A DNA stretch of 64,000 nucleotides from Bacteriovorax sp. (GCA_014378525.1 JACMNL010000026.1:1-64000), one strand, 5' to 3'. Shown: positions 1-64,000, counted from the first letter of the stretch. Numbers and translations are program-made. Notes: generated by a model from the letters alone, not told the origin.

Positions 1-21
1 CCCTTTTGATGTAAGTCTCAT
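1..21 (-). CDS. Partial 5' end of a probable Rrf2/IscR-family transcriptional regulator (first 7 codons MRLTSKG only)
   Basis: Minus strand reads GGAGGAAGACCA-ATG AGA CTT ACA TCA AAA GGG: strong SD then MRLTSKG, the typical Rrf2/IscR N-terminus. Truncated by the window edge. Confidence 0.45.
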
Positions 22-384
22 TGGTCTTCCTCCATAAAAAATCCAATTGATCGTAACTAAAACTTTGAGAGATTAAATTGTCGAGAGATGCGTGTGTCTG
101 TCTACTTTAAGAAGAGCTAATCCTTGCCCGTCTCCTAACCTTTGTGATCTAATTCTCTTCTCAAAGAATCAATCTAACAATAATAGTATGACGTCTGGGA
201 AACGGAGAAGTCAACAACCTATTTTACAGTTTTATTGGTAAGGTATTGATATTAAGGTAATTTAAAGCGTTAAGATCGGGTGATTCCCGAATAAGTCCGA
301 TGGTTTAGGTCACTTGATTCGATGCAATTTATTGATGCAAAAATAATTTATCGGAGTGTTTTAATCGGAAGAATTTGCCTAGTA

Positions 385-810
385 TCAGACGATTTTTGTC
401 AGAAGAAAATTGCGAGAATTGTTCTCATTGATTTCAATTTTTAATTGATAGTATTTAAACTCATCACCAATAATTCTTTGAAGCTGATTAAGATATGGCA
501 TCCCCCATTCAATGAGAAAATAATCTTTCTCCTCTAAATACATCGGTATTTCCAGATGTATCAACTCTTCCTTTTTTTCTATTCTATAAAGATCAGCATG
601 CAGAAGATTGTCGACTTCATTGATGATTGAATACGTTGGAGAACTCGTTTCTTTTCTATCGAGAAAAATTTTCGCGAACGTCGTTTTACCTGCGCCAACC
701 ACTCCATCGAGAATGATCACACTTGGAGGTTCAATAACCTCTTTCATCTCATTGGCAATATTGCCCAGATCTGATTCTAAAACTTTTTTCCAGGCGCGAA
801 CTAAACTCAT
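385..810 (-). CDS. tsaE: tRNA threonylcarbamoyladenosine biosynthesis ATPase TsaE
   Basis: Small P-loop protein with GVVGAGKTTFAK, SSPTYSIINEV, HADLYRIE and LIEWG motifs typical of TsaE. Confidence 0.88.
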   Translation of the reverse strand: MSLVRAWKKVLESDLGNIANEMKEVIEPPSVIILDGVVGAGKTTFAKIFLDRKETSSPTYSIINEVDNLLHADLYRIEKKEELIHLEIPMYLEEKDYFLIEWGMPYLNQLQRIIGDEFKYYQLKIEINENNSRNFLLTKIV

Positions 811-825
811 TGTGACCTTTCTTTT

Positions 826-1581
826 TTATTTTAGAGGATGAGCTTCAAAAACAGTTTTTAGATTCTTCACTGTATTTGAAAGGCCGTTAAAAAGAGCATG
901 GCAGATAATCCAGTGGCCGATATTATACTCTTCGAAAATTTTTGATTCTAAAAGCGGTACTACAGATTCATCTGTTAAACCGTGACCGGCATGAGTCGCA
1001 ATTTTACGAGTCGCTAAAAACTCTTTTGCTGCTCTGTATTGCTCGATGAACTTACTGACGTCATCACCATTGGCAAAAACGCGCGCATACTCACCTGTGT
1101 GAACTTCGACAGCGTCAATATTTAATTGTGATGCTCTGATAAGCACTTCAATTTTTGCTTCAAGAAATAATGATATTTTTACATCTTTAATTGAGCTCTT
1201 TAATTTTTTAACAGCTTCTTCAATGCGAATAAAGTTGGCGTCGTCCAGTAAATCAAGTCCGCCTTCTGTCGTTTTTTCCTGACGTTTTTCAGGGACTAAA
1301 CATATCCATTCCGGAGTTGAAGCAATGGCAATCTCCACGATCTCAGGGTCTACACCCATCTCAAGATTGAGAGGTTTTCCGAATCGTTTTGTCACAAGAC
1401 GAACAGTTTCCACATCAGTGTCCTGAATATGTCTTCTGTCTTCACGAAGGTGAATTGTAATCTGATCAGCACCGTTTAATAACGACACTTGAGCGGCATC
1501 AACTACACTTGGATAATCTTCTCCGCGCGCTTGCCTTAAAGTCGCCACGTGGTCAATATTTACGCCTAAACGAGGTACCAT
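826..1581 (-). CDS. pdxJ: Pyridoxine 5'-phosphate synthase
   Basis: N-terminus MVPRLGVNIDHVATLRQARG plus ITIHLREDRRHIQD and HAGHGL; classic PdxJ. Confidence 0.96.
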   Translation of the reverse strand: MVPRLGVNIDHVATLRQARGEDYPSVVDAAQVSLLNGADQITIHLREDRRHIQDTDVETVRLVTKRFGKPLNLEMGVDPEIVEIAIASTPEWICLVPEKRQEKTTEGGLDLLDDANFIRIEEAVKKLKSSIKDVKISLFLEAKIEVLIRASQLNIDAVEVHTGEYARVFANGDDVSKFIEQYRAAKEFLATRKIATHAGHGLTDESVVPLLESKIFEEYNIGHWIICHALFNGLSNTVKNLKTVFEAHPLK

Positions 1582-1589
1582 TAGAACTC

Positions 1590-2957
1590 CTAACCAATTT
1601 CTTTTGTTACGACTTGAATTAATCGATTACATTCTGATTCAACTAACTCCGCATTGTCACCTTCAACCATGACACGTAGAAGTGGCTCAGTGCCTGAGTA
1701 ACGAAGAAGGACACGGCCTTTGCCATGCATTTTCTTCTCTGCTTCTTTTGTAGCGTCTTCAATGGCCTTCACTGTTTCCAGAGGCGGTTTATTTTTTACC
1801 ACAACATTTTTAATAAATTGTGGAAACAATTCAATCTCACTCACAAGATCTTTAAGCGACATATTAAAATACTTCATCGCTTCAATAACTTTTAATCCAC
1901 CGAGTGATCCATCCCCTGTCGTTGAATGTTTGCTGAAAATAATATGCCCAGATGGCTCTCCACCCAGGATACAGTTATTCGCACGCATATACTCGATAAT
2001 GTATCTGTCACCCACTTTAGTTCTGTAAAAATTTAATCCAAGAGCTTTAATATAAAGCTCAAGACCTAAATTCGACATGACAGTTCCGACAACTGTATCG
2101 CCTTTTTTAAGTTCACCACGGGCAAGCATTAATTTTGCAAACAGCCCTATAAGTTTATCACCATCTACTACAGTTCCCTCTTGATCGATAACAGAAACTC
2201 TATCGCCGTCTCCATCGATACAAATACCGATGTCCGCTCTGTATTTTAAAACTTCAGCACGTGCTGCTTCAGGGTGAAGAGAACCGCATGCTTTGTTGAT
2301 GTTTTCCCCGTTCGGACTAATTCCGATAGAAAAAACTTCAGCGCCCAGTTCATGAAAAATCATCGGCGTTACTTTGTAACCAGCACCATTCGCACAGTCT
2401 AAGACAATTCTCATTCCATCCAGATCGTAATCATGCCCAAGCGCAGATTTAACCTGAACAATATATCGTCCGTAAACTTCTTTAAGTCTTTCAGCATTTC
2501 CCAACTGACCTGCGTATTTCACCGGCATTAAATCTGGATTTAGAATTAATTTTTCCAGTTCAAGTTCTATCGCATCCGGAAGTTTATTTCCTTTACCGTC
2601 GAAAATTTTAATCCCGTTATCCTGAAAATGATTGTGAGAAGCGGAGATCATAACTCCGGCATCTGCACGCATAGAGTGAGTCACGAATGCCACACCTGGT
2701 GTAGGCAGAGGTCCGGTTAATATAACCTCTCCCCCTTGAGAACAGACACCTGAAGCAAAGGCCATCTCGAGCATATAACAAGAAAGGCGCGTATCCTTAC
2801 CAACGATGATGATAGGTTTTGTATTGTTAGGATTGATTGATTGAAAATGGAAAGTCACTGCTCTTCCCAATGCCGTTGCAATTTCTGCAGTCATTGGATA
2901 AGCGTTGGCCTTACCGCGAATTCCGTCCGTTCCGAAAAGTTTTCTCTCCGTCGTCAT
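1590..2957 (-). CDS. glmM: Phosphoglucosamine mutase
   Basis: KLFGTDGIRGKAN, catalytic MISASHNHFQDNGIK, DGDGDRV, GGEPSGH, RYSGTEPLLRVM. Confidence 0.97.
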   Translation of the reverse strand: MTTERKLFGTDGIRGKANAYPMTAEIATALGRAVTFHFQSINPNNTKPIIIVGKDTRLSCYMLEMAFASGVCSQGGEVILTGPLPTPGVAFVTHSMRADAGVMISASHNHFQDNGIKIFDGKGNKLPDAIELELEKLILNPDLMPVKYAGQLGNAERLKEVYGRYIVQVKSALGHDYDLDGMRIVLDCANGAGYKVTPMIFHELGAEVFSIGISPNGENINKACGSLHPEAARAEVLKYRADIGICIDGDGDRVSVIDQEGTVVDGDKLIGLFAKLMLARGELKKGDTVVGTVMSNLGLELYIKALGLNFYRTKVGDRYIIEYMRANNCILGGEPSGHIIFSKHSTTGDGSLGGLKVIEAMKYFNMSLKDLVSEIELFPQFIKNVVVKNKPPLETVKAIEDATKEAEKKMHGKGRVLLRYSGTEPLLRVMVEGDNAELVESECNRLIQVVTKEIG

Positions 2958-2959
2958 AC

Positions 2960-3643
2960 TTATTCCTTTTTAATATCGGCCCTTTTAGGGATAGTCAGTT
3001 GTACTTTATATTTTAATCTTACTCTAGGATTTTCTTCAAATGATAAACGCGGGTCAATTTCGTCCAGTGGAACAGTAATCGTTCCTTCTTCCTTATCAAT
3101 ATTTGATAAATTTACTGGATTAGTATCAATGCGCGACAATTTTTTTATCACATCAATCGGGCCCTTGATCATGATGTTTTGGGGATCAACACTTACTTCT
3201 TTAAATTTTTTATCGTAACCCATATTACCGATGTAGGTCACATGAACCGGAAGCTCCATCATCACCATACGGTCGATTTCAATGTTCGCTTCGCGTGGTC
3301 TCATCTCTAAAATATCCACGCCGAAAGGTACCGCAATTTGTGAAGGATGATAAAGCACTTTAAAATTTTTCCCGAATTTTTTGTAATACGGATTTAAATC
3401 CACAGTCAGCTTTTCTTTATTCGAAAAAACATTTCCAATAAATGCTTTTGATCCTTTCAGTTTCAGAGTCAATTCTCTGTCTGCAAGACTTGCCACTGCA
3501 AAGCCCTTAGGGACAATAAACTGAATCGTGATTTTTTTTTCAATTTCTACCGGCTCAGAATTCAAGACGTAAAACCATAACGACACTGCAAAAAAGATCG
3601 CAATGATTTTTAAAGAATGTCTTTGGGCCTTTTCTAATTTCAA
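2960..3643 (-). CDS. YbbR-like (CdaR-like) membrane-anchored protein
   Basis: N-terminal TM (IIAIFFAVSLWFYVLNSEP), YbbR-like repeats, located between cdaA and glmM as in other bacteria. Confidence 0.8.
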   Translation of the reverse strand: MKLEKAQRHSLKIIAIFFAVSLWFYVLNSEPVEIEKKITIQFIVPKGFAVASLADRELTLKLKGSKAFIGNVFSNKEKLTVDLNPYYKKFGKNFKVLYHPSQIAVPFGVDILEMRPREANIEIDRMVMMELPVHVTYIGNMGYDKKFKEVSVDPQNIMIKGPIDVIKKLSRIDTNPVNLSNIDKEEGTITVPLDEIDPRLSFEENPRVRLKYKVQLTIPKRADIKKE

Positions 3644-4455
3644 CGAACGATGTCCTTTGTCTTGATCGGTCTAAGTGCACTGTCCAGACTTTCATTGCTC
3701 CAGATGTGACGAAGATACTGGCCAAGTTCTTTTTCAGACTTGCACAGATAAAAGATTCCCTCTACACATAGATTAATCTTACCACTTTCTTCAGAACAAG
3801 TAATAACTAGTGCATCGGTAACTTCTGTCAGCCCCAGGGCCGCTCTGTGGCGGGTACCAAGGTGTCGCTCAATATCGAAATTTTTTGAAAGCGGAAGGAA
3901 ACACCCCGCTGCAGTTAACTTAGAGTTTTGCAAAATGATCGCACCGTCGTGAAGAGAAGAACTCGATTCGAAGATCGAATAAATAATATCCGAATGGATT
4001 CTAGAGTCCAGACGTGTGCCTGTGTTAATATAGTTGAGCAAACCATGCGTACGTTCAATAACAATCAGAGCGCCAATTTTCTCTCGCGAAAGAGCACCGC
4101 AGGCCTCGACGATTTCATCAATTTCAAAATCGTGTTCGTCTTTTGAAAATACTGTCAGAATATTTCTTTTTGTTCCTACAGATGCCAGGGCACTTCTGAA
4201 CTGGTCCTGAAACAAAACGACGACGATGATAAAAAATGAATCAAAAAAATGAGCAAGTACCCAGTTCAGTGAATAAAGCTTGAAGGTAATCCCCAGCCAG
4301 AAAAGACCAAACAGGAATCCAAGGCCCACAATCATTTGTGCGGCCTTAGTCCCTCTTACAATTAAAAGTAATTGATAAATGAGAATAGCAACGATCAGGA
4401 TATCTATGAAATCTTTGATATTGAGATGATTAAAAAATGGGCTTAGAAAAGACAT
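3640..4455 (-). CDS. cdaA: Diadenylate cyclase (c-di-AMP synthase), CdaA type
   Basis: N-terminal TM helices followed by DAC domain: GALIVIERTHGL, LHDGAIIL (DGA motif), GTRHRAALG (RHR motif). Confidence 0.93.
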   Translation of the reverse strand: MSFLSPFFNHLNIKDFIDILIVAILIYQLLLIVRGTKAAQMIVGLGFLFGLFWLGITFKLYSLNWVLAHFFDSFFIIVVVLFQDQFRSALASVGTKRNILTVFSKDEHDFEIDEIVEACGALSREKIGALIVIERTHGLLNYINTGTRLDSRIHSDIIYSIFESSSSLHDGAIILQNSKLTAAGCFLPLSKNFDIERHLGTRHRAALGLTEVTDALVITCSEESGKINLCVEGIFYLCKSEKELGQYLRHIWSNESLDSALRPIKTKDIVR

Positions 4456-4467
4456 GAGTCTATCCTA

Positions 4468-6438
4468 CTAAGCTGCACTTAAAAATTCATCATCTTCTTT
4501 CATAAATCTTAAACGTTCTTCTTCAGAAAGGTTCAGCGATTTTAAAATCTCTGTACTCATCAGGAGTTTCTTTCTTAATGCTTCACGGCTGATGCCCATG
4601 GCCTTAGCAGCTTTCGACTTGTTTCCATTACATCTTCTGATTTCTGAATGGATCATTTCGCGCTCAACAAGGGACATACGGTCCTTCAGTGAAATATTGT
4701 GGTCAGAGACGAATGGCAGGTCACCGAACATTCTCTTCTTTTCAGAAAGGTCAACTAAAGGTGATGCTGAATCTTCAATCTCAATATCAGTGATCACGTG
4801 CGCCTTAGGATTGTACATTACAGCACGTTCAACACACAGGCGAAGTTCTTTTATGTTTCCCGGCCAGTCATATTTCTTTAGCTTCTCCATTAATTTTGGA
4901 GCAAACGATTTAAGAAGTAATCCTTCTTTTTTACATTCAGCTTTTAAGAAATAATCGCAAAGCATATCGATATCATCTCCACGGCGGCGTAACGGCTCCA
5001 TGAAAACTGTCGCTTTTGAAATGTATTCATAAAGCTCGCGGTCGAACTCTCCCGTAGCTACTAATACTCCAAGGTCTCTTGTTGTCGTTGCAACGATACG
5101 AACGTCCAGCGCAAATTTTGTATCCGGAATGTGACGGCTCTTAAAAACGTCCATCAGCATTTTCTGGTTTTTCATTGAAAGGGCCCAAACTTCATGGAGC
5201 TGAACAGTTCCGCCCATGCAAGTAATAAGCTTGCATATACTTTCATCAGGGCCGAAGAGCATTGCTCCCACTCCGTCCTGATCTTTTGAAGCACAGTCGA
5301 TAACTTCAAATGCTTTTAATCCACGCTGCCCTTCAACGTGAAGAATTTTTGAATAAAGAGATTTACCTACACCGCGCTCTCCGTGAATTAATACCGGCGC
5401 CTCGATATCTTTTAGTTTCACGATTGTACTTCTTAAAGAAGCTACGTGAGGAACTTTTCCGATAAGTGCATTTTTTCTGTCAAAAGGATTCGAAAATCTT
5501 CTGACAAGTGACTTATCCGACATTGGATTAAAATTGTAAAATACAGAAGAAAAAATCAACGATAAAACTTTCATCGTCTTTTCATCTTCAGTAGAAAATC
5601 TGTCGTCGTTTCTCTTGTTTAAAACTTCGATTACACCAATGATTTTATCTTCACGGTTGTGAATCGGGTGACAGATAATTGATTTAGTCTCAAAACCAAA
5701 TTTCATATCAAACGCTCCATTAAAGCGCGAGCTATCATGAATTGTATCGATGTTCAGAGCTACACCTGTTGTAAAAACAGATCCGGCAATCCCTACGCGA
5801 TAATCGAATTTCAATTGTTCTTTTCTGATCCCCAATGCACAAACGGCCTCAAGCTCGTTTGTTTCGGGGTTAATTAAAAATAATGAAGCTCTTTGAGCAT
5901 TTAAAATTCTGATCACTTCATCCAGCATCGATTCAATGAACCCTTCTTTATCACCAAAGTGAGTGATGTCTTTAAAGAGTGATAATAAAAGTGAGAAGAT
6001 CTCAAATCCATCTGTCGCTTTTGTGTAGCGTTCTTTAATGGCAGAATCAATAAGGCAGTTTTTTAGTCTTTCAGATGAAAAACCTAAAATATAATGCTCC
6101 AGGAATTTTGCAATCCCCTTTTCTTCTTCAATTTCAATTCCGTAAATAATTTTCTGGTCATCCATCGTCTGTGAAAATGCACGCACAACTTTTCCTGTTA
6201 GGTCCATGTGATGTTTTTTAAACTGTAATGAAATGGTAATTTCACGTCCGACAGAAATTCTCTCTGCTGTGGCAAAACCCAAACCAGTTAAACTGATATC
6301 GATCAATTTAGCATCATCAATATATTCTAGCGGCCCCTTGTCTCTCGAAATTTGTACGAGAAATCTAAGGTCATCTGCCTCTTCAACAGGAATTCTGAAT
6401 GATTGGTAAAACTTAAATTCAGAAAAACTTGCTAACAT
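4468..6438 (-). CDS. PilZ-GAF-AAA+(NtrC-like, degenerate)-Fis HTH regulator
   Basis: N-terminal PilZ-like DISLTGLGF (DxSxxG); GAF region (ICHPIHNREDKIIGVIEVLNKRND); Walker A GERGVGKS; AAA+ C-part DVRIVATTTRDL, PLRRRGDDIDML, YDWPGNIKELR; C-terminal Fis HTH NGNKSKAAKAMGISREALRKKL. Confidence 0.85.
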   Translation of the reverse strand: MLASFSEFKFYQSFRIPVEEADDLRFLVQISRDKGPLEYIDDAKLIDISLTGLGFATAERISVGREITISLQFKKHHMDLTGKVVRAFSQTMDDQKIIYGIEIEEEKGIAKFLEHYILGFSSERLKNCLIDSAIKERYTKATDGFEIFSLLLSLFKDITHFGDKEGFIESMLDEVIRILNAQRASLFLINPETNELEAVCALGIRKEQLKFDYRVGIAGSVFTTGVALNIDTIHDSSRFNGAFDMKFGFETKSIICHPIHNREDKIIGVIEVLNKRNDDRFSTEDEKTMKVLSLIFSSVFYNFNPMSDKSLVRRFSNPFDRKNALIGKVPHVASLRSTIVKLKDIEAPVLIHGERGVGKSLYSKILHVEGQRGLKAFEVIDCASKDQDGVGAMLFGPDESICKLITCMGGTVQLHEVWALSMKNQKMLMDVFKSRHIPDTKFALDVRIVATTTRDLGVLVATGEFDRELYEYISKATVFMEPLRRRGDDIDMLCDYFLKAECKKEGLLLKSFAPKLMEKLKKYDWPGNIKELRLCVERAVMYNPKAHVITDIEIEDSASPLVDLSEKKRMFGDLPFVSDHNISLKDRMSLVEREMIHSEIRRCNGNKSKAAKAMGISREALRKKLLMSTEILKSLNLSEEERLRFMKEDDEFLSAA

Positions 6439-6580
6439 AATAGACTCCTAACAGTAAACGTATTCACTCAAGAGTCTTATCGTTCATAAAGATTGAAAAC
6501 TTGAATTTTGTGCCAATTAAAATTTGCACGTCTTGATTTTAAAAACTTAAAATATTGAATTATTTGAAAAGTTGACGGAA

Positions 6581-7642
6581 TTAGTTCGGAACTAAACCTG
6601 GATTATCAGCGGGCTCGTTCTTAAAAGTCTCAGGCGCCTTTGCAACATCCTGACGAAGATTATGAACCACTAATTTATGCATGGCCTCTCTAAAAAGATT
6701 CCAGTACTCAACGCTCTTTCTTGGATCAGATGATGGAAGCTCTAATGTATAAGTCGGAATGTTTCTTTCCTGTCCTGCCCAGTTTCCAAGTGAGCCTGGA
6801 AAAAATGGATAGTCCTTAATGTTGTACCCGGCAGCATCTTTACTCATCTGGATTAGAAGCTCCTGCGCTTTACCTCCATCGAGTCCATTCGTTGCCGAGT
6901 GCTGGGGACCATCATAGTCAAGAAGTGTTAATGGCGAGTGCACAGAAACAATCTTATCCGGGTTAAAACGCTTAATTAAGTTAACCTGGAAAACAACTTC
7001 CGGTTCACTATTAGGTCTCTCACCTGGATTTCTTCGTTTATCTCTTTTGAATTTTGTCAGCCACATCTTGCGTGCTTCGATCTGCCAGTCTTTCGTCGGA
7101 AAATTTCTGTTGGGGTCTATTCCGCGTGCATTCATGCGCGAAGGTTTTGCTTTAAAATAAGAATCCGGATTTACCAATGGTGATACGAGAACAACTTTGT
7201 TGTGGAAGTCTTTTGCTCTTTCCGGATCAGCATAAGCTGTGCGCAGATAGTACATGATATCGAAACAAAATTTCACCGGTGTAATTTCATCACCGTGAAC
7301 ACCACACATAATGATCGTCACATCTTTATCTTTAAAACTTTCTTTGTTCTCATCACTGACGTCGCCGAACACTGTCCACATTAATGGATTACCTAAAACA
7401 GAATTTCTGTAATGGCTCCATTTAAAATCAGCGCACTCACTTTTGTCCCAGCCGTATTTCTTAAAACTTTTTTCAAGTTTTTCGCAGTAAGATTTAATTT
7501 CGGAAGTCATACCATTTTCAACAGCTGGTGGAGCTGCAGGTGCTACTGGTGCAGCAGCAGGGGCCGACTGCGCAAACAAGACTACATTTACTGAAAACAG
7601 TAAGGTGATACTAAATAGAATTAATACATGACGAGGTTTCAT
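6581..7642 (-). CDS. Secreted M14-family zinc carboxypeptidase / murein-peptide amidase-like protein
   Basis: Signal peptide plus Pro/Ala-rich linker; metal-ligand-like GVHGDEITP and SVHSPL; NARGIDPNRNFP motif characteristic of M14/MpaA-like enzymes. Confidence 0.78.
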   Translation of the reverse strand: MKPRHVLILFSITLLFSVNVVLFAQSAPAAAPVAPAAPPAVENGMTSEIKSYCEKLEKSFKKYGWDKSECADFKWSHYRNSVLGNPLMWTVFGDVSDENKESFKDKDVTIIMCGVHGDEITPVKFCFDIMYYLRTAYADPERAKDFHNKVVLVSPLVNPDSYFKAKPSRMNARGIDPNRNFPTKDWQIEARKMWLTKFKRDKRRNPGERPNSEPEVVFQVNLIKRFNPDKIVSVHSPLTLLDYDGPQHSATNGLDGGKAQELLIQMSKDAAGYNIKDYPFFPGSLGNWAGQERNIPTYTLELPSSDPRKSVEYWNLFREAMHKLVVHNLRQDVAKAPETFKNEPADNPGLVPN

Positions 7643-7695
7643 TATGAGTGTTATTATACCTTTTAAAGAAGAAAGAATTCAATGCAAATAAGTGA

Positions 7696-8550
7696 GTGTC
7701 TATGCCAAAAAACAGCATAATTATTGCCAGTCTTAATCCGACTCTTTATACAACCAGGCGTTTGCTTGAAGAAGCGGCAAAACTAAAACACTCTGCTATC
7801 TATTTAAACCCGTACCAACATCAGTTAACGCAGCAGAAAATTAAACTGGCCGGACACTATTTTCATCGCACTACCGGAACGAACTACGATGATTTCGATC
7901 TGGTCGTTTCAAAATACCATGAGATTCATGGAATGAAAGTGACTAACCCAATCGATCGTTTGAAAATTTTCCGTTCAAAAGATCAGCAGTCACTTTTTTT
8001 TACGGAACACAATATTCCTGCGATTAAAACACTTCTTTATCGTGGTGAACTCAGTCAATCGATAGAATCTGAGATATCAAAACTGTCGAAAGATAAAAAA
8101 TATATTCTAAAAATGAACCGTGGCAATCAGGGCATCGGTGTCAATTACCTAGAAAGCGAAAAATCACTTCACAGTGTGCTTGAAACTTTCTATGCAATGA
8201 AAGACCAGCGCTTTTTAATCCAGCCCTACATCTCTCACAAAAAAGAATGGCGCCTATTCATCATTAAAGGTGACATCATTGCATGCATTGAAAAAACTCT
8301 TAACAAAGAAGATTTTCGTGGAAATGCCAAACGATCAAGTGGAAAACTTTTAAAAAAAATTCCAACGGAACTTCAGGCAATTGCCATCAACGCCTTTAAC
8401 TTCAGTGGTCTTGATTATGCAGGAATTGATTTGTTGATATCTGATAAAGGTGAAATTTTGATTCTTGAAATTAATCCCATTCCAGGATTCGAGCAGGCAG
8501 AAGAACTCTCGGGCAAGAACATTGCCCGGGAGTTGTTAACTGTATTATAA
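7696..8550 (+). CDS. RimK-like ATP-grasp ligase
   Basis: ATP-grasp features KYILKMNRGNQGIGV, DYAGIDLLISDKGEILILEINPIPGFE. Confidence 0.78.
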   Translation: MSMPKNSIIIASLNPTLYTTRRLLEEAAKLKHSAIYLNPYQHQLTQQKIKLAGHYFHRTTGTNYDDFDLVVSKYHEIHGMKVTNPIDRLKIFRSKDQQSLFFTEHNIPAIKTLLYRGELSQSIESEISKLSKDKKYILKMNRGNQGIGVNYLESEKSLHSVLETFYAMKDQRFLIQPYISHKKEWRLFIIKGDIIACIEKTLNKEDFRGNAKRSSGKLLKKIPTELQAIAINAFNFSGLDYAGIDLLISDKGEILILEINPIPGFEQAEELSGKNIARELLTVL

Positions 8551-10032
8551 AAGGTATCCAAAAATATTCGAAGGAATTTTCACTATATAGTAAAGTAGCT
8601 TCTTTCCAAAACCTGTCTGGTAAAACTCTGCATCTTTAATCGCTTTTGCTGAATCCAGGTGAATACTCTCATCCATACGTGATTTAATATCACCTTGAAC
8701 CTGTGCGGCCAGTTCAGGGTTGTTCTCACAAGAAATGATCATCTCTGCATTGAAGTTAGCTGAGCGAGGGTCAACATTATAAGTTCCAATCACAACATCT
8801 TTCTGATCGAAGACAAAAGTCTTGGCGTGTACACCAAAACGAGCGTCACCTGAAAGATTCTCTACTACTTCATAAGACTTTGGTTTTTGTCCTTTGAATA
8901 TATATGAATCAAGTCCTTTCTTTAACCATTCATTTGCAATACTGTCGAAAGCTGCATAAACATAGATAGCATCTGTGGAGTTTAAGCTATTTGTTAAAAG
9001 CTTTACATCAACCTTTTTATTGAAAGCATTTTCGAGGGCCCCTGCTAATTCATCGTTCACGATAAAATATGGTGAATCGATGATGATCTGTTTTTCTGCG
9101 TTTTTAATTTTATCAAAGATGAAGTGCTTGATCACCCGGTCTTCTTTTCTGTTTTTAGTTCCGATAGACGGGTATTCAGAATGGAAACCTAACTGATCAC
9201 AAGTTCCACGGTATTCTTTTTTAAGTTCAGTGTCACCTTTGTTTCTGATAGAAGTTTCAACTGAAGAATCCATTGAATCATTGATAAAACTTTTTGCAGC
9301 TGCAACTTTTTTATTCCAGTTCTTAAGGTCGTAGTTGAAAGCATTATCGTCGTTATTAGCATCGCCACGTCTGTATTTTGCATCGTCAGCTTCAGGCATT
9401 TTTTCTCTGGCAACACGTACGCTTTTTTCAGCAACAAAAGTTTCATTAAAAGTTGTCTCTATTGATTTTACCAGTTCACCTTCAATATGAAGTTCGCGGT
9501 CCATAAAGTTATAGTCTTTGCTTAAATCGAAATATTCGTCACCGATGTTTCTTCCGCCGGTAATAATTTCGTTACCATCGATCAGAAGAAGTTTTCTATG
9601 GTTTCTATATTGTCCTGAAAATAAATTTAGAGTTGAAGTTATATTGAAGTACTTAACTTCGATGCCTTCTTTTTCAAGTTCGTGAGTATAAAATGGAGAC
9701 AAGTCGTTTTTCACCATAAAATAATCAAGAAGAATTCTAACCTTTACACCCTGACGAGCTTTTTTGACTAAAGCTTGTGTAAAAAGTTTTGCTGATTTAT
9801 CAGTTCTATAAATGAAGTATTCAACTTCAATAGATTTTTCTGCTCTATCAATCATCTGCAAACGTTCTTCCAATGAAGCGAGTCCGTGATTTAATAAAAT
9901 AAGTTCGTGAGGAGCTGCACTTTTCACACTAAAAGGATTCAATGCTTCCTGAGCAAATGTTCCATGAGAAAACATCGCTACAGATAATAATGAAAGAGTC
10001 ATAACCCATTTAGGTGCGTTCATTGTCTTCAT
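8545..10032 (-). CDS. Exported phospholipase D family protein (cardiolipin synthase/YmdC-like)
   Basis: Signal peptide after MKTMNAPKWVM; two HKD motifs HRKLLLIDGNEIITGGRN and HAKTFVFDQKDVVIGTYNVDPRS. Start chosen at 10032 (GAGG 6 nt upstream); the ORF track extends to 10116. Confidence 0.85.
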   Translation of the reverse strand: MKTMNAPKWVMTLSLLSVAMFSHGTFAQEALNPFSVKSAAPHELILLNHGLASLEERLQMIDRAEKSIEVEYFIYRTDKSAKLFTQALVKKARQGVKVRILLDYFMVKNDLSPFYTHELEKEGIEVKYFNITSTLNLFSGQYRNHRKLLLIDGNEIITGGRNIGDEYFDLSKDYNFMDRELHIEGELVKSIETTFNETFVAEKSVRVAREKMPEADDAKYRRGDANNDDNAFNYDLKNWNKKVAAAKSFINDSMDSSVETSIRNKGDTELKKEYRGTCDQLGFHSEYPSIGTKNRKEDRVIKHFIFDKIKNAEKQIIIDSPYFIVNDELAGALENAFNKKVDVKLLTNSLNSTDAIYVYAAFDSIANEWLKKGLDSYIFKGQKPKSYEVVENLSGDARFGVHAKTFVFDQKDVVIGTYNVDPRSANFNAEMIISCENNPELAAQVQGDIKSRMDESIHLDSAKAIKDAEFYQTGFGKKLLYYIVKIPSNIFGYLL

Positions 10033-10196
10033 ACAGGCCCTCGCCAATTTAGTTTTTTGTACCCCTAGATTAAGGCCTAACCTTGCTTTCAATGACCTCA
10101 TTTGTAAAAAGTACATACCCTGTCAGGATGCTAGACATAGCTGGGATTATTGACTTAAGCTATTGAAACTCAACGAACTACTTTTTTAAACCTGCA

Positions 10197-11009
10197 CTAC
10201 ACGACCTTAAACAAATCCATACAAAGCGCATACACTTCCTCAGTCCCCGACGAATGAATAACTTTGTGACTTTCTTCAATGGCCTTATTACAAATTTCCA
10301 AAATCTCTTTATATGATTTTTTATCCATCGTGAACACCGACGAAAAATGCAGATTTTTTTTATGCCCTTCTTCCTGAATAGATTTTATGACCTGTGTTCT
10401 CAAACTCACCTGATAAGGCTCATTTGAAGAAGAAGCTTTAGGTAAATGTATCGATTCACCTGAAAAAATAAAATTTCCATTTTCTCGCTTAACCAGATTA
10501 TATCTTTCTAAAAAAATAAGTGTGTCTTTTACAACATCAATTGAAAGAGAAAATCTTTCGACCAAACTTTCTACAGACTGCAGTTCATGAGAGCTAGTTG
10601 AGATATGAATAGCAGTAGGAATCCAACTGGAAAAATACTGCGATATAAACTCTTCACTATCCCTCGCCCCTTTCGCCTGCACTTTATTTTCCAAATCATC
10701 ACGGCGCTTAAGCATTTCCACTCTGCGCTCTTCTAAATACTTTCGAAGTTCGGGTGTTGTTGCTCTCGACAACCTAAGAAGCAGTAAAAAATACTCACCC
10801 TCGAGAGGATTTAATTTCAAGAAATGAACAAGTTTCACCCCGTGATCCTCGGTCAACTCCACTTTTCCCCTCAAAGTCTGCGATAAATAGGCGGCCTGGC
10901 AGTTCATGGCCTTGGCCATCGAGGACTGAAAGCCCCTCTTTTGCTCGTCTGAAGCACTTAACTCACGTAGATATTCCTTATAATCCTGATAACTTAGAGG
11001 TGAAATCAT
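10197..11009 (-). CDS. TIGR02147 family (DUF4423-type) putative regulator
   Basis: N-terminal YQDYKEYLREL...AAYLSQTLRGKVELTEDHGVKLVHFLKLNPLEGEYFLLLLRLSRA pattern of the TIGR02147 family. Confidence 0.8.
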   Translation of the reverse strand: MISPLSYQDYKEYLRELSASDEQKRGFQSSMAKAMNCQAAYLSQTLRGKVELTEDHGVKLVHFLKLNPLEGEYFLLLLRLSRATTPELRKYLEERRVEMLKRRDDLENKVQAKGARDSEEFISQYFSSWIPTAIHISTSSHELQSVESLVERFSLSIDVVKDTLIFLERYNLVKRENGNFIFSGESIHLPKASSSNEPYQVSLRTQVIKSIQEEGHKKNLHFSSVFTMDKKSYKEILEICNKAIEESHKVIHSSGTEEVYALCMDLFKVV

Positions 11010-11134
11010 AGCCTTTTCCGTTGTTTATAATTTATTAACAAACCAATTAAAGTTTATATATTAAATATATATCACACTGTTTCGTAATTATGTATAAGGT
11101 CTCAACAAAACTTTTAACCAACCAGGGTGATTTT

Positions 11135-11554
11135 ATGAAAACAATTTTAGCTTTATCTTTTTTAGTAGTCTCAACAGTTACTCACGCAGGCCCATCAGTA
11201 AGTGGCGGAATCGCGTACCATGAAGATTTCGAATCATGCAAAAACACAAAAGCAAAAGTATCTTTAACGATCACTGCAGATGTAACTCCAAAAATGATCA
11301 CAGGACGCCTGACAGAAGGAAAAGTAACAAGTATTTTAAAATGTACTGAAGGAAATAACAAAAAAAGCAAAATCACTGGTGAAGAATTAGTGTTTGCTTG
11401 TAACGAAGAAAGAGCAGGAGAAGGTCAACTATACGTAGAAGTGACAAGAAACGTTGCAGGATTAAAATACGCATCTGTTTTCAGAAAGGACATTATTCAA
11501 AGAAACTCTTTAATGAACAAACTTTCATGTGACCAACAAGTATCTAACAAGTAA
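11135..11554 (+). CDS. Small secreted hypothetical protein
   Basis: MKTILALSFLVVSTVTHA signal peptide; start placed at 11135 (AGGGTGA upstream) rather than 11090; followed by a strong terminator. Confidence 0.7.
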   Translation: MKTILALSFLVVSTVTHAGPSVSGGIAYHEDFESCKNTKAKVSLTITADVTPKMITGRLTEGKVTSILKCTEGNNKKSKITGEELVFACNEERAGEGQLYVEVTRNVAGLKYASVFRKDIIQRNSLMNKLSCDQQVSNK

Positions 11555-11573
11555 TTAACTAAAACATTCTTAT

Positions 11574-11600
11574 AAAGGCCCTGTTCGCAGGGCCTTTTTC
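11574..11600 (+). terminator. Rho-independent terminator with UUCG loop
   Basis: AAAGGCCCTG-TTCG-CAGGGCCTTT followed by TTC. Confidence 0.88.
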
Positions 11601-11632
11601 TTATGATACGATTATTTCCACAGGAGTAGCGT

Positions 11633-12301
11633 ATCAATACATTAAAGAAAAATTCACTCAACCTCGTCAGTTTCCCCGTCGGAAGCTATCAGTGCAACTG
11701 CTCAATCCTCTACTCGGATAAAACACGAGAAGCGATCATCATCGATCCAGGCAACGACCACGAATTTATTTTCAAAAAAATTGCAGACTTGAATATCAAA
11801 GTAAAACAACTGATCCATACTCACGCTCACTTTGATCACATCGGTAGAAGTACAGAAATTTCCAACCAGACCGGCGCTACAATCCATTTACATAAAGGTG
11901 ATCAGTTTTTATACGATGCTCTTCCACAACAAGGAATTTTCTTCAGTCAAGTTGTCGGTGCCCCTAAGGCCATCGATTCTTATCTGGAAGAAGGACAGGA
12001 GTTTGGATTTGAAGACCCGGAAATAAAAACATTCTTAAAAACACTGCATACTCCAGGACATACTCCCGGTTCATGCTGCTTTTATACTGAATATTTTGAT
12101 GAGCCTCAACTTTTTGCCGGTGATACACTTTTTCAGCGTTCTATCGGAAGATCCGATTTACCAGGCGGAGACGGAAGACTGATTATCAAATCAATCAAAG
12201 ATAAACTTCTCACATTGCCAGATGAAACAATTGTGATCGCGGGCCATGGAGGCAAGACCCGCATTTTTGAAGAAAAAAAATCCAATCCATTTCTTTGTTA
12301 A
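11633..12301 (+). CDS. Metallo-beta-lactamase fold hydrolase (glyoxalase II-like); likely non-canonical ATC start
   Basis: HTHAHFDHIG, TPGHTPGSCCFY, FAGDTLFQRSIGRSDLPGGD. The conserved N-terminus LVSFPVGSYQCNCSILYSDKTREAIIIDPG is in frame upstream of the track start (TTG 11789). AGGAG at 11622 precedes ATC at 11633. Confidence 0.8.
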   Translation: MNTLKKNSLNLVSFPVGSYQCNCSILYSDKTREAIIIDPGNDHEFIFKKIADLNIKVKQLIHTHAHFDHIGRSTEISNQTGATIHLHKGDQFLYDALPQQGIFFSQVVGAPKAIDSYLEEGQEFGFEDPEIKTFLKTLHTPGHTPGSCCFYTEYFDEPQLFAGDTLFQRSIGRSDLPGGDGRLIIKSIKDKLLTLPDETIVIAGHGGKTRIFEEKKSNPFLC

Positions 12302-12307
12302 GAAATA

Positions 12308-14728
12308 TTAAGCCTCTGCCGGATGAACAACATCCGGAAGTTTGTAGACCATAAAAATTGGAATCAATAAAAACACTGAACCTACAAAGTATGGTGCAGC
12401 TGATCCGCTCTTATAATAAATAACAGCAGCAGCAATCGGCCCTACTACTCTCGCCAGTGCTCCCATTGATCTGAAAATACCAACGCTTCGTCCTTGCTCT
12501 TCAGCTGGAGTATAGAACGTCACGAGTGTTGTTAAACACGGCATGATCATTGATGAACCTATAGCAAGGAAAAATAATCCTGCATAAAGCATCAGTGATG
12601 AATAAGCTATAGCAATTAATAGAAGTCCCGGGATGAGAGAAATCATTCCAATCATGGCCATATTCTTTTCACCAACATCAGCGGCCTTTCTTCTGACAAC
12701 ACCACCCTGAACGAAAGCGATAATGAATCCTATGTAGATGAAGATGTAAGCGTTTTGCATTGATGTATAATTCAATCTTTCAGCAGCTAAAAATGTAAGC
12801 GTGAATTCCATACCGGAAAACGCTGCAAGGAAAGCAAAGTATCCAAGGTTTACTAAATTGATTCCCGGGTAAGGAAGTGGTTTGAAAAGTTTGAAGATGT
12901 TTGCACTTCTTTCAGTTGTCACCAGACCACGTTTCTGAGGCGGTAAACTTTCCTTGAACTTCGTTGAAATCCAGACGGTGTTAAAAATTGAAAGACAAAA
13001 TGCGAATGCGGCCGGAACTGAAAATGGATTGATTCCGTAAGCAACAGACTCGGGATAAATTTTTGTTAAATCAATCAGCGACAAGATCCCACCGAACGCA
13101 GGTCCGACAACAAACCCCAGTGCGAAGGCCACTCCGATGATCGCCATCCCCTTTGATCTGTTTTCTTTTGTAGTCACGTCGGCCACAACAGCTGTGGCCG
13201 TTGAAATGTTACCACCCATGATTCCGTCGATGATTCTTGAAATAATTAAGAGTGTGAATGAGCCGGAGAAGAACCAGATGGCGTAACCAAAGGCCATACC
13301 ACCCATCGAGTAAGAAAGAACCGGCTTTCTTCCGATCTTATCCGAAAGCGCTCCCCAAAGAGGTGCGGCCACGAATTGTAGTCCCGAATAAATAGCACCA
13401 AGCATACCACCGAATAAAACAATTCCTGAAAAAGCATTCGTTGAGTTCGCAGTATAATTTGAAATCGACTGAATCGATCCAAAAATAGCCTGAAGAAATA
13501 CGTTATGTGAATCAACTGTTAAATAATGTTTTGCTAGACTTGGAAACAATGGAAAAATAATTGAAAAGCCGACTAGATCCAGAAAGATTGTCAGGGCCAC
13601 GATGAAAATTGAAGACTTTGCTTCAGAAGTTAATGGAGTTGATTTCTGTTTTAATTCTGCCTTACTCATAACTTCATATTCCTTATAATCATTTTTTTCT
13701 AACGTATAAAAATCATTTTCCCGGGTATCACTATCAGCTAAACATTGATTCTCAACAAATCCTGCAAAGTCCCTGCACCATTTTTCATCATCGTTCAGAC
13801 AAGGAATGAAATGGATATCTCCACCATTTTCATTTGCAGTATGCTTTAACTCTACTCCCAATTCGTCCAGCGTTTCCAAACAGTCCGCTACGAAGCTCGG
13901 TGAATAAACGGCAAGATTTTTTTCTCCTTCCTTCACCAGCTTAACAACTGTGTTTTCAGTATAAGGAGTCAGCCATTCTTCAGAACCAAATCTCGACTGA
14001 AAAGTCACAGTGACTTTCGAGTGGTCAATATTTTTCAAATGGTCTCGGATTAAATAAAATGTTTCATAACAGTGTAGATAATAAGCATCTTCTTTTTGCA
14101 CGACTCTTCTTTTTTGGATCCCGTGAAAAGTTAAAAGCAGGCGGTCGATTGAAACTCCACTCGTTTTAAATTTTTCCAGGTATAAATCAATCTGGCGTGC
14201 ACTGTTATCAATGAATGCTTTTGATGTATGAAAATTTGTAACGATGCTGATCTCAGGAATTTTGACTCTCCCCTTAATCACATGTGCCAGCCCGTCAATC
14301 CCTGAAGCAATCGTTGATTCAGAGTATTGCGGGAACATTGGAATGACTTTTAGTTTAGTCGCTGGAGCTGGATCCTTCTCCCAGTTGTCCCAGACCTCAC
14401 TCACGCGGGGTTCAGACAGCAAAAAAGCATGGTTCACTTCTACCTTAGGAGACTTCAGGTTGGTTCTCACTTTGTCAGTAAAGGCCTTAGTGATCGTCAG
14501 TAGCGGAAAGCTCTTTCCGTCCCAGATACGGGCATATAGCATAGCAGATTTTTTTGGTCTAAAAGGCAATACGAAGCAATTTAAGATGATTTTCCAGACG
14601 ATGGGATTAATATCAACCACTCGCGGGTCTGCCAGAAACTCTTTTAGAAATGCCCGGACATCTCTTACTTTGGGGCTTTTGGGAGAACCCAATTGCACAA
14701 AAACAACTTTTGTTTTTCCTTCACTCAC
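12308..14728 (-). CDS. hemH: Ferrochelatase fused in frame to MFS transporter
   Basis: Residues ~1-345: VQLGSP, TFHGIQKR, FQSRFGSEEWLTPYT, FVADCLETLDEL (ferrochelatase). Residues ~370-806: MFS 12-TM with GALSDKIGRKPVLS and DGIMGGN. No stop between. Confidence 0.85.
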   Translation of the reverse strand: MSEGKTKVVFVQLGSPKSPKVRDVRAFLKEFLADPRVVDINPIVWKIILNCFVLPFRPKKSAMLYARIWDGKSFPLLTITKAFTDKVRTNLKSPKVEVNHAFLLSEPRVSEVWDNWEKDPAPATKLKVIPMFPQYSESTIASGIDGLAHVIKGRVKIPEISIVTNFHTSKAFIDNSARQIDLYLEKFKTSGVSIDRLLLTFHGIQKRRVVQKEDAYYLHCYETFYLIRDHLKNIDHSKVTVTFQSRFGSEEWLTPYTENTVVKLVKEGEKNLAVYSPSFVADCLETLDELGVELKHTANENGGDIHFIPCLNDDEKWCRDFAGFVENQCLADSDTRENDFYTLEKNDYKEYEVMSKAELKQKSTPLTSEAKSSIFIVALTIFLDLVGFSIIFPLFPSLAKHYLTVDSHNVFLQAIFGSIQSISNYTANSTNAFSGIVLFGGMLGAIYSGLQFVAAPLWGALSDKIGRKPVLSYSMGGMAFGYAIWFFSGSFTLLIISRIIDGIMGGNISTATAVVADVTTKENRSKGMAIIGVAFALGFVVGPAFGGILSLIDLTKIYPESVAYGINPFSVPAAFAFCLSIFNTVWISTKFKESLPPQKRGLVTTERSANIFKLFKPLPYPGINLVNLGYFAFLAAFSGMEFTLTFLAAERLNYTSMQNAYIFIYIGFIIAFVQGGVVRRKAADVGEKNMAMIGMISLIPGLLLIAIAYSSLMLYAGLFFLAIGSSMIMPCLTTLVTFYTPAEEQGRSVGIFRSMGALARVVGPIAAAVIYYKSGSAAPYFVGSVFLLIPIFMVYKLPDVVHPAEA

Positions 14729-14800
14729 AGCTTTATTCCTTCCCGTTTAAATGTTATAAAGGTGTATCACGATTAATCTCCAAACGACCATGGAAAGCAT

Positions 14801-15328
14801 ATGAAAAAGGCCCTAAAAACTGCCAAGACTTCTGCTAGACAAAGTGAACTTAAAAATTTCGCATTAGGCGAAACACATACGGATTATCCAAATACGTACG
14901 CTCCGCAAGTTCTGGAAGCATTCGACAACAAAAATCCCGGTAAAGTTGCATGGACAACTTTCATCTGCACTGAGTTTACATCTCTGTGCCCGAAGACTGG
15001 ACAACCTGACTTCGCAAAAATTTTCATCAACTACATTGCCGATAAAAAAATGGTTGAATCAAAATCATTAAAACTTTATCTTTTCAGTTTCAGAAACCAC
15101 GGCGACTTTCACGAAGACTGCGTTCAAAAGATTTGTGACGATCTTACAAAACTAATGAAGCCCCAATACCTGGAGGTTATCGGTGAGTTCACTCCACGCG
15201 GCGGAATCTCTATTTTTCCGTTCGCAAGTTACTCATCATCTTACAAAAAATTTGTGCAAATTAAAGAACAGCGTTTAATAAATTATGCTCCAGGGAAATA
15301 CACCATGGATCTATCTAAAATATACTAG
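14801..15328 (+). CDS. queF: NADPH-dependent 7-cyano-7-deazaguanine reductase QueF
   Basis: CTEFTSLCPKTGQPDFAKI, KSLKLYLFSFRNHGDFHE; small QueF. Confidence 0.95.
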   Translation: MKKALKTAKTSARQSELKNFALGETHTDYPNTYAPQVLEAFDNKNPGKVAWTTFICTEFTSLCPKTGQPDFAKIFINYIADKKMVESKSLKLYLFSFRNHGDFHEDCVQKICDDLTKLMKPQYLEVIGEFTPRGGISIFPFASYSSSYKKFVQIKEQRLINYAPGKYTMDLSKIY

Positions 15329-15331
15329 GAA

Positions 15332-15535
15332 ATGTTTATGGGAATTGGATTAACAGAAGGGATTCTTATCGCTGCGATCGCAATGCTTCTTTTTGGCGGG
15401 AAAAAAATCCCACAATTAGGAAGAACATTGGGTGAATCAATCAAAGGATTCAAAGAAGGAATGAAGCACGAACCAAAAGATAGTGCAGACGAAATTGAAA
15501 AAAAATTGGAAGATAAGAACGAAAAAAAATCGTAA
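15332..15535 (+). CDS. tatA: Sec-independent translocase TatA
   Basis: MGIGLTEGILIAAIAMLLFGGKKIPQLGRTLGESIKGFKEGMK. Confidence 0.9.
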   Translation: MFMGIGLTEGILIAAIAMLLFGGKKIPQLGRTLGESIKGFKEGMKHEPKDSADEIEKKLEDKNEKKS

Positions 15536-17092
15536 TTATTTTTCGCTGAACTCTTCCACCATTTTCAAAACAAGTGCCTGGTCTCTGGGCACTACATCTT
15601 TCAACCTGAAACACGCATGCACTAATTTCTCATAAGAAACATGAATGTCTTTTTTCGCCAGAAGTATCGTCACATATCTCACGGCCCTGTCCACCAGTTT
15701 ATTATTGCTGGCCCTAACCCATGTCATCAGGTTCGATTCATACCGGCCCATTCGTCCCATAATCGTCGTAGAAAGATTATTAATCAGGACTTTCAGCACC
15801 AGATGCGCCGACAGAAAATTCAAGCTCTCCAGCTGCAATGTATGTTTTAATTCTTCCAGCTCAAAATGAATCTGATTATTTGGTTTATCATAAGTAATTT
15901 TAAAATAAGAATGAGGTGCATTCAGGTAAGTTGAACGGACTTCCGGAAATTTTTTACTAAAATCAAACCCCATCAGTCTTTCACCTGAAGTTGCATTTGT
16001 GATTTCTTTCCAGTGAAATGTTCGGGGCGCTCGAAGTAATAACTCATTCCATGCTGATTCAGCATTTTCTGAATTCCTGAAGTAGAGATATGAGAGTGAA
16101 GGGTTTTTTACAACATCCATCTGGTTTTCAAACGGGTATAAACTGAACGTCGGTGATCTCTCCGTCGTATCAGTTAAAATACTGATCCCGAAATAAGGAT
16201 CTGTTTCATAAAAAATGTATCCACCTTTTTTATAGATATCACTTTCTCTTTCAATGAATGGTTTTAAAAAACTAAAATCATTTTTATTAACGACACTCTG
16301 GATATTTTTCACTTCACTTTCAATCAAACTAAAACTCTGATCATAAAACCACATCCCAAGTCCCGCTACATACATCAATATTGTTGTCGCCTGCATACGT
16401 GTACTGCCTGTCAAGGCCATCGGTCCAACAGTTAAATTGATCTTGTGAATTTTTGGATCTTCAATGACACGTTTTGAGCGCTCTGCTGTCTTGATTAAAA
16501 CATCATCAGGATTGCAGTAAAGAAAAAATGGAGCTCGCCCGCTAATTCTCGCTGCCGCTTCTGTCGCACCGATCACAAATGGTGTTTCTCCACCTTCGGT
16601 CGTTGAAATAAGAAGATCGCCGTCTTTAAATCCCAGTTCTGTTAACTGTCTTTCGCCAAACTCCGGAAAGTCTTCAAATTTTTCCACCGAATTAATGAGA
16701 GCAACATCTCCACCGGCCATGAAGCTCACGATTCTGCTTTCTAGACTTTTATTGCCTGCATGCTGATGGCGCCAGATCGTTTCCAGGGCCAGCGATAATC
16801 TTCCAGTTGCTCCACAACCGCAAAGAAAAATATTCCCTCCGCTAATAATTGTATCGCGTACTTTTTCCTGCAGGAATTTTATTTGGGGTAAACTTTCTTC
16901 AACTTTTTTGAAAACATCCTGATCGATTTCTTTAATAGAAGCAATCGCACGAACAACATTATTTTTTGCATCGTCTGATAAATTTAATGTGCGTGGGTTT
17001 GGTGTTTCAGTGGGGAGTCCTCCCAGGCGAAACTGTGCGCTTACTTTCAGGAACTCGGAAGCCCCCTGTTCATACTTAATTTGTTCTTCCAT
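15536..17092 (-). CDS. SIS-domain protein, MurQ / glucokinase-regulatory-protein-like
   Basis: GGNIFLCGCGATGRLS, FMAGGDVALINSVEKFED, STTEGGETPFVIGAT, VGPMALTGSTRMQATT; 518 aa, longer than typical MurQ. Confidence 0.72.
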   Translation of the reverse strand: MEEQIKYEQGASEFLKVSAQFRLGGLPTETPNPRTLNLSDDAKNNVVRAIASIKEIDQDVFKKVEESLPQIKFLQEKVRDTIISGGNIFLCGCGATGRLSLALETIWRHQHAGNKSLESRIVSFMAGGDVALINSVEKFEDFPEFGERQLTELGFKDGDLLISTTEGGETPFVIGATEAAARISGRAPFFLYCNPDDVLIKTAERSKRVIEDPKIHKINLTVGPMALTGSTRMQATTILMYVAGLGMWFYDQSFSLIESEVKNIQSVVNKNDFSFLKPFIERESDIYKKGGYIFYETDPYFGISILTDTTERSPTFSLYPFENQMDVVKNPSLSYLYFRNSENAESAWNELLLRAPRTFHWKEITNATSGERLMGFDFSKKFPEVRSTYLNAPHSYFKITYDKPNNQIHFELEELKHTLQLESLNFLSAHLVLKVLINNLSTTIMGRMGRYESNLMTWVRASNNKLVDRAVRYVTILLAKKDIHVSYEKLVHACFRLKDVVPRDQALVLKMVEEFSEK

Positions 17093-17107
17093 GAATCCAA
17101 CTTAATT

Positions 17108-17494
17108 TTAGAATTTAATGTCTTTCTTAATTCTCTCTAAAATTTCATCGAGGTCAAATGGTTTTAAAATAAGTCCGCGTCCTCCGGCGTTTACAACTTC
17201 AGTTTCTTTTACATCGAAGGCGCCAGTGAGAAGATAGAAGACCGGCAAAGTTTCATAATAGCTTCCTAGATTTTTTAATAGATCCATTCCCGTCATTGCA
17301 CCCATATTGGAATCAGAGATCACAACCTGAATATCGTTTTTATGCTGTTGACATAATTCCAATGCGTGAGCGCCTGAGGTGGCCTTCAAGATTTGTACAC
17401 CTTCTATGTCGAGAACTTCTTCATACATATCCAAAAGATCAGTATCGTCGTCGACAAGAAGGACTTTGGGGGAAACTTTGTTCATGAGATTCAT
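17108..17494 (-). CDS. Response regulator receiver-domain protein
   Basis: KVLLVDDDTDLLDMYEEVL, VVISDSNMGAMTGMDLL, GRGLILKPFDLDEI; stand-alone REC. Confidence 0.9.
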   Translation of the reverse strand: MNLMNKVSPKVLLVDDDTDLLDMYEEVLDIEGVQILKATSGAHALELCQQHKNDIQVVISDSNMGAMTGMDLLKNLGSYYETLPVFYLLTGAFDVKETEVVNAGGRGLILKPFDLDEILERIKKDIKF

Positions 17495-17560
17495 CTTAAT
17501 GCAGAATGTAGGTTTTCTTTGAGGTAAATGTCTAAGTAGTGGGATTAAATAAGGGTAAAA

Positions 17561-17585
17561 AAAAGGAAGCTATTGAAGCTTCCTT
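17561..17585 (-). terminator. Rho-independent terminator of the ffh-rpsP-khpA unit
   Basis: Minus strand AAGGAAGCT-TCAAT-AGCTTCCTTTTTTTT; perfect 9-bp stem and T run. Confidence 0.85.
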
Positions 17586-17620
17586 GATTTTGGCCCAAAA
17601 AAAGGGCATTTAAATGAAAT

Positions 17621-17860
17621 TTACTCGATAATTTCTAAAACGGAGCGCTTCTTTAATTTGGTCGACGCTGCATTTAGAATAGTTCGTAGTGATCTGGCCG
17701 TGCGACCTTGTTTACCGATAATTTTACCTAAATCAGTTTTATCCACTTTAAGTTCGATTACAGTTGTTTGTTCACCAACGATCTCGTTAACACTAACCGA
17801 TTCCGGCATATCAACAAGTGCTTTACTTATATAACTGATAAGGTCTTTCAACTCACTCAC
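17621..17860 (-). CDS. khpA: KH-domain RNA-binding protein (KhpA/YlqC-like)
   Basis: [22 protein letters not shown]; located after rpsP. Confidence 0.9.
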
Positions 17861-17904
17861 AACAAACCTCCAAAAATAATTCTCTTAAAAAGCTTTGAAG
17901 CTAA

Positions 17905-18147
17905 TTAAAGAGCGATTTTTTGGTTTTTAAGAAGAGTTCTAACAGTATCAGAAATAGTTGCACCAACAGCTACTAGAGCTTTAAGGCGGTCAACTTTTAC
18001 GTTCTTAAGTGCTGTAGCGTCTTTTGGATTGTATTGTCCAAGTTTTTCAAGGTATCCACCGTCTCTTGATTTACGAGAGCTCGTAGCTACGATTGTATAA
18101 ACAGGATCATTCTTTCTTCCACCACGCGATAGTCTAACAGTTAACAT
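17905..18147 (-). CDS. rpsP: 30S ribosomal protein S16
   Basis: MLTVRLSRGGRKNDPVYTIVATSSRKSRDGGYLEKLGQYNP. Confidence 0.97.
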   Translation of the reverse strand: MLTVRLSRGGRKNDPVYTIVATSSRKSRDGGYLEKLGQYNPKDATALKNVKVDRLKALVAVGATISDTVRTLLKNQKIAL

Positions 18148-18227
18148 CTAAAATTCTCCTAAAAGTAAAAAACAGATTCAAATATATAAGTCTTGCGTCC
18201 TAATTAGTCAATTGTAAAAGCTTAAAA

Positions 18228-19682
18228 TTAAAAGTAACCCTTACCCCATGGACCTTTTCCGCCCTTTTTCTTTTCTTTGCCGCCCATTCCCGGAAATTGT
18301 GGCATTGCGTTTGGATCTGTACGGAATCCTTTTTTCTGACCCATGCCTGGCATTCCTGGAAATCCTCCACCGTTCATCATCGCGGCCATGCCGCCCATCA
18401 TCTGCTCCATTTGTTTGAACTTGCCTAAGAAGTCCTTGACCTGTTGTTCAGTGGTCCCCGATCCGCGTGCAATTCTTTTTAAACGGCTTTCCTTGACGAT
18501 CTTATAGTCCTGACGCTCTTGAGTCGTCATTGATGAGATAATAACTTTCATGCGCTTCATTTCAGCTTCAGCGGGGCTTAGATCGCCGATCTGGCGAAGC
18601 ATTCCACCCATACCCGGAATCATTTTTAAAATAGATGCCATCGAGCCTAAGTTGCTCATCATATCCATTTGTTTTAAAAAATCTTCGACAGTGAATTTTC
18701 CTTTTTTAAAGTTGTTCATCATCGACTCGGCATCACTTTCGTTGATGTTATCCTGGGCCTTTTCTACAAGAGATAAAACATCTCCCATATCTAAAATTCT
18801 TTTTGCCAGTCGGTCAGGGTGAAAGAGTTCTAAGTCTTTCATTTTCTCGCCCATCGAAACATATCTGATAGGAACACCTGTTACGTGTCGGATGGAAAGT
18901 GCTGCTCCACCTTTTGCATCTGAATCCATTTTCGATAAAACAATTCCCGTTACACCAATGGCGTCGTGAAATGTTTTTGAAACTTCAACAGCAGCTTGTC
19001 CAGTCATCGCGTCTGCAACCATCAGGACTTCAGGGTTCATACTATTAAGCGCAGCTTTAACTTCCTTTAACTGGCCCATCAATTCTTCATCAACGTGCAG
19101 GCGTCCTGCTGTATCGATGATAACGACGGATTTGTGGCGTTTTTTAGCTTCTTCTATCGCAGCTAGCGCAATGTCTTTCGGGTGCATGCTTAAATCAGAA
19201 TCGAAAACGTCGACTTCGATTTGTTTTCCTAAAGTCTGAAGCTGAGCTTTAGCGGCAGGACGGAATGTATCCGCAGGCACCAGTAAAACATCTTTTTTTC
19301 TTTTCGTTTTTAAGTGAAGTGCGAGCTTTCCAGAGAAAGTAGTTTTCCCCTGTCCGTTTAATCCGACGATTAAAACGGGAACGATTCCCGGTCTGTCTAA
19401 ATTTAATTCTTCGTTGGCATCGCCCATGATTTTAGCGAGCTCATCGTGCATAATTTTAACGAATTGTTCGCCAGGATTTACACCTTTAATGACTTTTTCG
19501 CCGATCGATTTTTCTTTAACCGCGGCCACGAATTCTTTAACAACTTTGAAGTTTACGTCTGCTTCTAAAAGCGCCGTGCGGACCTCTTTTAGAGTCTCTT
19601 CAATATTTTCTTCAGAAATTTTTGTTTTTCCCTGAACGTATTTAAAAGCGTTGGCGAATTTTTCACTTAAAGTATCGAACAT
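18228..19682 (-). CDS. ffh: Signal recognition particle protein Ffh
   Basis: LNGQGKTTFSGKLA, DTAGRLHVDEELM, Met-rich M domain. Confidence 0.98.
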   Translation of the reverse strand: MFDTLSEKFANAFKYVQGKTKISEENIEETLKEVRTALLEADVNFKVVKEFVAAVKEKSIGEKVIKGVNPGEQFVKIMHDELAKIMGDANEELNLDRPGIVPVLIVGLNGQGKTTFSGKLALHLKTKRKKDVLLVPADTFRPAAKAQLQTLGKQIEVDVFDSDLSMHPKDIALAAIEEAKKRHKSVVIIDTAGRLHVDEELMGQLKEVKAALNSMNPEVLMVADAMTGQAAVEVSKTFHDAIGVTGIVLSKMDSDAKGGAALSIRHVTGVPIRYVSMGEKMKDLELFHPDRLAKRILDMGDVLSLVEKAQDNINESDAESMMNNFKKGKFTVEDFLKQMDMMSNLGSMASILKMIPGMGGMLRQIGDLSPAEAEMKRMKVIISSMTTQERQDYKIVKESRLKRIARGSGTTEQQVKDFLGKFKQMEQMMGGMAAMMNGGGFPGMPGMGQKKGFRTDPNAMPQFPGMGGKEKKKGGKGPWGKGYF

Positions 19683-19692
19683 TTTTTAATCC

Positions 19693-20175
19693 TCAAAGGA
19701 ACACATTAAATTTAGCTGAGATGATTTTGCGGCAATCATCCGGCGTCATTGCAACAAAAGGCGTTTTTCGCTTGAAGATTTCTACCTGATTTGAGCTATT
19801 CCAGCAAGCCGCAATGGCCTCAATTCCGAAAGCGGCCGCACCTTCGAGATCTCCGAGACTGTCACCAATATGAATTATTTTTTCTTTGGCAAAACCTTCT
19901 GAAATTTTAGCTAGTCCCGAGGGATGAGGTTTTGCGATTCCATCATCGTGCCCGTAGATTTCCCAGAAAAAATTTGCAATCTGCAGAGTTTTCAGACTCT
20001 CCACAGTCGAGCGGTGTCCTCTGGCAGTCCAGACTGACATTTCAAGGCCCAGGTTGTTTAAATCAACTAAAAGTTCTTTAATTCCAGGGAAAAGTTTGAA
20101 ATCAGGTTCATTGGTATTCACCAGAGTACCGTCATGGTCGAAAATAATCATTCCGGGAGTCGAAATATTTTTCAT
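19693..20175 (-). CDS. HAD-superfamily phosphatase
   Basis: MIIFDHDGTLVNTNEPDF, KPHPSGLAKI, IHIGDSLGDLEGAAAFG. Confidence 0.88.
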   Translation of the reverse strand: MKNISTPGMIIFDHDGTLVNTNEPDFKLFPGIKELLVDLNNLGLEMSVWTARGHRSTVESLKTLQIANFFWEIYGHDDGIAKPHPSGLAKISEGFAKEKIIHIGDSLGDLEGAAAFGIEAIAACWNSSNQVEIFKRKTPFVAMTPDDCRKIISAKFNVFL

Positions 20176-20225
20176 AGGCAGTTGATCTCGTTGACCGCGG
20201 GTTTACATGTCTGTTATCAAGAAAC

Positions 20226-21311
20226 ATGACCAAGAATGCACCATTTCGTCCGGAACTTCAAAAAAAAATCGACACCTTAAAGGCGCGTCGTAAACCTATT
20301 ACTCTAGGCTCAATTCCATTTGAATCAAATTTAATACTCGCTCCGATGTCTTCAATCTGCAACGCTCCCTACAGACTTCTGATGGAAGACCTGGGTGCAG
20401 GCGGAACTGTCAGCGAACTTATTTCGTGCCACGGAATTAACTATAAAAATGTGCGCACGACTGAAATGTTAAAAATTGATCCTCGCGAAAAAAATATCGG
20501 TATCCAGCTTTTTGGTGAAGGTGCCGAAGCGATGGCAAATGCTGCAAAAGTTGCGGAAGAATTCGGGCCAAAATTTATCGATATCAATATGGGTTGCCCT
20601 GTAAAAAAAGTTGTGGGAACCGGAGCAGGCTCTTCGCTGTTAAAAGATCCCACTCAACTTCCAGTATTTTTCAGCACGATAAAAAAAGCAATTAAACTTC
20701 CGCTTTCAATTAAAATCAGAATTGGCTGGGATCATGACTCTATCAATGCGATGGAAGTCATTCATATCGCCAAAGAAGAAGGAATTGAGTTCGTCGCCGT
20801 TCACGGCAGGACACGAGCTCAACAGTATACCGGTCAGGCGAACTGGAATCTTCTTGAAAGTCTTGGAGAAAAAGCACCATTGGATATTATCGGCAACGGA
20901 GACCTTCACACATCTGCATTGGTAAAAGCAAAAATGAATTCTACCAACTGTCAGGCCTTGATGCTCGGACGCGGACCTATTAGAAATCCATTTTTATTTT
21001 TAGAACCTTTTATACAGGAAGACGATAATATTTTCTTCACTCCTGAAGATCATTTTGAAGTGGTTCAAAAATTAATTGAATACGCCCGCATCTACGCTCA
21101 CAATGATCACATTCTTCTCATCTCGATCAGAAAACATTTAATCTGGATGGCCGCTGGATTTAATAATGCAGGTGTCTTTAGGGATTTAATTTTCAAAACT
21201 CCGGACCTCGATGAAACCATAAAAATTTCAGAAGATTTTTTCATGTCATTACAGGATCAGAAAAAACGTCTCGGCGATCATGAGTCTTTCATGACTTCAG
21301 GCCACGGCTAA
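20226..21311 (+). CDS. dus: tRNA dihydrouridine synthase (Dus family)
   Basis: LAPMSSICNAPYRLL, DINMGCPVKKVVGTGAGSSLL, HGRTRAQQYTGQANW, IGNGDL, LMLGRGPIRNPFLF. Confidence 0.94.
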   Translation: MTKNAPFRPELQKKIDTLKARRKPITLGSIPFESNLILAPMSSICNAPYRLLMEDLGAGGTVSELISCHGINYKNVRTTEMLKIDPREKNIGIQLFGEGAEAMANAAKVAEEFGPKFIDINMGCPVKKVVGTGAGSSLLKDPTQLPVFFSTIKKAIKLPLSIKIRIGWDHDSINAMEVIHIAKEEGIEFVAVHGRTRAQQYTGQANWNLLESLGEKAPLDIIGNGDLHTSALVKAKMNSTNCQALMLGRGPIRNPFLFLEPFIQEDDNIFFTPEDHFEVVQKLIEYARIYAHNDHILLISIRKHLIWMAAGFNNAGVFRDLIFKTPDLDETIKISEDFFMSLQDQKKRLGDHESFMTSGHG

Positions 21312-21465
21312 AAAGCGCCTTTTTTTTGAGGCGCATACCACTAATCCTTTATAGCAATTCTCATTTCATAACTTCCCGAAAAATTTCAGACACTCGATAA
21401 AAAAGCTATCAATACTTTAGTGATTTAGTAAACATCCGATAAGCTATCAGGTAATCGTCAATTCA

Positions 21466-23742
21466 ATGGATAGTTTTATGGATGTTTTAAGAAAATCATT
21501 AAGTCTCACGGTCGCGCTCAGTTTAATACTGAGTACGATTCCCAAGACTACATTTGCTGATGAACCTCGCCATGAAGTGAAACGAACTCCATTTGCAGTT
21601 GATAAGGATAAAATAAATTTCTGCGAGAGTGCTCCTGTTAAGATGAAAAAACTAAACGAGGCCAATGAACCAAAATTAGCAAAACTTGATGCACTAAAAG
21701 AACAGATCGTAGATTTAAATAGTCAGATGGCACTTCTCAATAGTTTGTCCGCTTTTAAAAATCAATATCAGGGTGGTCTTCAAGAGCTCGCCAATGCTGC
21801 TACTCCCCAAGCAAAATCCGCCAATAAACAACAACAGCTGCAAAACTTAGACAGCATGAAGAAAGTTATCCGCAATGGATTAATTCTGAATGCTGTTGGA
21901 TTACTTTTAAAAAATGGTGATCTTGATAAAGATGATGCTTTTAGCATTGGAACAATTTGTTCAAAAAATTCCGACCAGGAAATTTGTTCTAAAGAAGAAA
22001 AATTTTCAACGATAAAAACGGCCGGACAACCATTAGTTCAACAACAAAGACATTACAGAAGTGCCTGGTGGGACCTGCACCCACTTGATGAAACTCTAAG
22101 ACAAATTAAAGATGCCTACAAAGGCATAAAGGCCGGAAACAGACAGGCCCTGAATGAAAAAATGCAGAAAATCCTGGATTCAATTCCTGCAGATATTGCT
22201 CCCGATGCAATTTTACAAATTCTGGATAAGACCGCTCCAGGTATTACAAAAATTCTTGTTACAGATGTTGCAAAATCAAATCTGTCAAAATGCCTTGATG
22301 AAAAAACAACAGATGATACACGCAAGGCCTGTGATGCTTTATTACCAGCATTGGCACCTAAAATTGATCCGGTTACAAAACAACCTTTGAAAAACTTTCT
22401 TGAGCGCATGAATGAAGAAACATCAAACGCACTAGCTGGAATGGAAGGTTTGAGAGAAGTTATTAATACAACGGCAAAGAGCAATTTTGAAACTCTTCAA
22501 AAAGATATTGAAAACCACGATAGACTTGTGCAGGGTCCAGTACAACTTGCGCAGTCAAAAACAAGCCAGCTACTTCAGAAACCAATGGCCGCTATAACCC
22601 AGACTTCATCAGATATTTCTGAAGCCGCTGATAAAAAAAGAAGACAGGCATCTAAAGTAAGAAATGAACTCGAACAAAGAAAAGTTTATGAGGATGCAGA
22701 TAATGAAATGGCATTTGCCAATTTAGGTATGGCCCAATTATTTTTAAAACCAACCAGTAAGGATATGCCTCAATCAATATACGAGTCTAACAAACTCAAC
22801 TCGGTAAGTTTAAAAAATGCAAAAGCATTACATAAAGAATGGACTGAGAAATGTACAGGAACAACACCTGATCTGACTTTTTGCCAGGAACTATCTCCCG
22901 TCATCGAAAATAATTTAAATAGTATAAAAATAAACTTTGAGACCAAACTGAAAGATCTTCAAAATGAATTATCAAAAGTTACTGAAGGAAATTTTGCAGC
23001 TGTTGAATCGATGAAAAAGTTTGTTGCAGAAAAATATTTACGCTCATGCGTGGCAGATCAGCCGCTTAACTTTTCAACACAAGATTACTCACTCGGAATA
23101 GCTGTCGACGGACATTGTTACCAGTCACAACAAAAATTAAATACACTAACAAACTTAAGCAGTGACGTGAACAATATCATTGCAGAAACCAGATTTGCAC
23201 TCGATCTGAAAAAAGCAGATCAAAATAAAAAGGCCTTTGATGCTGAAGAAATGAGCGGCTTTACAAAAGCATGTGCCACAGAGACCGGTAAAGAATTTCC
23301 TGAAGTTTGTGCTGATGTAAAAAAAGAAGAAGTGGTGACGAGTATCAGAGTTCAGAATGAAGAAGAAGAAAGAGAAGTGAAAGAAAATCGCGTGAATGAT
23401 GATAAAGATTATTGGGTGACATCAAATGGTCATGGTGGTTTCAATAAAGTTTCAAAAAAATCTAATTTAAGAATTATTGGAGAAGGTGTTCTTCCAGTCG
23501 CCCCTCAGATGATTCCGATGTTTTTTGGAAACTATGCCATGAGGGCCAATATCACTTCACTGACTGATCAGGCATTGTATCAAAAGCAGATGCTTTATAA
23601 TTACAATCTCTACAACACTTCTCCATGGTTATATAATTATGGAACTAATGGAGTATTTTCAGGATATGGTAATCCATTTTCAACAACTACCACAGGTACA
23701 ACTACCACAGGTGTGACCAGCACTGCAGGATTTGGCTTCTAG
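21466..23742 (+). CDS. Large secreted hypothetical protein, helical/coiled-coil with low-complexity C-terminus
   Basis: N-terminal signal-like segment LSLTVALSLILSTIPKTTFADEP; long charged helical regions; C-terminal FSTTTTGTTTTGVTSTAGFGF. Confidence 0.75.
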   Translation: MDSFMDVLRKSLSLTVALSLILSTIPKTTFADEPRHEVKRTPFAVDKDKINFCESAPVKMKKLNEANEPKLAKLDALKEQIVDLNSQMALLNSLSAFKNQYQGGLQELANAATPQAKSANKQQQLQNLDSMKKVIRNGLILNAVGLLLKNGDLDKDDAFSIGTICSKNSDQEICSKEEKFSTIKTAGQPLVQQQRHYRSAWWDLHPLDETLRQIKDAYKGIKAGNRQALNEKMQKILDSIPADIAPDAILQILDKTAPGITKILVTDVAKSNLSKCLDEKTTDDTRKACDALLPALAPKIDPVTKQPLKNFLERMNEETSNALAGMEGLREVINTTAKSNFETLQKDIENHDRLVQGPVQLAQSKTSQLLQKPMAAITQTSSDISEAADKKRRQASKVRNELEQRKVYEDADNEMAFANLGMAQLFLKPTSKDMPQSIYESNKLNSVSLKNAKALHKEWTEKCTGTTPDLTFCQELSPVIENNLNSIKINFETKLKDLQNELSKVTEGNFAAVESMKKFVAEKYLRSCVADQPLNFSTQDYSLGIAVDGHCYQSQQKLNTLTNLSSDVNNIIAETRFALDLKKADQNKKAFDAEEMSGFTKACATETGKEFPEVCADVKKEEVVTSIRVQNEEEEREVKENRVNDDKDYWVTSNGHGGFNKVSKKSNLRIIGEGVLPVAPQMIPMFFGNYAMRANITSLTDQALYQKQMLYNYNLYNTSPWLYNYGTNGVFSGYGNPFSTTTTGTTTTGVTSTAGFGF

Positions 23743-23745
23743 AAA

Positions 23746-23777
23746 TTCAAACTGCCAGCATAATCTGGCAGTTTGAA
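23746..23777 (+). terminator. Strong hairpin downstream of the 758-aa secreted protein gene
   Basis: TTCAAACTGCCAG-CATAAT-CTGGCAGTTTGAA, perfect 13-bp stem; no clear U tract follows, so terminator function is tentative. Confidence 0.5.
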
Positions 23778-23965
23778 TAAAACGGCAATGTACAAACTAA
23801 ATTAATCAAGTATCCCTGGGGTTTTAATTATAATACCTTAGGGATTCTCTTGGTTTTCATGCAAAATCCACAATTTTTACACTGATAAAAGGTAAAATAT
23901 ACCTATAAGAACAGTATGACTTAAAGTTTTAACCAACTCTCTATAATTGGACGATAAGTATTACG

Positions 23966-26900
23966 ATGAAGACCCTTCAAAATATTCTATTCTTGTTTGC
24001 TGTCACTTTGTTTTTACAAAGTTGTGTGGCCAGCAGTCCATCGAATTCAAGAAAATCTCTTTCATCATCAGTTAAAACTACAACGACAACTCCAGTCTCT
24101 CCTGTGTTTGCAGCAGACGAACTTCTCTACTGGTTTAGTTCTGCCAAAGTCACAGGAACAATTACTGTTAACAAAAATAGTGACAGTATTATTTATCTTC
24201 GCGGATCAAATGTTCACACTTTTTTAGCAAGTACAGATTCAAGTTCGTTTGAGTACTATCGCAAAACTTATTGTGTGGTTGGAACTTTTGGCGGAACAAA
24301 TAAACAATTGCGCGTGAGAGCTGTACCTATCTATGTTACAAACTACTCAACAAATACAATTGAAAGACTTTTAAGAATTGATATTCCGAGTAGTGCAGAA
24401 AATGCATCGACATGTGGATACTCAACAATTGATGGAGTTGCGCCAGGCTCTGCAGCCTACACTCTCAAAGATGTTTGTACATCGTGTTTGAGTGGATCAC
24501 TTACGACAACTTCAGTTGCTCCATCTACAGAGCCAGGATTAAGACTTTTTGTAAGTAACTCAACAGCAGCAACGTTGACTCAAATTCCAAAGACACAAAT
24601 TACATTCAGTTCAGTTGCCTTAAAAATTGATCTTACTTCGAGTTCATCAGATACAACAAACTCTTGTACCAATAGCTCATGTTCTTCAAAAGGGTTTGAC
24701 TGTTGTATTTCCGGCCAGTGTGTAAAAGACGCCAGTGAAAAATCGAACGCGAGTCTGGATCCACAGTACTCACAGGCAAAAAGTGATTACGCTACTAATC
24801 CGTTGAGCTTCATCAACTATCCAAACATCTATAATATTTGTACAAATATTTCTCATACTCCTCCTGTTACAATACCTCCTACGACGACAACTCCGGTGAG
24901 TGATGCGCAGACGAGAGTAAACACTTATCTTGCAGACTATACTTGTATTTATAAAGTAGTGACGACTAATCCTAGTCAATACTCTCTTTGTCTTCCTGCT
25001 GCCAATGAAGCTCAATACCTGGCCACAAAGAAAAAACTGGCAATTGCCTGTGGGTGTCCTTCAGGATACGACGATACAACTCGTGCAATCAGATGTCCTG
25101 ATTGGGGAGTCCGTCCGCTTTATAAATCTTCTGTAGAAACAATTACAAACATCGTAGACTTTTATTGTTACACTCCGACTCCTGCAAATCCGATCGGAAC
25201 AATTACAAACTTAAATGTAACTGTACCAAGCAGAAGTGCTCCTCACCGCTTTTATTCTACAGGCGGAAAAAATTATGACGACCTTACTGGAGTTGCTGCA
25301 AGTGTAATTCAGGAAGGCGATGATTTTTACTATTTAGATGATGCAAATAAGGCCTCTCCAGTTAATGGTTCTTACAACGTAAATTCTGTTATTGGACGGA
25401 TCAATGTCGGTCTCTCTCAAGCTCAACCTGCAAAGATGGTAGGAATTGAGTTAGGGAAAACTTATATCTTATCTACGACCAGCGGATATTTCACTCCATG
25501 TTCTAAATGTGCAAAAGACAGCTGGTTCCAGACTTTCACTGCTCATCCGGCCACTTCAGGTGGTAACGGGCTTCGTGCCTCAGGATTTACAACAGCACGT
25601 GACAGCTACTCTTCTAATGCGACTCTTGGTAACTATGAAGATACAAAATTTGGACGCGCTTGTTACCTTCCGGTGACGATGCTTCCATGGTCTCACAAAA
25701 AAGAAGCGACTGCTCAGCTGCAACGTATGGACCGTTTAAAAACTCAGGCCGCTTATTACATCAACGGATACCAGAGAGACTGGTTTGGATTTAATAAAGG
25801 TGCATTGATCGGATCATTCGATGGTGTGCAATGGTTTGCGATTGGTTCAGGAAGAAGAATTACAGCAACATCAACAAAATTATATCTTGCTTACAACAGC
25901 TCTTTCCTCGATCTTGCCGATCGTACAGATACAATCGTCAATATCATTCCGGATCTTTCAGCAAGTACTGCACCTGATTTTGATTATGATCCTGAATTAG
26001 GAATTGCAGATAAATCACAAAACATGGCCGGCAGTTGTCAGCAGTATCATCAGTGTGAAACTGATACTGATTGCGTGACTCAACTTGGGTGGGAATACTC
26101 TTGTGCAGATATGTCTCAATTAAAAACTCACTGGCCGGTTTACGATACTGATTCAAAAGAAATCGCTAACCAGGAAAAAACCGGAACTCTTTTTGAAATT
26201 TTAGGTGCAACAGCAACTGTCGGTGGTACTGGAAAACGCTGTGTATACCGTGGTGCAGGTGCCCCATGTCTGCGTACCTTTACTGACCTTGACGGTAACT
26301 TCAATCAGAAAGCACTAACATGTGCTCCAAACTTTTATTGCGCTTCATTGAATACAAGTAAATTTAACGATGCACTTGTTCGCTCTCCAAATGAATTTGA
26401 CGATATATTATTCGGGATGGATGCAAACGTTTTAGGCCGTCCGTTAAACTATGTAACAGCAAATAAACCTCTTACTGCAGATATCATCACCAATATAAAA
26501 TACAATGGTGCTTCGGATTCAATGGGACTTTCAGCATCTCAGGTTGATGACATGGGAATTTGTCGTCCAGGTAAAGCAATCAATGGTACGGCAGCTTACA
26601 ATCATTCAAATCCAGATACTGCAAAACGCTCAGATTATATTTCTCAAGTAGGGTCATGTGGATCAGCTATCACAGGGGCCGGTACAAGCTTAACAGCGAG
26701 AACAGTTTCATGCCCTGCTATTGGAGTAGATTTAAATTATGCTGATCATGCTGCTGCAAATATCAAGATATTATCAGCGATGCAAAACAGCTGTGGTGGT
26801 GAAGCAAAAGATACAGGAACGTTTGCTTCTGCGTTCGCCAACATCGAAGGTGGCTCACTTGCTCTGTTAAGAAATATTACACAACCAGTTTTAGCGGCCG

Positions 26901-29170
26901 ATGCTTGCTTTAGAAGAGCTGGTTCAGCGTGTTTTACAGATTTAGACTGCGGGCCAAACAGACTTCATTCTGATACAGTAGGTTCGTTGAATTTAAGTTA
27001 TTTTGGTGGAACACAGGCAGAACAAAGCTACTGGCAGGAAAATTTAGTGTGCGGCCAGGGTGATGCGACTCCAGCTATTGGATCTGCTGCTTACAATACA
27101 TATCAATTAAATCAAAACCGCTGCTGTCGTGAAATCGGAAAAGATTTTACTATGTACACGACAGGCCCTGCGACAATCGTTCCAGAAAATATGGGAACAA
27201 ACGTAAATCTTGATACGAAAAAATTTGCAACGTATGAACCGAAAGCAGCTAACCGCTACTCTCGTTATACAGTTTCTGATACGGCAATTTCAAGTCCTGC
27301 TTCAATTCCTGCTGTAACAGCGACTGCTGCACCTTCGAAAAATCAGTGGAAAGTTATCAATGAAACCGGATCCCTTACTTGCTGTGGTGGCGGATGGGTA
27401 AGAAAATTTGCTGACGGAACTCACGACTGGACAGTGAAAAGTCGTCTGTCTCTTGAGACATCAAACTTCCAGTGTCTAAACTACCGCTCTCCTTTAGTTT
27501 CTCCGGACTACAATGGTTTTGGTGATGCTGCTGATAAAATTGTTAAATCTACTTTCCAGAGAGAGTATGAATATTTCTGTAAATCACCATCGCAAAATGG
27601 TTGTATGCAAATTCTTTACAGAGATATTAACGGATACACAATTGTTCCTCCACTTTTCTATGAACCATCTGATGTAAAAAATCTACCGTCAGATGAATCC
27701 TCTGTTCCGCTTTGGGCAACAGCACCTCCATATGCAGCAGCTGGTGCATTTACAGCTTCACCTGCACTTGGAAACACAAGACTAGACACCGGCCCGGTTG
27801 GAGATATTACAACTGGAAATTATACTTTCAAAATGAATCAGGATGTTCCATACCAGCCTTTCGCGTATACATTTACTCAATGGCCTTATGATCTTTACAC
27901 ATATCCTGATGGATCGAAGAGCGCACTTACATGGTTCAGTAGCATCGATACAGATTATGGTGTGAGTATATACCTTCCTGCTTACATTCCATTCAATACA
28001 GCTACAAGCACACCAGGCTTTAGCAAAATTTATGTTAAATATTTTTACGCTGATGGAAGAATTGAAGTTGTAAACATCACGAACCTTCAGGTTTCAGCTG
28101 CGACTTGTAATAACGTTGCCAATTATCCTGCCAACGTTGCAAACGGACAGCCAATTGATGCTCTTGGTGCTGGAATAAATGAAGCATGGTGTGTCTCTGC
28201 AAACTCTAAAACACAAAATCGTCCGATGTTAAACGTGAAAGCTTACACTGGTGCTGTTGCCTCAAGAAAATGGGCATACGCTTCTGTTGTCATCGATTTC
28301 CAGCCGCTGGAAAAACAAAAAGGAACGCGAGTTTCAACTCCAGGGAATGCGTATTATTACTTAACAAAACTTGGAAGATTAGAGCTGATCGGTATTCCAC
28401 AAATAACTTACGAGCCGATCTACTGTAACAATAACCAGGACAATTTAGTTCCGGGAATTTTCAGCTCGACTATTAAAACCAGAGCACAGTTCGATGCTGT
28501 CGCAAAAACAAACTTGGTTTATAATCAGCTGATGAATTATGATGAAGACGGAACAAGTGAACCCGAGTCCACTCCAAACATGGGGAACATCGGAAATAAA
28601 TTTACATATCAGGATCAACTTTCTCACGCAGCAGTCTTCTCTTCAAAAGATTTTACTTGCTGTACTCCATTAGGAAAAGAAACTGCATCAGGTGCAAAAT
28701 GCTGTTCAGGATACGCCAATACAACAAGCGGAAAACTGACTTGTAAACTTCCTATTGGTACTGATCTAAATGTTTTCTTCAATAAGTTTGTTTCCGGTGA
28801 AGGTATCGGCGATACTCAACCAGGCGGTGGTTTATTACTGCCATCATCAGACGGAACAACTGTGACTGAAGAGCAAAGTGACTTTAACGAGTATACTGGT
28901 GAACCAAAAATGAGACCGAGTACTTTCCAGAAACTGGAAGAATTAGGAAAAGCATACTGTGCAAACCTAAAAGTTGGTAACGGCGGATCTTTCGGCCAGT
29001 TCCCACCTGAACCATACAGCGGATATGTGTTGCCATCTGGGACTACGAATTTCTCTTATCCTATCAGTATCGTTGACTCGATTATCGATTCAGAAGCATC
29101 CGGTAATAATGCCGGCAAGTTCCCTTTTGATAACGGCTATCGCTGGGACCACCATTATTATTGCAAATAA
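23966..29170 (+). CDS. Giant (1734 aa) cysteine-rich lipoprotein, function unknown
   Basis: Lipobox LFLQSC after signal peptide; many Cys pairs (FDCCISGQC, RCCREIG, LTCCGGGW, FTCCTPLG, KCCSGY); single uninterrupted ORF. Confidence 0.8.
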   Translation: MKTLQNILFLFAVTLFLQSCVASSPSNSRKSLSSSVKTTTTTPVSPVFAADELLYWFSSAKVTGTITVNKNSDSIIYLRGSNVHTFLASTDSSSFEYYRKTYCVVGTFGGTNKQLRVRAVPIYVTNYSTNTIERLLRIDIPSSAENASTCGYSTIDGVAPGSAAYTLKDVCTSCLSGSLTTTSVAPSTEPGLRLFVSNSTAATLTQIPKTQITFSSVALKIDLTSSSSDTTNSCTNSSCSSKGFDCCISGQCVKDASEKSNASLDPQYSQAKSDYATNPLSFINYPNIYNICTNISHTPPVTIPPTTTTPVSDAQTRVNTYLADYTCIYKVVTTNPSQYSLCLPAANEAQYLATKKKLAIACGCPSGYDDTTRAIRCPDWGVRPLYKSSVETITNIVDFYCYTPTPANPIGTITNLNVTVPSRSAPHRFYSTGGKNYDDLTGVAASVIQEGDDFYYLDDANKASPVNGSYNVNSVIGRINVGLSQAQPAKMVGIELGKTYILSTTSGYFTPCSKCAKDSWFQTFTAHPATSGGNGLRASGFTTARDSYSSNATLGNYEDTKFGRACYLPVTMLPWSHKKEATAQLQRMDRLKTQAAYYINGYQRDWFGFNKGALIGSFDGVQWFAIGSGRRITATSTKLYLAYNSSFLDLADRTDTIVNIIPDLSASTAPDFDYDPELGIADKSQNMAGSCQQYHQCETDTDCVTQLGWEYSCADMSQLKTHWPVYDTDSKEIANQEKTGTLFEILGATATVGGTGKRCVYRGAGAPCLRTFTDLDGNFNQKALTCAPNFYCASLNTSKFNDALVRSPNEFDDILFGMDANVLGRPLNYVTANKPLTADIITNIKYNGASDSMGLSASQVDDMGICRPGKAINGTAAYNHSNPDTAKRSDYISQVGSCGSAITGAGTSLTARTVSCPAIGVDLNYADHAAANIKILSAMQNSCGGEAKDTGTFASAFANIEGGSLALLRNITQPVLAADACFRRAGSACFTDLDCGPNRLHSDTVGSLNLSYFGGTQAEQSYWQENLVCGQGDATPAIGSAAYNTYQLNQNRCCREIGKDFTMYTTGPATIVPENMGTNVNLDTKKFATYEPKAANRYSRYTVSDTAISSPASIPAVTATAAPSKNQWKVINETGSLTCCGGGWVRKFADGTHDWTVKSRLSLETSNFQCLNYRSPLVSPDYNGFGDAADKIVKSTFQREYEYFCKSPSQNGCMQILYRDINGYTIVPPLFYEPSDVKNLPSDESSVPLWATAPPYAAAGAFTASPALGNTRLDTGPVGDITTGNYTFKMNQDVPYQPFAYTFTQWPYDLYTYPDGSKSALTWFSSIDTDYGVSIYLPAYIPFNTATSTPGFSKIYVKYFYADGRIEVVNITNLQVSAATCNNVANYPANVANGQPIDALGAGINEAWCVSANSKTQNRPMLNVKAYTGAVASRKWAYASVVIDFQPLEKQKGTRVSTPGNAYYYLTKLGRLELIGIPQITYEPIYCNNNQDNLVPGIFSSTIKTRAQFDAVAKTNLVYNQLMNYDEDGTSEPESTPNMGNIGNKFTYQDQLSHAAVFSSKDFTCCTPLGKETASGAKCCSGYANTTSGKLTCKLPIGTDLNVFFNKFVSGEGIGDTQPGGGLLLPSSDGTTVTEEQSDFNEYTGEPKMRPSTFQKLEELGKAYCANLKVGNGGSFGQFPPEPYSGYVLPSGTTNFSYPISIVDSIIDSEASGNNAGKFPFDNGYRWDHHYYCK

Positions 29171-29219
29171 CTCGCAGAAAACCGTTTTCAACTCCGGTTT
29201 AGTCTGCTAAATTGGCCTC

Positions 29220-30068
29220 ATGAAGACCATCTTTCTTGTGCCATTTTTCCTGTTTGTAAGTCCAGTAATTGCAGGAGTAAAAATCTCGTGTTCACATCCT
29301 GAATTATGCAGAGTCGCTAAAATTATTTTCTCTGAAAATCATATTTCTAATTTTGAATTTGAATCTCTCGTAAAAATTGTGGGAGACCCCCATGAGTTTG
29401 AACCTACAACAACTGAAGTGAAAGACCTGATCAAATCAGAAATTTTAATTTCTGGCCCCGTTGAACTTAATCCCTGGATTAAAAAAGTAAATTACCAGCG
29501 CTCTAAAATGAACAGCGTGAAAACTATCAATGTTCCGCTTGAAGACAGCGACTACAATCAATACGCATCTATTAGTCGCGAACCACTTTCCCACTTCTGG
29601 TTATACCCTAAAATTTTCTGTTCACTCAAAACTCATATGGAAGAACAGTTTGTGGCCATGGGTTACTTAAAAACTCTTCCACAAAATAAAACTTGTGCAA
29701 CAGAAGGTGCAAAAGTCACCGCGGAATTACAATCGACCCTGGAATCTTTAAAACTTCCTGTCATTCTCACTCACGATGCTTTATTACCTTTACTTGAATC
29801 ACTAAAATTTTCCAGTGGGGTTGTAGCGATAAAAGGCTCTGGTCACCATTCTGAAGCCTCTCCTCAGTCCGTTAAAAAACTTTACGATGCCCTTAAGTCA
29901 CCCAAAGCTATCTGGGTTATCGAAACAAAAATAAGCGTACCTCAAAATATTCTATCGAAAAAAAGAAACACGGATCTTGTCGTGAATATAGATACAGCGA
30001 ATTCAGAAGGCACAGATTATTTTCAGGTGCTGAAAATTTTCAACGAAAAATTAAAGGCGCTAAAATGA
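29220..30068 (+). CDS. znuA: Zn/Mn ABC transporter substrate-binding protein (ZnuA-like)
   Basis: Signal peptide; VGDPHEFEPTTTEVKDL, SHFWLYP, GHHSEASPQ; in operon with ATPase and permease. Confidence 0.82.
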   Translation: MKTIFLVPFFLFVSPVIAGVKISCSHPELCRVAKIIFSENHISNFEFESLVKIVGDPHEFEPTTTEVKDLIKSEILISGPVELNPWIKKVNYQRSKMNSVKTINVPLEDSDYNQYASISREPLSHFWLYPKIFCSLKTHMEEQFVAMGYLKTLPQNKTCATEGAKVTAELQSTLESLKLPVILTHDALLPLLESLKFSSGVVAIKGSGHHSEASPQSVKKLYDALKSPKAIWVIETKISVPQNILSKKRNTDLVVNIDTANSEGTDYFQVLKIFNEKLKALK

Positions 30069-30898
30069 GTGAGACAATCCTTCGCGCAGAAAAAATCAGC
30101 TTTAGCTATGATGGATATGATCCGATCCTGAAAGATATTTCATTTTCATTAAAACGCGGAGAAAGCCTTGGCGTACTAGGCCCTAATGGCGGTGGTAAAT
30201 CTACGTTAATGAAAATCATTGCAGGACTGCTGAAACCTTCAAGCGGTGAAATTTTTTTCAATGAAAAGCCTGTCAGTGAATTTAAAGGTTACCCTTTTCA
30301 TTTATTTTCTTATGTCCCGCAATCTAGTGAACTAAATCCAACAATGCCGGTGAAGGTTTTTGAGTTTCTGGATTTCTCAATGTCACTGTATAAAATTAAA
30401 AATCCAAAACTCATTGAGGAACTTTTAGAAATCGTTGGTATTTCCCACAAAAAGAATTCGTTACTTTCAAAACTTTCCGGTGGAGAAAAACAGCGGGTAC
30501 TCATCGCCCGCGCAATGATTCAAAAACCTCAGCTACTTCTTCTGGATGAACCCACTAAGGGTCTCGACAGTAAAGGACAGGATCAGCTGCTGGCACTCAT
30601 TGAGAACATTAAAAAGCGCGATGGCACTGCTGTCATGATCGTCGATCACAACATTAACCAGATTATCAAGAGCTGCCAGAATATTTTATGCCTGAACCGC
30701 AATTATCACTGGCATGACCATAAGGATTTTCTTACAAAAAATATTCTTGAAGATATTTATCACTGTGAGTTTGAACATCTATTAATTCACGAAAAAGATT
30801 TAGGTACGGATCATCCGCACAATCATCACTTCTGCGAACATGATCATGACATGATCCCGGCGCCTATTTCTCATCCTTTCATCAGGAGAAAACCGTGA
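30065..30898 (+). CDS. znuC: Zn/Mn ABC transporter ATP-binding protein with His-rich tail
   Basis: LGPNGGGKSTL, LSGGEKQRVLIARAM, LLLDEPTKGLD; tail DHPHNHHFCEHDHDMIPAPISH. Confidence 0.88.
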   Translation: MSETILRAEKISFSYDGYDPILKDISFSLKRGESLGVLGPNGGGKSTLMKIIAGLLKPSSGEIFFNEKPVSEFKGYPFHLFSYVPQSSELNPTMPVKVFEFLDFSMSLYKIKNPKLIEELLEIVGISHKKNSLLSKLSGGEKQRVLIARAMIQKPQLLLLDEPTKGLDSKGQDQLLALIENIKKRDGTAVMIVDHNINQIIKSCQNILCLNRNYHWHDHKDFLTKNILEDIYHCEFEHLLIHEKDLGTDHPHNHHFCEHDHDMIPAPISHPFIRRKP

Positions 30899-31734
30899 GC
30901 GCTTACTTTACAGACTTCCTTCATTACGATTTTTTATTGTACGCACTGCTCGGGACAATTTTTTTATCGCTTACATGTGGCCTGATTTCTCCACTGATTA
31001 TCGCGAGAAAGAATGCTTTCATGGGCGCAGCGATTTCTCACTCGACTCTACTCGGTCTGGCAATTTCGTTAAGCCTTTTTCAGGCCACACAGGCCTTGCC
31101 GGTTTTTTTATCGACGTTGTTAATTACAATTTTTTTAACACTGTTTCTTGCCTATTCAACTTTTAGACAAAAACTTCCCAATGATTCTTTGATAGGAATT
31201 TTTTATACGTCTTCGATGGCACTCGGAATTATCATTCATACACTTTTTGCCAAAGACCAGAGTGATCTTTTAAGTTTTTTATTCGGGAATATCCTGCTTT
31301 TAACCAAAGAAGATTTGTACCTGTCGTTTATTATTTTAATCATTACCATTCTTGTGATTCTCATTCCGATGAAAAAATGGCTCTTCTTAACTTTTGACGA
31401 AGAAGGAGCAATTACCTCAGGAATTAGAGCGCAGGTTTTTCATTATGCATTTTTTGTTTTACTCGCTTTTTTAATTGTTACCAGCATCAAACTGGCCGGA
31501 ACAGTTCTGGTGGAAACACTTTTACTGGTACCAGGTTTTTTTGCATTGAAATTCTCCACTAATATCAGGCAGACATTTGCTATAAGCACGATTTTTTCAG
31601 TGGTTTTTGCTGTGATCGGAATTGTCCTTGCTAACGCCTTCGGACTTCCAAGTGGCGCGACTCTCGCAGTCGTTCTCTTTGGTGCTCTTATTCTATCCCT
31701 TTTAGTAAAAAGAGTTTATAATTTACTAAGATAA
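30895..31734 (+). CDS. znuB: Zn/Mn ABC transporter permease
   Basis: Hydrophobic multi-TM; ISPLIIARKNAFMGAAISHSTLLGLA; ABC-3 family pattern. Confidence 0.88.
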   Translation: MSAYFTDFLHYDFLLYALLGTIFLSLTCGLISPLIIARKNAFMGAAISHSTLLGLAISLSLFQATQALPVFLSTLLITIFLTLFLAYSTFRQKLPNDSLIGIFYTSSMALGIIIHTLFAKDQSDLLSFLFGNILLLTKEDLYLSFIILIITILVILIPMKKWLFLTFDEEGAITSGIRAQVFHYAFFVLLAFLIVTSIKLAGTVLVETLLLVPGFFALKFSTNIRQTFAISTIFSVVFAVIGIVLANAFGLPSGATLAVVLFGALILSLLVKRVYNLLR

Positions 31735-31759
31735 ATTTACGTCAGACTTTTAAACAGGG

Positions 31760-32242
31760 ATGTTTATGAAAAATCAAAACGAGCCAAAAACCGTGGCCGA
31801 AAGTGCAGTTGAAATGCGCTTCCTCGTTATGCCCAACGATACCAATCCACAAAATTCAATCTTCGGGGGCGTCGTCATGTCGTGGATCGATATGGCAGCA
31901 GCAATGTGCGCTGAGAGACACTCAAACAGACCTGTCGTCACTGTTCACGTCGATGACATAAGCTTTAAGGCACCGATGAAAATCGGAGACCACGCGCTGA
32001 TTAAAGCAAGTATCAACTACGTCGGTAAAACATCGATGCTTGTTGGTGTAAAAGTTATTGCTGAAAATCCCTTCACGGGAATCACAAGACATACGACAAC
32101 CGCCTATCTTGCATTCGTTGCCCTTGATGATATCGGAAGACCAATTCAAATCAGAGGACTTATCCCAGAAACAGAAGATGAAATCCGCCGTTTCGAAAAT
32201 GGTAAGGCCCGTATCGACGATATGAAAAAAAATAAAAAATGA
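31760..32242 (+). CDS. Hotdog-fold acyl-CoA thioesterase (YciA-like)
   Basis: VMPNDTNPQNSIFGGVVMSWIDMAAAMCAERH; ORF-track start 31760 (TTT ATG 31766 also possible). Confidence 0.88.
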   Translation: MFMKNQNEPKTVAESAVEMRFLVMPNDTNPQNSIFGGVVMSWIDMAAAMCAERHSNRPVVTVHVDDISFKAPMKIGDHALIKASINYVGKTSMLVGVKVIAENPFTGITRHTTTAYLAFVALDDIGRPIQIRGLIPETEDEIRRFENGKARIDDMKKNKK

Positions 32243-32255
32243 GGAATAAAAAATA

Positions 32256-33596
32256 ATGGGAGACGACTTCAAGTCCTCTAAATTATCCCGCTTCTTAAGT
32301 GTCGGAACAAGTCTTACGAAGGCGACAGCTCAACTTGCAGTTGATGCTGCAAAAACCAAAGCACAAAGCTACCTTGATAAAAATCCTGAAATAAAAGACA
32401 TGGGCCTGAAGATCAAGGCCTCAAAAGAAATTATCCAGACTATGGGCGAATTAAAAGGCGCCATGATGAAACTAGGACAAATGATTTCTATTTCCGAAGA
32501 TATGTTTTTACCAAAAGAAATTTCTGATCTCTTCCGTGACCTGCAAAAAAATTCACCATCAATGCCTGATGAAGAAGTCAAACGCATGATTATGGAAAAC
32601 TTCAAAAAAACACCGGAAGAACTTTTTCTTGAATTCGAAATAAAACCTATCGCTGCAGCAAGTATCGGCCAGGTACACAGGGCAAAACTTCATACTGGAG
32701 AATCGGTCGCCGTTAAAATCCAGTACCCGAAAATCGTCAACGCCATCAAATACGATTTTCAGAATCTGCATAAGATCGACAGACTGGTCCACCTTCTCTA
32801 TCCCAATAAACCAAACATCGACGGAATGATTGCAGAGCTAAAAACATCTCTTCTTGAAGAGTGCAATTATCTGCACGAGATGGAACAGATTCAGTATTTC
32901 AAAGTGCAGTATAAAGATAAATTTCCAATGATTCACATCCCGGCCGTCCATCCTGAATTCTGTACTGAGCAGATTTTAACTATGGAATGGGTTGAAGGTG
33001 ACTCATTTGAGGACACACTCTATTATACGGAAGAGCAGAAAAATTTTCTTGGCACTTCTTTGTATCAAAGTTATTTGTTTTCACTTTTTGAACTCAATAG
33101 ACTTCACACAGATCCGCAAAATGGAAATTATCTCTTTAAACCTGATAAAATTATCATGCTCGATTTTGGATCAACCAGAGAGTTTGACCGTGACTTCGTG
33201 GTCGATTACACGGGTCTCATGATGTCGATGGAAGAAAACCGTTCCGATATTTATTTTATCATTTCAAAAAAACTTCAGATGTTCCGCGAAGAAGATGAAG
33301 AAGAACTTCTGGTACGCCATTTTCACATGATCCGCGATCTTTATCTTCCTTACACCGTTGAAGGTGTACACACAATTACAGAAATAAATCCATTCCAGCT
33401 TTTTAAGGATTTCATCAAAGACCTCGACTTCAAAGGCCGGAAATCCCCAAGGCAGGAGTTTCTCCTCCTCGATCGCTCAACTTTTGGGCTTTACACTAAA
33501 TTGAAAGGCTGGAAGGCCCAAATTAATTGGCTGGAAGGCCGAAATAAGTTTAGGAATTCCATCGAAAATGAGGTTAAATTTAAATATCAGTTTTAG
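32256..33596 (+). CDS. AarF/ABC1/UbiB-family kinase-like protein
   Basis: LKGAMMKLGQMIS (KxGQ), AAASIGQVHRAKLHTGESVAVKIQYP, HTDPQNGNYLF, LDFGSTRE. Confidence 0.92.
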   Translation: MGDDFKSSKLSRFLSVGTSLTKATAQLAVDAAKTKAQSYLDKNPEIKDMGLKIKASKEIIQTMGELKGAMMKLGQMISISEDMFLPKEISDLFRDLQKNSPSMPDEEVKRMIMENFKKTPEELFLEFEIKPIAAASIGQVHRAKLHTGESVAVKIQYPKIVNAIKYDFQNLHKIDRLVHLLYPNKPNIDGMIAELKTSLLEECNYLHEMEQIQYFKVQYKDKFPMIHIPAVHPEFCTEQILTMEWVEGDSFEDTLYYTEEQKNFLGTSLYQSYLFSLFELNRLHTDPQNGNYLFKPDKIIMLDFGSTREFDRDFVVDYTGLMMSMEENRSDIYFIISKKLQMFREEDEEELLVRHFHMIRDLYLPYTVEGVHTITEINPFQLFKDFIKDLDFKGRKSPRQEFLLLDRSTFGLYTKLKGWKAQINWLEGRNKFRNSIENEVKFKYQF

Positions 33597-33605
33597 GATG
33601 AACTC

Positions 33606-34343
33606 ATGCTTAGATTATTAATTTCGTCTGCCTTTTTTTTAACAATGTCTGCATCTACTTTTGCAGCACTCGAATACAATAAAATTGAATTTCCAGGCTG
33701 TCCGGAAAATGCTTACTGCCAGAAAGAAACGGGTGTTGTCAGACAACAATGGCTAGAAGAACTTGATAAGTTTGGCAAAAATAAAATCTCTGAAAGTGAC
33801 TTCAATAAATTTCTGCAAAATAATTTCGGCGTACCCATAGCCAATTGGGCCGCAGAAGAAGCAGGTGTTCTTCCAAGAATCATGATGTGGGACTCTCCCT
33901 GCAAACAACATAAAAAAGAAGCTTCTAAATTTTACATCAGTGAAGTATTCAGAAAAAACCTGATGAGTTCGGAACTAAAAGATTTTACGACTCTTTATTT
34001 TTCCAAAGCTGTCGGTGTAGACGCCAATAAAAAAATATTCACGATGATTGTTCCGCGCGGAGATACTCCGACATTCAGTGAAAATGGATATTACTATTAT
34101 CTGAGAGAAGATGACGGAAAGTATTACGGACTTAGAATCAACCGTGAAGGACAGATTAAAATTTCAAAAGTCGAAACAATTAAAGAAACAGTGAAAGAAG
34201 CTGTTTGCTTAAAAGAGCAGGTAGATGTTTTCGTAAGAGAAGCACCATCACCTACTTTCTATCAAGGCTATACTTGTAAAGATATCTGGGACAAATCCAC
34301 AAAGTCCTATCGACCAATGCTATTTGGCTGGAGTTGTAATTGA
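33606..34343 (+). CDS. Secreted hypothetical protein
   Basis: N-terminal signal peptide LLISSAFFLTMSASTFAA; no recognised domain. Confidence 0.7.
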   Translation: MLRLLISSAFFLTMSASTFAALEYNKIEFPGCPENAYCQKETGVVRQQWLEELDKFGKNKISESDFNKFLQNNFGVPIANWAAEEAGVLPRIMMWDSPCKQHKKEASKFYISEVFRKNLMSSELKDFTTLYFSKAVGVDANKKIFTMIVPRGDTPTFSENGYYYYLREDDGKYYGLRINREGQIKISKVETIKETVKEAVCLKEQVDVFVREAPSPTFYQGYTCKDIWDKSTKSYRPMLFGWSCN

Positions 34344-35260
34344 AACTCTGCCTCTTTAACGTAGAAAATTTATTTCTTATGCATACTGGCCCAGGTGAAG
34401 GTTATAAAAAACCACTCGATAAGGTTGAATGGATCGCCAGAACATTAAAAGAAATCGATGCCGATATTATCATGCTGGTTGAAGTCGGCGGAATTCACAG
34501 CCTTGATTTATTCAACAGCAGGTATCTTGAAGATAAATATTTTACTGCTCTCATCAAGGGAAATTCAGACCGTGGAATTGAAATCGGTTACCTTATCAAC
34601 AAACGTCTCGCTCATTTTCACCAGATCGTAAGTCACAAAGAAACTTCACTTGAGTTCAACTACCCTCACGAAGTAACTGAATCACAAAACAGTGGAAAAA
34701 AATTAAAAGGTCATCGTTTCTCCAGAGATATTTCTGAACTTCGTTTGCTTCAGGATGGAAAAGTCGAAATGATTCTTCTTTTGGTTCACTTAAAATCAAA
34801 ACTGGATAAAGAAGGAATTGATTACAACGGAGTTATGAGAAGAACTGCCGAGCTCAAAAAGCTGGTGGAAATATACAACGAACGACGAGGAGACTATCCC
34901 GGAGTTCCTGTGATTGTGGCCGGAGATTTTAACGGCCGTGCCCAAAGAGAATCTGTCGACCCTGAATTTGCGGCCCTTTACGAAAAAACAGACCTGGAAG
35001 ATGTGCTTGAAGTCATCTCAGAGGTGCCTGAGCGAAGATTTTCTTACTTCCATTTCAACCGTGATTTTGTCCGAGAGGCGTCTCAGCTGGACTATATAAT
35101 GCTTCCGCCGGAGCTTCATTCACTGGTAAAAAAAGAAGAATCGGGCATTTACCACTACCGCGACCCTCATGGAGTCATCCTTCCTTACCCTCAGGATTCT
35201 TTCCAGCGATATGCACTTCCTTCTGACCATTATCCAGTCGTCGTCACCCTCAAAATTTAG
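34340..35260 (+). CDS. Endonuclease/exonuclease/phosphatase family protein
   Basis: LCLFNVENLF, LVEVGG, VIVAGDFNGRA, LDYIML, SDHYPVVV; TTG start overlapping upstream TGA. Confidence 0.85.
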   Translation: MKLCLFNVENLFLMHTGPGEGYKKPLDKVEWIARTLKEIDADIIMLVEVGGIHSLDLFNSRYLEDKYFTALIKGNSDRGIEIGYLINKRLAHFHQIVSHKETSLEFNYPHEVTESQNSGKKLKGHRFSRDISELRLLQDGKVEMILLLVHLKSKLDKEGIDYNGVMRRTAELKKLVEIYNERRGDYPGVPVIVAGDFNGRAQRESVDPEFAALYEKTDLEDVLEVISEVPERRFSYFHFNRDFVREASQLDYIMLPPELHSLVKKEESGIYHYRDPHGVILPYPQDSFQRYALPSDHYPVVVTLKI

Positions 35261-35340
35261 CAAATTTCCGTTTGTGCAACTAGCTCAAATACGTTACATT
35301 TTGGCCTTACAAATTTTTGGCCTTTTGAGGTGACACGAAC

Positions 35341-37269
35341 ATGGAAAACGACAAAAAAAACGCGCCCATTCCCTGGACAAAAGAAGAAGCTGACGATGTT
35401 TATCACATCAGTCGCTGGGGTGATGGATACTTCGATATCAACGATCAGGGACATCTTTGTGTTCTTCCTCACCGTGAAGAAAATGGCCCGCGTATAGATA
35501 TTTCTGAAGTACTGGAAGAAATGAAAGCTCAAAATATTCCACTTCCAATCGTTATTCGTTTCCACGATATTTTAAGATCACATGTAAAAGTTATTAACGA
35601 AACTTTCCGCGAAGTCATTCGTGAAGCAGGATACAACGGCCAGTACAAAGGTGTTTATCCGATTAAGGTAAACCAGATGAGAGAAGTTGTTGAAGAGATC
35701 GTCGATGCCGGCGCTCCCTACGATTTCGGTCTTGAAGCTGGATCAAAACCAGAACTACTATCCGTTCTTGCATACAATGAAAATTTAAATGCACTGACAA
35801 TTCTTAACGGATACAAAGACGAAGAATACCTTCGCCTTGCTCTTCTTGGAAATAAACTTGGAAGAAAAGCGATCGTCGTTATCGAAAAATTTTCTGAACT
35901 CTATACTCTTCTAAAACTTTCTCGCGAAATGAACGTTGAACCTATCATTGGTCTGCGTGCAAAAATGGTAGTTAAAGGTTCTGGAAAATGGGCAGACTCT
36001 GGTGGAGAAAAAGCAAAGTTTGGTTTAACGATTGCTGAAATCCTGACTGCTGTTCAAATTTTAAAAGATGAAGGTTTCATCAATTCATTAAAACTTCTTC
36101 ACTTCCATATCGGATCTCAAGTTACTGACATCAGAACTGTAAAAGAAGTTATCCGTGAAGGTGGAAGAATTTTCGCGAAGCTGGTTCAAATAGGTGCTCC
36201 TCTTGAGTACTTCGATGTTGGTGGTGGTCTTGGAGTTGATTACGATGGTTCACAATCGACAAGTGATTCATCAATGAACTACAAACTTGCAGACTACGCT
36301 TCTGACATTGTTTATATTTTAAAAGAAATCTGTGATGCTGAAAAAGTTCCACATCCAAATATTGTTTCAGAATCTGGCCGCGCGATTACAGCTCGCCACT
36401 CATGCGTGATCACAAATGTTGTCGATAAAATTGAAACTTCATTCACTGACTTCAATACAGATAAAGTTGAAGGCGATCATACTCTCGTTGGAAATATGAG
36501 AGACCTTCTTGAAACGATCAATGAAGAAAATGCACAGGAAGTTTATAACGATGCTTTGGACTTTAAGCGTGAAACACAAAATGCTTTCCGTCTGGGAATC
36601 CTTAAACTTGAAGAACGTGCACGCATTGAAACTCTTTTCTGGAAAATTACAAAAAAGATTTCTGCTCTTCTTCCAACTATGGAATTCATTCCTGAGAACC
36701 TGTACGACATCGATCAGGGGATTGCTCCCCAGTACCTTTGTAACTTCTCTATCTTTCAATCTGCACCTGATTTATGGGCCATTGGACAGCTTCTGCCAAT
36801 CGTTCCGATCACTCGCCTGAATGAAAAACCGGAAGTTTTGGGAACTCTCGTAGACATTACTTGTGACTCTGATGGAAAAATTAATAAATTTATCGACATC
36901 AACGAAACGAGATCACTACTTCCACTACACGAACTTCGTCCTGATGAAGAATACAACATTGGATTATTTTTAACGGGTGCTTACCAGGACGTTATGGGAG
37001 ACCTTCACAATTTATTTGGACGCTTAAATGAAGTCCATGTTTTCTGTGATGATGAAGATCCAACAGATTTCTACATTGAAGAAGTGATAAAAGGATCGAG
37101 CTCTGAATCTGTACTGGCAGCTATGCAGTACAATCCGGAAGCAATGGCCTACACAATGAAAAAGAACATCGACAGACAAATTCAGAGCGGGAAAATCAAT
37201 CCGCGTGAAGGTGTTCGTCTGGTTGATTTTTACGAGAGCTGCTTAAAATCTTATACATACTTAAAATAG
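35341..37269 (+). CDS. speA: Biosynthetic arginine decarboxylase
   Basis: YKGVYPIKVNQMREVVEEI (PLP lysine region), GLEAGSKPELL, LHFHIGSQ, DVGGGLGVDYDGS, SESGRAI. Confidence 0.96.
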   Translation: MENDKKNAPIPWTKEEADDVYHISRWGDGYFDINDQGHLCVLPHREENGPRIDISEVLEEMKAQNIPLPIVIRFHDILRSHVKVINETFREVIREAGYNGQYKGVYPIKVNQMREVVEEIVDAGAPYDFGLEAGSKPELLSVLAYNENLNALTILNGYKDEEYLRLALLGNKLGRKAIVVIEKFSELYTLLKLSREMNVEPIIGLRAKMVVKGSGKWADSGGEKAKFGLTIAEILTAVQILKDEGFINSLKLLHFHIGSQVTDIRTVKEVIREGGRIFAKLVQIGAPLEYFDVGGGLGVDYDGSQSTSDSSMNYKLADYASDIVYILKEICDAEKVPHPNIVSESGRAITARHSCVITNVVDKIETSFTDFNTDKVEGDHTLVGNMRDLLETINEENAQEVYNDALDFKRETQNAFRLGILKLEERARIETLFWKITKKISALLPTMEFIPENLYDIDQGIAPQYLCNFSIFQSAPDLWAIGQLLPIVPITRLNEKPEVLGTLVDITCDSDGKINKFIDINETRSLLPLHELRPDEEYNIGLFLTGAYQDVMGDLHNLFGRLNEVHVFCDDEDPTDFYIEEVIKGSSSESVLAAMQYNPEAMAYTMKKNIDRQIQSGKINPREGVRLVDFYESCLKSYTYLK

Positions 37270-37281
37270 TCAGGGGAATTT

Positions 37282-38256
37282 ATGAAACGCGGACCTATTT
37301 CAGAATTTATTACGAAAAACTATCTCCACTTTAACTCTGCTTCATTAGTTGATGCAGCTAAAGGATGGGAAACTCATCTTGCAAATGGCGGGAAAATGTT
37401 CGTAACAATGGCAGGGGCAATGTCTACTGCTGAACTTGGAATTTCATTCGCAGAAATGATCAGACAAGATAAAGTTCATGCTATCTGCTGTACAGGTGCT
37501 AACCTTGAAGAAGATATTTACAATCTTGTTGCTCACGATCACTACCACCGCATTCCAGACTGGAGAGCATTAACTGCTGACGACGAAATGGCCCTTTTAG
37601 AAAAAGGACTAAACCGCGTAACAGACACATGTATTCCAGAGCACGAAGCGATGAGAAAGATCGAAGCTCTAATCAACAAAGAATGGCAAAAAGCTGATGC
37701 TAAAGGTGAATCTCACCCTCCTCACTATTACTTCTGGGAAGTTTTAAGATCAGGTGCTTTAAAAGATGAATATCAGATTGATCCAAAAAATTCGTGGATG
37801 ATTGCAGCTATGGAAAAAAATCTTCCGATTTATACTCCTGGTTGGGAAGATTCAACGAACGGAAATATGTACGCTGCTGCCTGTATTGAAGGACGTGTAA
37901 AAAACGTTCACACCATGAACTCAGGTATTCAAACGATGATGAGACTTGCTGACTGGTATACTGAAGTGACAAAAACGTCATCGATGGGATTCTTCCAGAT
38001 CGGTGGTGGTATCGCCGGTGACTTCCCGATTTGTGTAGTTCCGATGCTTGAGCAGGATCTTGAAAGAGACACTCCACTATGGGGTTACTTCTGCCAGATT
38101 TCAGACTCAACAACGAGCTACGGTGGTTACTCTGGAGCTGTTCCAAACGAAAAAATCACCTGGGGAAAACTTGACAAGGCCACTCCGAAATTCATCATTG
38201 AATCTGATGCTACAATCGTTGCTCCGCTAGTTTTTGCCTACGTCTTAAATATGTAA
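37282..38256 (+). CDS. Deoxyhypusine synthase-like family protein
   Basis: MFVTMAGAMSTAELGISFAEMIR, CTGANLEEDIYN, GGGIAGDFPICVVPM, YSGAVPNEKITWGKLDK with DHS-type WGK lysine. Confidence 0.9.
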   Translation: MKRGPISEFITKNYLHFNSASLVDAAKGWETHLANGGKMFVTMAGAMSTAELGISFAEMIRQDKVHAICCTGANLEEDIYNLVAHDHYHRIPDWRALTADDEMALLEKGLNRVTDTCIPEHEAMRKIEALINKEWQKADAKGESHPPHYYFWEVLRSGALKDEYQIDPKNSWMIAAMEKNLPIYTPGWEDSTNGNMYAAACIEGRVKNVHTMNSGIQTMMRLADWYTEVTKTSSMGFFQIGGGIAGDFPICVVPMLEQDLERDTPLWGYFCQISDSTTSYGGYSGAVPNEKITWGKLDKATPKFIIESDATIVAPLVFAYVLNM

Positions 38257-38277
38257 TTCCATAAAATTGTTCATACG

Positions 38278-38320
38278 TACGTCCTAAAGAAGAATCTCTT
38301 CTTTAGGACGTAAATTTTTT
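38278..38320 (+). terminator. Rho-independent terminator after speA/DHS operon
   Basis: ACGTCCTAAAGAAGA-ATC-TCTTCTTTAGGACGT then AAATTTTTTTC. Confidence 0.88.
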
Positions 38321-38393
38321 TCATCTTTCGCCGATAAGTTTTCATCTTACACTCCGGATACCTGGAGAAGTGAGGCCCATGGAGAGGCGTCTT

Positions 38394-39332
38394 ATGAAAA
38401 AAAATACATGCGTATTAATGACTCTAGCGTTTTCAGCTGTACTTTCATCATGTGCAGGTCCTGAAAGTTACCACGATAAAATGGCAAGATATTCGCCACA
38501 ACCCACAATCGGAAAAAATACTGTTCCTCAAATTGATGCCCAGGGGTTTCAATTCAAGGCATCTTCTAAACGCTCTCCGGCCAGCAATGAATCAACAGGT
38601 ACATCTGTAGAAAAAACTTCAAGCGAAGAAGCGACACTATCGAATAAAAAACTATATTTCCTGACACTGTTTGGACAATACGAAAGCATGAAAAAATATG
38701 CTCAATCTTTCGAAGCACCAAACGTAAATATCTGTCCGCACTTTCATACCAGCTTACTTGAGCACAAAAGTAGAAAACCTGCCGGTGCCTTCTCGAATGT
38801 TGTAAATAAAGATGCAAAGAAATTTTCTTACGATTCAAAAAGATTTAATGACCCTCAATATGTAGCAGGCAGACCAGAGCTTTCACTTCCTCTTTCTAAA
38901 GATGAAGTAACTCCAAAGGTAATCGATATTTTCCGCTCAGAAAAAGTGGCGAACAACGATTCTAAAATGAATGAGATGGTTCATCAGGCCATTGATATTC
39001 ATTTAGCTAATACTTATTCTGAAATCAGAGAGCTTTGTGAATTTGGTGTGAGTAATAACTACTACATTTATGAAAATCTAATCACTCATATTAAGAACAG
39101 CGAGTTTAAGCCTGCTGAGAAGAATATGAATACACTTCTTAAAACGACAATCTTTTCAAACATCGCACTGGTAACTTCACTTGATAAAATCCAGGCGACA
39201 CCTATGAGATCGATTGCATCAGTTGAACCTAAGGCGAAAGAGTTTTCAGCTCCGTATGCTAATGAAGTGATGTCGAGATTAAGTGTTGAGTGGGCGAAAG
39301 AATACTTTGATCATATTAAGACTTCTAAGTAG
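38394..39332 (+). CDS. Lipoprotein of unknown function
   Basis: MKKNTCVLMTLAFSAVLSSCAG lipobox; start moved from 38370 to the Met preceding the signal peptide. Confidence 0.72.
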   Translation: MKKNTCVLMTLAFSAVLSSCAGPESYHDKMARYSPQPTIGKNTVPQIDAQGFQFKASSKRSPASNESTGTSVEKTSSEEATLSNKKLYFLTLFGQYESMKKYAQSFEAPNVNICPHFHTSLLEHKSRKPAGAFSNVVNKDAKKFSYDSKRFNDPQYVAGRPELSLPLSKDEVTPKVIDIFRSEKVANNDSKMNEMVHQAIDIHLANTYSEIRELCEFGVSNNYYIYENLITHIKNSEFKPAEKNMNTLLKTTIFSNIALVTSLDKIQATPMRSIASVEPKAKEFSAPYANEVMSRLSVEWAKEYFDHIKTSK

Positions 39333-39373
39333 ACCAAAAAAAAGCTCCTTAGGAGCTTTTTTTTGGTCTACTT
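39327..39373. terminator. Near-palindromic bidirectional terminator between convergent genes
   Basis: AAGTAGACCAAAAAAAAGCTCC-TTA-GGAGCTTTTTTTTGGTCTACTT, 22-bp perfect inverted repeat. Confidence 0.9.
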
Positions 39374-40486
39374 GAATAAAAAGAGTCTATTTCGGCTGGA
39401 TAAAATCGCAAGATTATCTCCCGTCGACTGCATCTCACCAAACACCGCTGAATAAGCATGGCCTAATTTATAAGTCTCCATGACTTCCAGTGATTTTTGA
39501 TCAACCAGTTTAATCTCACCCACTGTTGTTGAAACAGCATAGTAAGTTTTGTATGGAACCATCGAAGTGATCATCCCTTTAGAAATTTTAACAGTGTTAA
39601 GCACATTAAGGTTTTTATCAGTTAAAACCAGCTCTCCATTAGGAGTTCCAAAAATTAACTGATTGTCTCTTAGAAGTGGAGCGCGGGTAACTGCGAAATC
39701 AGAAGTTCTTAAAACTTTTCCCGTGTTCGGGTCCAGTAAACTAAGATTGCTTCCTACTGGCGAAATATAAATACGGTCATCGTAAATAAACGCCGGATTG
39801 TCTACGTCGACAAACTTCGAAGCTGTAGAAAGTTTTGTTTCATACAACAGAACCCCTTCATCCATTGATAAAGCAGCAAATGTTCCATCGGCGAAACCCA
39901 CAAGAACTTTGTCTTTATAAACGACTGGCTGAGCTGTTCTTTGAATTGTCGTTAAATAAGGAACTGATCTTTTGTAGGCCCAGATAATTTTTCCAGTCTC
40001 TACATCAAGACAGAACACCTGGTGATTTCGAAGCTGGAAAAAAATTCTTCCATTATAAATAACTCCGCGTGTTTCAACTGAAGCACCAAGATCCACAGAG
40101 TATTTAATCGTTCCAAGAATACCATTTCTGGAAATAACTCTTCCCTGGACTGTTCCGTAAACAACCTGGTCTTTGTAGGCAACGGCTCCAGCATGGTAAG
40201 TTGATCCATCGTACTCACTCCAGATGACTCTTCCATTGTCCAGTTCATAGGCCTGCATGAAACCAGAGTTATGGCCGGCGTAGACAATCCCTTCGTTGAT
40301 CAGTGGTGACTGAAGTGCGATAGGTAAATTTCCGCTGTCGTACTTTGGATCAAGATCTTTAATCCATGAAGCTGTAAGCCTTGGTTTTGGATCCTGAACT
40401 TTAGTCGGTTTATATTCCCCCATGTTTGCACATGAAGAAAGCGCTCCTGATAAAACAATAACGAGAGCGATACAATATTTTTTCAT
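39368..40486 (-). CDS. bamB: BamB-like PQQ beta-propeller lipoprotein
   Basis: Lipobox LSGALSSCAN; repeated PQQ-type motifs (GIVYAGHNSGFMQAYELDNGRVIWS, VFCLDVETGKIIWAYK, LLDPNTGKVL). Confidence 0.82.
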   Translation of the reverse strand: MKKYCIALVIVLSGALSSCANMGEYKPTKVQDPKPRLTASWIKDLDPKYDSGNLPIALQSPLINEGIVYAGHNSGFMQAYELDNGRVIWSEYDGSTYHAGAVAYKDQVVYGTVQGRVISRNGILGTIKYSVDLGASVETRGVIYNGRIFFQLRNHQVFCLDVETGKIIWAYKRSVPYLTTIQRTAQPVVYKDKVLVGFADGTFAALSMDEGVLLYETKLSTASKFVDVDNPAFIYDDRIYISPVGSNLSLLDPNTGKVLRTSDFAVTRAPLLRDNQLIFGTPNGELVLTDKNLNVLNTVKISKGMITSMVPYKTYYAVSTTVGEIKLVDQKSLEVMETYKLGHAYSAVFGEMQSTGDNLAILSSRNRLFLFK

Positions 40487-40508
40487 TAAATTACCTGTGA
40501 GATATCAA

Positions 40509-41189
40509 TTAAAGCTTAGAAAGATAAAGATTCGCAATTTTTACGAACTCTGCTTCGTCTTTTGCTTTTTCTACAACGTATGTGAAGTTCTTTTTAGCTT
40601 TAGTTTTGTCACCAGTTTTTAAATAGAGGCGCCCAAGATCAAGATAAGTTTTTCCTTCGAATACTTTTACAGATTTCGATGTCATTTTTTCCAGAGTTTC
40701 AATGGCAAGTTTATCTTCGCCCATATCTTCGAATACAACGGCCTGGCGGCTTTGAATGAAATAATCAGAGTAATCATCGTTAGAAACTTTTTCACCTACA
40801 GCAAGAACTGATCTTGCTTCTGCAAAATGTGAACTTGCCACAAGTGCATCACTAGCTTTTATAACAACCGGAAGAAGTCCAAGATAGTTCCCCATTTCCA
40901 GGTGAAGATTTTGAATTCCATTTTCCAGAGTTTTTGCAGCAGTTGTATCAGCTGGCTTTGCCAGATAATCTTTCAGAACTGTTGATTCGAATGTATAGAT
41001 TTTTGAGTTATAAGCGTCCTGAGATTTTTCACCGAATTGCTTGAAAAGACCGAAACCAACAATGGCCGCCACAATTAGTCCGATAACTGTGTAAACAGCA
41101 ACTTTGTTTTTAACAATGAAGCTTTGAGCGTTGTCTGAAGTGATTTCGTTGATATTGCGGTTGTTCGCAGTCGTAGTCGTACTATTCAT
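40509..41189 (-). CDS. YfgM-like TPR protein with single N-terminal TM
   Basis: TM VYTVIGLIVAAIVGFGLFKQF; TPR-like C-terminus; directly upstream of bamB. Confidence 0.7.
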   Translation of the reverse strand: MNSTTTTANNRNINEITSDNAQSFIVKNKVAVYTVIGLIVAAIVGFGLFKQFGEKSQDAYNSKIYTFESTVLKDYLAKPADTTAAKTLENGIQNLHLEMGNYLGLLPVVIKASDALVASSHFAEARSVLAVGEKVSNDDYSDYFIQSRQAVVFEDMGEDKLAIETLEKMTSKSVKVFEGKTYLDLGRLYLKTGDKTKAKKNFTYVVEKAKDEAEFVKIANLYLSKL

Positions 41190-41353
41190 CAGTAACCCTT
41201 GTTTGAAGTTGTGTTATTTTTTAAACAAAGTCATTGTAAAAAGGCTTTGTTAAGTTGTCAAAAATAGAGAGCTTAGTTAGAATAAATATATATTAAAAAA
41301 GTGCCAAACACACGGCGCAAGATTATTTCATTTAGGGTAAAAGGATTTAACCT

Positions 41354-41857
41354 ATGCAAAAGTTGAAAAACTTCCTCTCTTCGAGAGCACTCGTAGCATT
41401 ATGCTTGCTTTCACTATCCTTCGGAGCACAGGCGTTAGAAAAAACCAACCGACTAGGACTTGGCGTATCTAATGAACTTAAAAACGATATCCCCGCTCTT
41501 TCTTTTAAAATTCAGAAATCAAAATCATTCGCCTATGGTGGATTGATTGGTTTTTCTTCATCTCAAAATGATGGAGGCCTTGGTGTTGGTATTAAACTTT
41601 ATAGAAATATTTTCGATGAACCCCAGTTGAATTTTTATCTGGCGGGAATGGGTGCGCTTATTTCGACAAAAGAAGATGCAAAAACATATTCCGGTTTCCA
41701 GTTTGATTTAAGTTTAGGGAGTGAGTTTCATTTCACGGGATTAAATTCCCTTGGATTTAGTTTTGAATTTGGTGTTTCGGCCAACAAGAAAAAAGATTTT
41801 GTGTTTGAAACGATCGGCAGCCACTTTTTAGTGGTAGGAATTCACTTTTACCTATGA
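41354..41857 (+). CDS. Secreted outer-membrane beta-barrel-like protein
   Basis: Signal peptide LVALCLLSLSFGAQA; alternating hydrophobic Gly/aromatic strands; terminal VVGIHFYL. Confidence 0.65.
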   Translation: MQKLKNFLSSRALVALCLLSLSFGAQALEKTNRLGLGVSNELKNDIPALSFKIQKSKSFAYGGLIGFSSSQNDGGLGVGIKLYRNIFDEPQLNFYLAGMGALISTKEDAKTYSGFQFDLSLGSEFHFTGLNSLGFSFEFGVSANKKKDFVFETIGSHFLVVGIHFYL

Positions 41858-42663
41858 AAAAAATCTTAATCTTTTCACTATTCGCGGCCTTTACAATTTT
41901 TTCCGGACATGTACGTGCCCAGGAAGCGGCCAACGATATTTTTTCTGCTGACGATGACGACTTAAACGTTGGTGGAGATATCTTCAATGACTTCAATGAA
42001 GACATTGAAGATGCAAAGCTGGTGGAAGATGAACGATTCTACAGATACGGAAGATTCTTTTCTTTCAACGTTTCATTAGGACTTACAACTTTCGACGGCA
42101 ACAGAGGTTTAGCTTACGAAAACCAACCACCGACATACGGAATGTCTTTTACTTTCTTCAAGGATTTCCAGTCAGCTCTGGGCCTTGGATTCGAATACTC
42201 AAAGCACTCAATGTTTTTAAAAGATGCGGTTTTAGGTTTTCCTGATATTTCTACAGAATGCCCTACCGGATGTGCGCCAGGATTCGTCGACGTCAGCATG
42301 CTTAGAATTTTCTTCAGCTACCGCTACTACATTGATACGGCCAATCTCGGTACCGCAATAACTTATTCAAACCCATACTTCATTTCACGAATTGAATACT
42401 GGTATACAACCAACAAATATGAAGACCAGACTGAACTACCAAAAGATTCAGGTGGTGGTTTAGGTGCTGCAGTTGGATTCGGGCTTGAATTCCCGATTGA
42501 GATCAAGGAATCCTACATCGGTCTGGAATTTCTCTTCCACTCTGTGGCCTTTCACGACAAAAACACCCAGAAGTATGCACCTCTCAATGCTGGAGGATAT
42601 GGGTTTGAAAACTTAGGAGGGAACGCCTACAGTTCGATGGTGAGTTACATTTTCAACTGGTAA
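41854..42663 (+). CDS. Secreted outer-membrane-like protein
   Basis: Signal peptide ILIFSLFAAFTIFSGHVRAQ, acidic N-terminal segment, C-terminal SSMVSYIFNW (aromatic terminal residue); ATGA-coupled to the upstream gene. Confidence 0.65.
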   Translation: MKKILIFSLFAAFTIFSGHVRAQEAANDIFSADDDDLNVGGDIFNDFNEDIEDAKLVEDERFYRYGRFFSFNVSLGLTTFDGNRGLAYENQPPTYGMSFTFFKDFQSALGLGFEYSKHSMFLKDAVLGFPDISTECPTGCAPGFVDVSMLRIFFSYRYYIDTANLGTAITYSNPYFISRIEYWYTTNKYEDQTELPKDSGGGLGAAVGFGLEFPIEIKESYIGLEFLFHSVAFHDKNTQKYAPLNAGGYGFENLGGNAYSSMVSYIFNW

Positions 42664-42665
42664 AA

Positions 42666-43517
42666 CTAGTTTTCTTTTTTTCTTAATTCATTTAATTTTT
42701 CAAGATTTTCTTTCCAGTCACCGGATTCAATTATTTTAGTTGTGGCAGCTGGTTTAACAAGTGCTGCGCCGTCTGTTCCTGCCTCTTTTAGATCAACAAC
42801 AACAACGTCATTTTTTGCCATAACAGGATAATCCAGAAGCATTTTTTCACCGGGCGCAATCGTTGCATTGTATTTTATGACATCTTTTTCATCGAGTTTT
42901 TTTACAACTTCGGCGCTGTCTTTTCCCTCAGGCACTTCGATATAATCATTTTTTTCCATCGGTGTATTTTTTCCGCTCGCCTTATTCACCAGCATAACCT
43001 TCCCTTCAACCAGTGCCACCTGGCTCACCCATTTGCCGTCAATCTGACTATTGTTAAGCAAAACGTCTGTTCCCCTGATGCCCATGGCAACCAGCGGACT
43101 TTTTATCTTTAATTGATCATCTTCTTTCACTTTCATTCTAATTTCAGCGCGAAGCTTTCCTTTAACGAGCGAAAAAGTTCCCTCACGGTCACCTTTATTC
43201 CTGAAGGCCCAATCTTCCATTGTAAATTCACTCGAAGGCCCAAGAGTTAAAACAGTTTCATCCACCATATCAACAACGATAAAACTTTTTTCTTCTGTCT
43301 TAACAATACTCTTTGGATAAATTTTATCCCCTTTTGCCAGTTCATTTTCACCGGCCGTCACTTTCCCGCGAATGATCTTCACTTTACCAATGTACTTTGG
43401 AACCAGAGTGGAAGTTTTAAGATCGAGTACATAGTCTTTTTTGTCGTCATCAACGGCAAAAACCACAGTAGAAGTGAACACAGATACAAGTAGTGTCAGG
43501 CATAAAATATTTTTCAT
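42666..43517 (-). CDS. FecR-domain protein, exported
   Basis: Signal peptide; GKVKIIRGKVTAGENELAKGDKIYPKSIVKTEEKSFIVVDMVDETVLTLGPSSEFTMEDW...GIRGTDV, FecR-domain pattern. Confidence 0.8.
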   Translation of the reverse strand: MKNILCLTLLVSVFTSTVVFAVDDDKKDYVLDLKTSTLVPKYIGKVKIIRGKVTAGENELAKGDKIYPKSIVKTEEKSFIVVDMVDETVLTLGPSSEFTMEDWAFRNKGDREGTFSLVKGKLRAEIRMKVKEDDQLKIKSPLVAMGIRGTDVLLNNSQIDGKWVSQVALVEGKVMLVNKASGKNTPMEKNDYIEVPEGKDSAEVVKKLDEKDVIKYNATIAPGEKMLLDYPVMAKNDVVVVDLKEAGTDGAALVKPAATTKIIESGDWKENLEKLNELRKKEN

Positions 43518-43554
43518 AAATTAAGTATAAAACAAAATCTGACTAAGAGTAGAG

Positions 43555-43583
43555 AAAAAAAAGGGCCTGTATGAAACAGGCCC
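43555..43583 (-). terminator. Rho-independent terminator downstream of der
   Basis: Minus strand CAGGGCCTGTTTCATACAGGCCCTTTTTTT. Confidence 0.82.
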
Positions 43584-43590
43584 TGATAGA

Positions 43591-45555
43591 TTAAGTAATT
43601 TCTTTCATCTTCTTCCCGAAGCGTTTCGTCAAATCCTCACCAGTTCTGAAAATGATGTGAATTGGAGTATTGTCCAGGGTGAATTCTTTTCTCAGACCAT
43701 TCTTCAGATAATTTTTGTAGTTATCTGGAATATCTGTTGAAAGGTTGGCGAAGAATAAAAATGTCGGAGGATTCGATTTTAACATCGAAGCGTACTTCAC
43801 TTTTAATCTCTTACCAGCTTTTTTGATGGCAACCGGGTTTGTCTCTAACAACTGGTGAACGTAACGGTTCAGTTTACCTGTACCGATGTTGCTGTTTCTG
43901 ATGATAACCGTTTTTTTGATCACTTCACGAAGTCTACCAATATGCTTGTTGTACTTCGCTGAGATCGGAATCAGGTCACAGTGATTCAGCCACGGAACTG
44001 TTGCTCTTAAATCAGCAATCCATTCTTTTTTCGCTTCTTCATCAGGAAGTGTTTCTTTTAAAAGATCCACTTTGTTTAAACAAACAATAACCGACTTCCC
44101 TTTTTCCAGAGCGATATCTAAAAGACGTCTGTCCTGGTGAGAAATACCAATTGTTGCATCGATCATGAAAATAATAATATCAGATTCAGTAATACAACGA
44201 AGTGAGCGGTAAACCGACTGCTGCTCAATAAATCCTTCAACAGATTTCTGGCGTCTGATCCCTGCTGTATCGACAATGTGCATTGAGCGCCATTGTGATC
44301 CCTCCTCTTCTTTTTCTTTTTCGATCAATGCCATCGCTGCTAAATACTCTTCAGAGTAAGTGTTCGCGGCCATCGGTTCAACATCACTCTCAAGGTCAAC
44401 TTCAATGTCCAGTTCTTCACTGTCATCAACATCAAAATCCACATCATCTTCAACTGCAAACACAGTATCAAACATCAATTCTTCTGTTTTTTGAATTTCT
44501 GCATCTGATAAAGCTTCATCGTAATCGATTTCGCTGTCATCTTCTTCCAGTTCAGTCTCTGAAAATAATGGAGTCTCTGGACTCTCATAATGATCTTCAT
44601 CATAAAGAGGAGTTCCGCGAGTCCCTTCTTCTTCAAGGTTGTAACTCATAGAAAGTGATTCATAAACATCAGGGTTATTTTTTCTGAACTCTTCATATTG
44701 CTGCATTAACAGGTTGTCTGTTTTTGCAAACGCCACGTCACTATCAAGTTTCGCTGCATCTTTACCAAAGAAGATATCAAAAAATCCTTCAATTGGATCA
44801 ACTGTTGTTCCCGGAATGTCTGATACAAGAGCTCTCTCAGAACCTAATAAAAGATTCAGAAGAGTTGATTTACCAGCGTTAGGAGCACCAATAAGTGCCA
44901 GACGTGAAGCAACCTTCTCTCTCGGTGTAACACCTTTTTGAAGATTCGACATTTCGTCTTTCTGTGTTTTTTCAAACTTAATAAGTTCCTGGTGAAGTGC
45001 TGTCTTCAAGTCAAGAAGTCCAAGTCCGTGTTCAGCAGAAACTTTAAATAACTGCTCTTCACCGATACCAAGGTTGTAGAACTCTAATTCTTCCCCTTCC
45101 TGTTTATCAGTGTCGTACTTGTTTACTAAAACCCAGAATTGTTTTTTCTGTGCACGGATATAATCTGAAATCGTTTTATCAAAAGGAAGAATTCCTTCTC
45201 TTGAATCTACAACGAATAAAATTAAATCCGATTCTCTGATCGCTTGTTTCGCCTGATCAGTCATAATATTAAAAAACTTGTTCATGATCTGGTCGTATTT
45301 CTTCGGAACATTCTCTTCGATTTTTTCAGGATAAAATCCACCTGTATCTACAAGAATAGCGTCGCGGGCACCTTCGTGAGCAACTTCTTCAAATGTTGCG
45401 ATACCATAGTGGCGGTCGCGGGTTACACCTGGTTTATCATGAGTAATCGCTTTATGAGCTTTCTTCATCAGACGGTTAAATAGTGAGCTTTTACCTACAT
45501 TGGGTCTTCCGATCAGGGAGACAACCATCGTGCGGTGGTATTCTTTCGTTTCCAT
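43591..45555 (-). CDS. der: Ribosome-biogenesis GTPase Der with a large acidic insertion in G domain 2
   Basis: Tandem G domains: [12 protein letters not shown] / DTGGF / NKYD and [12 protein letters not shown] / DTAGIRR / NKVD; C-terminal KH-like domain. Start placed at 45555 (TAATG overlap with era stop); ORF track extends to 45570. Confidence 0.94.
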
Positions 45556-46526
45556 TATTTCTTTCTCCATACGCGATTAGAATCCTTCGCGCGAGGAAGA
45601 CCGATTTCTTCTAGAACGAAGTTATTTGTAAACCATTTCGGTGAAACTTTTACGTGCAGGTTTAAATGCACAGGTCCGCCTGTCATAACTTCAATTTTCT
45701 TTCTTGATCTGATCCCAATTTCTTTAATCATTGATCCACTTGAACCAATAACGATTGCTCTTTGTGAAGGTCTGTTTACTAAAATCGATGCAGAGATATG
45801 TGCTTCTGTCGCATTCGGATCAGTTTTCCCTTTCACTTCTTTATATTCATCGATGATAACTGCCACTTCGTAAGGAACTTCATCTTTTAATAATTCGAAC
45901 GCCTGCTCACGGATGTACTCAGTAACAAAGAATCTTTGGTTCTTGTTTGATACGTCTCCGTTTGGATATAAATGCGGCCCTGGTTGAGCAGCATCACAAA
46001 GTGCACCCGTTAACTGGTGAATGTTCGTCCCTTCTCTCGCAGAAATTAAAAAGAATTTTTCTAAACTTGGAAGCAGCTCTTTTGCTTTTGCGAAAACTTC
46101 AGCAAGAGGAAGTTTATCAGACTCTTCAACTTTATCTGCTTTCGTAAACAGAACCCATGTCGGGCCAAGTTCTTGTTGAAAGTTTTCTTTAAAGTCTGTG
46201 AACTGACCTAAAATATCGCGGGCGATGTCGATCAGGATCAGGTTTAAATCTGCTCCTTCTGTTCCTTCGCGTGCCTGCTCATTTAAGCGTTTGTTAAATT
46301 CCTGGCTCGATTTGTGTAAACCCGGAGTATCAACCATAACAACTTCTGTGTGGTCTACTGTGAATACGCAGTGGAATTTGTTTCTTGTCGTTTGAGGCTT
46401 GTTCGTTACAACTGATAAATCTGTTCCGATCAAACAGTTAATCAATGAACTTTTACCTACGTTCGGTGCCCCTAAAACTGCGACCATGATGGATTTGTTG
46501 TGGGGGTGCTGGTCTTCTAGTAACAT
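45555..46526 (-). CDS. era: GTPase Era
   Basis: [35 protein letters not shown]-terminal KH ([19 protein letters not shown]). Confidence 0.96.
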
Positions 46527-46591
46527 TCTCGTCTCCTTTCTTGTTAGTGGTCACTGGCCTTCGGCACAGCATATTTTTTTAGTACAATTTA

Positions 46592-47452
46592 TCAATACAG
46601 TTTTTCATCAATAATCTTTTTAGCTAACAACTTTTCAATTTTCTTTTTCGAAGGCCCTGTCATCTCAGCAAGCATTTTATCTCCCAGCCAGACTTCTACT
46701 TTATATCCGCCATTATTCGGCAGCTCGACTCCTTTATAAGTCGGAAACGCTCCGTGCGCGGCCATTGTGAGTTCCTGCAGTTTTGATTTTGTATCAAAAA
46801 CTTCCAGCTGATTGATTGAATAGAAATCAACTTTATTTTTTGCTTCGAACAGTTCTACGATCGTCTTAAAAACAATTTCCAGTGTTTCAATGTGATTGTT
46901 TGAATCAAAATAAATTCCAGCAAATAATGCTTCAAACGTATCAGCGAGAATTGAATCTTTTTCCGCACCACCTGTACGCATCTCTCCTTTCCCTAGGAAA
47001 ACAAAATTCCCCAGATCAATTGTGCGTGCAAGCTCAGCGAGTTTTTCTTCGTTGACTAGAGCGCCACGAAGTTTTGAAAGATCACCTTCGTCGTTACTTA
47101 GATATTTATGGAAAAGATTTTTACCAACGATAAAGTTGATTAGTGAATCACCTAAAAATTCCAGTCTCTCGTTCGACTGCAATGTAGTCTCTTTCATTTC
47201 ATAACAAAACGTAGACTGCATTAAAGTTTTAATCAGATTTTTTTTATCTTTGAATGTGTAATTGATTTTTTGGGAAAGCTTTTCAAAAGAAATTTCGTTA
47301 GAAATAATATGATACAGCTCGTTTTGATCGAATTTTTTGAGTGACGCTTCAGTATAAAGTGCGTTCAGCCACGCTGTTGTATCAGAAAAATGGCGAAGGC
47401 CATCTGCCTGAATTGCTTTATTGAAGGTCGTCTCTTGCACTGTGAAGCTCAC
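46592..47452 (-). CDS. rnc: Ribonuclease III
   Basis: NERLEFLGDSLINFIVG signature, AEKDSILADTFEALFAGIYFD, C-terminal dsRBD. Confidence 0.95.
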   Translation of the reverse strand: MSFTVQETTFNKAIQADGLRHFSDTTAWLNALYTEASLKKFDQNELYHIISNEISFEKLSQKINYTFKDKKNLIKTLMQSTFCYEMKETTLQSNERLEFLGDSLINFIVGKNLFHKYLSNDEGDLSKLRGALVNEEKLAELARTIDLGNFVFLGKGEMRTGGAEKDSILADTFEALFAGIYFDSNNHIETLEIVFKTIVELFEAKNKVDFYSINQLEVFDTKSKLQELTMAAHGAFPTYKGVELPNNGGYKVEVWLGDKMLAEMTGPSKKKIEKLLAKKIIDEKLY

Positions 47453-47618
47453 TATTATTCGAATGTTTTTATCTCGGTGCGTTTTTTATCACTTCTAGTA
47501 TGCGTTAACAAGAGACACTTTTTTGGTTGTTAATATTTACCAACTAAGATACTATGCCCCCCTAACACTTTGAAATTAGTCTTCAACACACACACTTTTC
47601 ACGAGAGACGATTTAATT

Positions 47619-48647
47619 ATGAGTACACACACACCCAGCGAACATGCCCATGTCCAAGATCCAGCTATCATGCCCCTTATCACCAGCACTCCCGGCCCTG
47701 AACTTTTCGAGTTACAACAAGAGTTTTATAAGAACCTTCGCACTCAGGGAAAAAGCCAGAACACGCTAAAGAACTACAAAACTGACTTAGATTGCTTCAA
47801 CTTTTACCTGAACACAGAATACGCTTCTGTTAAAGTTTCAAACTTCGATCAATCACTAGTTACAAATTACGGAAAATATCTTGAAAACAAATACTCTTCT
47901 GACAACTCAAGAAGAAGACGTGTTCAAGCTCTAAGAATTTTCTTCGATTTCCTTTTAAACAAATCGTTAGTTGCTTCTAACCCTGTTAGAAAACTTCCAA
48001 CGTCACCAAAATTTCTTGATATCCCGAGACCAACGCCGTTTATCGACGTTAAAACTCTTTGGACATATTTAGTTGAAGAGTCTCACTCTCAGGATAAAAT
48101 TCAGGAACTTCTTTCTAAAAGAAACCAGATCCTTTTCCTTCTGATCTTCGGAGCTGGATTAAAAGTTTCTGATCTTTCAGAACTAAAAACTTCAGACATC
48201 ACAATCATCGGTGAAGAAGCACGCGTTCTTATCCACCACCCGAAAAGAGATGCCTATACAGTTACACTTCCAGCTATCTTTAGAAAAGTTTACGCTGAAT
48301 ACTTAATCGTTCTTGAAGAAATGAAAAACAAATCTCAAATCTCATTCGATAAACTTTTATTCTACGCTAACCCATACAGAATTATTTCTGGTGGATTAAG
48401 CCCACGTGGTGTTGAAATTATTTTCGAAGACTACAGAAATAAACTTATGATTACGCTTACGCCGAAGTCTCTTCGTCAGGCATGTATCTTCAAGTGGATT
48501 CAACAGGAAAAAAGCACGACTCTTATTAAAGAATGGCTTGGTTTAGCTCCGTCATACGACTTGAAGTTATACCTTGAGCACGCTCCGAATTTCTTATACA
48601 ACGAAGATATTCTGGAAGAAATCTACACTAATTACAGAAAACACTAA
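47619..48647 (+). CDS. Tyrosine recombinase-fold protein with degenerate catalytic residues
   Basis: N-terminal SAM-like core-binding domain (YKNLRTQGKSQNTLKNYKTDLDCFNFYL); C-terminal domain LLIFGAGLKVSDLSELKTSDI, LTPKSLRQACIFKWI, WLGLAPSYDLKLYLEH. Confidence 0.85.
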   Translation: MSTHTPSEHAHVQDPAIMPLITSTPGPELFELQQEFYKNLRTQGKSQNTLKNYKTDLDCFNFYLNTEYASVKVSNFDQSLVTNYGKYLENKYSSDNSRRRRVQALRIFFDFLLNKSLVASNPVRKLPTSPKFLDIPRPTPFIDVKTLWTYLVEESHSQDKIQELLSKRNQILFLLIFGAGLKVSDLSELKTSDITIIGEEARVLIHHPKRDAYTVTLPAIFRKVYAEYLIVLEEMKNKSQISFDKLLFYANPYRIISGGLSPRGVEIIFEDYRNKLMITLTPKSLRQACIFKWIQQEKSTTLIKEWLGLAPSYDLKLYLEHAPNFLYNEDILEEIYTNYRKH

Positions 48648-48651
48648 AAAA

Positions 48652-48682
48652 AAGGGCTTCATTACGAAGCCCTTTTTTTTTG
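48652..48682 (+). terminator. Rho-independent terminator
   Basis: GGGCTTC-ATTAC-GAAGCCC followed by a run of T. Confidence 0.88.
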
Positions 48683-48801
48683 AAGTATTAGACAATTCAC
48701 TTATCTCTTAATTTTAAATTTAAATACAGAACATTAATTTATTATACAATTAAGAGGAACTAATAAAATAATTTAAAACTAATTATTCAGGGTATAGTCA
48801 T

Positions 48802-49524
48802 TTGCTTAAAATTTTTCTCTTCCTTTTTATTCTTTTTACCAATAACACGCTAATAGCTTGTGTGCTAATTATTGATACTATTGATATTTTTCCTTTTGGT
48901 TATATTGGAGTCGATGGACAGACCACTGGAATGGTTTATGAATTTGGCAACATTATAGCTAAAAAAGAAGGATTCACTTCTAAAAACCAACTACGCCCAT
49001 ACCCTCGAACGATTCTTGACTTAAAAAATGGTACTGCCGATTTTGTCATAAGGTATCCTAATTCTGAACTCATACAAAATGCCATACCGGTTGCAACGAT
49101 CATCGGTTTTCATTCAATAGTCGTTGGTAAAGCAGGCACTAAATTTAATTCAATCACCGATCTCAATGGGAAAACAATTGGAATAATCAGAGGAGGAGTT
49201 TTTAGCGATAAAGTATTTTAAGATCAGGCCATTCTTAAATATGAGGCTAAAGACTATGAGCAACTTTATAATATGCTTATGTCAAATAAGCTTGATGCTG
49301 TTATAGGATCTACAATAGGATTGAGTTCAAATGCCAAAAAAATGAATATTTCTAAAACTCAACTTGGAACTCCGCTTGTATTTGAAAAAATATATTTTAC
49401 ACTCTTTTTATCCAAAAAATGTGCTGACCCTCAAACAATTTTTGCCCTTAAGAAAGCTATAAAAAATTTAATTTCCGGTGGGGAATTTTCAAAAATAGTA
49501 AAAAAATATGATTTAAATCACTAG
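48802..49524 (+). pseudogene. Periplasmic solute-binding protein (SBP_bac_3-like) interrupted by an in-frame TAA
   Basis: ORFs 48802..49221 and 49273..49524 share a frame; TAA at 49219-49221 interrupts TDLNGKTIGIIRGGVFSDKVF*DQAILKYEAKDYEQLYNMLMSNKLDAVIGS. Weak TTG start. Confidence 0.78.
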
Positions 49525-49538
49525 ATAGTAATAGACTA

Positions 49539-50381
49539 TTAGTCATCTATTACTTTTTCACCACTGGCCCTGCGTGGCCTCACTTCTTCTGGTTTATCAT
49601 AAACCGGATACCCCAAATCATGATCTAGATGCCAGCGATCAAACATCAAATCCTGTTTTTCAATACGGTAAAAATCTAATTCCTTATCAATATTATCTAA
49701 ACGAAAAGCAAGTTCTCGTTGCAACTTAATCTGATCATTCTTACGTGATAGAAGTTCATCAAGCGCTTTAATTTTTTCTTTTTCCATCTCAGCAATACGA
49801 CGGTCATAATCCGCGGCCACCTGAATTTTTCTTTCTTCAAAATTCCAGACATCACCATTGATTCCGTTTAACTGCCCCATGAAATCTTTTTTCTTATTGA
49901 TTAAACTCGCGCGGTAAACAGAAGCTTCACGCACACGCTGCCCGAGTTTTTCTGAGCGCATGACAAGTGCAGTTCCACGTCTGAAATATTCTTCTTTAGG
50001 AAAACACGGCTGCAGATCTTTGGTGTACATGACAAAATAATCGGGCTCGATACTTCTGACGAATCCCTGGCAGTAATCACCGTCTTTGCTCGCCTGTATT
50101 CTGAATTCAACCAAATCGCCTGCACGGAAAAACTTAACGTTTTTATTTTCGCTGGCAATTTTAACAATGGAAGTGGTCGCGTCTCTGTCTGTTACGCGGC
50201 CGGAAAATGAATCGTAATCAAATTTTGTATCGTAAAAAGAATCGGCATCAATCACTAAGGTTTCACGTTTAACACTGTTGGTAAGATTGCTCTTCACAGT
50301 CCGGTTGCCCATCGCTCTCGACTCCACTGCTTGCGTGGAATTCATAAGAACCAGAAGTAATCCTAATAACAGTTTATTCAT
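49539..50381 (-). CDS. Secreted hypothetical protein with C-terminal coiled coil
   Basis: Signal peptide MNKLLLGLLLVLMNSTQA; start moved to 50381, since the track start 50507 overlaps the divergent transaldolase gene. Confidence 0.68.
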   Translation of the reverse strand: MNKLLLGLLLVLMNSTQAVESRAMGNRTVKSNLTNSVKRETLVIDADSFYDTKFDYDSFSGRVTDRDATTSIVKIASENKNVKFFRAGDLVEFRIQASKDGDYCQGFVRSIEPDYFVMYTKDLQPCFPKEEYFRRGTALVMRSEKLGQRVREASVYRASLINKKKDFMGQLNGINGDVWNFEERKIQVAADYDRRIAEMEKEKIKALDELLSRKNDQIKLQRELAFRLDNIDKELDFYRIEKQDLMFDRWHLDHDLGYPVYDKPEEVRPRRASGEKVIDD

Positions 50382-50487
50382 ACCCTTATTATAGCTCACT
50401 TTTTTTTCTGTCCCAGTGGGAAAAACTTGATGAACTTCAATGTCGGCAGTACTCTTTTCCTGAACAATTATTATCAAGGAACCATAT

Positions 50488-51135
50488 ATGGAATTTTTTC
50501 TAGACACTGGAATTATCGCTGAAATTAAAGAAGCTGTTCAGTTGGGTATTATCGATGGCGTGACAACTAACCCATCTCTCATTGCTAAAACCGGAAGAAG
50601 ACAAGAAGACGTCATTAAAGAAATTTCTGAAATCATCGACGGACCTATTTCAGCTGAAGTTATAGCAACCGACTTGGATGGTATGATAAAGGAAGGAACT
50701 GAGCTTTCTAAAATCCACAAGAACGTTGTGATCAAGCTTCCTCTTACTGAGGCCGGAATCGCGGCCTGCAAGCATTTTTCCGGTAAAGGTATCAAGACCA
50801 ATGTGACACTTTGTTTTTCAATGAACCAGGCGCATTTAGCTGCTAAAGCAGGAGCTACCTATATCTCTCCATTCATCGGACGCCTCGATGACATCGGACA
50901 AAATGGAAATGACCTGATTTCTGAAATCCGTCAGATGTACGACAACTACGGATTCAAAACAAAAATCCTTGCTGCCTCTATCCGCCACTCTGCTCACGTG
51001 AGAGAAGTTGCTTTGATCGGCGCTGATGTCGGAACAATGCCACTTTCAGTTATCAAAGCTTTATACAAACACCCGTTAACAACTAACGGCCTTGAAGCTT
51101 TCCTTGCTGACCATAAAAAAGCTAACACTAAGTAA
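50488..51135 (+). CDS. tal: Transaldolase (small TalC/Fsa type)
   Basis: [68 protein letters not shown]. Confidence 0.95.
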
Positions 51136-51143
51136 TTCCTAAC

Positions 51144-51182
51144 GAGGGTAAAAGTTCTACTTTTACCCTCATAATTTTTTTT
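51144..51182 (+). terminator. Rho-independent terminator after tal
   Basis: GAGGGTAAAAGT-TCT-ACTTTTACCCTC then ATAATTTTTTTTC. Confidence 0.88.
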
Positions 51183-51202
51183 CACTTCCCGATAAAAGGG
51201 TA

Positions 51203-52075
51203 ATGAAATGCCTGCAAGCAAAACTCATATTCATCATTTTTTTCACGCTCGTTCTTTCGAGCTGTAAACAATCATCAACGACAACAACTCAGGCCATCGG
51301 AAATCCTACAAGCTCATGTCTCATTGGTAAATGGGATGATTCATATCTTCCACTCGCTGTAAAAATGTCGACGGAGTTTAGTACTGACTACACCGGTGCA
51401 GATCTGGTTGCCGGATTAAACCCACTCGAGCAGATGGCAAAAGTATGGAACACGGCCAGCACGCGATCACTTATCACTGTTCCCTTTCCTGCGGCAGCGA
51501 CAACAGGTTACTCAACTACATCAGCATTCAGAGACAGTGAAATTGGAATTTATAAATCGCATACATGGTTTAGTGGAGTGAGCTCAAGTGCTCTGGCCAT
51601 CACTCAGTTTTATGGTGTGATTACAAGCAGTGCAGGTCTAGGCCAGTACATCAATCTTACTCATGCAGATATCATCGTAAACTATCGCGATTACGGCTCA
51701 CGTTTCACTATGACCAATAATCCATTAGTCGAATTTGACCTTCCGACAGTGGTTCTTCATGAAATGGGTCACCTCCTTGGTCTTTGTCATGAAACAAAAC
51801 GCTCATCAATCATGGCCCCCTATTATTTAACCGTTCAGAGAAGCCTTCAGCCTTACGATGCGGATCTTATTCACGATATCTATGTGGATAATGCCATCAG
51901 CGCTTTCTCTGTTAAAAACGTCAATCAGAACGCTCTGTCGGAAGCTCCTGGAACGGAAGTGAAAGGGATTATCGAAGTTCGTGCTGACGGGAAATGTGTT
52001 CACTACATCAATGGTAGAAAAACATACGAACACAAAGTTGATGTGAGTGCCTTTAAACGTAAAACAAAAATTTAA
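51203..52075 (+). CDS. Lipoprotein metzincin-type metalloprotease
   Basis: Lipobox LVLSSCKQ; VVLHEMGHLLGLCHETKRSSIMAP = HExxHxxGxxH plus Met-turn. Confidence 0.85.
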   Translation: MKCLQAKLIFIIFFTLVLSSCKQSSTTTTQAIGNPTSSCLIGKWDDSYLPLAVKMSTEFSTDYTGADLVAGLNPLEQMAKVWNTASTRSLITVPFPAAATTGYSTTSAFRDSEIGIYKSHTWFSGVSSSALAITQFYGVITSSAGLGQYINLTHADIIVNYRDYGSRFTMTNNPLVEFDLPTVVLHEMGHLLGLCHETKRSSIMAPYYLTVQRSLQPYDADLIHDIYVDNAISAFSVKNVNQNALSEAPGTEVKGIIEVRADGKCVHYINGRKTYEHKVDVSAFKRKTKI

Positions 52076-52087
52076 ATTTTGAATAAA

Positions 52088-52115
52088 AAAAAGGCCCCGT
52101 AAGGGGCCTTTTTTA
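52088..52115 (+). terminator. Rho-independent terminator
   Basis: AAGGCCCC-GTAA-GGGGCCTT plus T run. Confidence 0.85.
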
Positions 52116-52185
52116 TTGAAGTGTATAATCGCGGAATAATCGAACTCTAATACGCCATTTATCTTTTACTGTTTTCAGGCGCGGT

Positions 52186-52211
52186 AAAAAATCTCCACTG
52201 GAGATTTTTTT
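52186..52211 (-). terminator. Terminator downstream of rplT
   Basis: Minus strand AAAAATCTCCAGTGGAGATTTTTT next to the rplT stop. Confidence 0.75.
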
Positions 52212-52214
52212 CGA

Positions 52215-52562
52215 TTATTTTTTTAATGAGTTCTTAATTGCTGTAAATCCTGCGAAGTCAGTTGCTGCGATTTCTGCAAGCATCTTTCTGTTCAGAGTTA
52301 CACCATTAGCTTTCATAGATCCCATGAACTTTGAGTATGAAGTTTCTAGTGTACGAGCTGCAGCTGCAATTCTGACTACCCATAGTTTTCTCATATCTCT
52401 CTTAAGTAAACGTCTTCCAACGTAAGCATAGTGAAGAGCGCGTTTAACAGTCTCTGCAGTGTGCTTATATTTTGTACGACGGTCAAAGCTGAAACCTTTC
52501 GCCATTTTCAAAACTTTGTTTCTTCTTCTTCTAGCTTTAAATCCTCTTCTTACGCGTGCCAT
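52215..52562 (-). CDS. rplT: 50S ribosomal protein L20
   Basis: MARVRRGFKARRRRNKVLKMAKGF; L20 family throughout. Confidence 0.97.
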   Translation of the reverse strand: MARVRRGFKARRRRNKVLKMAKGFSFDRRTKYKHTAETVKRALHYAYVGRRLLKRDMRKLWVVRIAAAARTLETSYSKFMGSMKANGVTLNRKMLAEIAATDFAGFTAIKNSLKK

Positions 52563-52656
52563 TTTCCTACTCCTTAACGATGCCTGGGGGTTTTATTACA
52601 CTTAAGCCCAAACCTCTGTCCGATTTATTTTTGAACCAATACTACTTTTCTAGAAA

Positions 52657-52857
52657 CTAGAAAGCGTACGGTAACATTCTTCTTACTTTTTCGTGCTCAG
52701 ATTGGTGAACTAGTGCTGGTCCGCCTGCTCTGTTTTTCACCTTAGTGCTTTTGTGTTCAAGTTTGTGACGTAGTCCACACTTGTTTCTTTTCACTTTACC
52801 TGTTCCAGTCACGCTATATCTCTTAGCTGCTGATTTTCTTGTTTTCATTTTTGGCAT
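52657..52857 (-). CDS. rpmI: 50S ribosomal protein L35
   Basis: MPKMKTRKSAAKRYSVTGTGKVKRNK. Confidence 0.96.
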   Translation of the reverse strand: MPKMKTRKSAAKRYSVTGTGKVKRNKCGLRHKLEHKSTKVKNRAGGPALVHQSEHEKVRRMLPYAF

Positions 52858-52970
52858 GGAATACTCCCAAAATCGCTATTTCTAACGGGTCTATATTAAA
52901 ATTTAATGCAATTAATGCGTTTTAAAGGAGGTATAAATATCAATAAATTCATACCTTGTAAAAGACTTTA

Positions 52971-53615
52971 TTAAGCCTTTTTCGCTTTTTCTGCAGGAGC
53001 TGCTGGTTTTTCTTCTTCTTTTTCCGCTTTTTTCACCGGCGGTTTTTTAGTTGAAGCTAAAATGGCGATAATTCTATTACCCATCATCTTAGGCTCTGCT
53101 TCTACGATGGCACCCATCTCAGTAATCTGGGCCATAATTGATTTAAACTTTTCCATCCCTGCATCGCGGTACGACATTTCACGTCCACGGAACTGCATAA
53201 CGATTTTAATTTTATCGCCTTGTTCAATGAATTTCTGGCAGTGGTTAAGTTTTGTATTTAAATCCCCAATATCGATATTGGGTTTTAACTGGATTTCTTT
53301 AAGCTGGATGACGACTTGTTTTTTCTTCGCTTCCTGAGCTTTTTTCTGAAGCTCGTACTTGTATTTTCCGAAGTCGATTAGTTTTACAACAGGAGGTTGA
53401 GCTGTAGGAGACACTTCAACTAAATCGAGTCCCGCTTCATCTGAAATTCTTCTTGCTTCACTCATAGAAACGACACCATATGCATGGCCATCATCACCAA
53501 GTAAACGACACTCAGGAATTCTGATTTGTTCGTTAACTCTAGGTCCGCTGTTTTTGTTTGAATTGAAAGAAGGTCTCTGGAAGGCGCCTGGATTCGGGTT
53601 CTGATTGTCTTTAAT
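52971..53615 (-). CDS. infC: Translation initiation factor IF-3, probable ATT start
   Basis: Track ORF (from 53465) lacks the N-domain start. In-frame upstream: GAGGT-AAATT-ATT AAA GAC AAT CAG AAC..., encoding (M)KDNQNPNPGAFQRPSFNSNKNSGPRVNEQIRIPECRLLGDDGHAYGVVSMSEARRISDEAGLDLVEVSP. Confidence 0.92.
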   Translation of the reverse strand: MKDNQNPNPGAFQRPSFNSNKNSGPRVNEQIRIPECRLLGDDGHAYGVVSMSEARRISDEAGLDLVEVSPTAQPPVVKLIDFGKYKYELQKKAQEAKKKQVVIQLKEIQLKPNIDIGDLNTKLNHCQKFIEQGDKIKIVMQFRGREMSYRDAGMEKFKSIMAQITEMGAIVEAEPKMMGNRIIAILASTKKPPVKKAEKEEEKPAAPAEKAKKA

Positions 53616-53693
53616 AATTTACCTCTTGAATGAGACTTTTTAGTTAGTTAAAAAGTCCTCTAATACTAGTAGTCACGCTTGAATATAATCTTT

Positions 53694-54110
53694 TTAAATA
53701 AAAAAATGAAGCGATAAATTTAATCCGTCGAAAACAATATGGTAGGTGTCAGAAATCGGGCCTGGAATTCCCTTCATTATGGCCGTTGCCAGCTTTTTCA
53801 GTGTCAAAAAGTCTACACTGAAGCTGTTTTCAGGATGGTCAAAAACAAGAACGTCTTGAGGTTCGATGTCTCTCGAATCAAAACCGGCCTTTGGAACGCC
53901 TACGACTTCCAGCAGAACATGAGCTGTTCCAGATGTTGAATTGATCTCTATAATACCTTTGTGACCAACCAGCTGAAACGCTGACGATGTAAGGATCTGC
54001 TCTTTTAGATCTTCATAGACATCTGTCCAGTCATTGAGATTCTGGAGAGAGGCACTTCTAATGAAGCGCCTTCTTAACCAGGAAATTTTTTTGAGTTTGA
54101 AATCTGCCAT
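53694..54110 (-). CDS. Conserved-looking hypothetical protein downstream of plsB
   Basis: Intact 138-aa ORF immediately after plsB; no recognised domain. Confidence 0.6.
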   Translation of the reverse strand: MADFKLKKISWLRRRFIRSASLQNLNDWTDVYEDLKEQILTSSAFQLVGHKGIIEINSTSGTAHVLLEVVGVPKAGFDSRDIEPQDVLVFDHPENSFSVDFLTLKKLATAIMKGIPGPISDTYHIVFDGLNLSLHFFI

Positions 54111-54111
54111 C

Positions 54112-55956
54112 TTAATTTAATAGATTGATGCTGAGCTGGCTTGTCAGGTCTGATTCAACTTTCACCAGAAGATCATTCAGCTTTTGCAGATCGGCCACAG
54201 CGTAATAACCGCTGTTGCTCGCGACTATGCCCGTGTGGATGAAATACTGCAGACTCGATTTTGAAAGCGGGACAGAATAACTTTCAGCGTACTTGATAAT
54301 TCGCTTTAATTTTCTTTCAGCTTCGAAAACTTCTTTGTACTTTTTCAGGAAGGTGTCCATCTTGAATCCTTCTTTATACTCTTTTGATAAAGCAGTTAAA
54401 GTCAGACCGCAAACATAATACGCTTCGAGAAGATAGTTACAGGCGCGCGAGAATAAACTCACTTTCGCCAGGATTAAATAAAGTTCTTTATGAGTCAGCT
54501 CCATACACTCTTCGAGAGTCGTGATGTCTCTTCCGATGGCATCGGATACGATCGCCAGAGTTTCATTGAGAAATTCTTTTACTGTAGGAAGATAAAATTC
54601 GTGCTGAAGTTGTTTTCTTTGAACAATGAAGAATTTTTTCAGGTCGTCGACGTTAGTGATGTGACCAGAAAATAAATTGACCCATCCCATGTTAACAATC
54701 CATGGAACAAGGAAATGATGAAGGACTGTGTTTTTGAAATACAGAATTTCTTTTCTCGAGTCTTCTTTGATCGAATAAAAAACGTGCTTCCCATTGGGAT
54801 TTCCAATCGCTTCTACTTTTTTATTTCCAATTAAAATATCGATAGATCTCTCAAGAGATTTTTCCAGATTTTCCAGTTTTAATGAATCCGTGATCGGCAC
54901 TTTAAATTTCTGGCAGTAAGTAATGATGTGACGGGCCTTCGTAAGAATTTCTTCCCACTTCAGAGCACCCGTTGGTTCGTCGAGTAAAATGATGGCAATC
55001 AGTGACGTTGGAGTCACACGCATATTTTTACCGACTTCGAAGAAACATTCAAAAGCGAGTTTTTGAGTCTGAGCTTTGATATTTTCTGTTTCAACCGGAG
55101 GCATCGTAATCGGAAGACCAATATTGATGTGAACGTTTCCGAACTGGTAAGATAAAAGTTTAAAGAGACCAAGAAGCTGGCCGGCACTTTCTTTTTTCTT
55201 TTTAGCGCCGTCTAGTTCGCGTGCCAGTGATTTTTGCTCAGGAACATATTCGTGAACTATTGAGACCGGGATAAATTTTAGCGGCAAACGCTTATTTTCC
55301 GGAATCGCATTGTGAGCTTCAATAATCATCTGATACAAACCGTAACGGGGCGGAAGAAGTTTTCCGGTTCTCGAGCGGCCACCTTCGAAGAAAAACTCAA
55401 TCGGGTTTCCTTTTGTCAGCATGTAATACAGATATGATTCAAGAGTTAATTTATAAAGAATGTCATTGGCAAAAGTTCTTCTGATGAAAAAACATCCCGA
55501 ACGTCTAAAAAGAGGTCCGATAGGAAAAATATTTAAATTGTTTCCGCCGGCAACGAATAACGGCGACTGGTATTTTTTGAAATACACATAGTTCATTACC
55601 AGGTAGTCAGCGTGTGACTGGTGATTGGGAACCAGGACGATGTTATTATGTTTCGACAGGTCCTTTAAATTCTGGCCGTTGTCGTTGAAATTAATTCCGT
55701 CGTATAATTGTGAAAGAGAAGCATCCAGAAATTTTTCGAAACCTTTTAGAAATGGCAGAGATAATTCTGCACGGATTTCTTTTAAGTTTTTCAGTGCTTT
55801 TTCTTTCTCATCATCTTTTCTGCCAATGCGCTCTTTTAGTTTTGGATAACTAAGAACGATCTCTTCCATTTCCTTGAAGTTATCAAAGAAGCTTGGAATG
55901 CCACCGAAAAAGCCACCTAGCTTTGCGAGATTCCCAAGCTTTTTGAGATCAGACAT
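54112..55956 (-). CDS. plsB: Glycerol-3-phosphate acyltransferase (PlsB family)
   Basis: VPNHQSHADYLVMNYVYF, FFIRRTFANDILYK, FFEGGRSRTGKLLPPRYG, FIPVSIVHEYVPE. Confidence 0.93.
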   Translation of the reverse strand: MSDLKKLGNLAKLGGFFGGIPSFFDNFKEMEEIVLSYPKLKERIGRKDDEKEKALKNLKEIRAELSLPFLKGFEKFLDASLSQLYDGINFNDNGQNLKDLSKHNNIVLVPNHQSHADYLVMNYVYFKKYQSPLFVAGGNNLNIFPIGPLFRRSGCFFIRRTFANDILYKLTLESYLYYMLTKGNPIEFFFEGGRSRTGKLLPPRYGLYQMIIEAHNAIPENKRLPLKFIPVSIVHEYVPEQKSLARELDGAKKKKESAGQLLGLFKLLSYQFGNVHINIGLPITMPPVETENIKAQTQKLAFECFFEVGKNMRVTPTSLIAIILLDEPTGALKWEEILTKARHIITYCQKFKVPITDSLKLENLEKSLERSIDILIGNKKVEAIGNPNGKHVFYSIKEDSRKEILYFKNTVLHHFLVPWIVNMGWVNLFSGHITNVDDLKKFFIVQRKQLQHEFYLPTVKEFLNETLAIVSDAIGRDITTLEECMELTHKELYLILAKVSLFSRACNYLLEAYYVCGLTLTALSKEYKEGFKMDTFLKKYKEVFEAERKLKRIIKYAESYSVPLSKSSLQYFIHTGIVASNSGYYAVADLQKLNDLLVKVESDLTSQLSINLLN

Positions 55957-57038
55957 TAGCGAACCCCGTGAGGTTTAGACTCGCTCATTCCACTTGCCGT
56001 CATCTGCATGAATAGTGTCGTGTCCTGCATCGCTTTGATGTTATCCACACCAATGTAAGTCATACCTGAACGAAGACCACCCATGAGTTCGTTGATCACG
56101 AATGAAACTGGTCCTTTCGAATGAATCATAGTCGACTCACCTTCTGCGGCCATACCTTGAGGCATGTCTCCGCGCCATGAAACTTGCGCAGCTTTTGAGG
56201 CCATTCCTCTATACTGTTTCATTCCACCTTTTAACTCTCCTGGAGTTTCTAATGTTCCTGAAACTAACGATCCGACCATTACTGAGCTGGCACCGGCAGA
56301 TAATGCTTTTACAATGTCACCAGAATTTTTTAATCCACCGTCGGCGATAACCGGGATGTTGTGTTTGCTTGCAACACTTACGGCAAGTGCGATTGCAGTT
56401 AACTGAGGAACTCCGTGTCCTGTGATAATTCTAGTTGTACACATTGAGCCGGGACCGATCCCCACTTTTACAGCGTCAGCTCCGCGCTCAATCATGCGTT
56501 TTACACCATCGGCAGTTGCTACGTTACCTGCGATAACATCTACGTTAGGATATTTCTTTTTTAAGTAGTCTAATGTTTCAAGCATCATGATTGAATCGCC
56601 GTGAGCGATATCAAGTGTGATGATTTGTACGCCGGCATTCACCAGCATATCAGCGCGCTTCATACCTTCTTCTTTAACACCGATACTTGCTGCGATTGGA
56701 GTCGTTAAATTATTTTCTTTAAGGTAGGCCTGGATTTTTTTTACCATCGCGACCTGCTCTTCTTCATTCATAAAACGGTGAAGAGATCCGATACCACCAA
56801 GCTTTGCCATAGCACATGCCATCTCTACTTCTGTGATGGTGTCCATGTTGGCCGTGATAACCGGAAGATCGATTTCGTAATTTTTTGTTATTTTAGTTTT
56901 AAGCACAGGGTGCTTTCTTGATGAGACTTCTGAGTATCTTGGAACCAGTAAAACATCGTCGAACGTTAAACCAATACCTCTATTTAAAATTTCCTTAGGG
57001 CCAAACATTAGTTCCATGACTTCTCTCCGCGAGTGCAA
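55956..57038 (-). CDS. IMP dehydrogenase / GMP reductase family protein without CBS domains
   Basis: [70 protein letters not shown]; 360 aa with no CBS pair. Confidence 0.9.
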
Positions 57039-57096
57039 ATGCTAAAATTAAACGTACATTTAAGAATAGAACAACGGGATGCGAGCTGGCAAAATT

Positions 57097-57381
57097 TTAA
57101 TTTGTAGCGATGCGGGCAAAAAATATCGGAAGTAAGATGTAGAGAATGGTGTCGCGCAGTAAATAAAAAATGAAGAAATAGACGAAGGCCTTTGGTCCTT
57201 TATACCAGAGTTTTTCCAGTCCCAGGTATTGGGCCTTTTTGCTCATGGCGATCATAAAGCGGCTTTTGCCGTAATGCTTAACGAAAAAGCTGATTCCACC
57301 GTCGACTTTCTTGTCAAAGGCCAGAAAGGCGACCTTAAAGGGCGAAAATATGGATTGGATGATATTCATCATGAAAAGCAC
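57097..57381 (-). CDS. Small hypothetical membrane-associated protein
   Basis: 94-aa ORF with hydrophobic C-terminal segment AFVYFFIFYLLRDTILYILLPIFF. Confidence 0.5.
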   Translation of the reverse strand: MLFMMNIIQSIFSPFKVAFLAFDKKVDGGISFFVKHYGKSRFMIAMSKKAQYLGLEKLWYKGPKAFVYFFIFYLLRDTILYILLPIFFARIATN

Positions 57382-57484
57382 TTTAGCACATTCAATACGA
57401 TAAGAAAAAAATTTAAAATCTATGGTTTTATGACAATTTTATGACAATTTGGATGCTTTTGACCGTTATAACTAGTTAAGACTT

Positions 57485-58429
57485 ATGATTAAAAACTTAA
57501 CCGTCATCAATTTAAAAGCAAACTCACACGCTAATCCATCGGATGGCGAAGTGTTCGTATTGAAGACATGTCAGCGTACACTAATTATGGGTATCGGTGA
57601 AGCTCCCTTTTTACATTTAAGAGACGACGCTCTTCGTGAAGAAGTCATCACAGATATTTTCGAAGGACGTGACGCTTACGTTTTTCTTCTGGAAACTATT
57701 TGCGGGCTACGTTCTGAGGTGGTTGCTGAGTATGAAGTCGTAGGACAATTTAAAGATGCTTACCAGGAATTTACAAAAGCTCCTGTGAAAAACACTCACG
57801 TTATGAATATACTGGAAAAAATATTCCAGGATAATAAAAAAGTCCGCACTGAGCACTTAACAGAAATCGGCCAGCTGACCTATGCAGGAATTGCCAGAAA
57901 ACTTATCCATACAGCAATGAACGAAGGTGATGTTCTGGTTTTAGGATCAGGAACTCTTGCTGAAGATCTGATTAAATTATTAAAGAAAAAACACAACGTT
58001 TTTATCTCTGCGAGAAATGACTCGCGAGTTCAAGAACTGAGTTCCACTTACGACCTGGAATCTATTTCATGGGGGGCCAAAGGAACTTATACAAAATTTC
58101 CATTTATCGTTAACACTATTGGTGCGGACGATGTTCTTTTTGACGAAATATTTTTCTCTCAATTTTTTACTAGTCCTCTATCTCAACAAATGAAGCTCTT
58201 TATTGATCTAGGCTCTCCCTCTGTGATAGAAACTAATCTCACAGAAAAGGACGGCGTACTGAGACTGGAAGATATTTTCAGACAAAGTGCAAAGCTCAAT
58301 ATTGAAAAGATGGAAAAGGTTCACAAAGCGAAAGCTGCTATCCTTGAGCACGCCGCTAAACGTGAAAGACCAATTCTTACGAGCACACCATTTGATTGGG
58401 AGGAGTTACAGTTTGCCTACTCACTATAA
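57485..58429 (+). CDS. hemA: Divergent, short glutamyl-tRNA reductase-like protein (HemA)
   Basis: VLKTCQRTLIM (catalytic Cys region), GLRSEVVAEYEVVGQFKDAYQ, FQDNKKVRTEHLTEIG, VLVLGSGTLAEDLI; first gene of the heme cluster. Confidence 0.75.
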   Translation: MIKNLTVINLKANSHANPSDGEVFVLKTCQRTLIMGIGEAPFLHLRDDALREEVITDIFEGRDAYVFLLETICGLRSEVVAEYEVVGQFKDAYQEFTKAPVKNTHVMNILEKIFQDNKKVRTEHLTEIGQLTYAGIARKLIHTAMNEGDVLVLGSGTLAEDLIKLLKKKHNVFISARNDSRVQELSSTYDLESISWGAKGTYTKFPFIVNTIGADDVLFDEIFFSQFFTSPLSQQMKLFIDLGSPSVIETNLTEKDGVLRLEDIFRQSAKLNIEKMEKVHKAKAAILEHAAKRERPILTSTPFDWEELQFAYSL

Positions 58430-59942
58430 AATCGGAACCCGCGGAAGCTTACTTGCTCTTACTCAATGCGGACAAGTTAAAAACCAATTAGAAATTCTTA
58501 CAGGTGATACTTTCGAACTTGTTGTCATCAAGACGCAAGGTGATATTCAGACTTCCCAGCCACTATGGCAGATGGAAGGAAATAATTTTTTTACAAAAGA
58601 GCTCGATGAAGCGTTACTGAAAGGTGATGTAGATCTGGTAGTTCACTCTTATAAAGATCTGGGGTCTGTTCGTCCGGAAGGAATTACTTTAGCGGGCGTT
58701 ACGAAAAGAACTTACGCTCACGATATTTTACTTATTAAAGACGAAACGATTCCAAAAATTAAAGAACGTGTTGAATTTATCGTAGGAACTTCTTCTCCTA
58801 GAAGAATTGTAAACCTGGAAAAAAACCTGGCCGAGTTTTTACCTAAAGGAAAAAATGCAGTCATAAAAACAAAAATGCTTCGTGGAAACGTGAATACGCG
58901 TATCCAGAAACTTCGCGACGGTGAATACGATGCGATCGTTTTAGCGCTGCCGGGGATTGAAAGACTTGCCCAGGCCGGGACATCACTGGAAGAATTAAAA
59001 AGATTACTGGATGGAATTAATTTTATGATTCTTCCACAATCTGTGTTTCCTTCGTCGGCCTCACAAGGGGCACTGGCGATTGAGACGAAACAAAACCGTG
59101 CAGATGGTGGCGAGCTGGAAAGAAAATTAAATTTAATGACAGACGCTAAAACAAAAGAAGAAGTGGCCCGCGAGAGAAAAGCATTTAATGAATACGGTGG
59201 AGGTTGTCACCTTGCTGTGGGAATTAACGTTCGTAAACTTGAGTCTTCAAAAGGTGAATTCTTTTTACATAATCATCAAGGGGTTCTTGATGAGAAAGCT
59301 GTATCCTACGTTGAACTTGAAGGACGCAGTCTTCCCGCTTTTTTTGTGGCACCGAAAGTGTTCAACGGAAATCCGCTTAACGATCAGTTGATTTGCAAAA
59401 AGAATTTAGCAGTGACTCTGGATCAGGGGCTGCATTTATATATTACAAGCAAGTACTGCATTGATGCCGTGACAGGAAGTAATCCTGCCACCCTTTGGGC
59501 CGCAGGTACAAAAACCATGAAAGATTTAGCGGCACTTGGTTACTGGGTCAATGCCACTGCTGATGCTATCGGTGATGATGAAATTAAAAATCTTCGATCT
59601 TCATGTGCTGTTGCTTTAATGATTGATACGAAGGCCCCTATGATTGTTTTATCTAACGATGAAGCAAAAAGTACGTTAACTGATGCTGAAGTAATAGCCT
59701 GTTATAAACGTGAGATCAGTCCGGTAGTTTCTGAAGAGTTTAAAAACGATATTAGAACGACGGAAGTTTTTTACTGGTCAAGCTTTTTTCAATACAACGC
59801 ATACCTATATCATTTTCCCGAAATTAAAAATAAAATCCACGCTTGTGGCGTTGGTAAAACTTACGACTTATTTAAATCTAACAAAATCGAAGTTTATCCG
59901 ATGGCGGATGCTTCTGAATTTAAATCGTGGACTCAGTCCTAG
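58413..59942 (+). CDS. hemC: Porphobilinogen deaminase fused to a uroporphyrinogen-III synthase-like domain (HemC-HemD)
   Basis: IGTRGSLLALTQ, VVHSYKDL, GTSSPRR, MLRGNVNTRI, GGGCHLAVGI (dipyrromethane Cys); C-terminal ~170 aa with HemD-like WAAGTKTMKDLAALGYWVNATADAIGDDEI. TTG start at 58413 with AGGAG. Confidence 0.88.
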   Translation: MPTHYKIGTRGSLLALTQCGQVKNQLEILTGDTFELVVIKTQGDIQTSQPLWQMEGNNFFTKELDEALLKGDVDLVVHSYKDLGSVRPEGITLAGVTKRTYAHDILLIKDETIPKIKERVEFIVGTSSPRRIVNLEKNLAEFLPKGKNAVIKTKMLRGNVNTRIQKLRDGEYDAIVLALPGIERLAQAGTSLEELKRLLDGINFMILPQSVFPSSASQGALAIETKQNRADGGELERKLNLMTDAKTKEEVARERKAFNEYGGGCHLAVGINVRKLESSKGEFFLHNHQGVLDEKAVSYVELEGRSLPAFFVAPKVFNGNPLNDQLICKKNLAVTLDQGLHLYITSKYCIDAVTGSNPATLWAAGTKTMKDLAALGYWVNATADAIGDDEIKNLRSSCAVALMIDTKAPMIVLSNDEAKSTLTDAEVIACYKREISPVVSEEFKNDIRTTEVFYWSSFFQYNAYLYHFPEIKNKIHACGVGKTYDLFKSNKIEVYPMADASEFKSWTQS

Positions 59943-59950
59943 GAAAAATT

Positions 59951-61228
59951 ATGAGCAATATTCAAACTGATTTATTTACTAAAGCTAAAACTCTTGTGCC
60001 AGGTGGAGTTCATTCACCGGTGAGAAGTTTTAAAGGCCTTCATACGACTCCAAGATTTTTTAAAAGTGCCGAAGGCGCCTACATAACAGACGTAGAAGAT
60101 AAAAAGTATGTCGACTTCTGTATGAGCTTCGGGCCGATGATTTTAGGTCACAGAAATCCTAAAGTTGAAAAAGCACTTCAGGAAGGTTTAACTCGTGGAT
60201 GGAGTTACGGTGCCTGTGAGCCTTACTCACTTGAACTGGTTGAGTACTTACTTTCGCGCCTGCCGCATGTTGAGCAGCTTCGTTTTGTGAACTCAGGAAC
60301 AGAAGCAGTTATGACGGCACTTCGTCTAGCCCGTGGAGTGACTGGAAGAAATAAAATTATTAAGTTCAATGGCTGTTACCATGGTCACGTTGATTCAATG
60401 CTGATTAAAGCGGGCTCTGGTCTGGCCGGTGAAGCTGAAGCTTCGTCTGCGGGAGTTCCTGAAGGTGTTGCCCACGATACATTGATTCTTGAGCTTGGAG
60501 ATGTGGCAGGATTAAAACAATGTTTTATTGATCACAAGGACCAGATCGCTGCGATTATCATTGAACCGCTTCCGGCCAACAATGGATTGATGGTTCAGCC
60601 CGTAGAGTTCCTGAAATTTTTAAGAGAGATTTGTACTGATAATAAAGCGCTGCTCATTTTTGATGAAGTGATCTCTGGTTTCAGAGTTGCTTTTGGAGGA
60701 ATGGCAGAAGTGACAGGGATTAAACCTGACATCGTGACTCTTGGAAAAATTATCGGTGGTGGACTTCCAGTGGGAGCGATTGGTGCTTCGAGATTCATCA
60801 TGGAGCATTTAGCTCCGATCGGTAAAGTTTATCAGGCAGGAACACTGTCTGCGAATCCTCTGGCAATGGTTGGTGGTCTGGCGACTTTAAAAGAGATGAC
60901 TCCTGCTAATTACACAAAAATTGAAGAACAGACGAAAAAAATTACGAATCTTCTGGCCAGCTGGATGAAGACTTACAACAACGGTCAGTTTGCAATGTTC
61001 CAGGTGACGACTTACTCTTCTCTATTCTGGATTGTTCCGAAAGAAAATGTAACGAAGATTTCTGAAATCCCAGCGAACCTTACAGAAAACTTTAACAAAC
61101 TTTTTGAAGTGCTTCTTGATCGCGGGATTTATCTGGCACCAAATGCTTATGAAGTGGGATTTGTGAGTTTAGCTCATGATGACTCTGTCGTTGCAGATCT
61201 GGCGAAAAGACTGGACTATAAATTATAA
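59951..61228 (+). CDS. hemL: Glutamate-1-semialdehyde 2,1-aminomutase
   Basis: VPGGVHSPVRSFKGL, FVNSGTEAVMTALRLARG, LIFDEVISGFRVAFGG, TLGKIIGGGLPVGAIG. Confidence 0.97.
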   Translation: MSNIQTDLFTKAKTLVPGGVHSPVRSFKGLHTTPRFFKSAEGAYITDVEDKKYVDFCMSFGPMILGHRNPKVEKALQEGLTRGWSYGACEPYSLELVEYLLSRLPHVEQLRFVNSGTEAVMTALRLARGVTGRNKIIKFNGCYHGHVDSMLIKAGSGLAGEAEASSAGVPEGVAHDTLILELGDVAGLKQCFIDHKDQIAAIIIEPLPANNGLMVQPVEFLKFLREICTDNKALLIFDEVISGFRVAFGGMAEVTGIKPDIVTLGKIIGGGLPVGAIGASRFIMEHLAPIGKVYQAGTLSANPLAMVGGLATLKEMTPANYTKIEEQTKKITNLLASWMKTYNNGQFAMFQVTTYSSLFWIVPKENVTKISEIPANLTENFNKLFEVLLDRGIYLAPNAYEVGFVSLAHDDSVVADLAKRLDYKL

Positions 61229-62133
61229 TGAACATCAGAAACCCGTTTAACCATTCATCTAAATTGCTCTTCACACTTTCCTTATTGTGGGCCGCGGTTT
61301 TATTAATGATTGGTGCCTGGTGGGTTTACGTCATGGTGAACTTTGAAAGTTTTATCATGCACTCTGACCGCTCTAGAATTACAAAAATGATTTCATGGGA
61401 AGGTGGAAGCTTTCTTGTGCTGCTTATTCTTTTATCGTTTTCTCTTTTAATTCTTTTTATGAAGGATCAGAAAAAAACGAAATCGTTACAGGATTTTTTT
61501 GCAAGTCTCACTCACGAACTTAAAACTCCCCTTGCCTCAATTCGTCTGCAGGGTGAAGTGATCAACGAAATTTTAGAATCGAAAAACGATCCGGCGCTGG
61601 ATAAATTAATCGTGAGACTGATTGATGATACGGCCAAACTTGAAACGCAGATGGATAAGATTCTTCAGCTCTCGCGCATTGAGCGTGGTGGAGAATTAAA
61701 TCTGACGACGTTGCCTCTTGTTCCTTTTGTAAAAAGACTATCGAAGACATGGGTTCCTGAGCAGGAAGTTGAAATTTCTGCACCAGAGAATAATGTGAAT
61801 GTTGAAGTGGATGAGTTCGCGCTTGAGCTTATTATGAAAAATCTTCTGGAAAACACGCGCATTCACACTGAGAGTAAAAAAATCAGAATTGCTGTCATCG
61901 TTGAAAAATCTAATGTACGCCTGACTTATATTGATCAGGGTGAGTTTAAAGGTGACGTTGAAAAACTGGGAACACTTTTTTATAAACACAATTCACGACG
62001 TGGATCAGGCATCGGACTTTATTTAAGTCAGAAACTTCTGGAAAAAATGCACGGTAGTTTAAATATTTCGAAGTCCGGTTCAGGACTCCAGTTCGATCTT
62101 CTCTTTAAAAATAGTGAGGATATGAATGCTTAA
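61228..62133 (+). CDS. Membrane sensor histidine kinase
   Basis: Two TM segments; FFASLTHELKTPLASIRLQGE (H-box), N box NLLENTRIHTESK, RRGSGIGLYLSQKLLEKMHG. Confidence 0.92.
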   Translation: MNIRNPFNHSSKLLFTLSLLWAAVLLMIGAWWVYVMVNFESFIMHSDRSRITKMISWEGGSFLVLLILLSFSLLILFMKDQKKTKSLQDFFASLTHELKTPLASIRLQGEVINEILESKNDPALDKLIVRLIDDTAKLETQMDKILQLSRIERGGELNLTTLPLVPFVKRLSKTWVPEQEVEISAPENNVNVEVDEFALELIMKNLLENTRIHTESKKIRIAVIVEKSNVRLTYIDQGEFKGDVEKLGTLFYKHNSRRGSGIGLYLSQKLLEKMHGSLNISKSGSGLQFDLLFKNSEDMNA

Positions 62134-62812
62134 TATTTTAATTGTGGAAGATGAAGAAAATTTAGGAATAACACTTTCAGAGTATTTGAAAGGTCTCGGT
62201 TACGGATGTGCATGGGCGAAAGATGCCCGTACGGCCCGTGAGCTTTTTAAGAATGAAAAACCCGGAATTATCCTGATGGATATCGGTCTTCCGGACGGGA
62301 ATGGTCTCGATCTGGCCCGTGAATTCAGAAAACTTAGAAAAGATTTTGTTCTGTTGTTTTTATCTGCACTGAATGACCCTGAAACGAAAGTTGAAGGTCT
62401 GGAGATTGGTGCTGATGACTATATTACAAAACCGTTTGCACTAAAGGAGCTTACACTTCGCTTGAAGCGTATTCTTTCATCTCAAAGTGAGATCAGCAAA
62501 CTTCCGGAGGAAATTTCTCACGGGCCGCTGAAGATCTGGTTTAAAAGATATGAAGTTCAGGACGCTGAAGGTACTGTCATCGGTCTTTCGCAAAAAGAAT
62601 GCGCCATTTTAGAACTACTCTACACAAAGAAAAACGAAGCAGTTGACCGTGAAGAAATCATCGAGAAGATCTGGGGAGAAGATAAATATCCTTCGAACAG
62701 AACAGTTGATAACTATATCGTAAAGCTTCGCAAATGGTGTGAGAGTGACTCAAAGAAAAATATAGAAATTCAAAGTATAAGAAGTATTGGATATAAATTA
62801 ACGACTCTATAA
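62126..62812 (+). CDS. OmpR/PhoB-family response regulator
   Basis: ILIVEDEENLGITL, LMDIGLPDGNGLDLAREF, DDYITKPF, wHTH DREEIIEKIWGEDKYPSNRTVDNYIVKLRKW. Confidence 0.95.
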   Translation: MLNILIVEDEENLGITLSEYLKGLGYGCAWAKDARTARELFKNEKPGIILMDIGLPDGNGLDLAREFRKLRKDFVLLFLSALNDPETKVEGLEIGADDYITKPFALKELTLRLKRILSSQSEISKLPEEISHGPLKIWFKRYEVQDAEGTVIGLSQKECAILELLYTKKNEAVDREEIIEKIWGEDKYPSNRTVDNYIVKLRKWCESDSKKNIEIQSIRSIGYKLTTL

Positions 62813-62828
62813 AGTTTAGGATTAAGAA

Positions 62829-63866
62829 ATGGGATTATTTAATGATCGAACTAAGTCTGCTGATAACAAAACTCAAGTTCCTGTATGGTTCATGAGACAG
62901 GCAGGAAGATACCACTCGCACTATCAGAACATTAAAAAAGATTCTGATTTTATGAGCATGTGCAAAAATCCAAAAATGGCCTGCGAAATAACAATGGGCC
63001 CGATTCGCGATTTTAATTTCGATGCGGCGATTTTATTTTCTGACTTGCTCTTCCCTCTTGAGCAGATTGGACTTGGATTAACTTATAACCCGGGCCCGAT
63101 TTTAAAATTCAAACTGGAAGAAGCGGCTGATGTTAAAAAATTAAAGCTTATTCAGGACTCGAGAAGTTATTACAACTTTCAAAAAGAAGCGACTCAGCTT
63201 CTTCGTGCAGAACTGCCTCAGTCTAAATCACTTTTAGGATTCGTGGGAGCGCCGTGGACGCTTTATACTTATGCAGTTGAGGGTTCACACGCGGGAAATC
63301 TAACGAGCTCTAAAAAAGGGTTTTACGATGGAAGATGGCAAGGCTTTTGTGAACTGCTATTGCCTGAGTTATTAACTGAAATGTCAGTCCAGGCCGAAGG
63401 TGGCGCGGACGCAGTTTGTTTATTTGATACAGCTGTTGGTGAATTAACGTTTGTTGATTTTAAGGAATTTATTTTACCGGTACTCAGAAAAGTAACGAGT
63501 GAGTTTAAAAAACTTCATCCGACGAAAAAAATTGTTTATTACTCGAAATTAACTCATATGAATTATCTGCAGGAAATTCAGGACAAGAATATTGATGTTC
63601 TGGGTGTGGACTGGAGAATGTCGCTTCCTGATGCGCTTTCTACGCTGGGGAATGATTATATGATTCAGGGGAACTTTGATCCGAGTTATCTGCACTATGA
63701 CTGGCCTTTAGTTGAAAAGAAGCTGGAGCAGTTTTGGGCGCCGTTAAAGGATTTGAAGAATCTTGATAGATGGATTTGTGGATTGGGGCATGGGGTTTTA
63801 CAGCAGACACCTGAGGTGAATGTGAAGAAAACTGTTGAGTATATTCATAAGAATTTTACTTACTAA
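62829..63866 (+). CDS. hemE: Uroporphyrinogen decarboxylase
   Basis: VPVWFMRQAGRYHSHY, AILFSDLLFPLEQIG, GFVGAPWTLYTYAVEG, GLGHGVLQQTPEVNV. Confidence 0.97.
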   Translation: MGLFNDRTKSADNKTQVPVWFMRQAGRYHSHYQNIKKDSDFMSMCKNPKMACEITMGPIRDFNFDAAILFSDLLFPLEQIGLGLTYNPGPILKFKLEEAADVKKLKLIQDSRSYYNFQKEATQLLRAELPQSKSLLGFVGAPWTLYTYAVEGSHAGNLTSSKKGFYDGRWQGFCELLLPELLTEMSVQAEGGADAVCLFDTAVGELTFVDFKEFILPVLRKVTSEFKKLHPTKKIVYYSKLTHMNYLQEIQDKNIDVLGVDWRMSLPDALSTLGNDYMIQGNFDPSYLHYDWPLVEKKLEQFWAPLKDLKNLDRWICGLGHGVLQQTPEVNVKKTVEYIHKNFTY

Positions 63867-64000
63867 TTAAGCAATTGAGACAATAAATTTTAGTCCTTCT
63901 TGATCTAGTTGATCTTGAAGGGCCAGTCTTACCCACGACTTTGGCGGGCCTCCTGCTATTTTTGCAATTTCATAAGCTCTAGATGGCGAGGGAATTCTTC
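63867..64000 (-). CDS. Partial 3' end of an unidentified CDS
   Basis: Minus-strand open frame to the window edge ending RIPSPSRAYEIAKIAGGPPKSWVRLALQDQLDQEGLKFIVSIA*; convergent with hemE. Confidence 0.4.
   Translation of the reverse strand, partial: RIPSPSRAYEIAKIAGGPPKSWVRLALQDQLDQEGLKFIVSIA

Follow-up and report, generated by a model that had tools for sequence, protein, structure and literature searches.

In the 64,000-nucleotide stretch of Bacteriovorax sp. DNA analyzed here (the window), a gene for a transcription regulator with PilZ, GAF, AAA+, and Fis-type domains lies directly in front of the diadenylate cyclase gene cdaA. The question raised by this locus is what the regulator has to do with its neighbor, and in particular whether it couples c-di-GMP to c-di-AMP synthesis, as a sequence-only reading of the same DNA had proposed. 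The gene calls of that reading proved accurate: both open reading frames (4468-6438 and 3640-4455), their shared strand and 12-nt spacing, the succession of ybbR and glmM after cdaA (PF07949 and TIGR01455), and the domains of the regulator (Pfam PilZ, GAF, Sigma54_activat, AAA_lid_14, and HTH_8) were recovered. The coordinates of all features are collected in Table 1.

Table 1. Genes, protein domains, and candidate promoter elements at the regulator-cdaA locus, in positions of the window
Feature	Coordinates	Strand	Basis
tsaE	385..810	minus	PF02367
pdxJ	826..1581	minus	PF03740
glmM, phosphoglucosamine mutase	1590..2957	minus	TIGR01455, 545 bits
ybbR (cdaR), TTG start, 4-nt overlap with cdaA	2960..3643	minus	PF07949
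cdaA, diadenylate cyclase CdaA, 271 aa	3640..4455	minus	PF02457, PF19293, TIGR00159
Regulator gene, PilZ-GAF-AAA+-Fis, 656 aa	4468..6438	minus	Pfam; orthologues; AF2 model, mean pLDDT 80.9
Fis-type HTH (residues 585-626); highest conservation in the protein	4561..4686	minus	PF02954
AAA+ domain plus lid (residues 321-549); Walker A kept, no GAFTGA loop, Walker B Asp variable	4792..5478	minus	Pfam, orthologue comparison
GAF domain (~residues 140-310); NKFDE = N274 K275 F281 D285 E286	5509..6021	minus	PF01590; solved relatives; 57 orthologues
PilZ domain (residues 1-125); K9, Y11, R15, D47xS49xxG52	6064..6438	minus	PF07238, conservation, AF2, Foldseek
Sigma28-type -10 box AACGATAA, 12 nt past the -35 box, 38 nt before ATG	6477..6484	minus	
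Sigma28-type -35 box TCAAGTTT	6497..6504	minus	
Candidate dyad operator TGCAA-N8-TGGCA (family form TGCCA-N8-TGGCA)	6511..6528	minus	conserved among aligned genomes of the genus

The cyclase scores above the cutoff of the CdaA equivalog model (TIGR00159, 210 bits versus 188.8) and has the N-terminal membrane domain of CdaA (PF19293). It is followed on the same strand by ybbR, glmM, pdxJ, and tsaE, such that the window holds the complete cdaA-cdaR(ybbR)-glmM module in identical gene order. Unlike that module elsewhere, the one described here has a family-specific regulator in front and pdxJ, (nnrDE), and tsaE behind, and several lineages lack cdaA-ybbR yet retain glmM. The spacer between the regulator and cdaA (4456-4467) contains no terminator-like or sigma70-like site, and AGGA precedes the cdaA ATG. 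Between positions 1 and 8600, sigma70 promoters and terminators were not found above the level of shuffled sequences. A riboswitch was ruled out, as the window has no Rfam match.

The C-terminal half of the regulator has the AAA+ fold and Fis-type HTH of sigma54-dependent activators, as recognized by Pfam, by sequence matches in the PDB, and by Foldseek. However, its defining motifs have been partly lost. Of the two Walker motifs that serve ATP hydrolysis, Walker A (GxxGxGK) is invariant among orthologues, whereas various residues, among them H, R, K, and S, take the place of the Walker B Asp. The GAFTGA loop, with which sigma54-dependent activators contact sigma54, is deleted in all 57 orthologues, a deletion apparent against ZraR. 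The loss of GAFTGA appears specific to this regulator, because the same genome encodes sigma54 and another activator (L312) with GSFTGA and the Walker B DE intact. Mean conservation is 0.87 for the HTH, 0.78 for GAF, 0.56 for AAA+, and 0.47 for the C-terminal tail.

Comparable proteins include VpsR, TyrR, DhaR, and HupR, which carry sensor domains other than PilZ plus GAF; the regulator differs from them in having this sensor pair and a degraded Walker B motif, and in being confined to one family and encoded beside cdaA/glmM. What it has in common with all four is an NtrC-type AAA+ domain joined to a Fis HTH, with Walker A kept and GAFTGA lost from a sigma54-activator ancestry; GAFTGA-less TyrR, DhaR, and HupR are sigma70 dependent, and VpsR also lacks the motif (PMC3162934). 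With FleQ and FlrC, the regulator shares the AAA+ fold (by Foldseek), the Fis HTH, and probably a link with the motile phase. In FleQ, which stands at the top of flagellar regulation, c-di-GMP is bound by the AAA+ domain; by contrast, the regulator has a separate PilZ domain, its gene has a sigma28-type promoter, and the dyad described below is missing from canonical fliA. MrkH, which lacks GAF, AAA+, and Fis domains, resembles the regulator in placing a PilZ domain within a transcription regulator and is among its Foldseek matches, but the RxxxR motif of the regulator is altered.

The N-terminal half probably holds two nucleotide-sensing domains, PilZ and GAF. The PilZ domain scores 30.4 bits against a PF07238 cutoff of 22.5, and no relatives were found in the PDB by sequence; only fold comparison gave matches. 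The AF2 model of the domain (pLDDT 85.7) is assigned to the PilZ beta-barrel fold because it matches the PilZ domains of BcsA, VCA0042, Alg44, and MrkH. The sequence-only reading had noted a DISLTGLG motif with noncanonical upstream arginines, and orthologues bear this out: D47, S49, and G52 of (D/N)xSxxG occur in at least 56 of 57, while RxxxR, which lies ahead of the first strand in c-di-GMP-binding PilZ domains, has Tyr11 instead of its first Arg; this residue is Tyr in 40 orthologues and Phe in 15 (55/57). R15 is kept in 56/57, giving a [YF]xxxR motif, and Lys or Arg occupies position 9. Binding of c-di-GMP by this domain is doubtful, since the first Arg is replaced in this way and four further PilZ proteins of the same genome retain RxxxR. 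In the GAF domain, the NKFDE motif is present, with N274, F281, and D285 in 57/57 orthologues, K275 in 56/57, and E286 in 55/57, and the nearest solved GAF domains are those of CyaB2, PDE2A, and PDE5. This motif is conserved in most characterized cNMP-binding GAF domains (PMC4411481).

Orthologues of the regulator, at 43 to 98% identity, are found in 114 of the 129 genomes of the order, all belonging to one family. Named holders are MAGs and strains of Bacteriovorax, Bacteriovoracaceae, and Halobacteriovorax(aceae). With a profile of the PilZ and GAF half, the regulator was detected in 76 of the 77 family genomes with a completeness of 90% or more, whereas in other families of the phylum profile and full-length searches found no PilZ plus GAF regulator. 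Candidate orthologues there were rejected, as their matches are confined to the GAF domain. The regulator is therefore lineage specific and nearly universal where present.

We detected cdaA in 95 of the 129 genomes of the order. The regulator lies immediately upstream of it on the same strand (a gap of <350 nt between matches) in 59 of the 95, spanning 16 genera, and is within 2 kb in 25 more and within 5 kb in 5. In the remaining cdaA genomes, the two are 13 and 22 kb apart (two genomes), are on different contigs (three), or cdaA occupies a short contig that lacks the regulator (one). Adjacency at these frequencies is beyond chance, and the linkage appears both old and strong. Across 60 loci, the family order is regulator, cdaA, ybbR, glmM, pdxJ, nnrDE, tsaE, an Rrf2 regulator, and a cysteine desulfurase. 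The sequence-only reading had asked for conservation of the adjacency across Bdellovibrionota; it holds throughout one family but does not extend further, because the PilZ-GAF regulator is absent outside that family in the genomes searched.

The linkage has nevertheless been broken repeatedly. In 10 genera (g3, g12, g13, g16, g17, g19, g20, g35, g41, and g42), an opposite-strand UPF0047 gene, sometimes with other genes, is inserted between the regulator and cdaA. A single transcript carrying both genes, as had been suggested, is plausible in the genus of the window, where the 12-nt gap is too short for a terminator, but not in these 10 genera. Another 20 genomes retain the regulator without a detected cdaA, with ybbR also missing in the loci that were read; several genomes are incomplete MAGs, yet both genes are absent from loci that are otherwise intact. 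In most of the loci without cdaA, the regulator sits directly upstream of glmM (gaps of 21 to 193 nt); other genes intervene in several (L099, L103, and L115-L117), and the glmM-pdxJ-nnr-tsaE order is retained in nearly all loci. On a tree of the regulator and GlmM, cdaA changes state five times by parsimony, and well-supported branches force two of these changes. As the UPF0047 insertions and the cdaA-less genomes indicate, neither cotranscription nor cdaA itself appears necessary for retention of the regulator.

Upstream of the regulator is a sequence predicted to be a sigma28 (FliA)-type promoter, preceded by a candidate dyad operator. The family form consists of the dyad, 6 to 8 bp, and then TAAAGTTT-N11/12-NCCGATAA; the -10 box of the window fits this form less well than those of many relatives. 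Scored against the Escherichia coli FliA consensus (TAAAGTTT-N11-GCCGATAA) at a threshold of at least 12/16, such promoters occur upstream of the regulator in 26 of 42 genera and upstream of cdaA in 9 of 28, compared to 0 or 1 for the other genes of the operon and 1.3% of shuffled cdaA upstream DNA. FliA itself is encoded in the genome of the window (281 bits) and in 117 of 125 genomes of the order. In Bdellovibrio, an attack-phase consensus of TTAAG-N16-CCGATA has been attributed to FliA (PMC3627812). The promoter described here has a -35/-10 pair and spacing similar to those of the FliA-dependent attack-phase promoters of Bdellovibrio bacteriovorus but differs from them in the TGCCA-N8-TGGCA dyad 6 to 8 bp upstream of the -35 box, found almost exclusively at the regulator gene. 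By analogy, the promoter suggests that the regulator is switched on in the hunting (attack) phase, a timing carried over from Bdellovibrio, which is a different family.

With at most one mismatch, the dyad is present upstream of the regulator in 21 of 42 genera, compared to 0.25% of shuffles; of 17 cdaA-less loci, 3 have it, and it precedes cdaA in none of 28. The composite of dyad and sigma28 boxes has 29 matches in 125 genomes, 22 of which are directly upstream of the regulator, and a reversed control pattern has 1. The dyad could in principle have been the terminator of the upstream peptidase gene, but this was ruled out because it is equally frequent whether that gene is divergent (9/18) or on the same strand (19/40), and its distance to the -35 box is near-fixed. 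Neither a dyad search of 12 genomes nor the composite pattern in 125 genomes uncovered a regulon beyond the regulator's own promoter; the exact dyad has 41 sites in the 12 genomes, many intragenic and with no common target class. At canonical fliA loci, the dyad is absent in 29 of 30. In genus g36, dyads preceding the gene for a second FliA-like sigma factor were set aside as terminator-like, since the left half overlaps the upstream stop codon and no sigma28 box follows. The GAFTGA loss, the NKFDE motif of the GAF domain, the dyad with its sigma28-type promoter, and the sigma28-type promoters of cdaA are newly seen here.

On balance, we think it probable that the regulator is an autoregulated, sigma54-independent attack-phase transcription factor that shares its expression timing with c-di-AMP synthesis. 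From what sequence provides (the domain architecture, the motif losses, conservation of the protein and of its promoter and dyad, the gene order, and retention without cdaA), we infer when the regulator is expressed, which DNA and ligands it recognizes, and what role ATP plays. The protein would be a lineage-specific factor derived from the NtrC class. Its AAA+ domain probably serves as an ATP-binding oligomerization scaffold and, with GAFTGA gone, is predicted to be unable to remodel sigma54. Given the sigma28-type promoter from which it appears to be read, the gene would probably be activated by FliA during the motile attack phase. The Fis-type HTH would bind DNA, most likely including TGCCA-N8-TGGCA at its own promoter; the regulator may thus bind the candidate dyad as an oligomer and control its own transcription. 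Autoregulation is proposed because the dyad is nearly exclusive to this promoter, although another factor could bind it. The GAF domain, and perhaps PilZ too, would sense small nucleotide ligands that tune the regulator. The cyclase gene may be expressed in the attack phase as well, from its own sigma28 promoter in many relatives or by possible read-through in this genus, making the regulator and cdaA neighbors with a common attack-phase timing. Retention of the regulator would not depend on c-di-AMP, as it persists in genomes without cdaA.

Other explanations account for parts of these data. The specific link that had been put forward, in which c-di-GMP is sensed through PilZ and the regulator, cotranscribed with cdaA, controls the operon and couples c-di-GMP to c-di-AMP synthesis, is possible but not favored, and we consider it unlikely. 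The 12-nt gap and tight linkage throughout the family, the near-invariant R15 and DxSxxG, the resemblance of the PilZ model to c-di-GMP-binding PilZ domains, the two GGDEF proteins of the genome, and the placement of the dyad in the promoter ahead of the operon, where it would give feedback, are what such coupling predicts. It fits poorly with Tyr or Phe at the first Arg while the genome's other PilZ proteins have RxxxR, with the persistence of the regulator in the 20 genomes without detected cdaA, with the interruption of the operon by UPF0047 on the opposite strand in 10 genera, and with a cdaA that in many genera has its own sigma28-like promoter, never accompanied by the dyad.

If the partner of the regulator were instead glmM and the supply of wall precursors, the regulator would head a wall and cofactor operon and control glmM-pdxJ-tsaE, and cdaA-ybbR would be an optional insertion. 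Direct placement upstream of glmM in most cdaA-less loci and the durable glmM-pdxJ-nnr-tsaE order agree with this, but no dyad with at most one mismatch and almost no sigma28 box is found upstream of glmM, other genes lie in between at several cdaA-less loci, and the adjacency may merely reflect stable gene order; we regard this explanation as less likely still. The association could also be passive, the regulator being a global factor without a functional tie to its neighbors and the order inherited from an ancestor. Such a history would explain why the adjacency spans a single family, why the regulator remains after its neighbor is lost, and why other genes have repeatedly been inserted at the junction. 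It does not readily explain a linkage that survives many genera at 43 to 98% regulator identity while the upstream genes change repeatedly, or sigma28-type promoters on both the regulator and cdaA and not on other operon genes, and we rate it lower again.

Under the favored reading of an autoregulated attack-phase factor, the regulator is a candidate for controlling the predatory cycle in a lineage-specific way, because it is near-universal in one predatory order, absent from the other Bdellovibrionota searched, and marked as an attack-phase gene; such factors are largely unknown in this group. The dyad-plus-sigma28 promoter offers a concrete candidate DNA target. For ligand binding, the concrete candidates are the PilZ domain with its altered motif and the NKFDE-type GAF domain. 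The cdaA promoters also point to sigma28 control of c-di-AMP synthesis, of which a limited literature search found no earlier description.

As for possible ligands, the cyclic-nucleotide enzymes of the genome include one class III cyclase and the two GGDEF proteins, one of which has Thr at the position of PleD D344, a Hypr trait. It is conceivable, if improbable and the least likely of the readings considered here, that the [YF]xxxR...DxSxxG PilZ domain reads 3',3'-cGAMP, or c-di-AMP from the adjacent CdaA, and together with a cAMP/cGMP-type GAF domain would form a two-messenger switch acting on the regulator's own gene and on the end of the attack phase.

The cdaA and ybbR genes are jointly absent from loci L099-L109 and L113-L118, where the regulator gene and glmM are retained. 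A search with the CdaA model detected no diadenylate cyclase in the genomes carrying these loci, and these organisms may therefore be without c-di-AMP. In many genera, including some of these cdaA-less loci, a UPF0047 (YjbQ-type) gene lies at one recurring junction, that between the regulator gene and either cdaA or glmM.

Paralogues of the regulator with the PilZ-GAF-AAA+ architecture form a divergently transcribed pair at locus L290 (G043:C1) and in genomes G002, G003, G042, G044-G046, and G119. They share approximately 30% identity with the regulator and likewise are missing the GAFTGA motif. Within genus g36, the TGCCA-N8-TGGCA dyad is found about 110 nt upstream of the gene for a second FliA-like sigma factor. 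This copy shares nucleotides with the preceding gene's stop codon and could be either an operator or a terminator.

One of the two GGDEF proteins of the window's own genome has a threonine, within GHLVGTKLL and 24 residues ahead of GGDEF, at the position that would correspond to PleD Asp344. Serine or threonine at this position marks the Hypr enzymes, which are able to make 3',3'-cGAMP (PMC9140294).

Among other genes of the window, the EngA/Der-like GTPase exceeds the usual length and contains three GTPase-family stretches, with a possible insertion. Neither long ORF had a Pfam match at an E value of 1e-4. Many relatives carry a ferrochelatase-MFS transporter fusion in the same neighborhood.

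Positions of the features discussed (window coordinates unless a contig or locus is named)
Feature	Position or loci	Strand	Length (aa)
Ferrochelatase-MFS transporter fusion	12308-14728	-	806
Long ORF	21466-23742	+	758
Long ORF	23966-29170	+	1734
EngA/Der-like GTPase	43591-45570	-	659
GGDEF protein with threonine	G000:C16:13088-13564 (L237)		
Second FliA-like sigma factor with upstream dyad (g36)	L218, L226, L232, L271-L289		
UPF0047 at regulator junction	L062, L070-L072, L076-L078, L083, L085, L086, L091, L092, L096, L098	opposite	
UPF0047 at regulator junction, cdaA-less loci	L099, L103, L117	opposite
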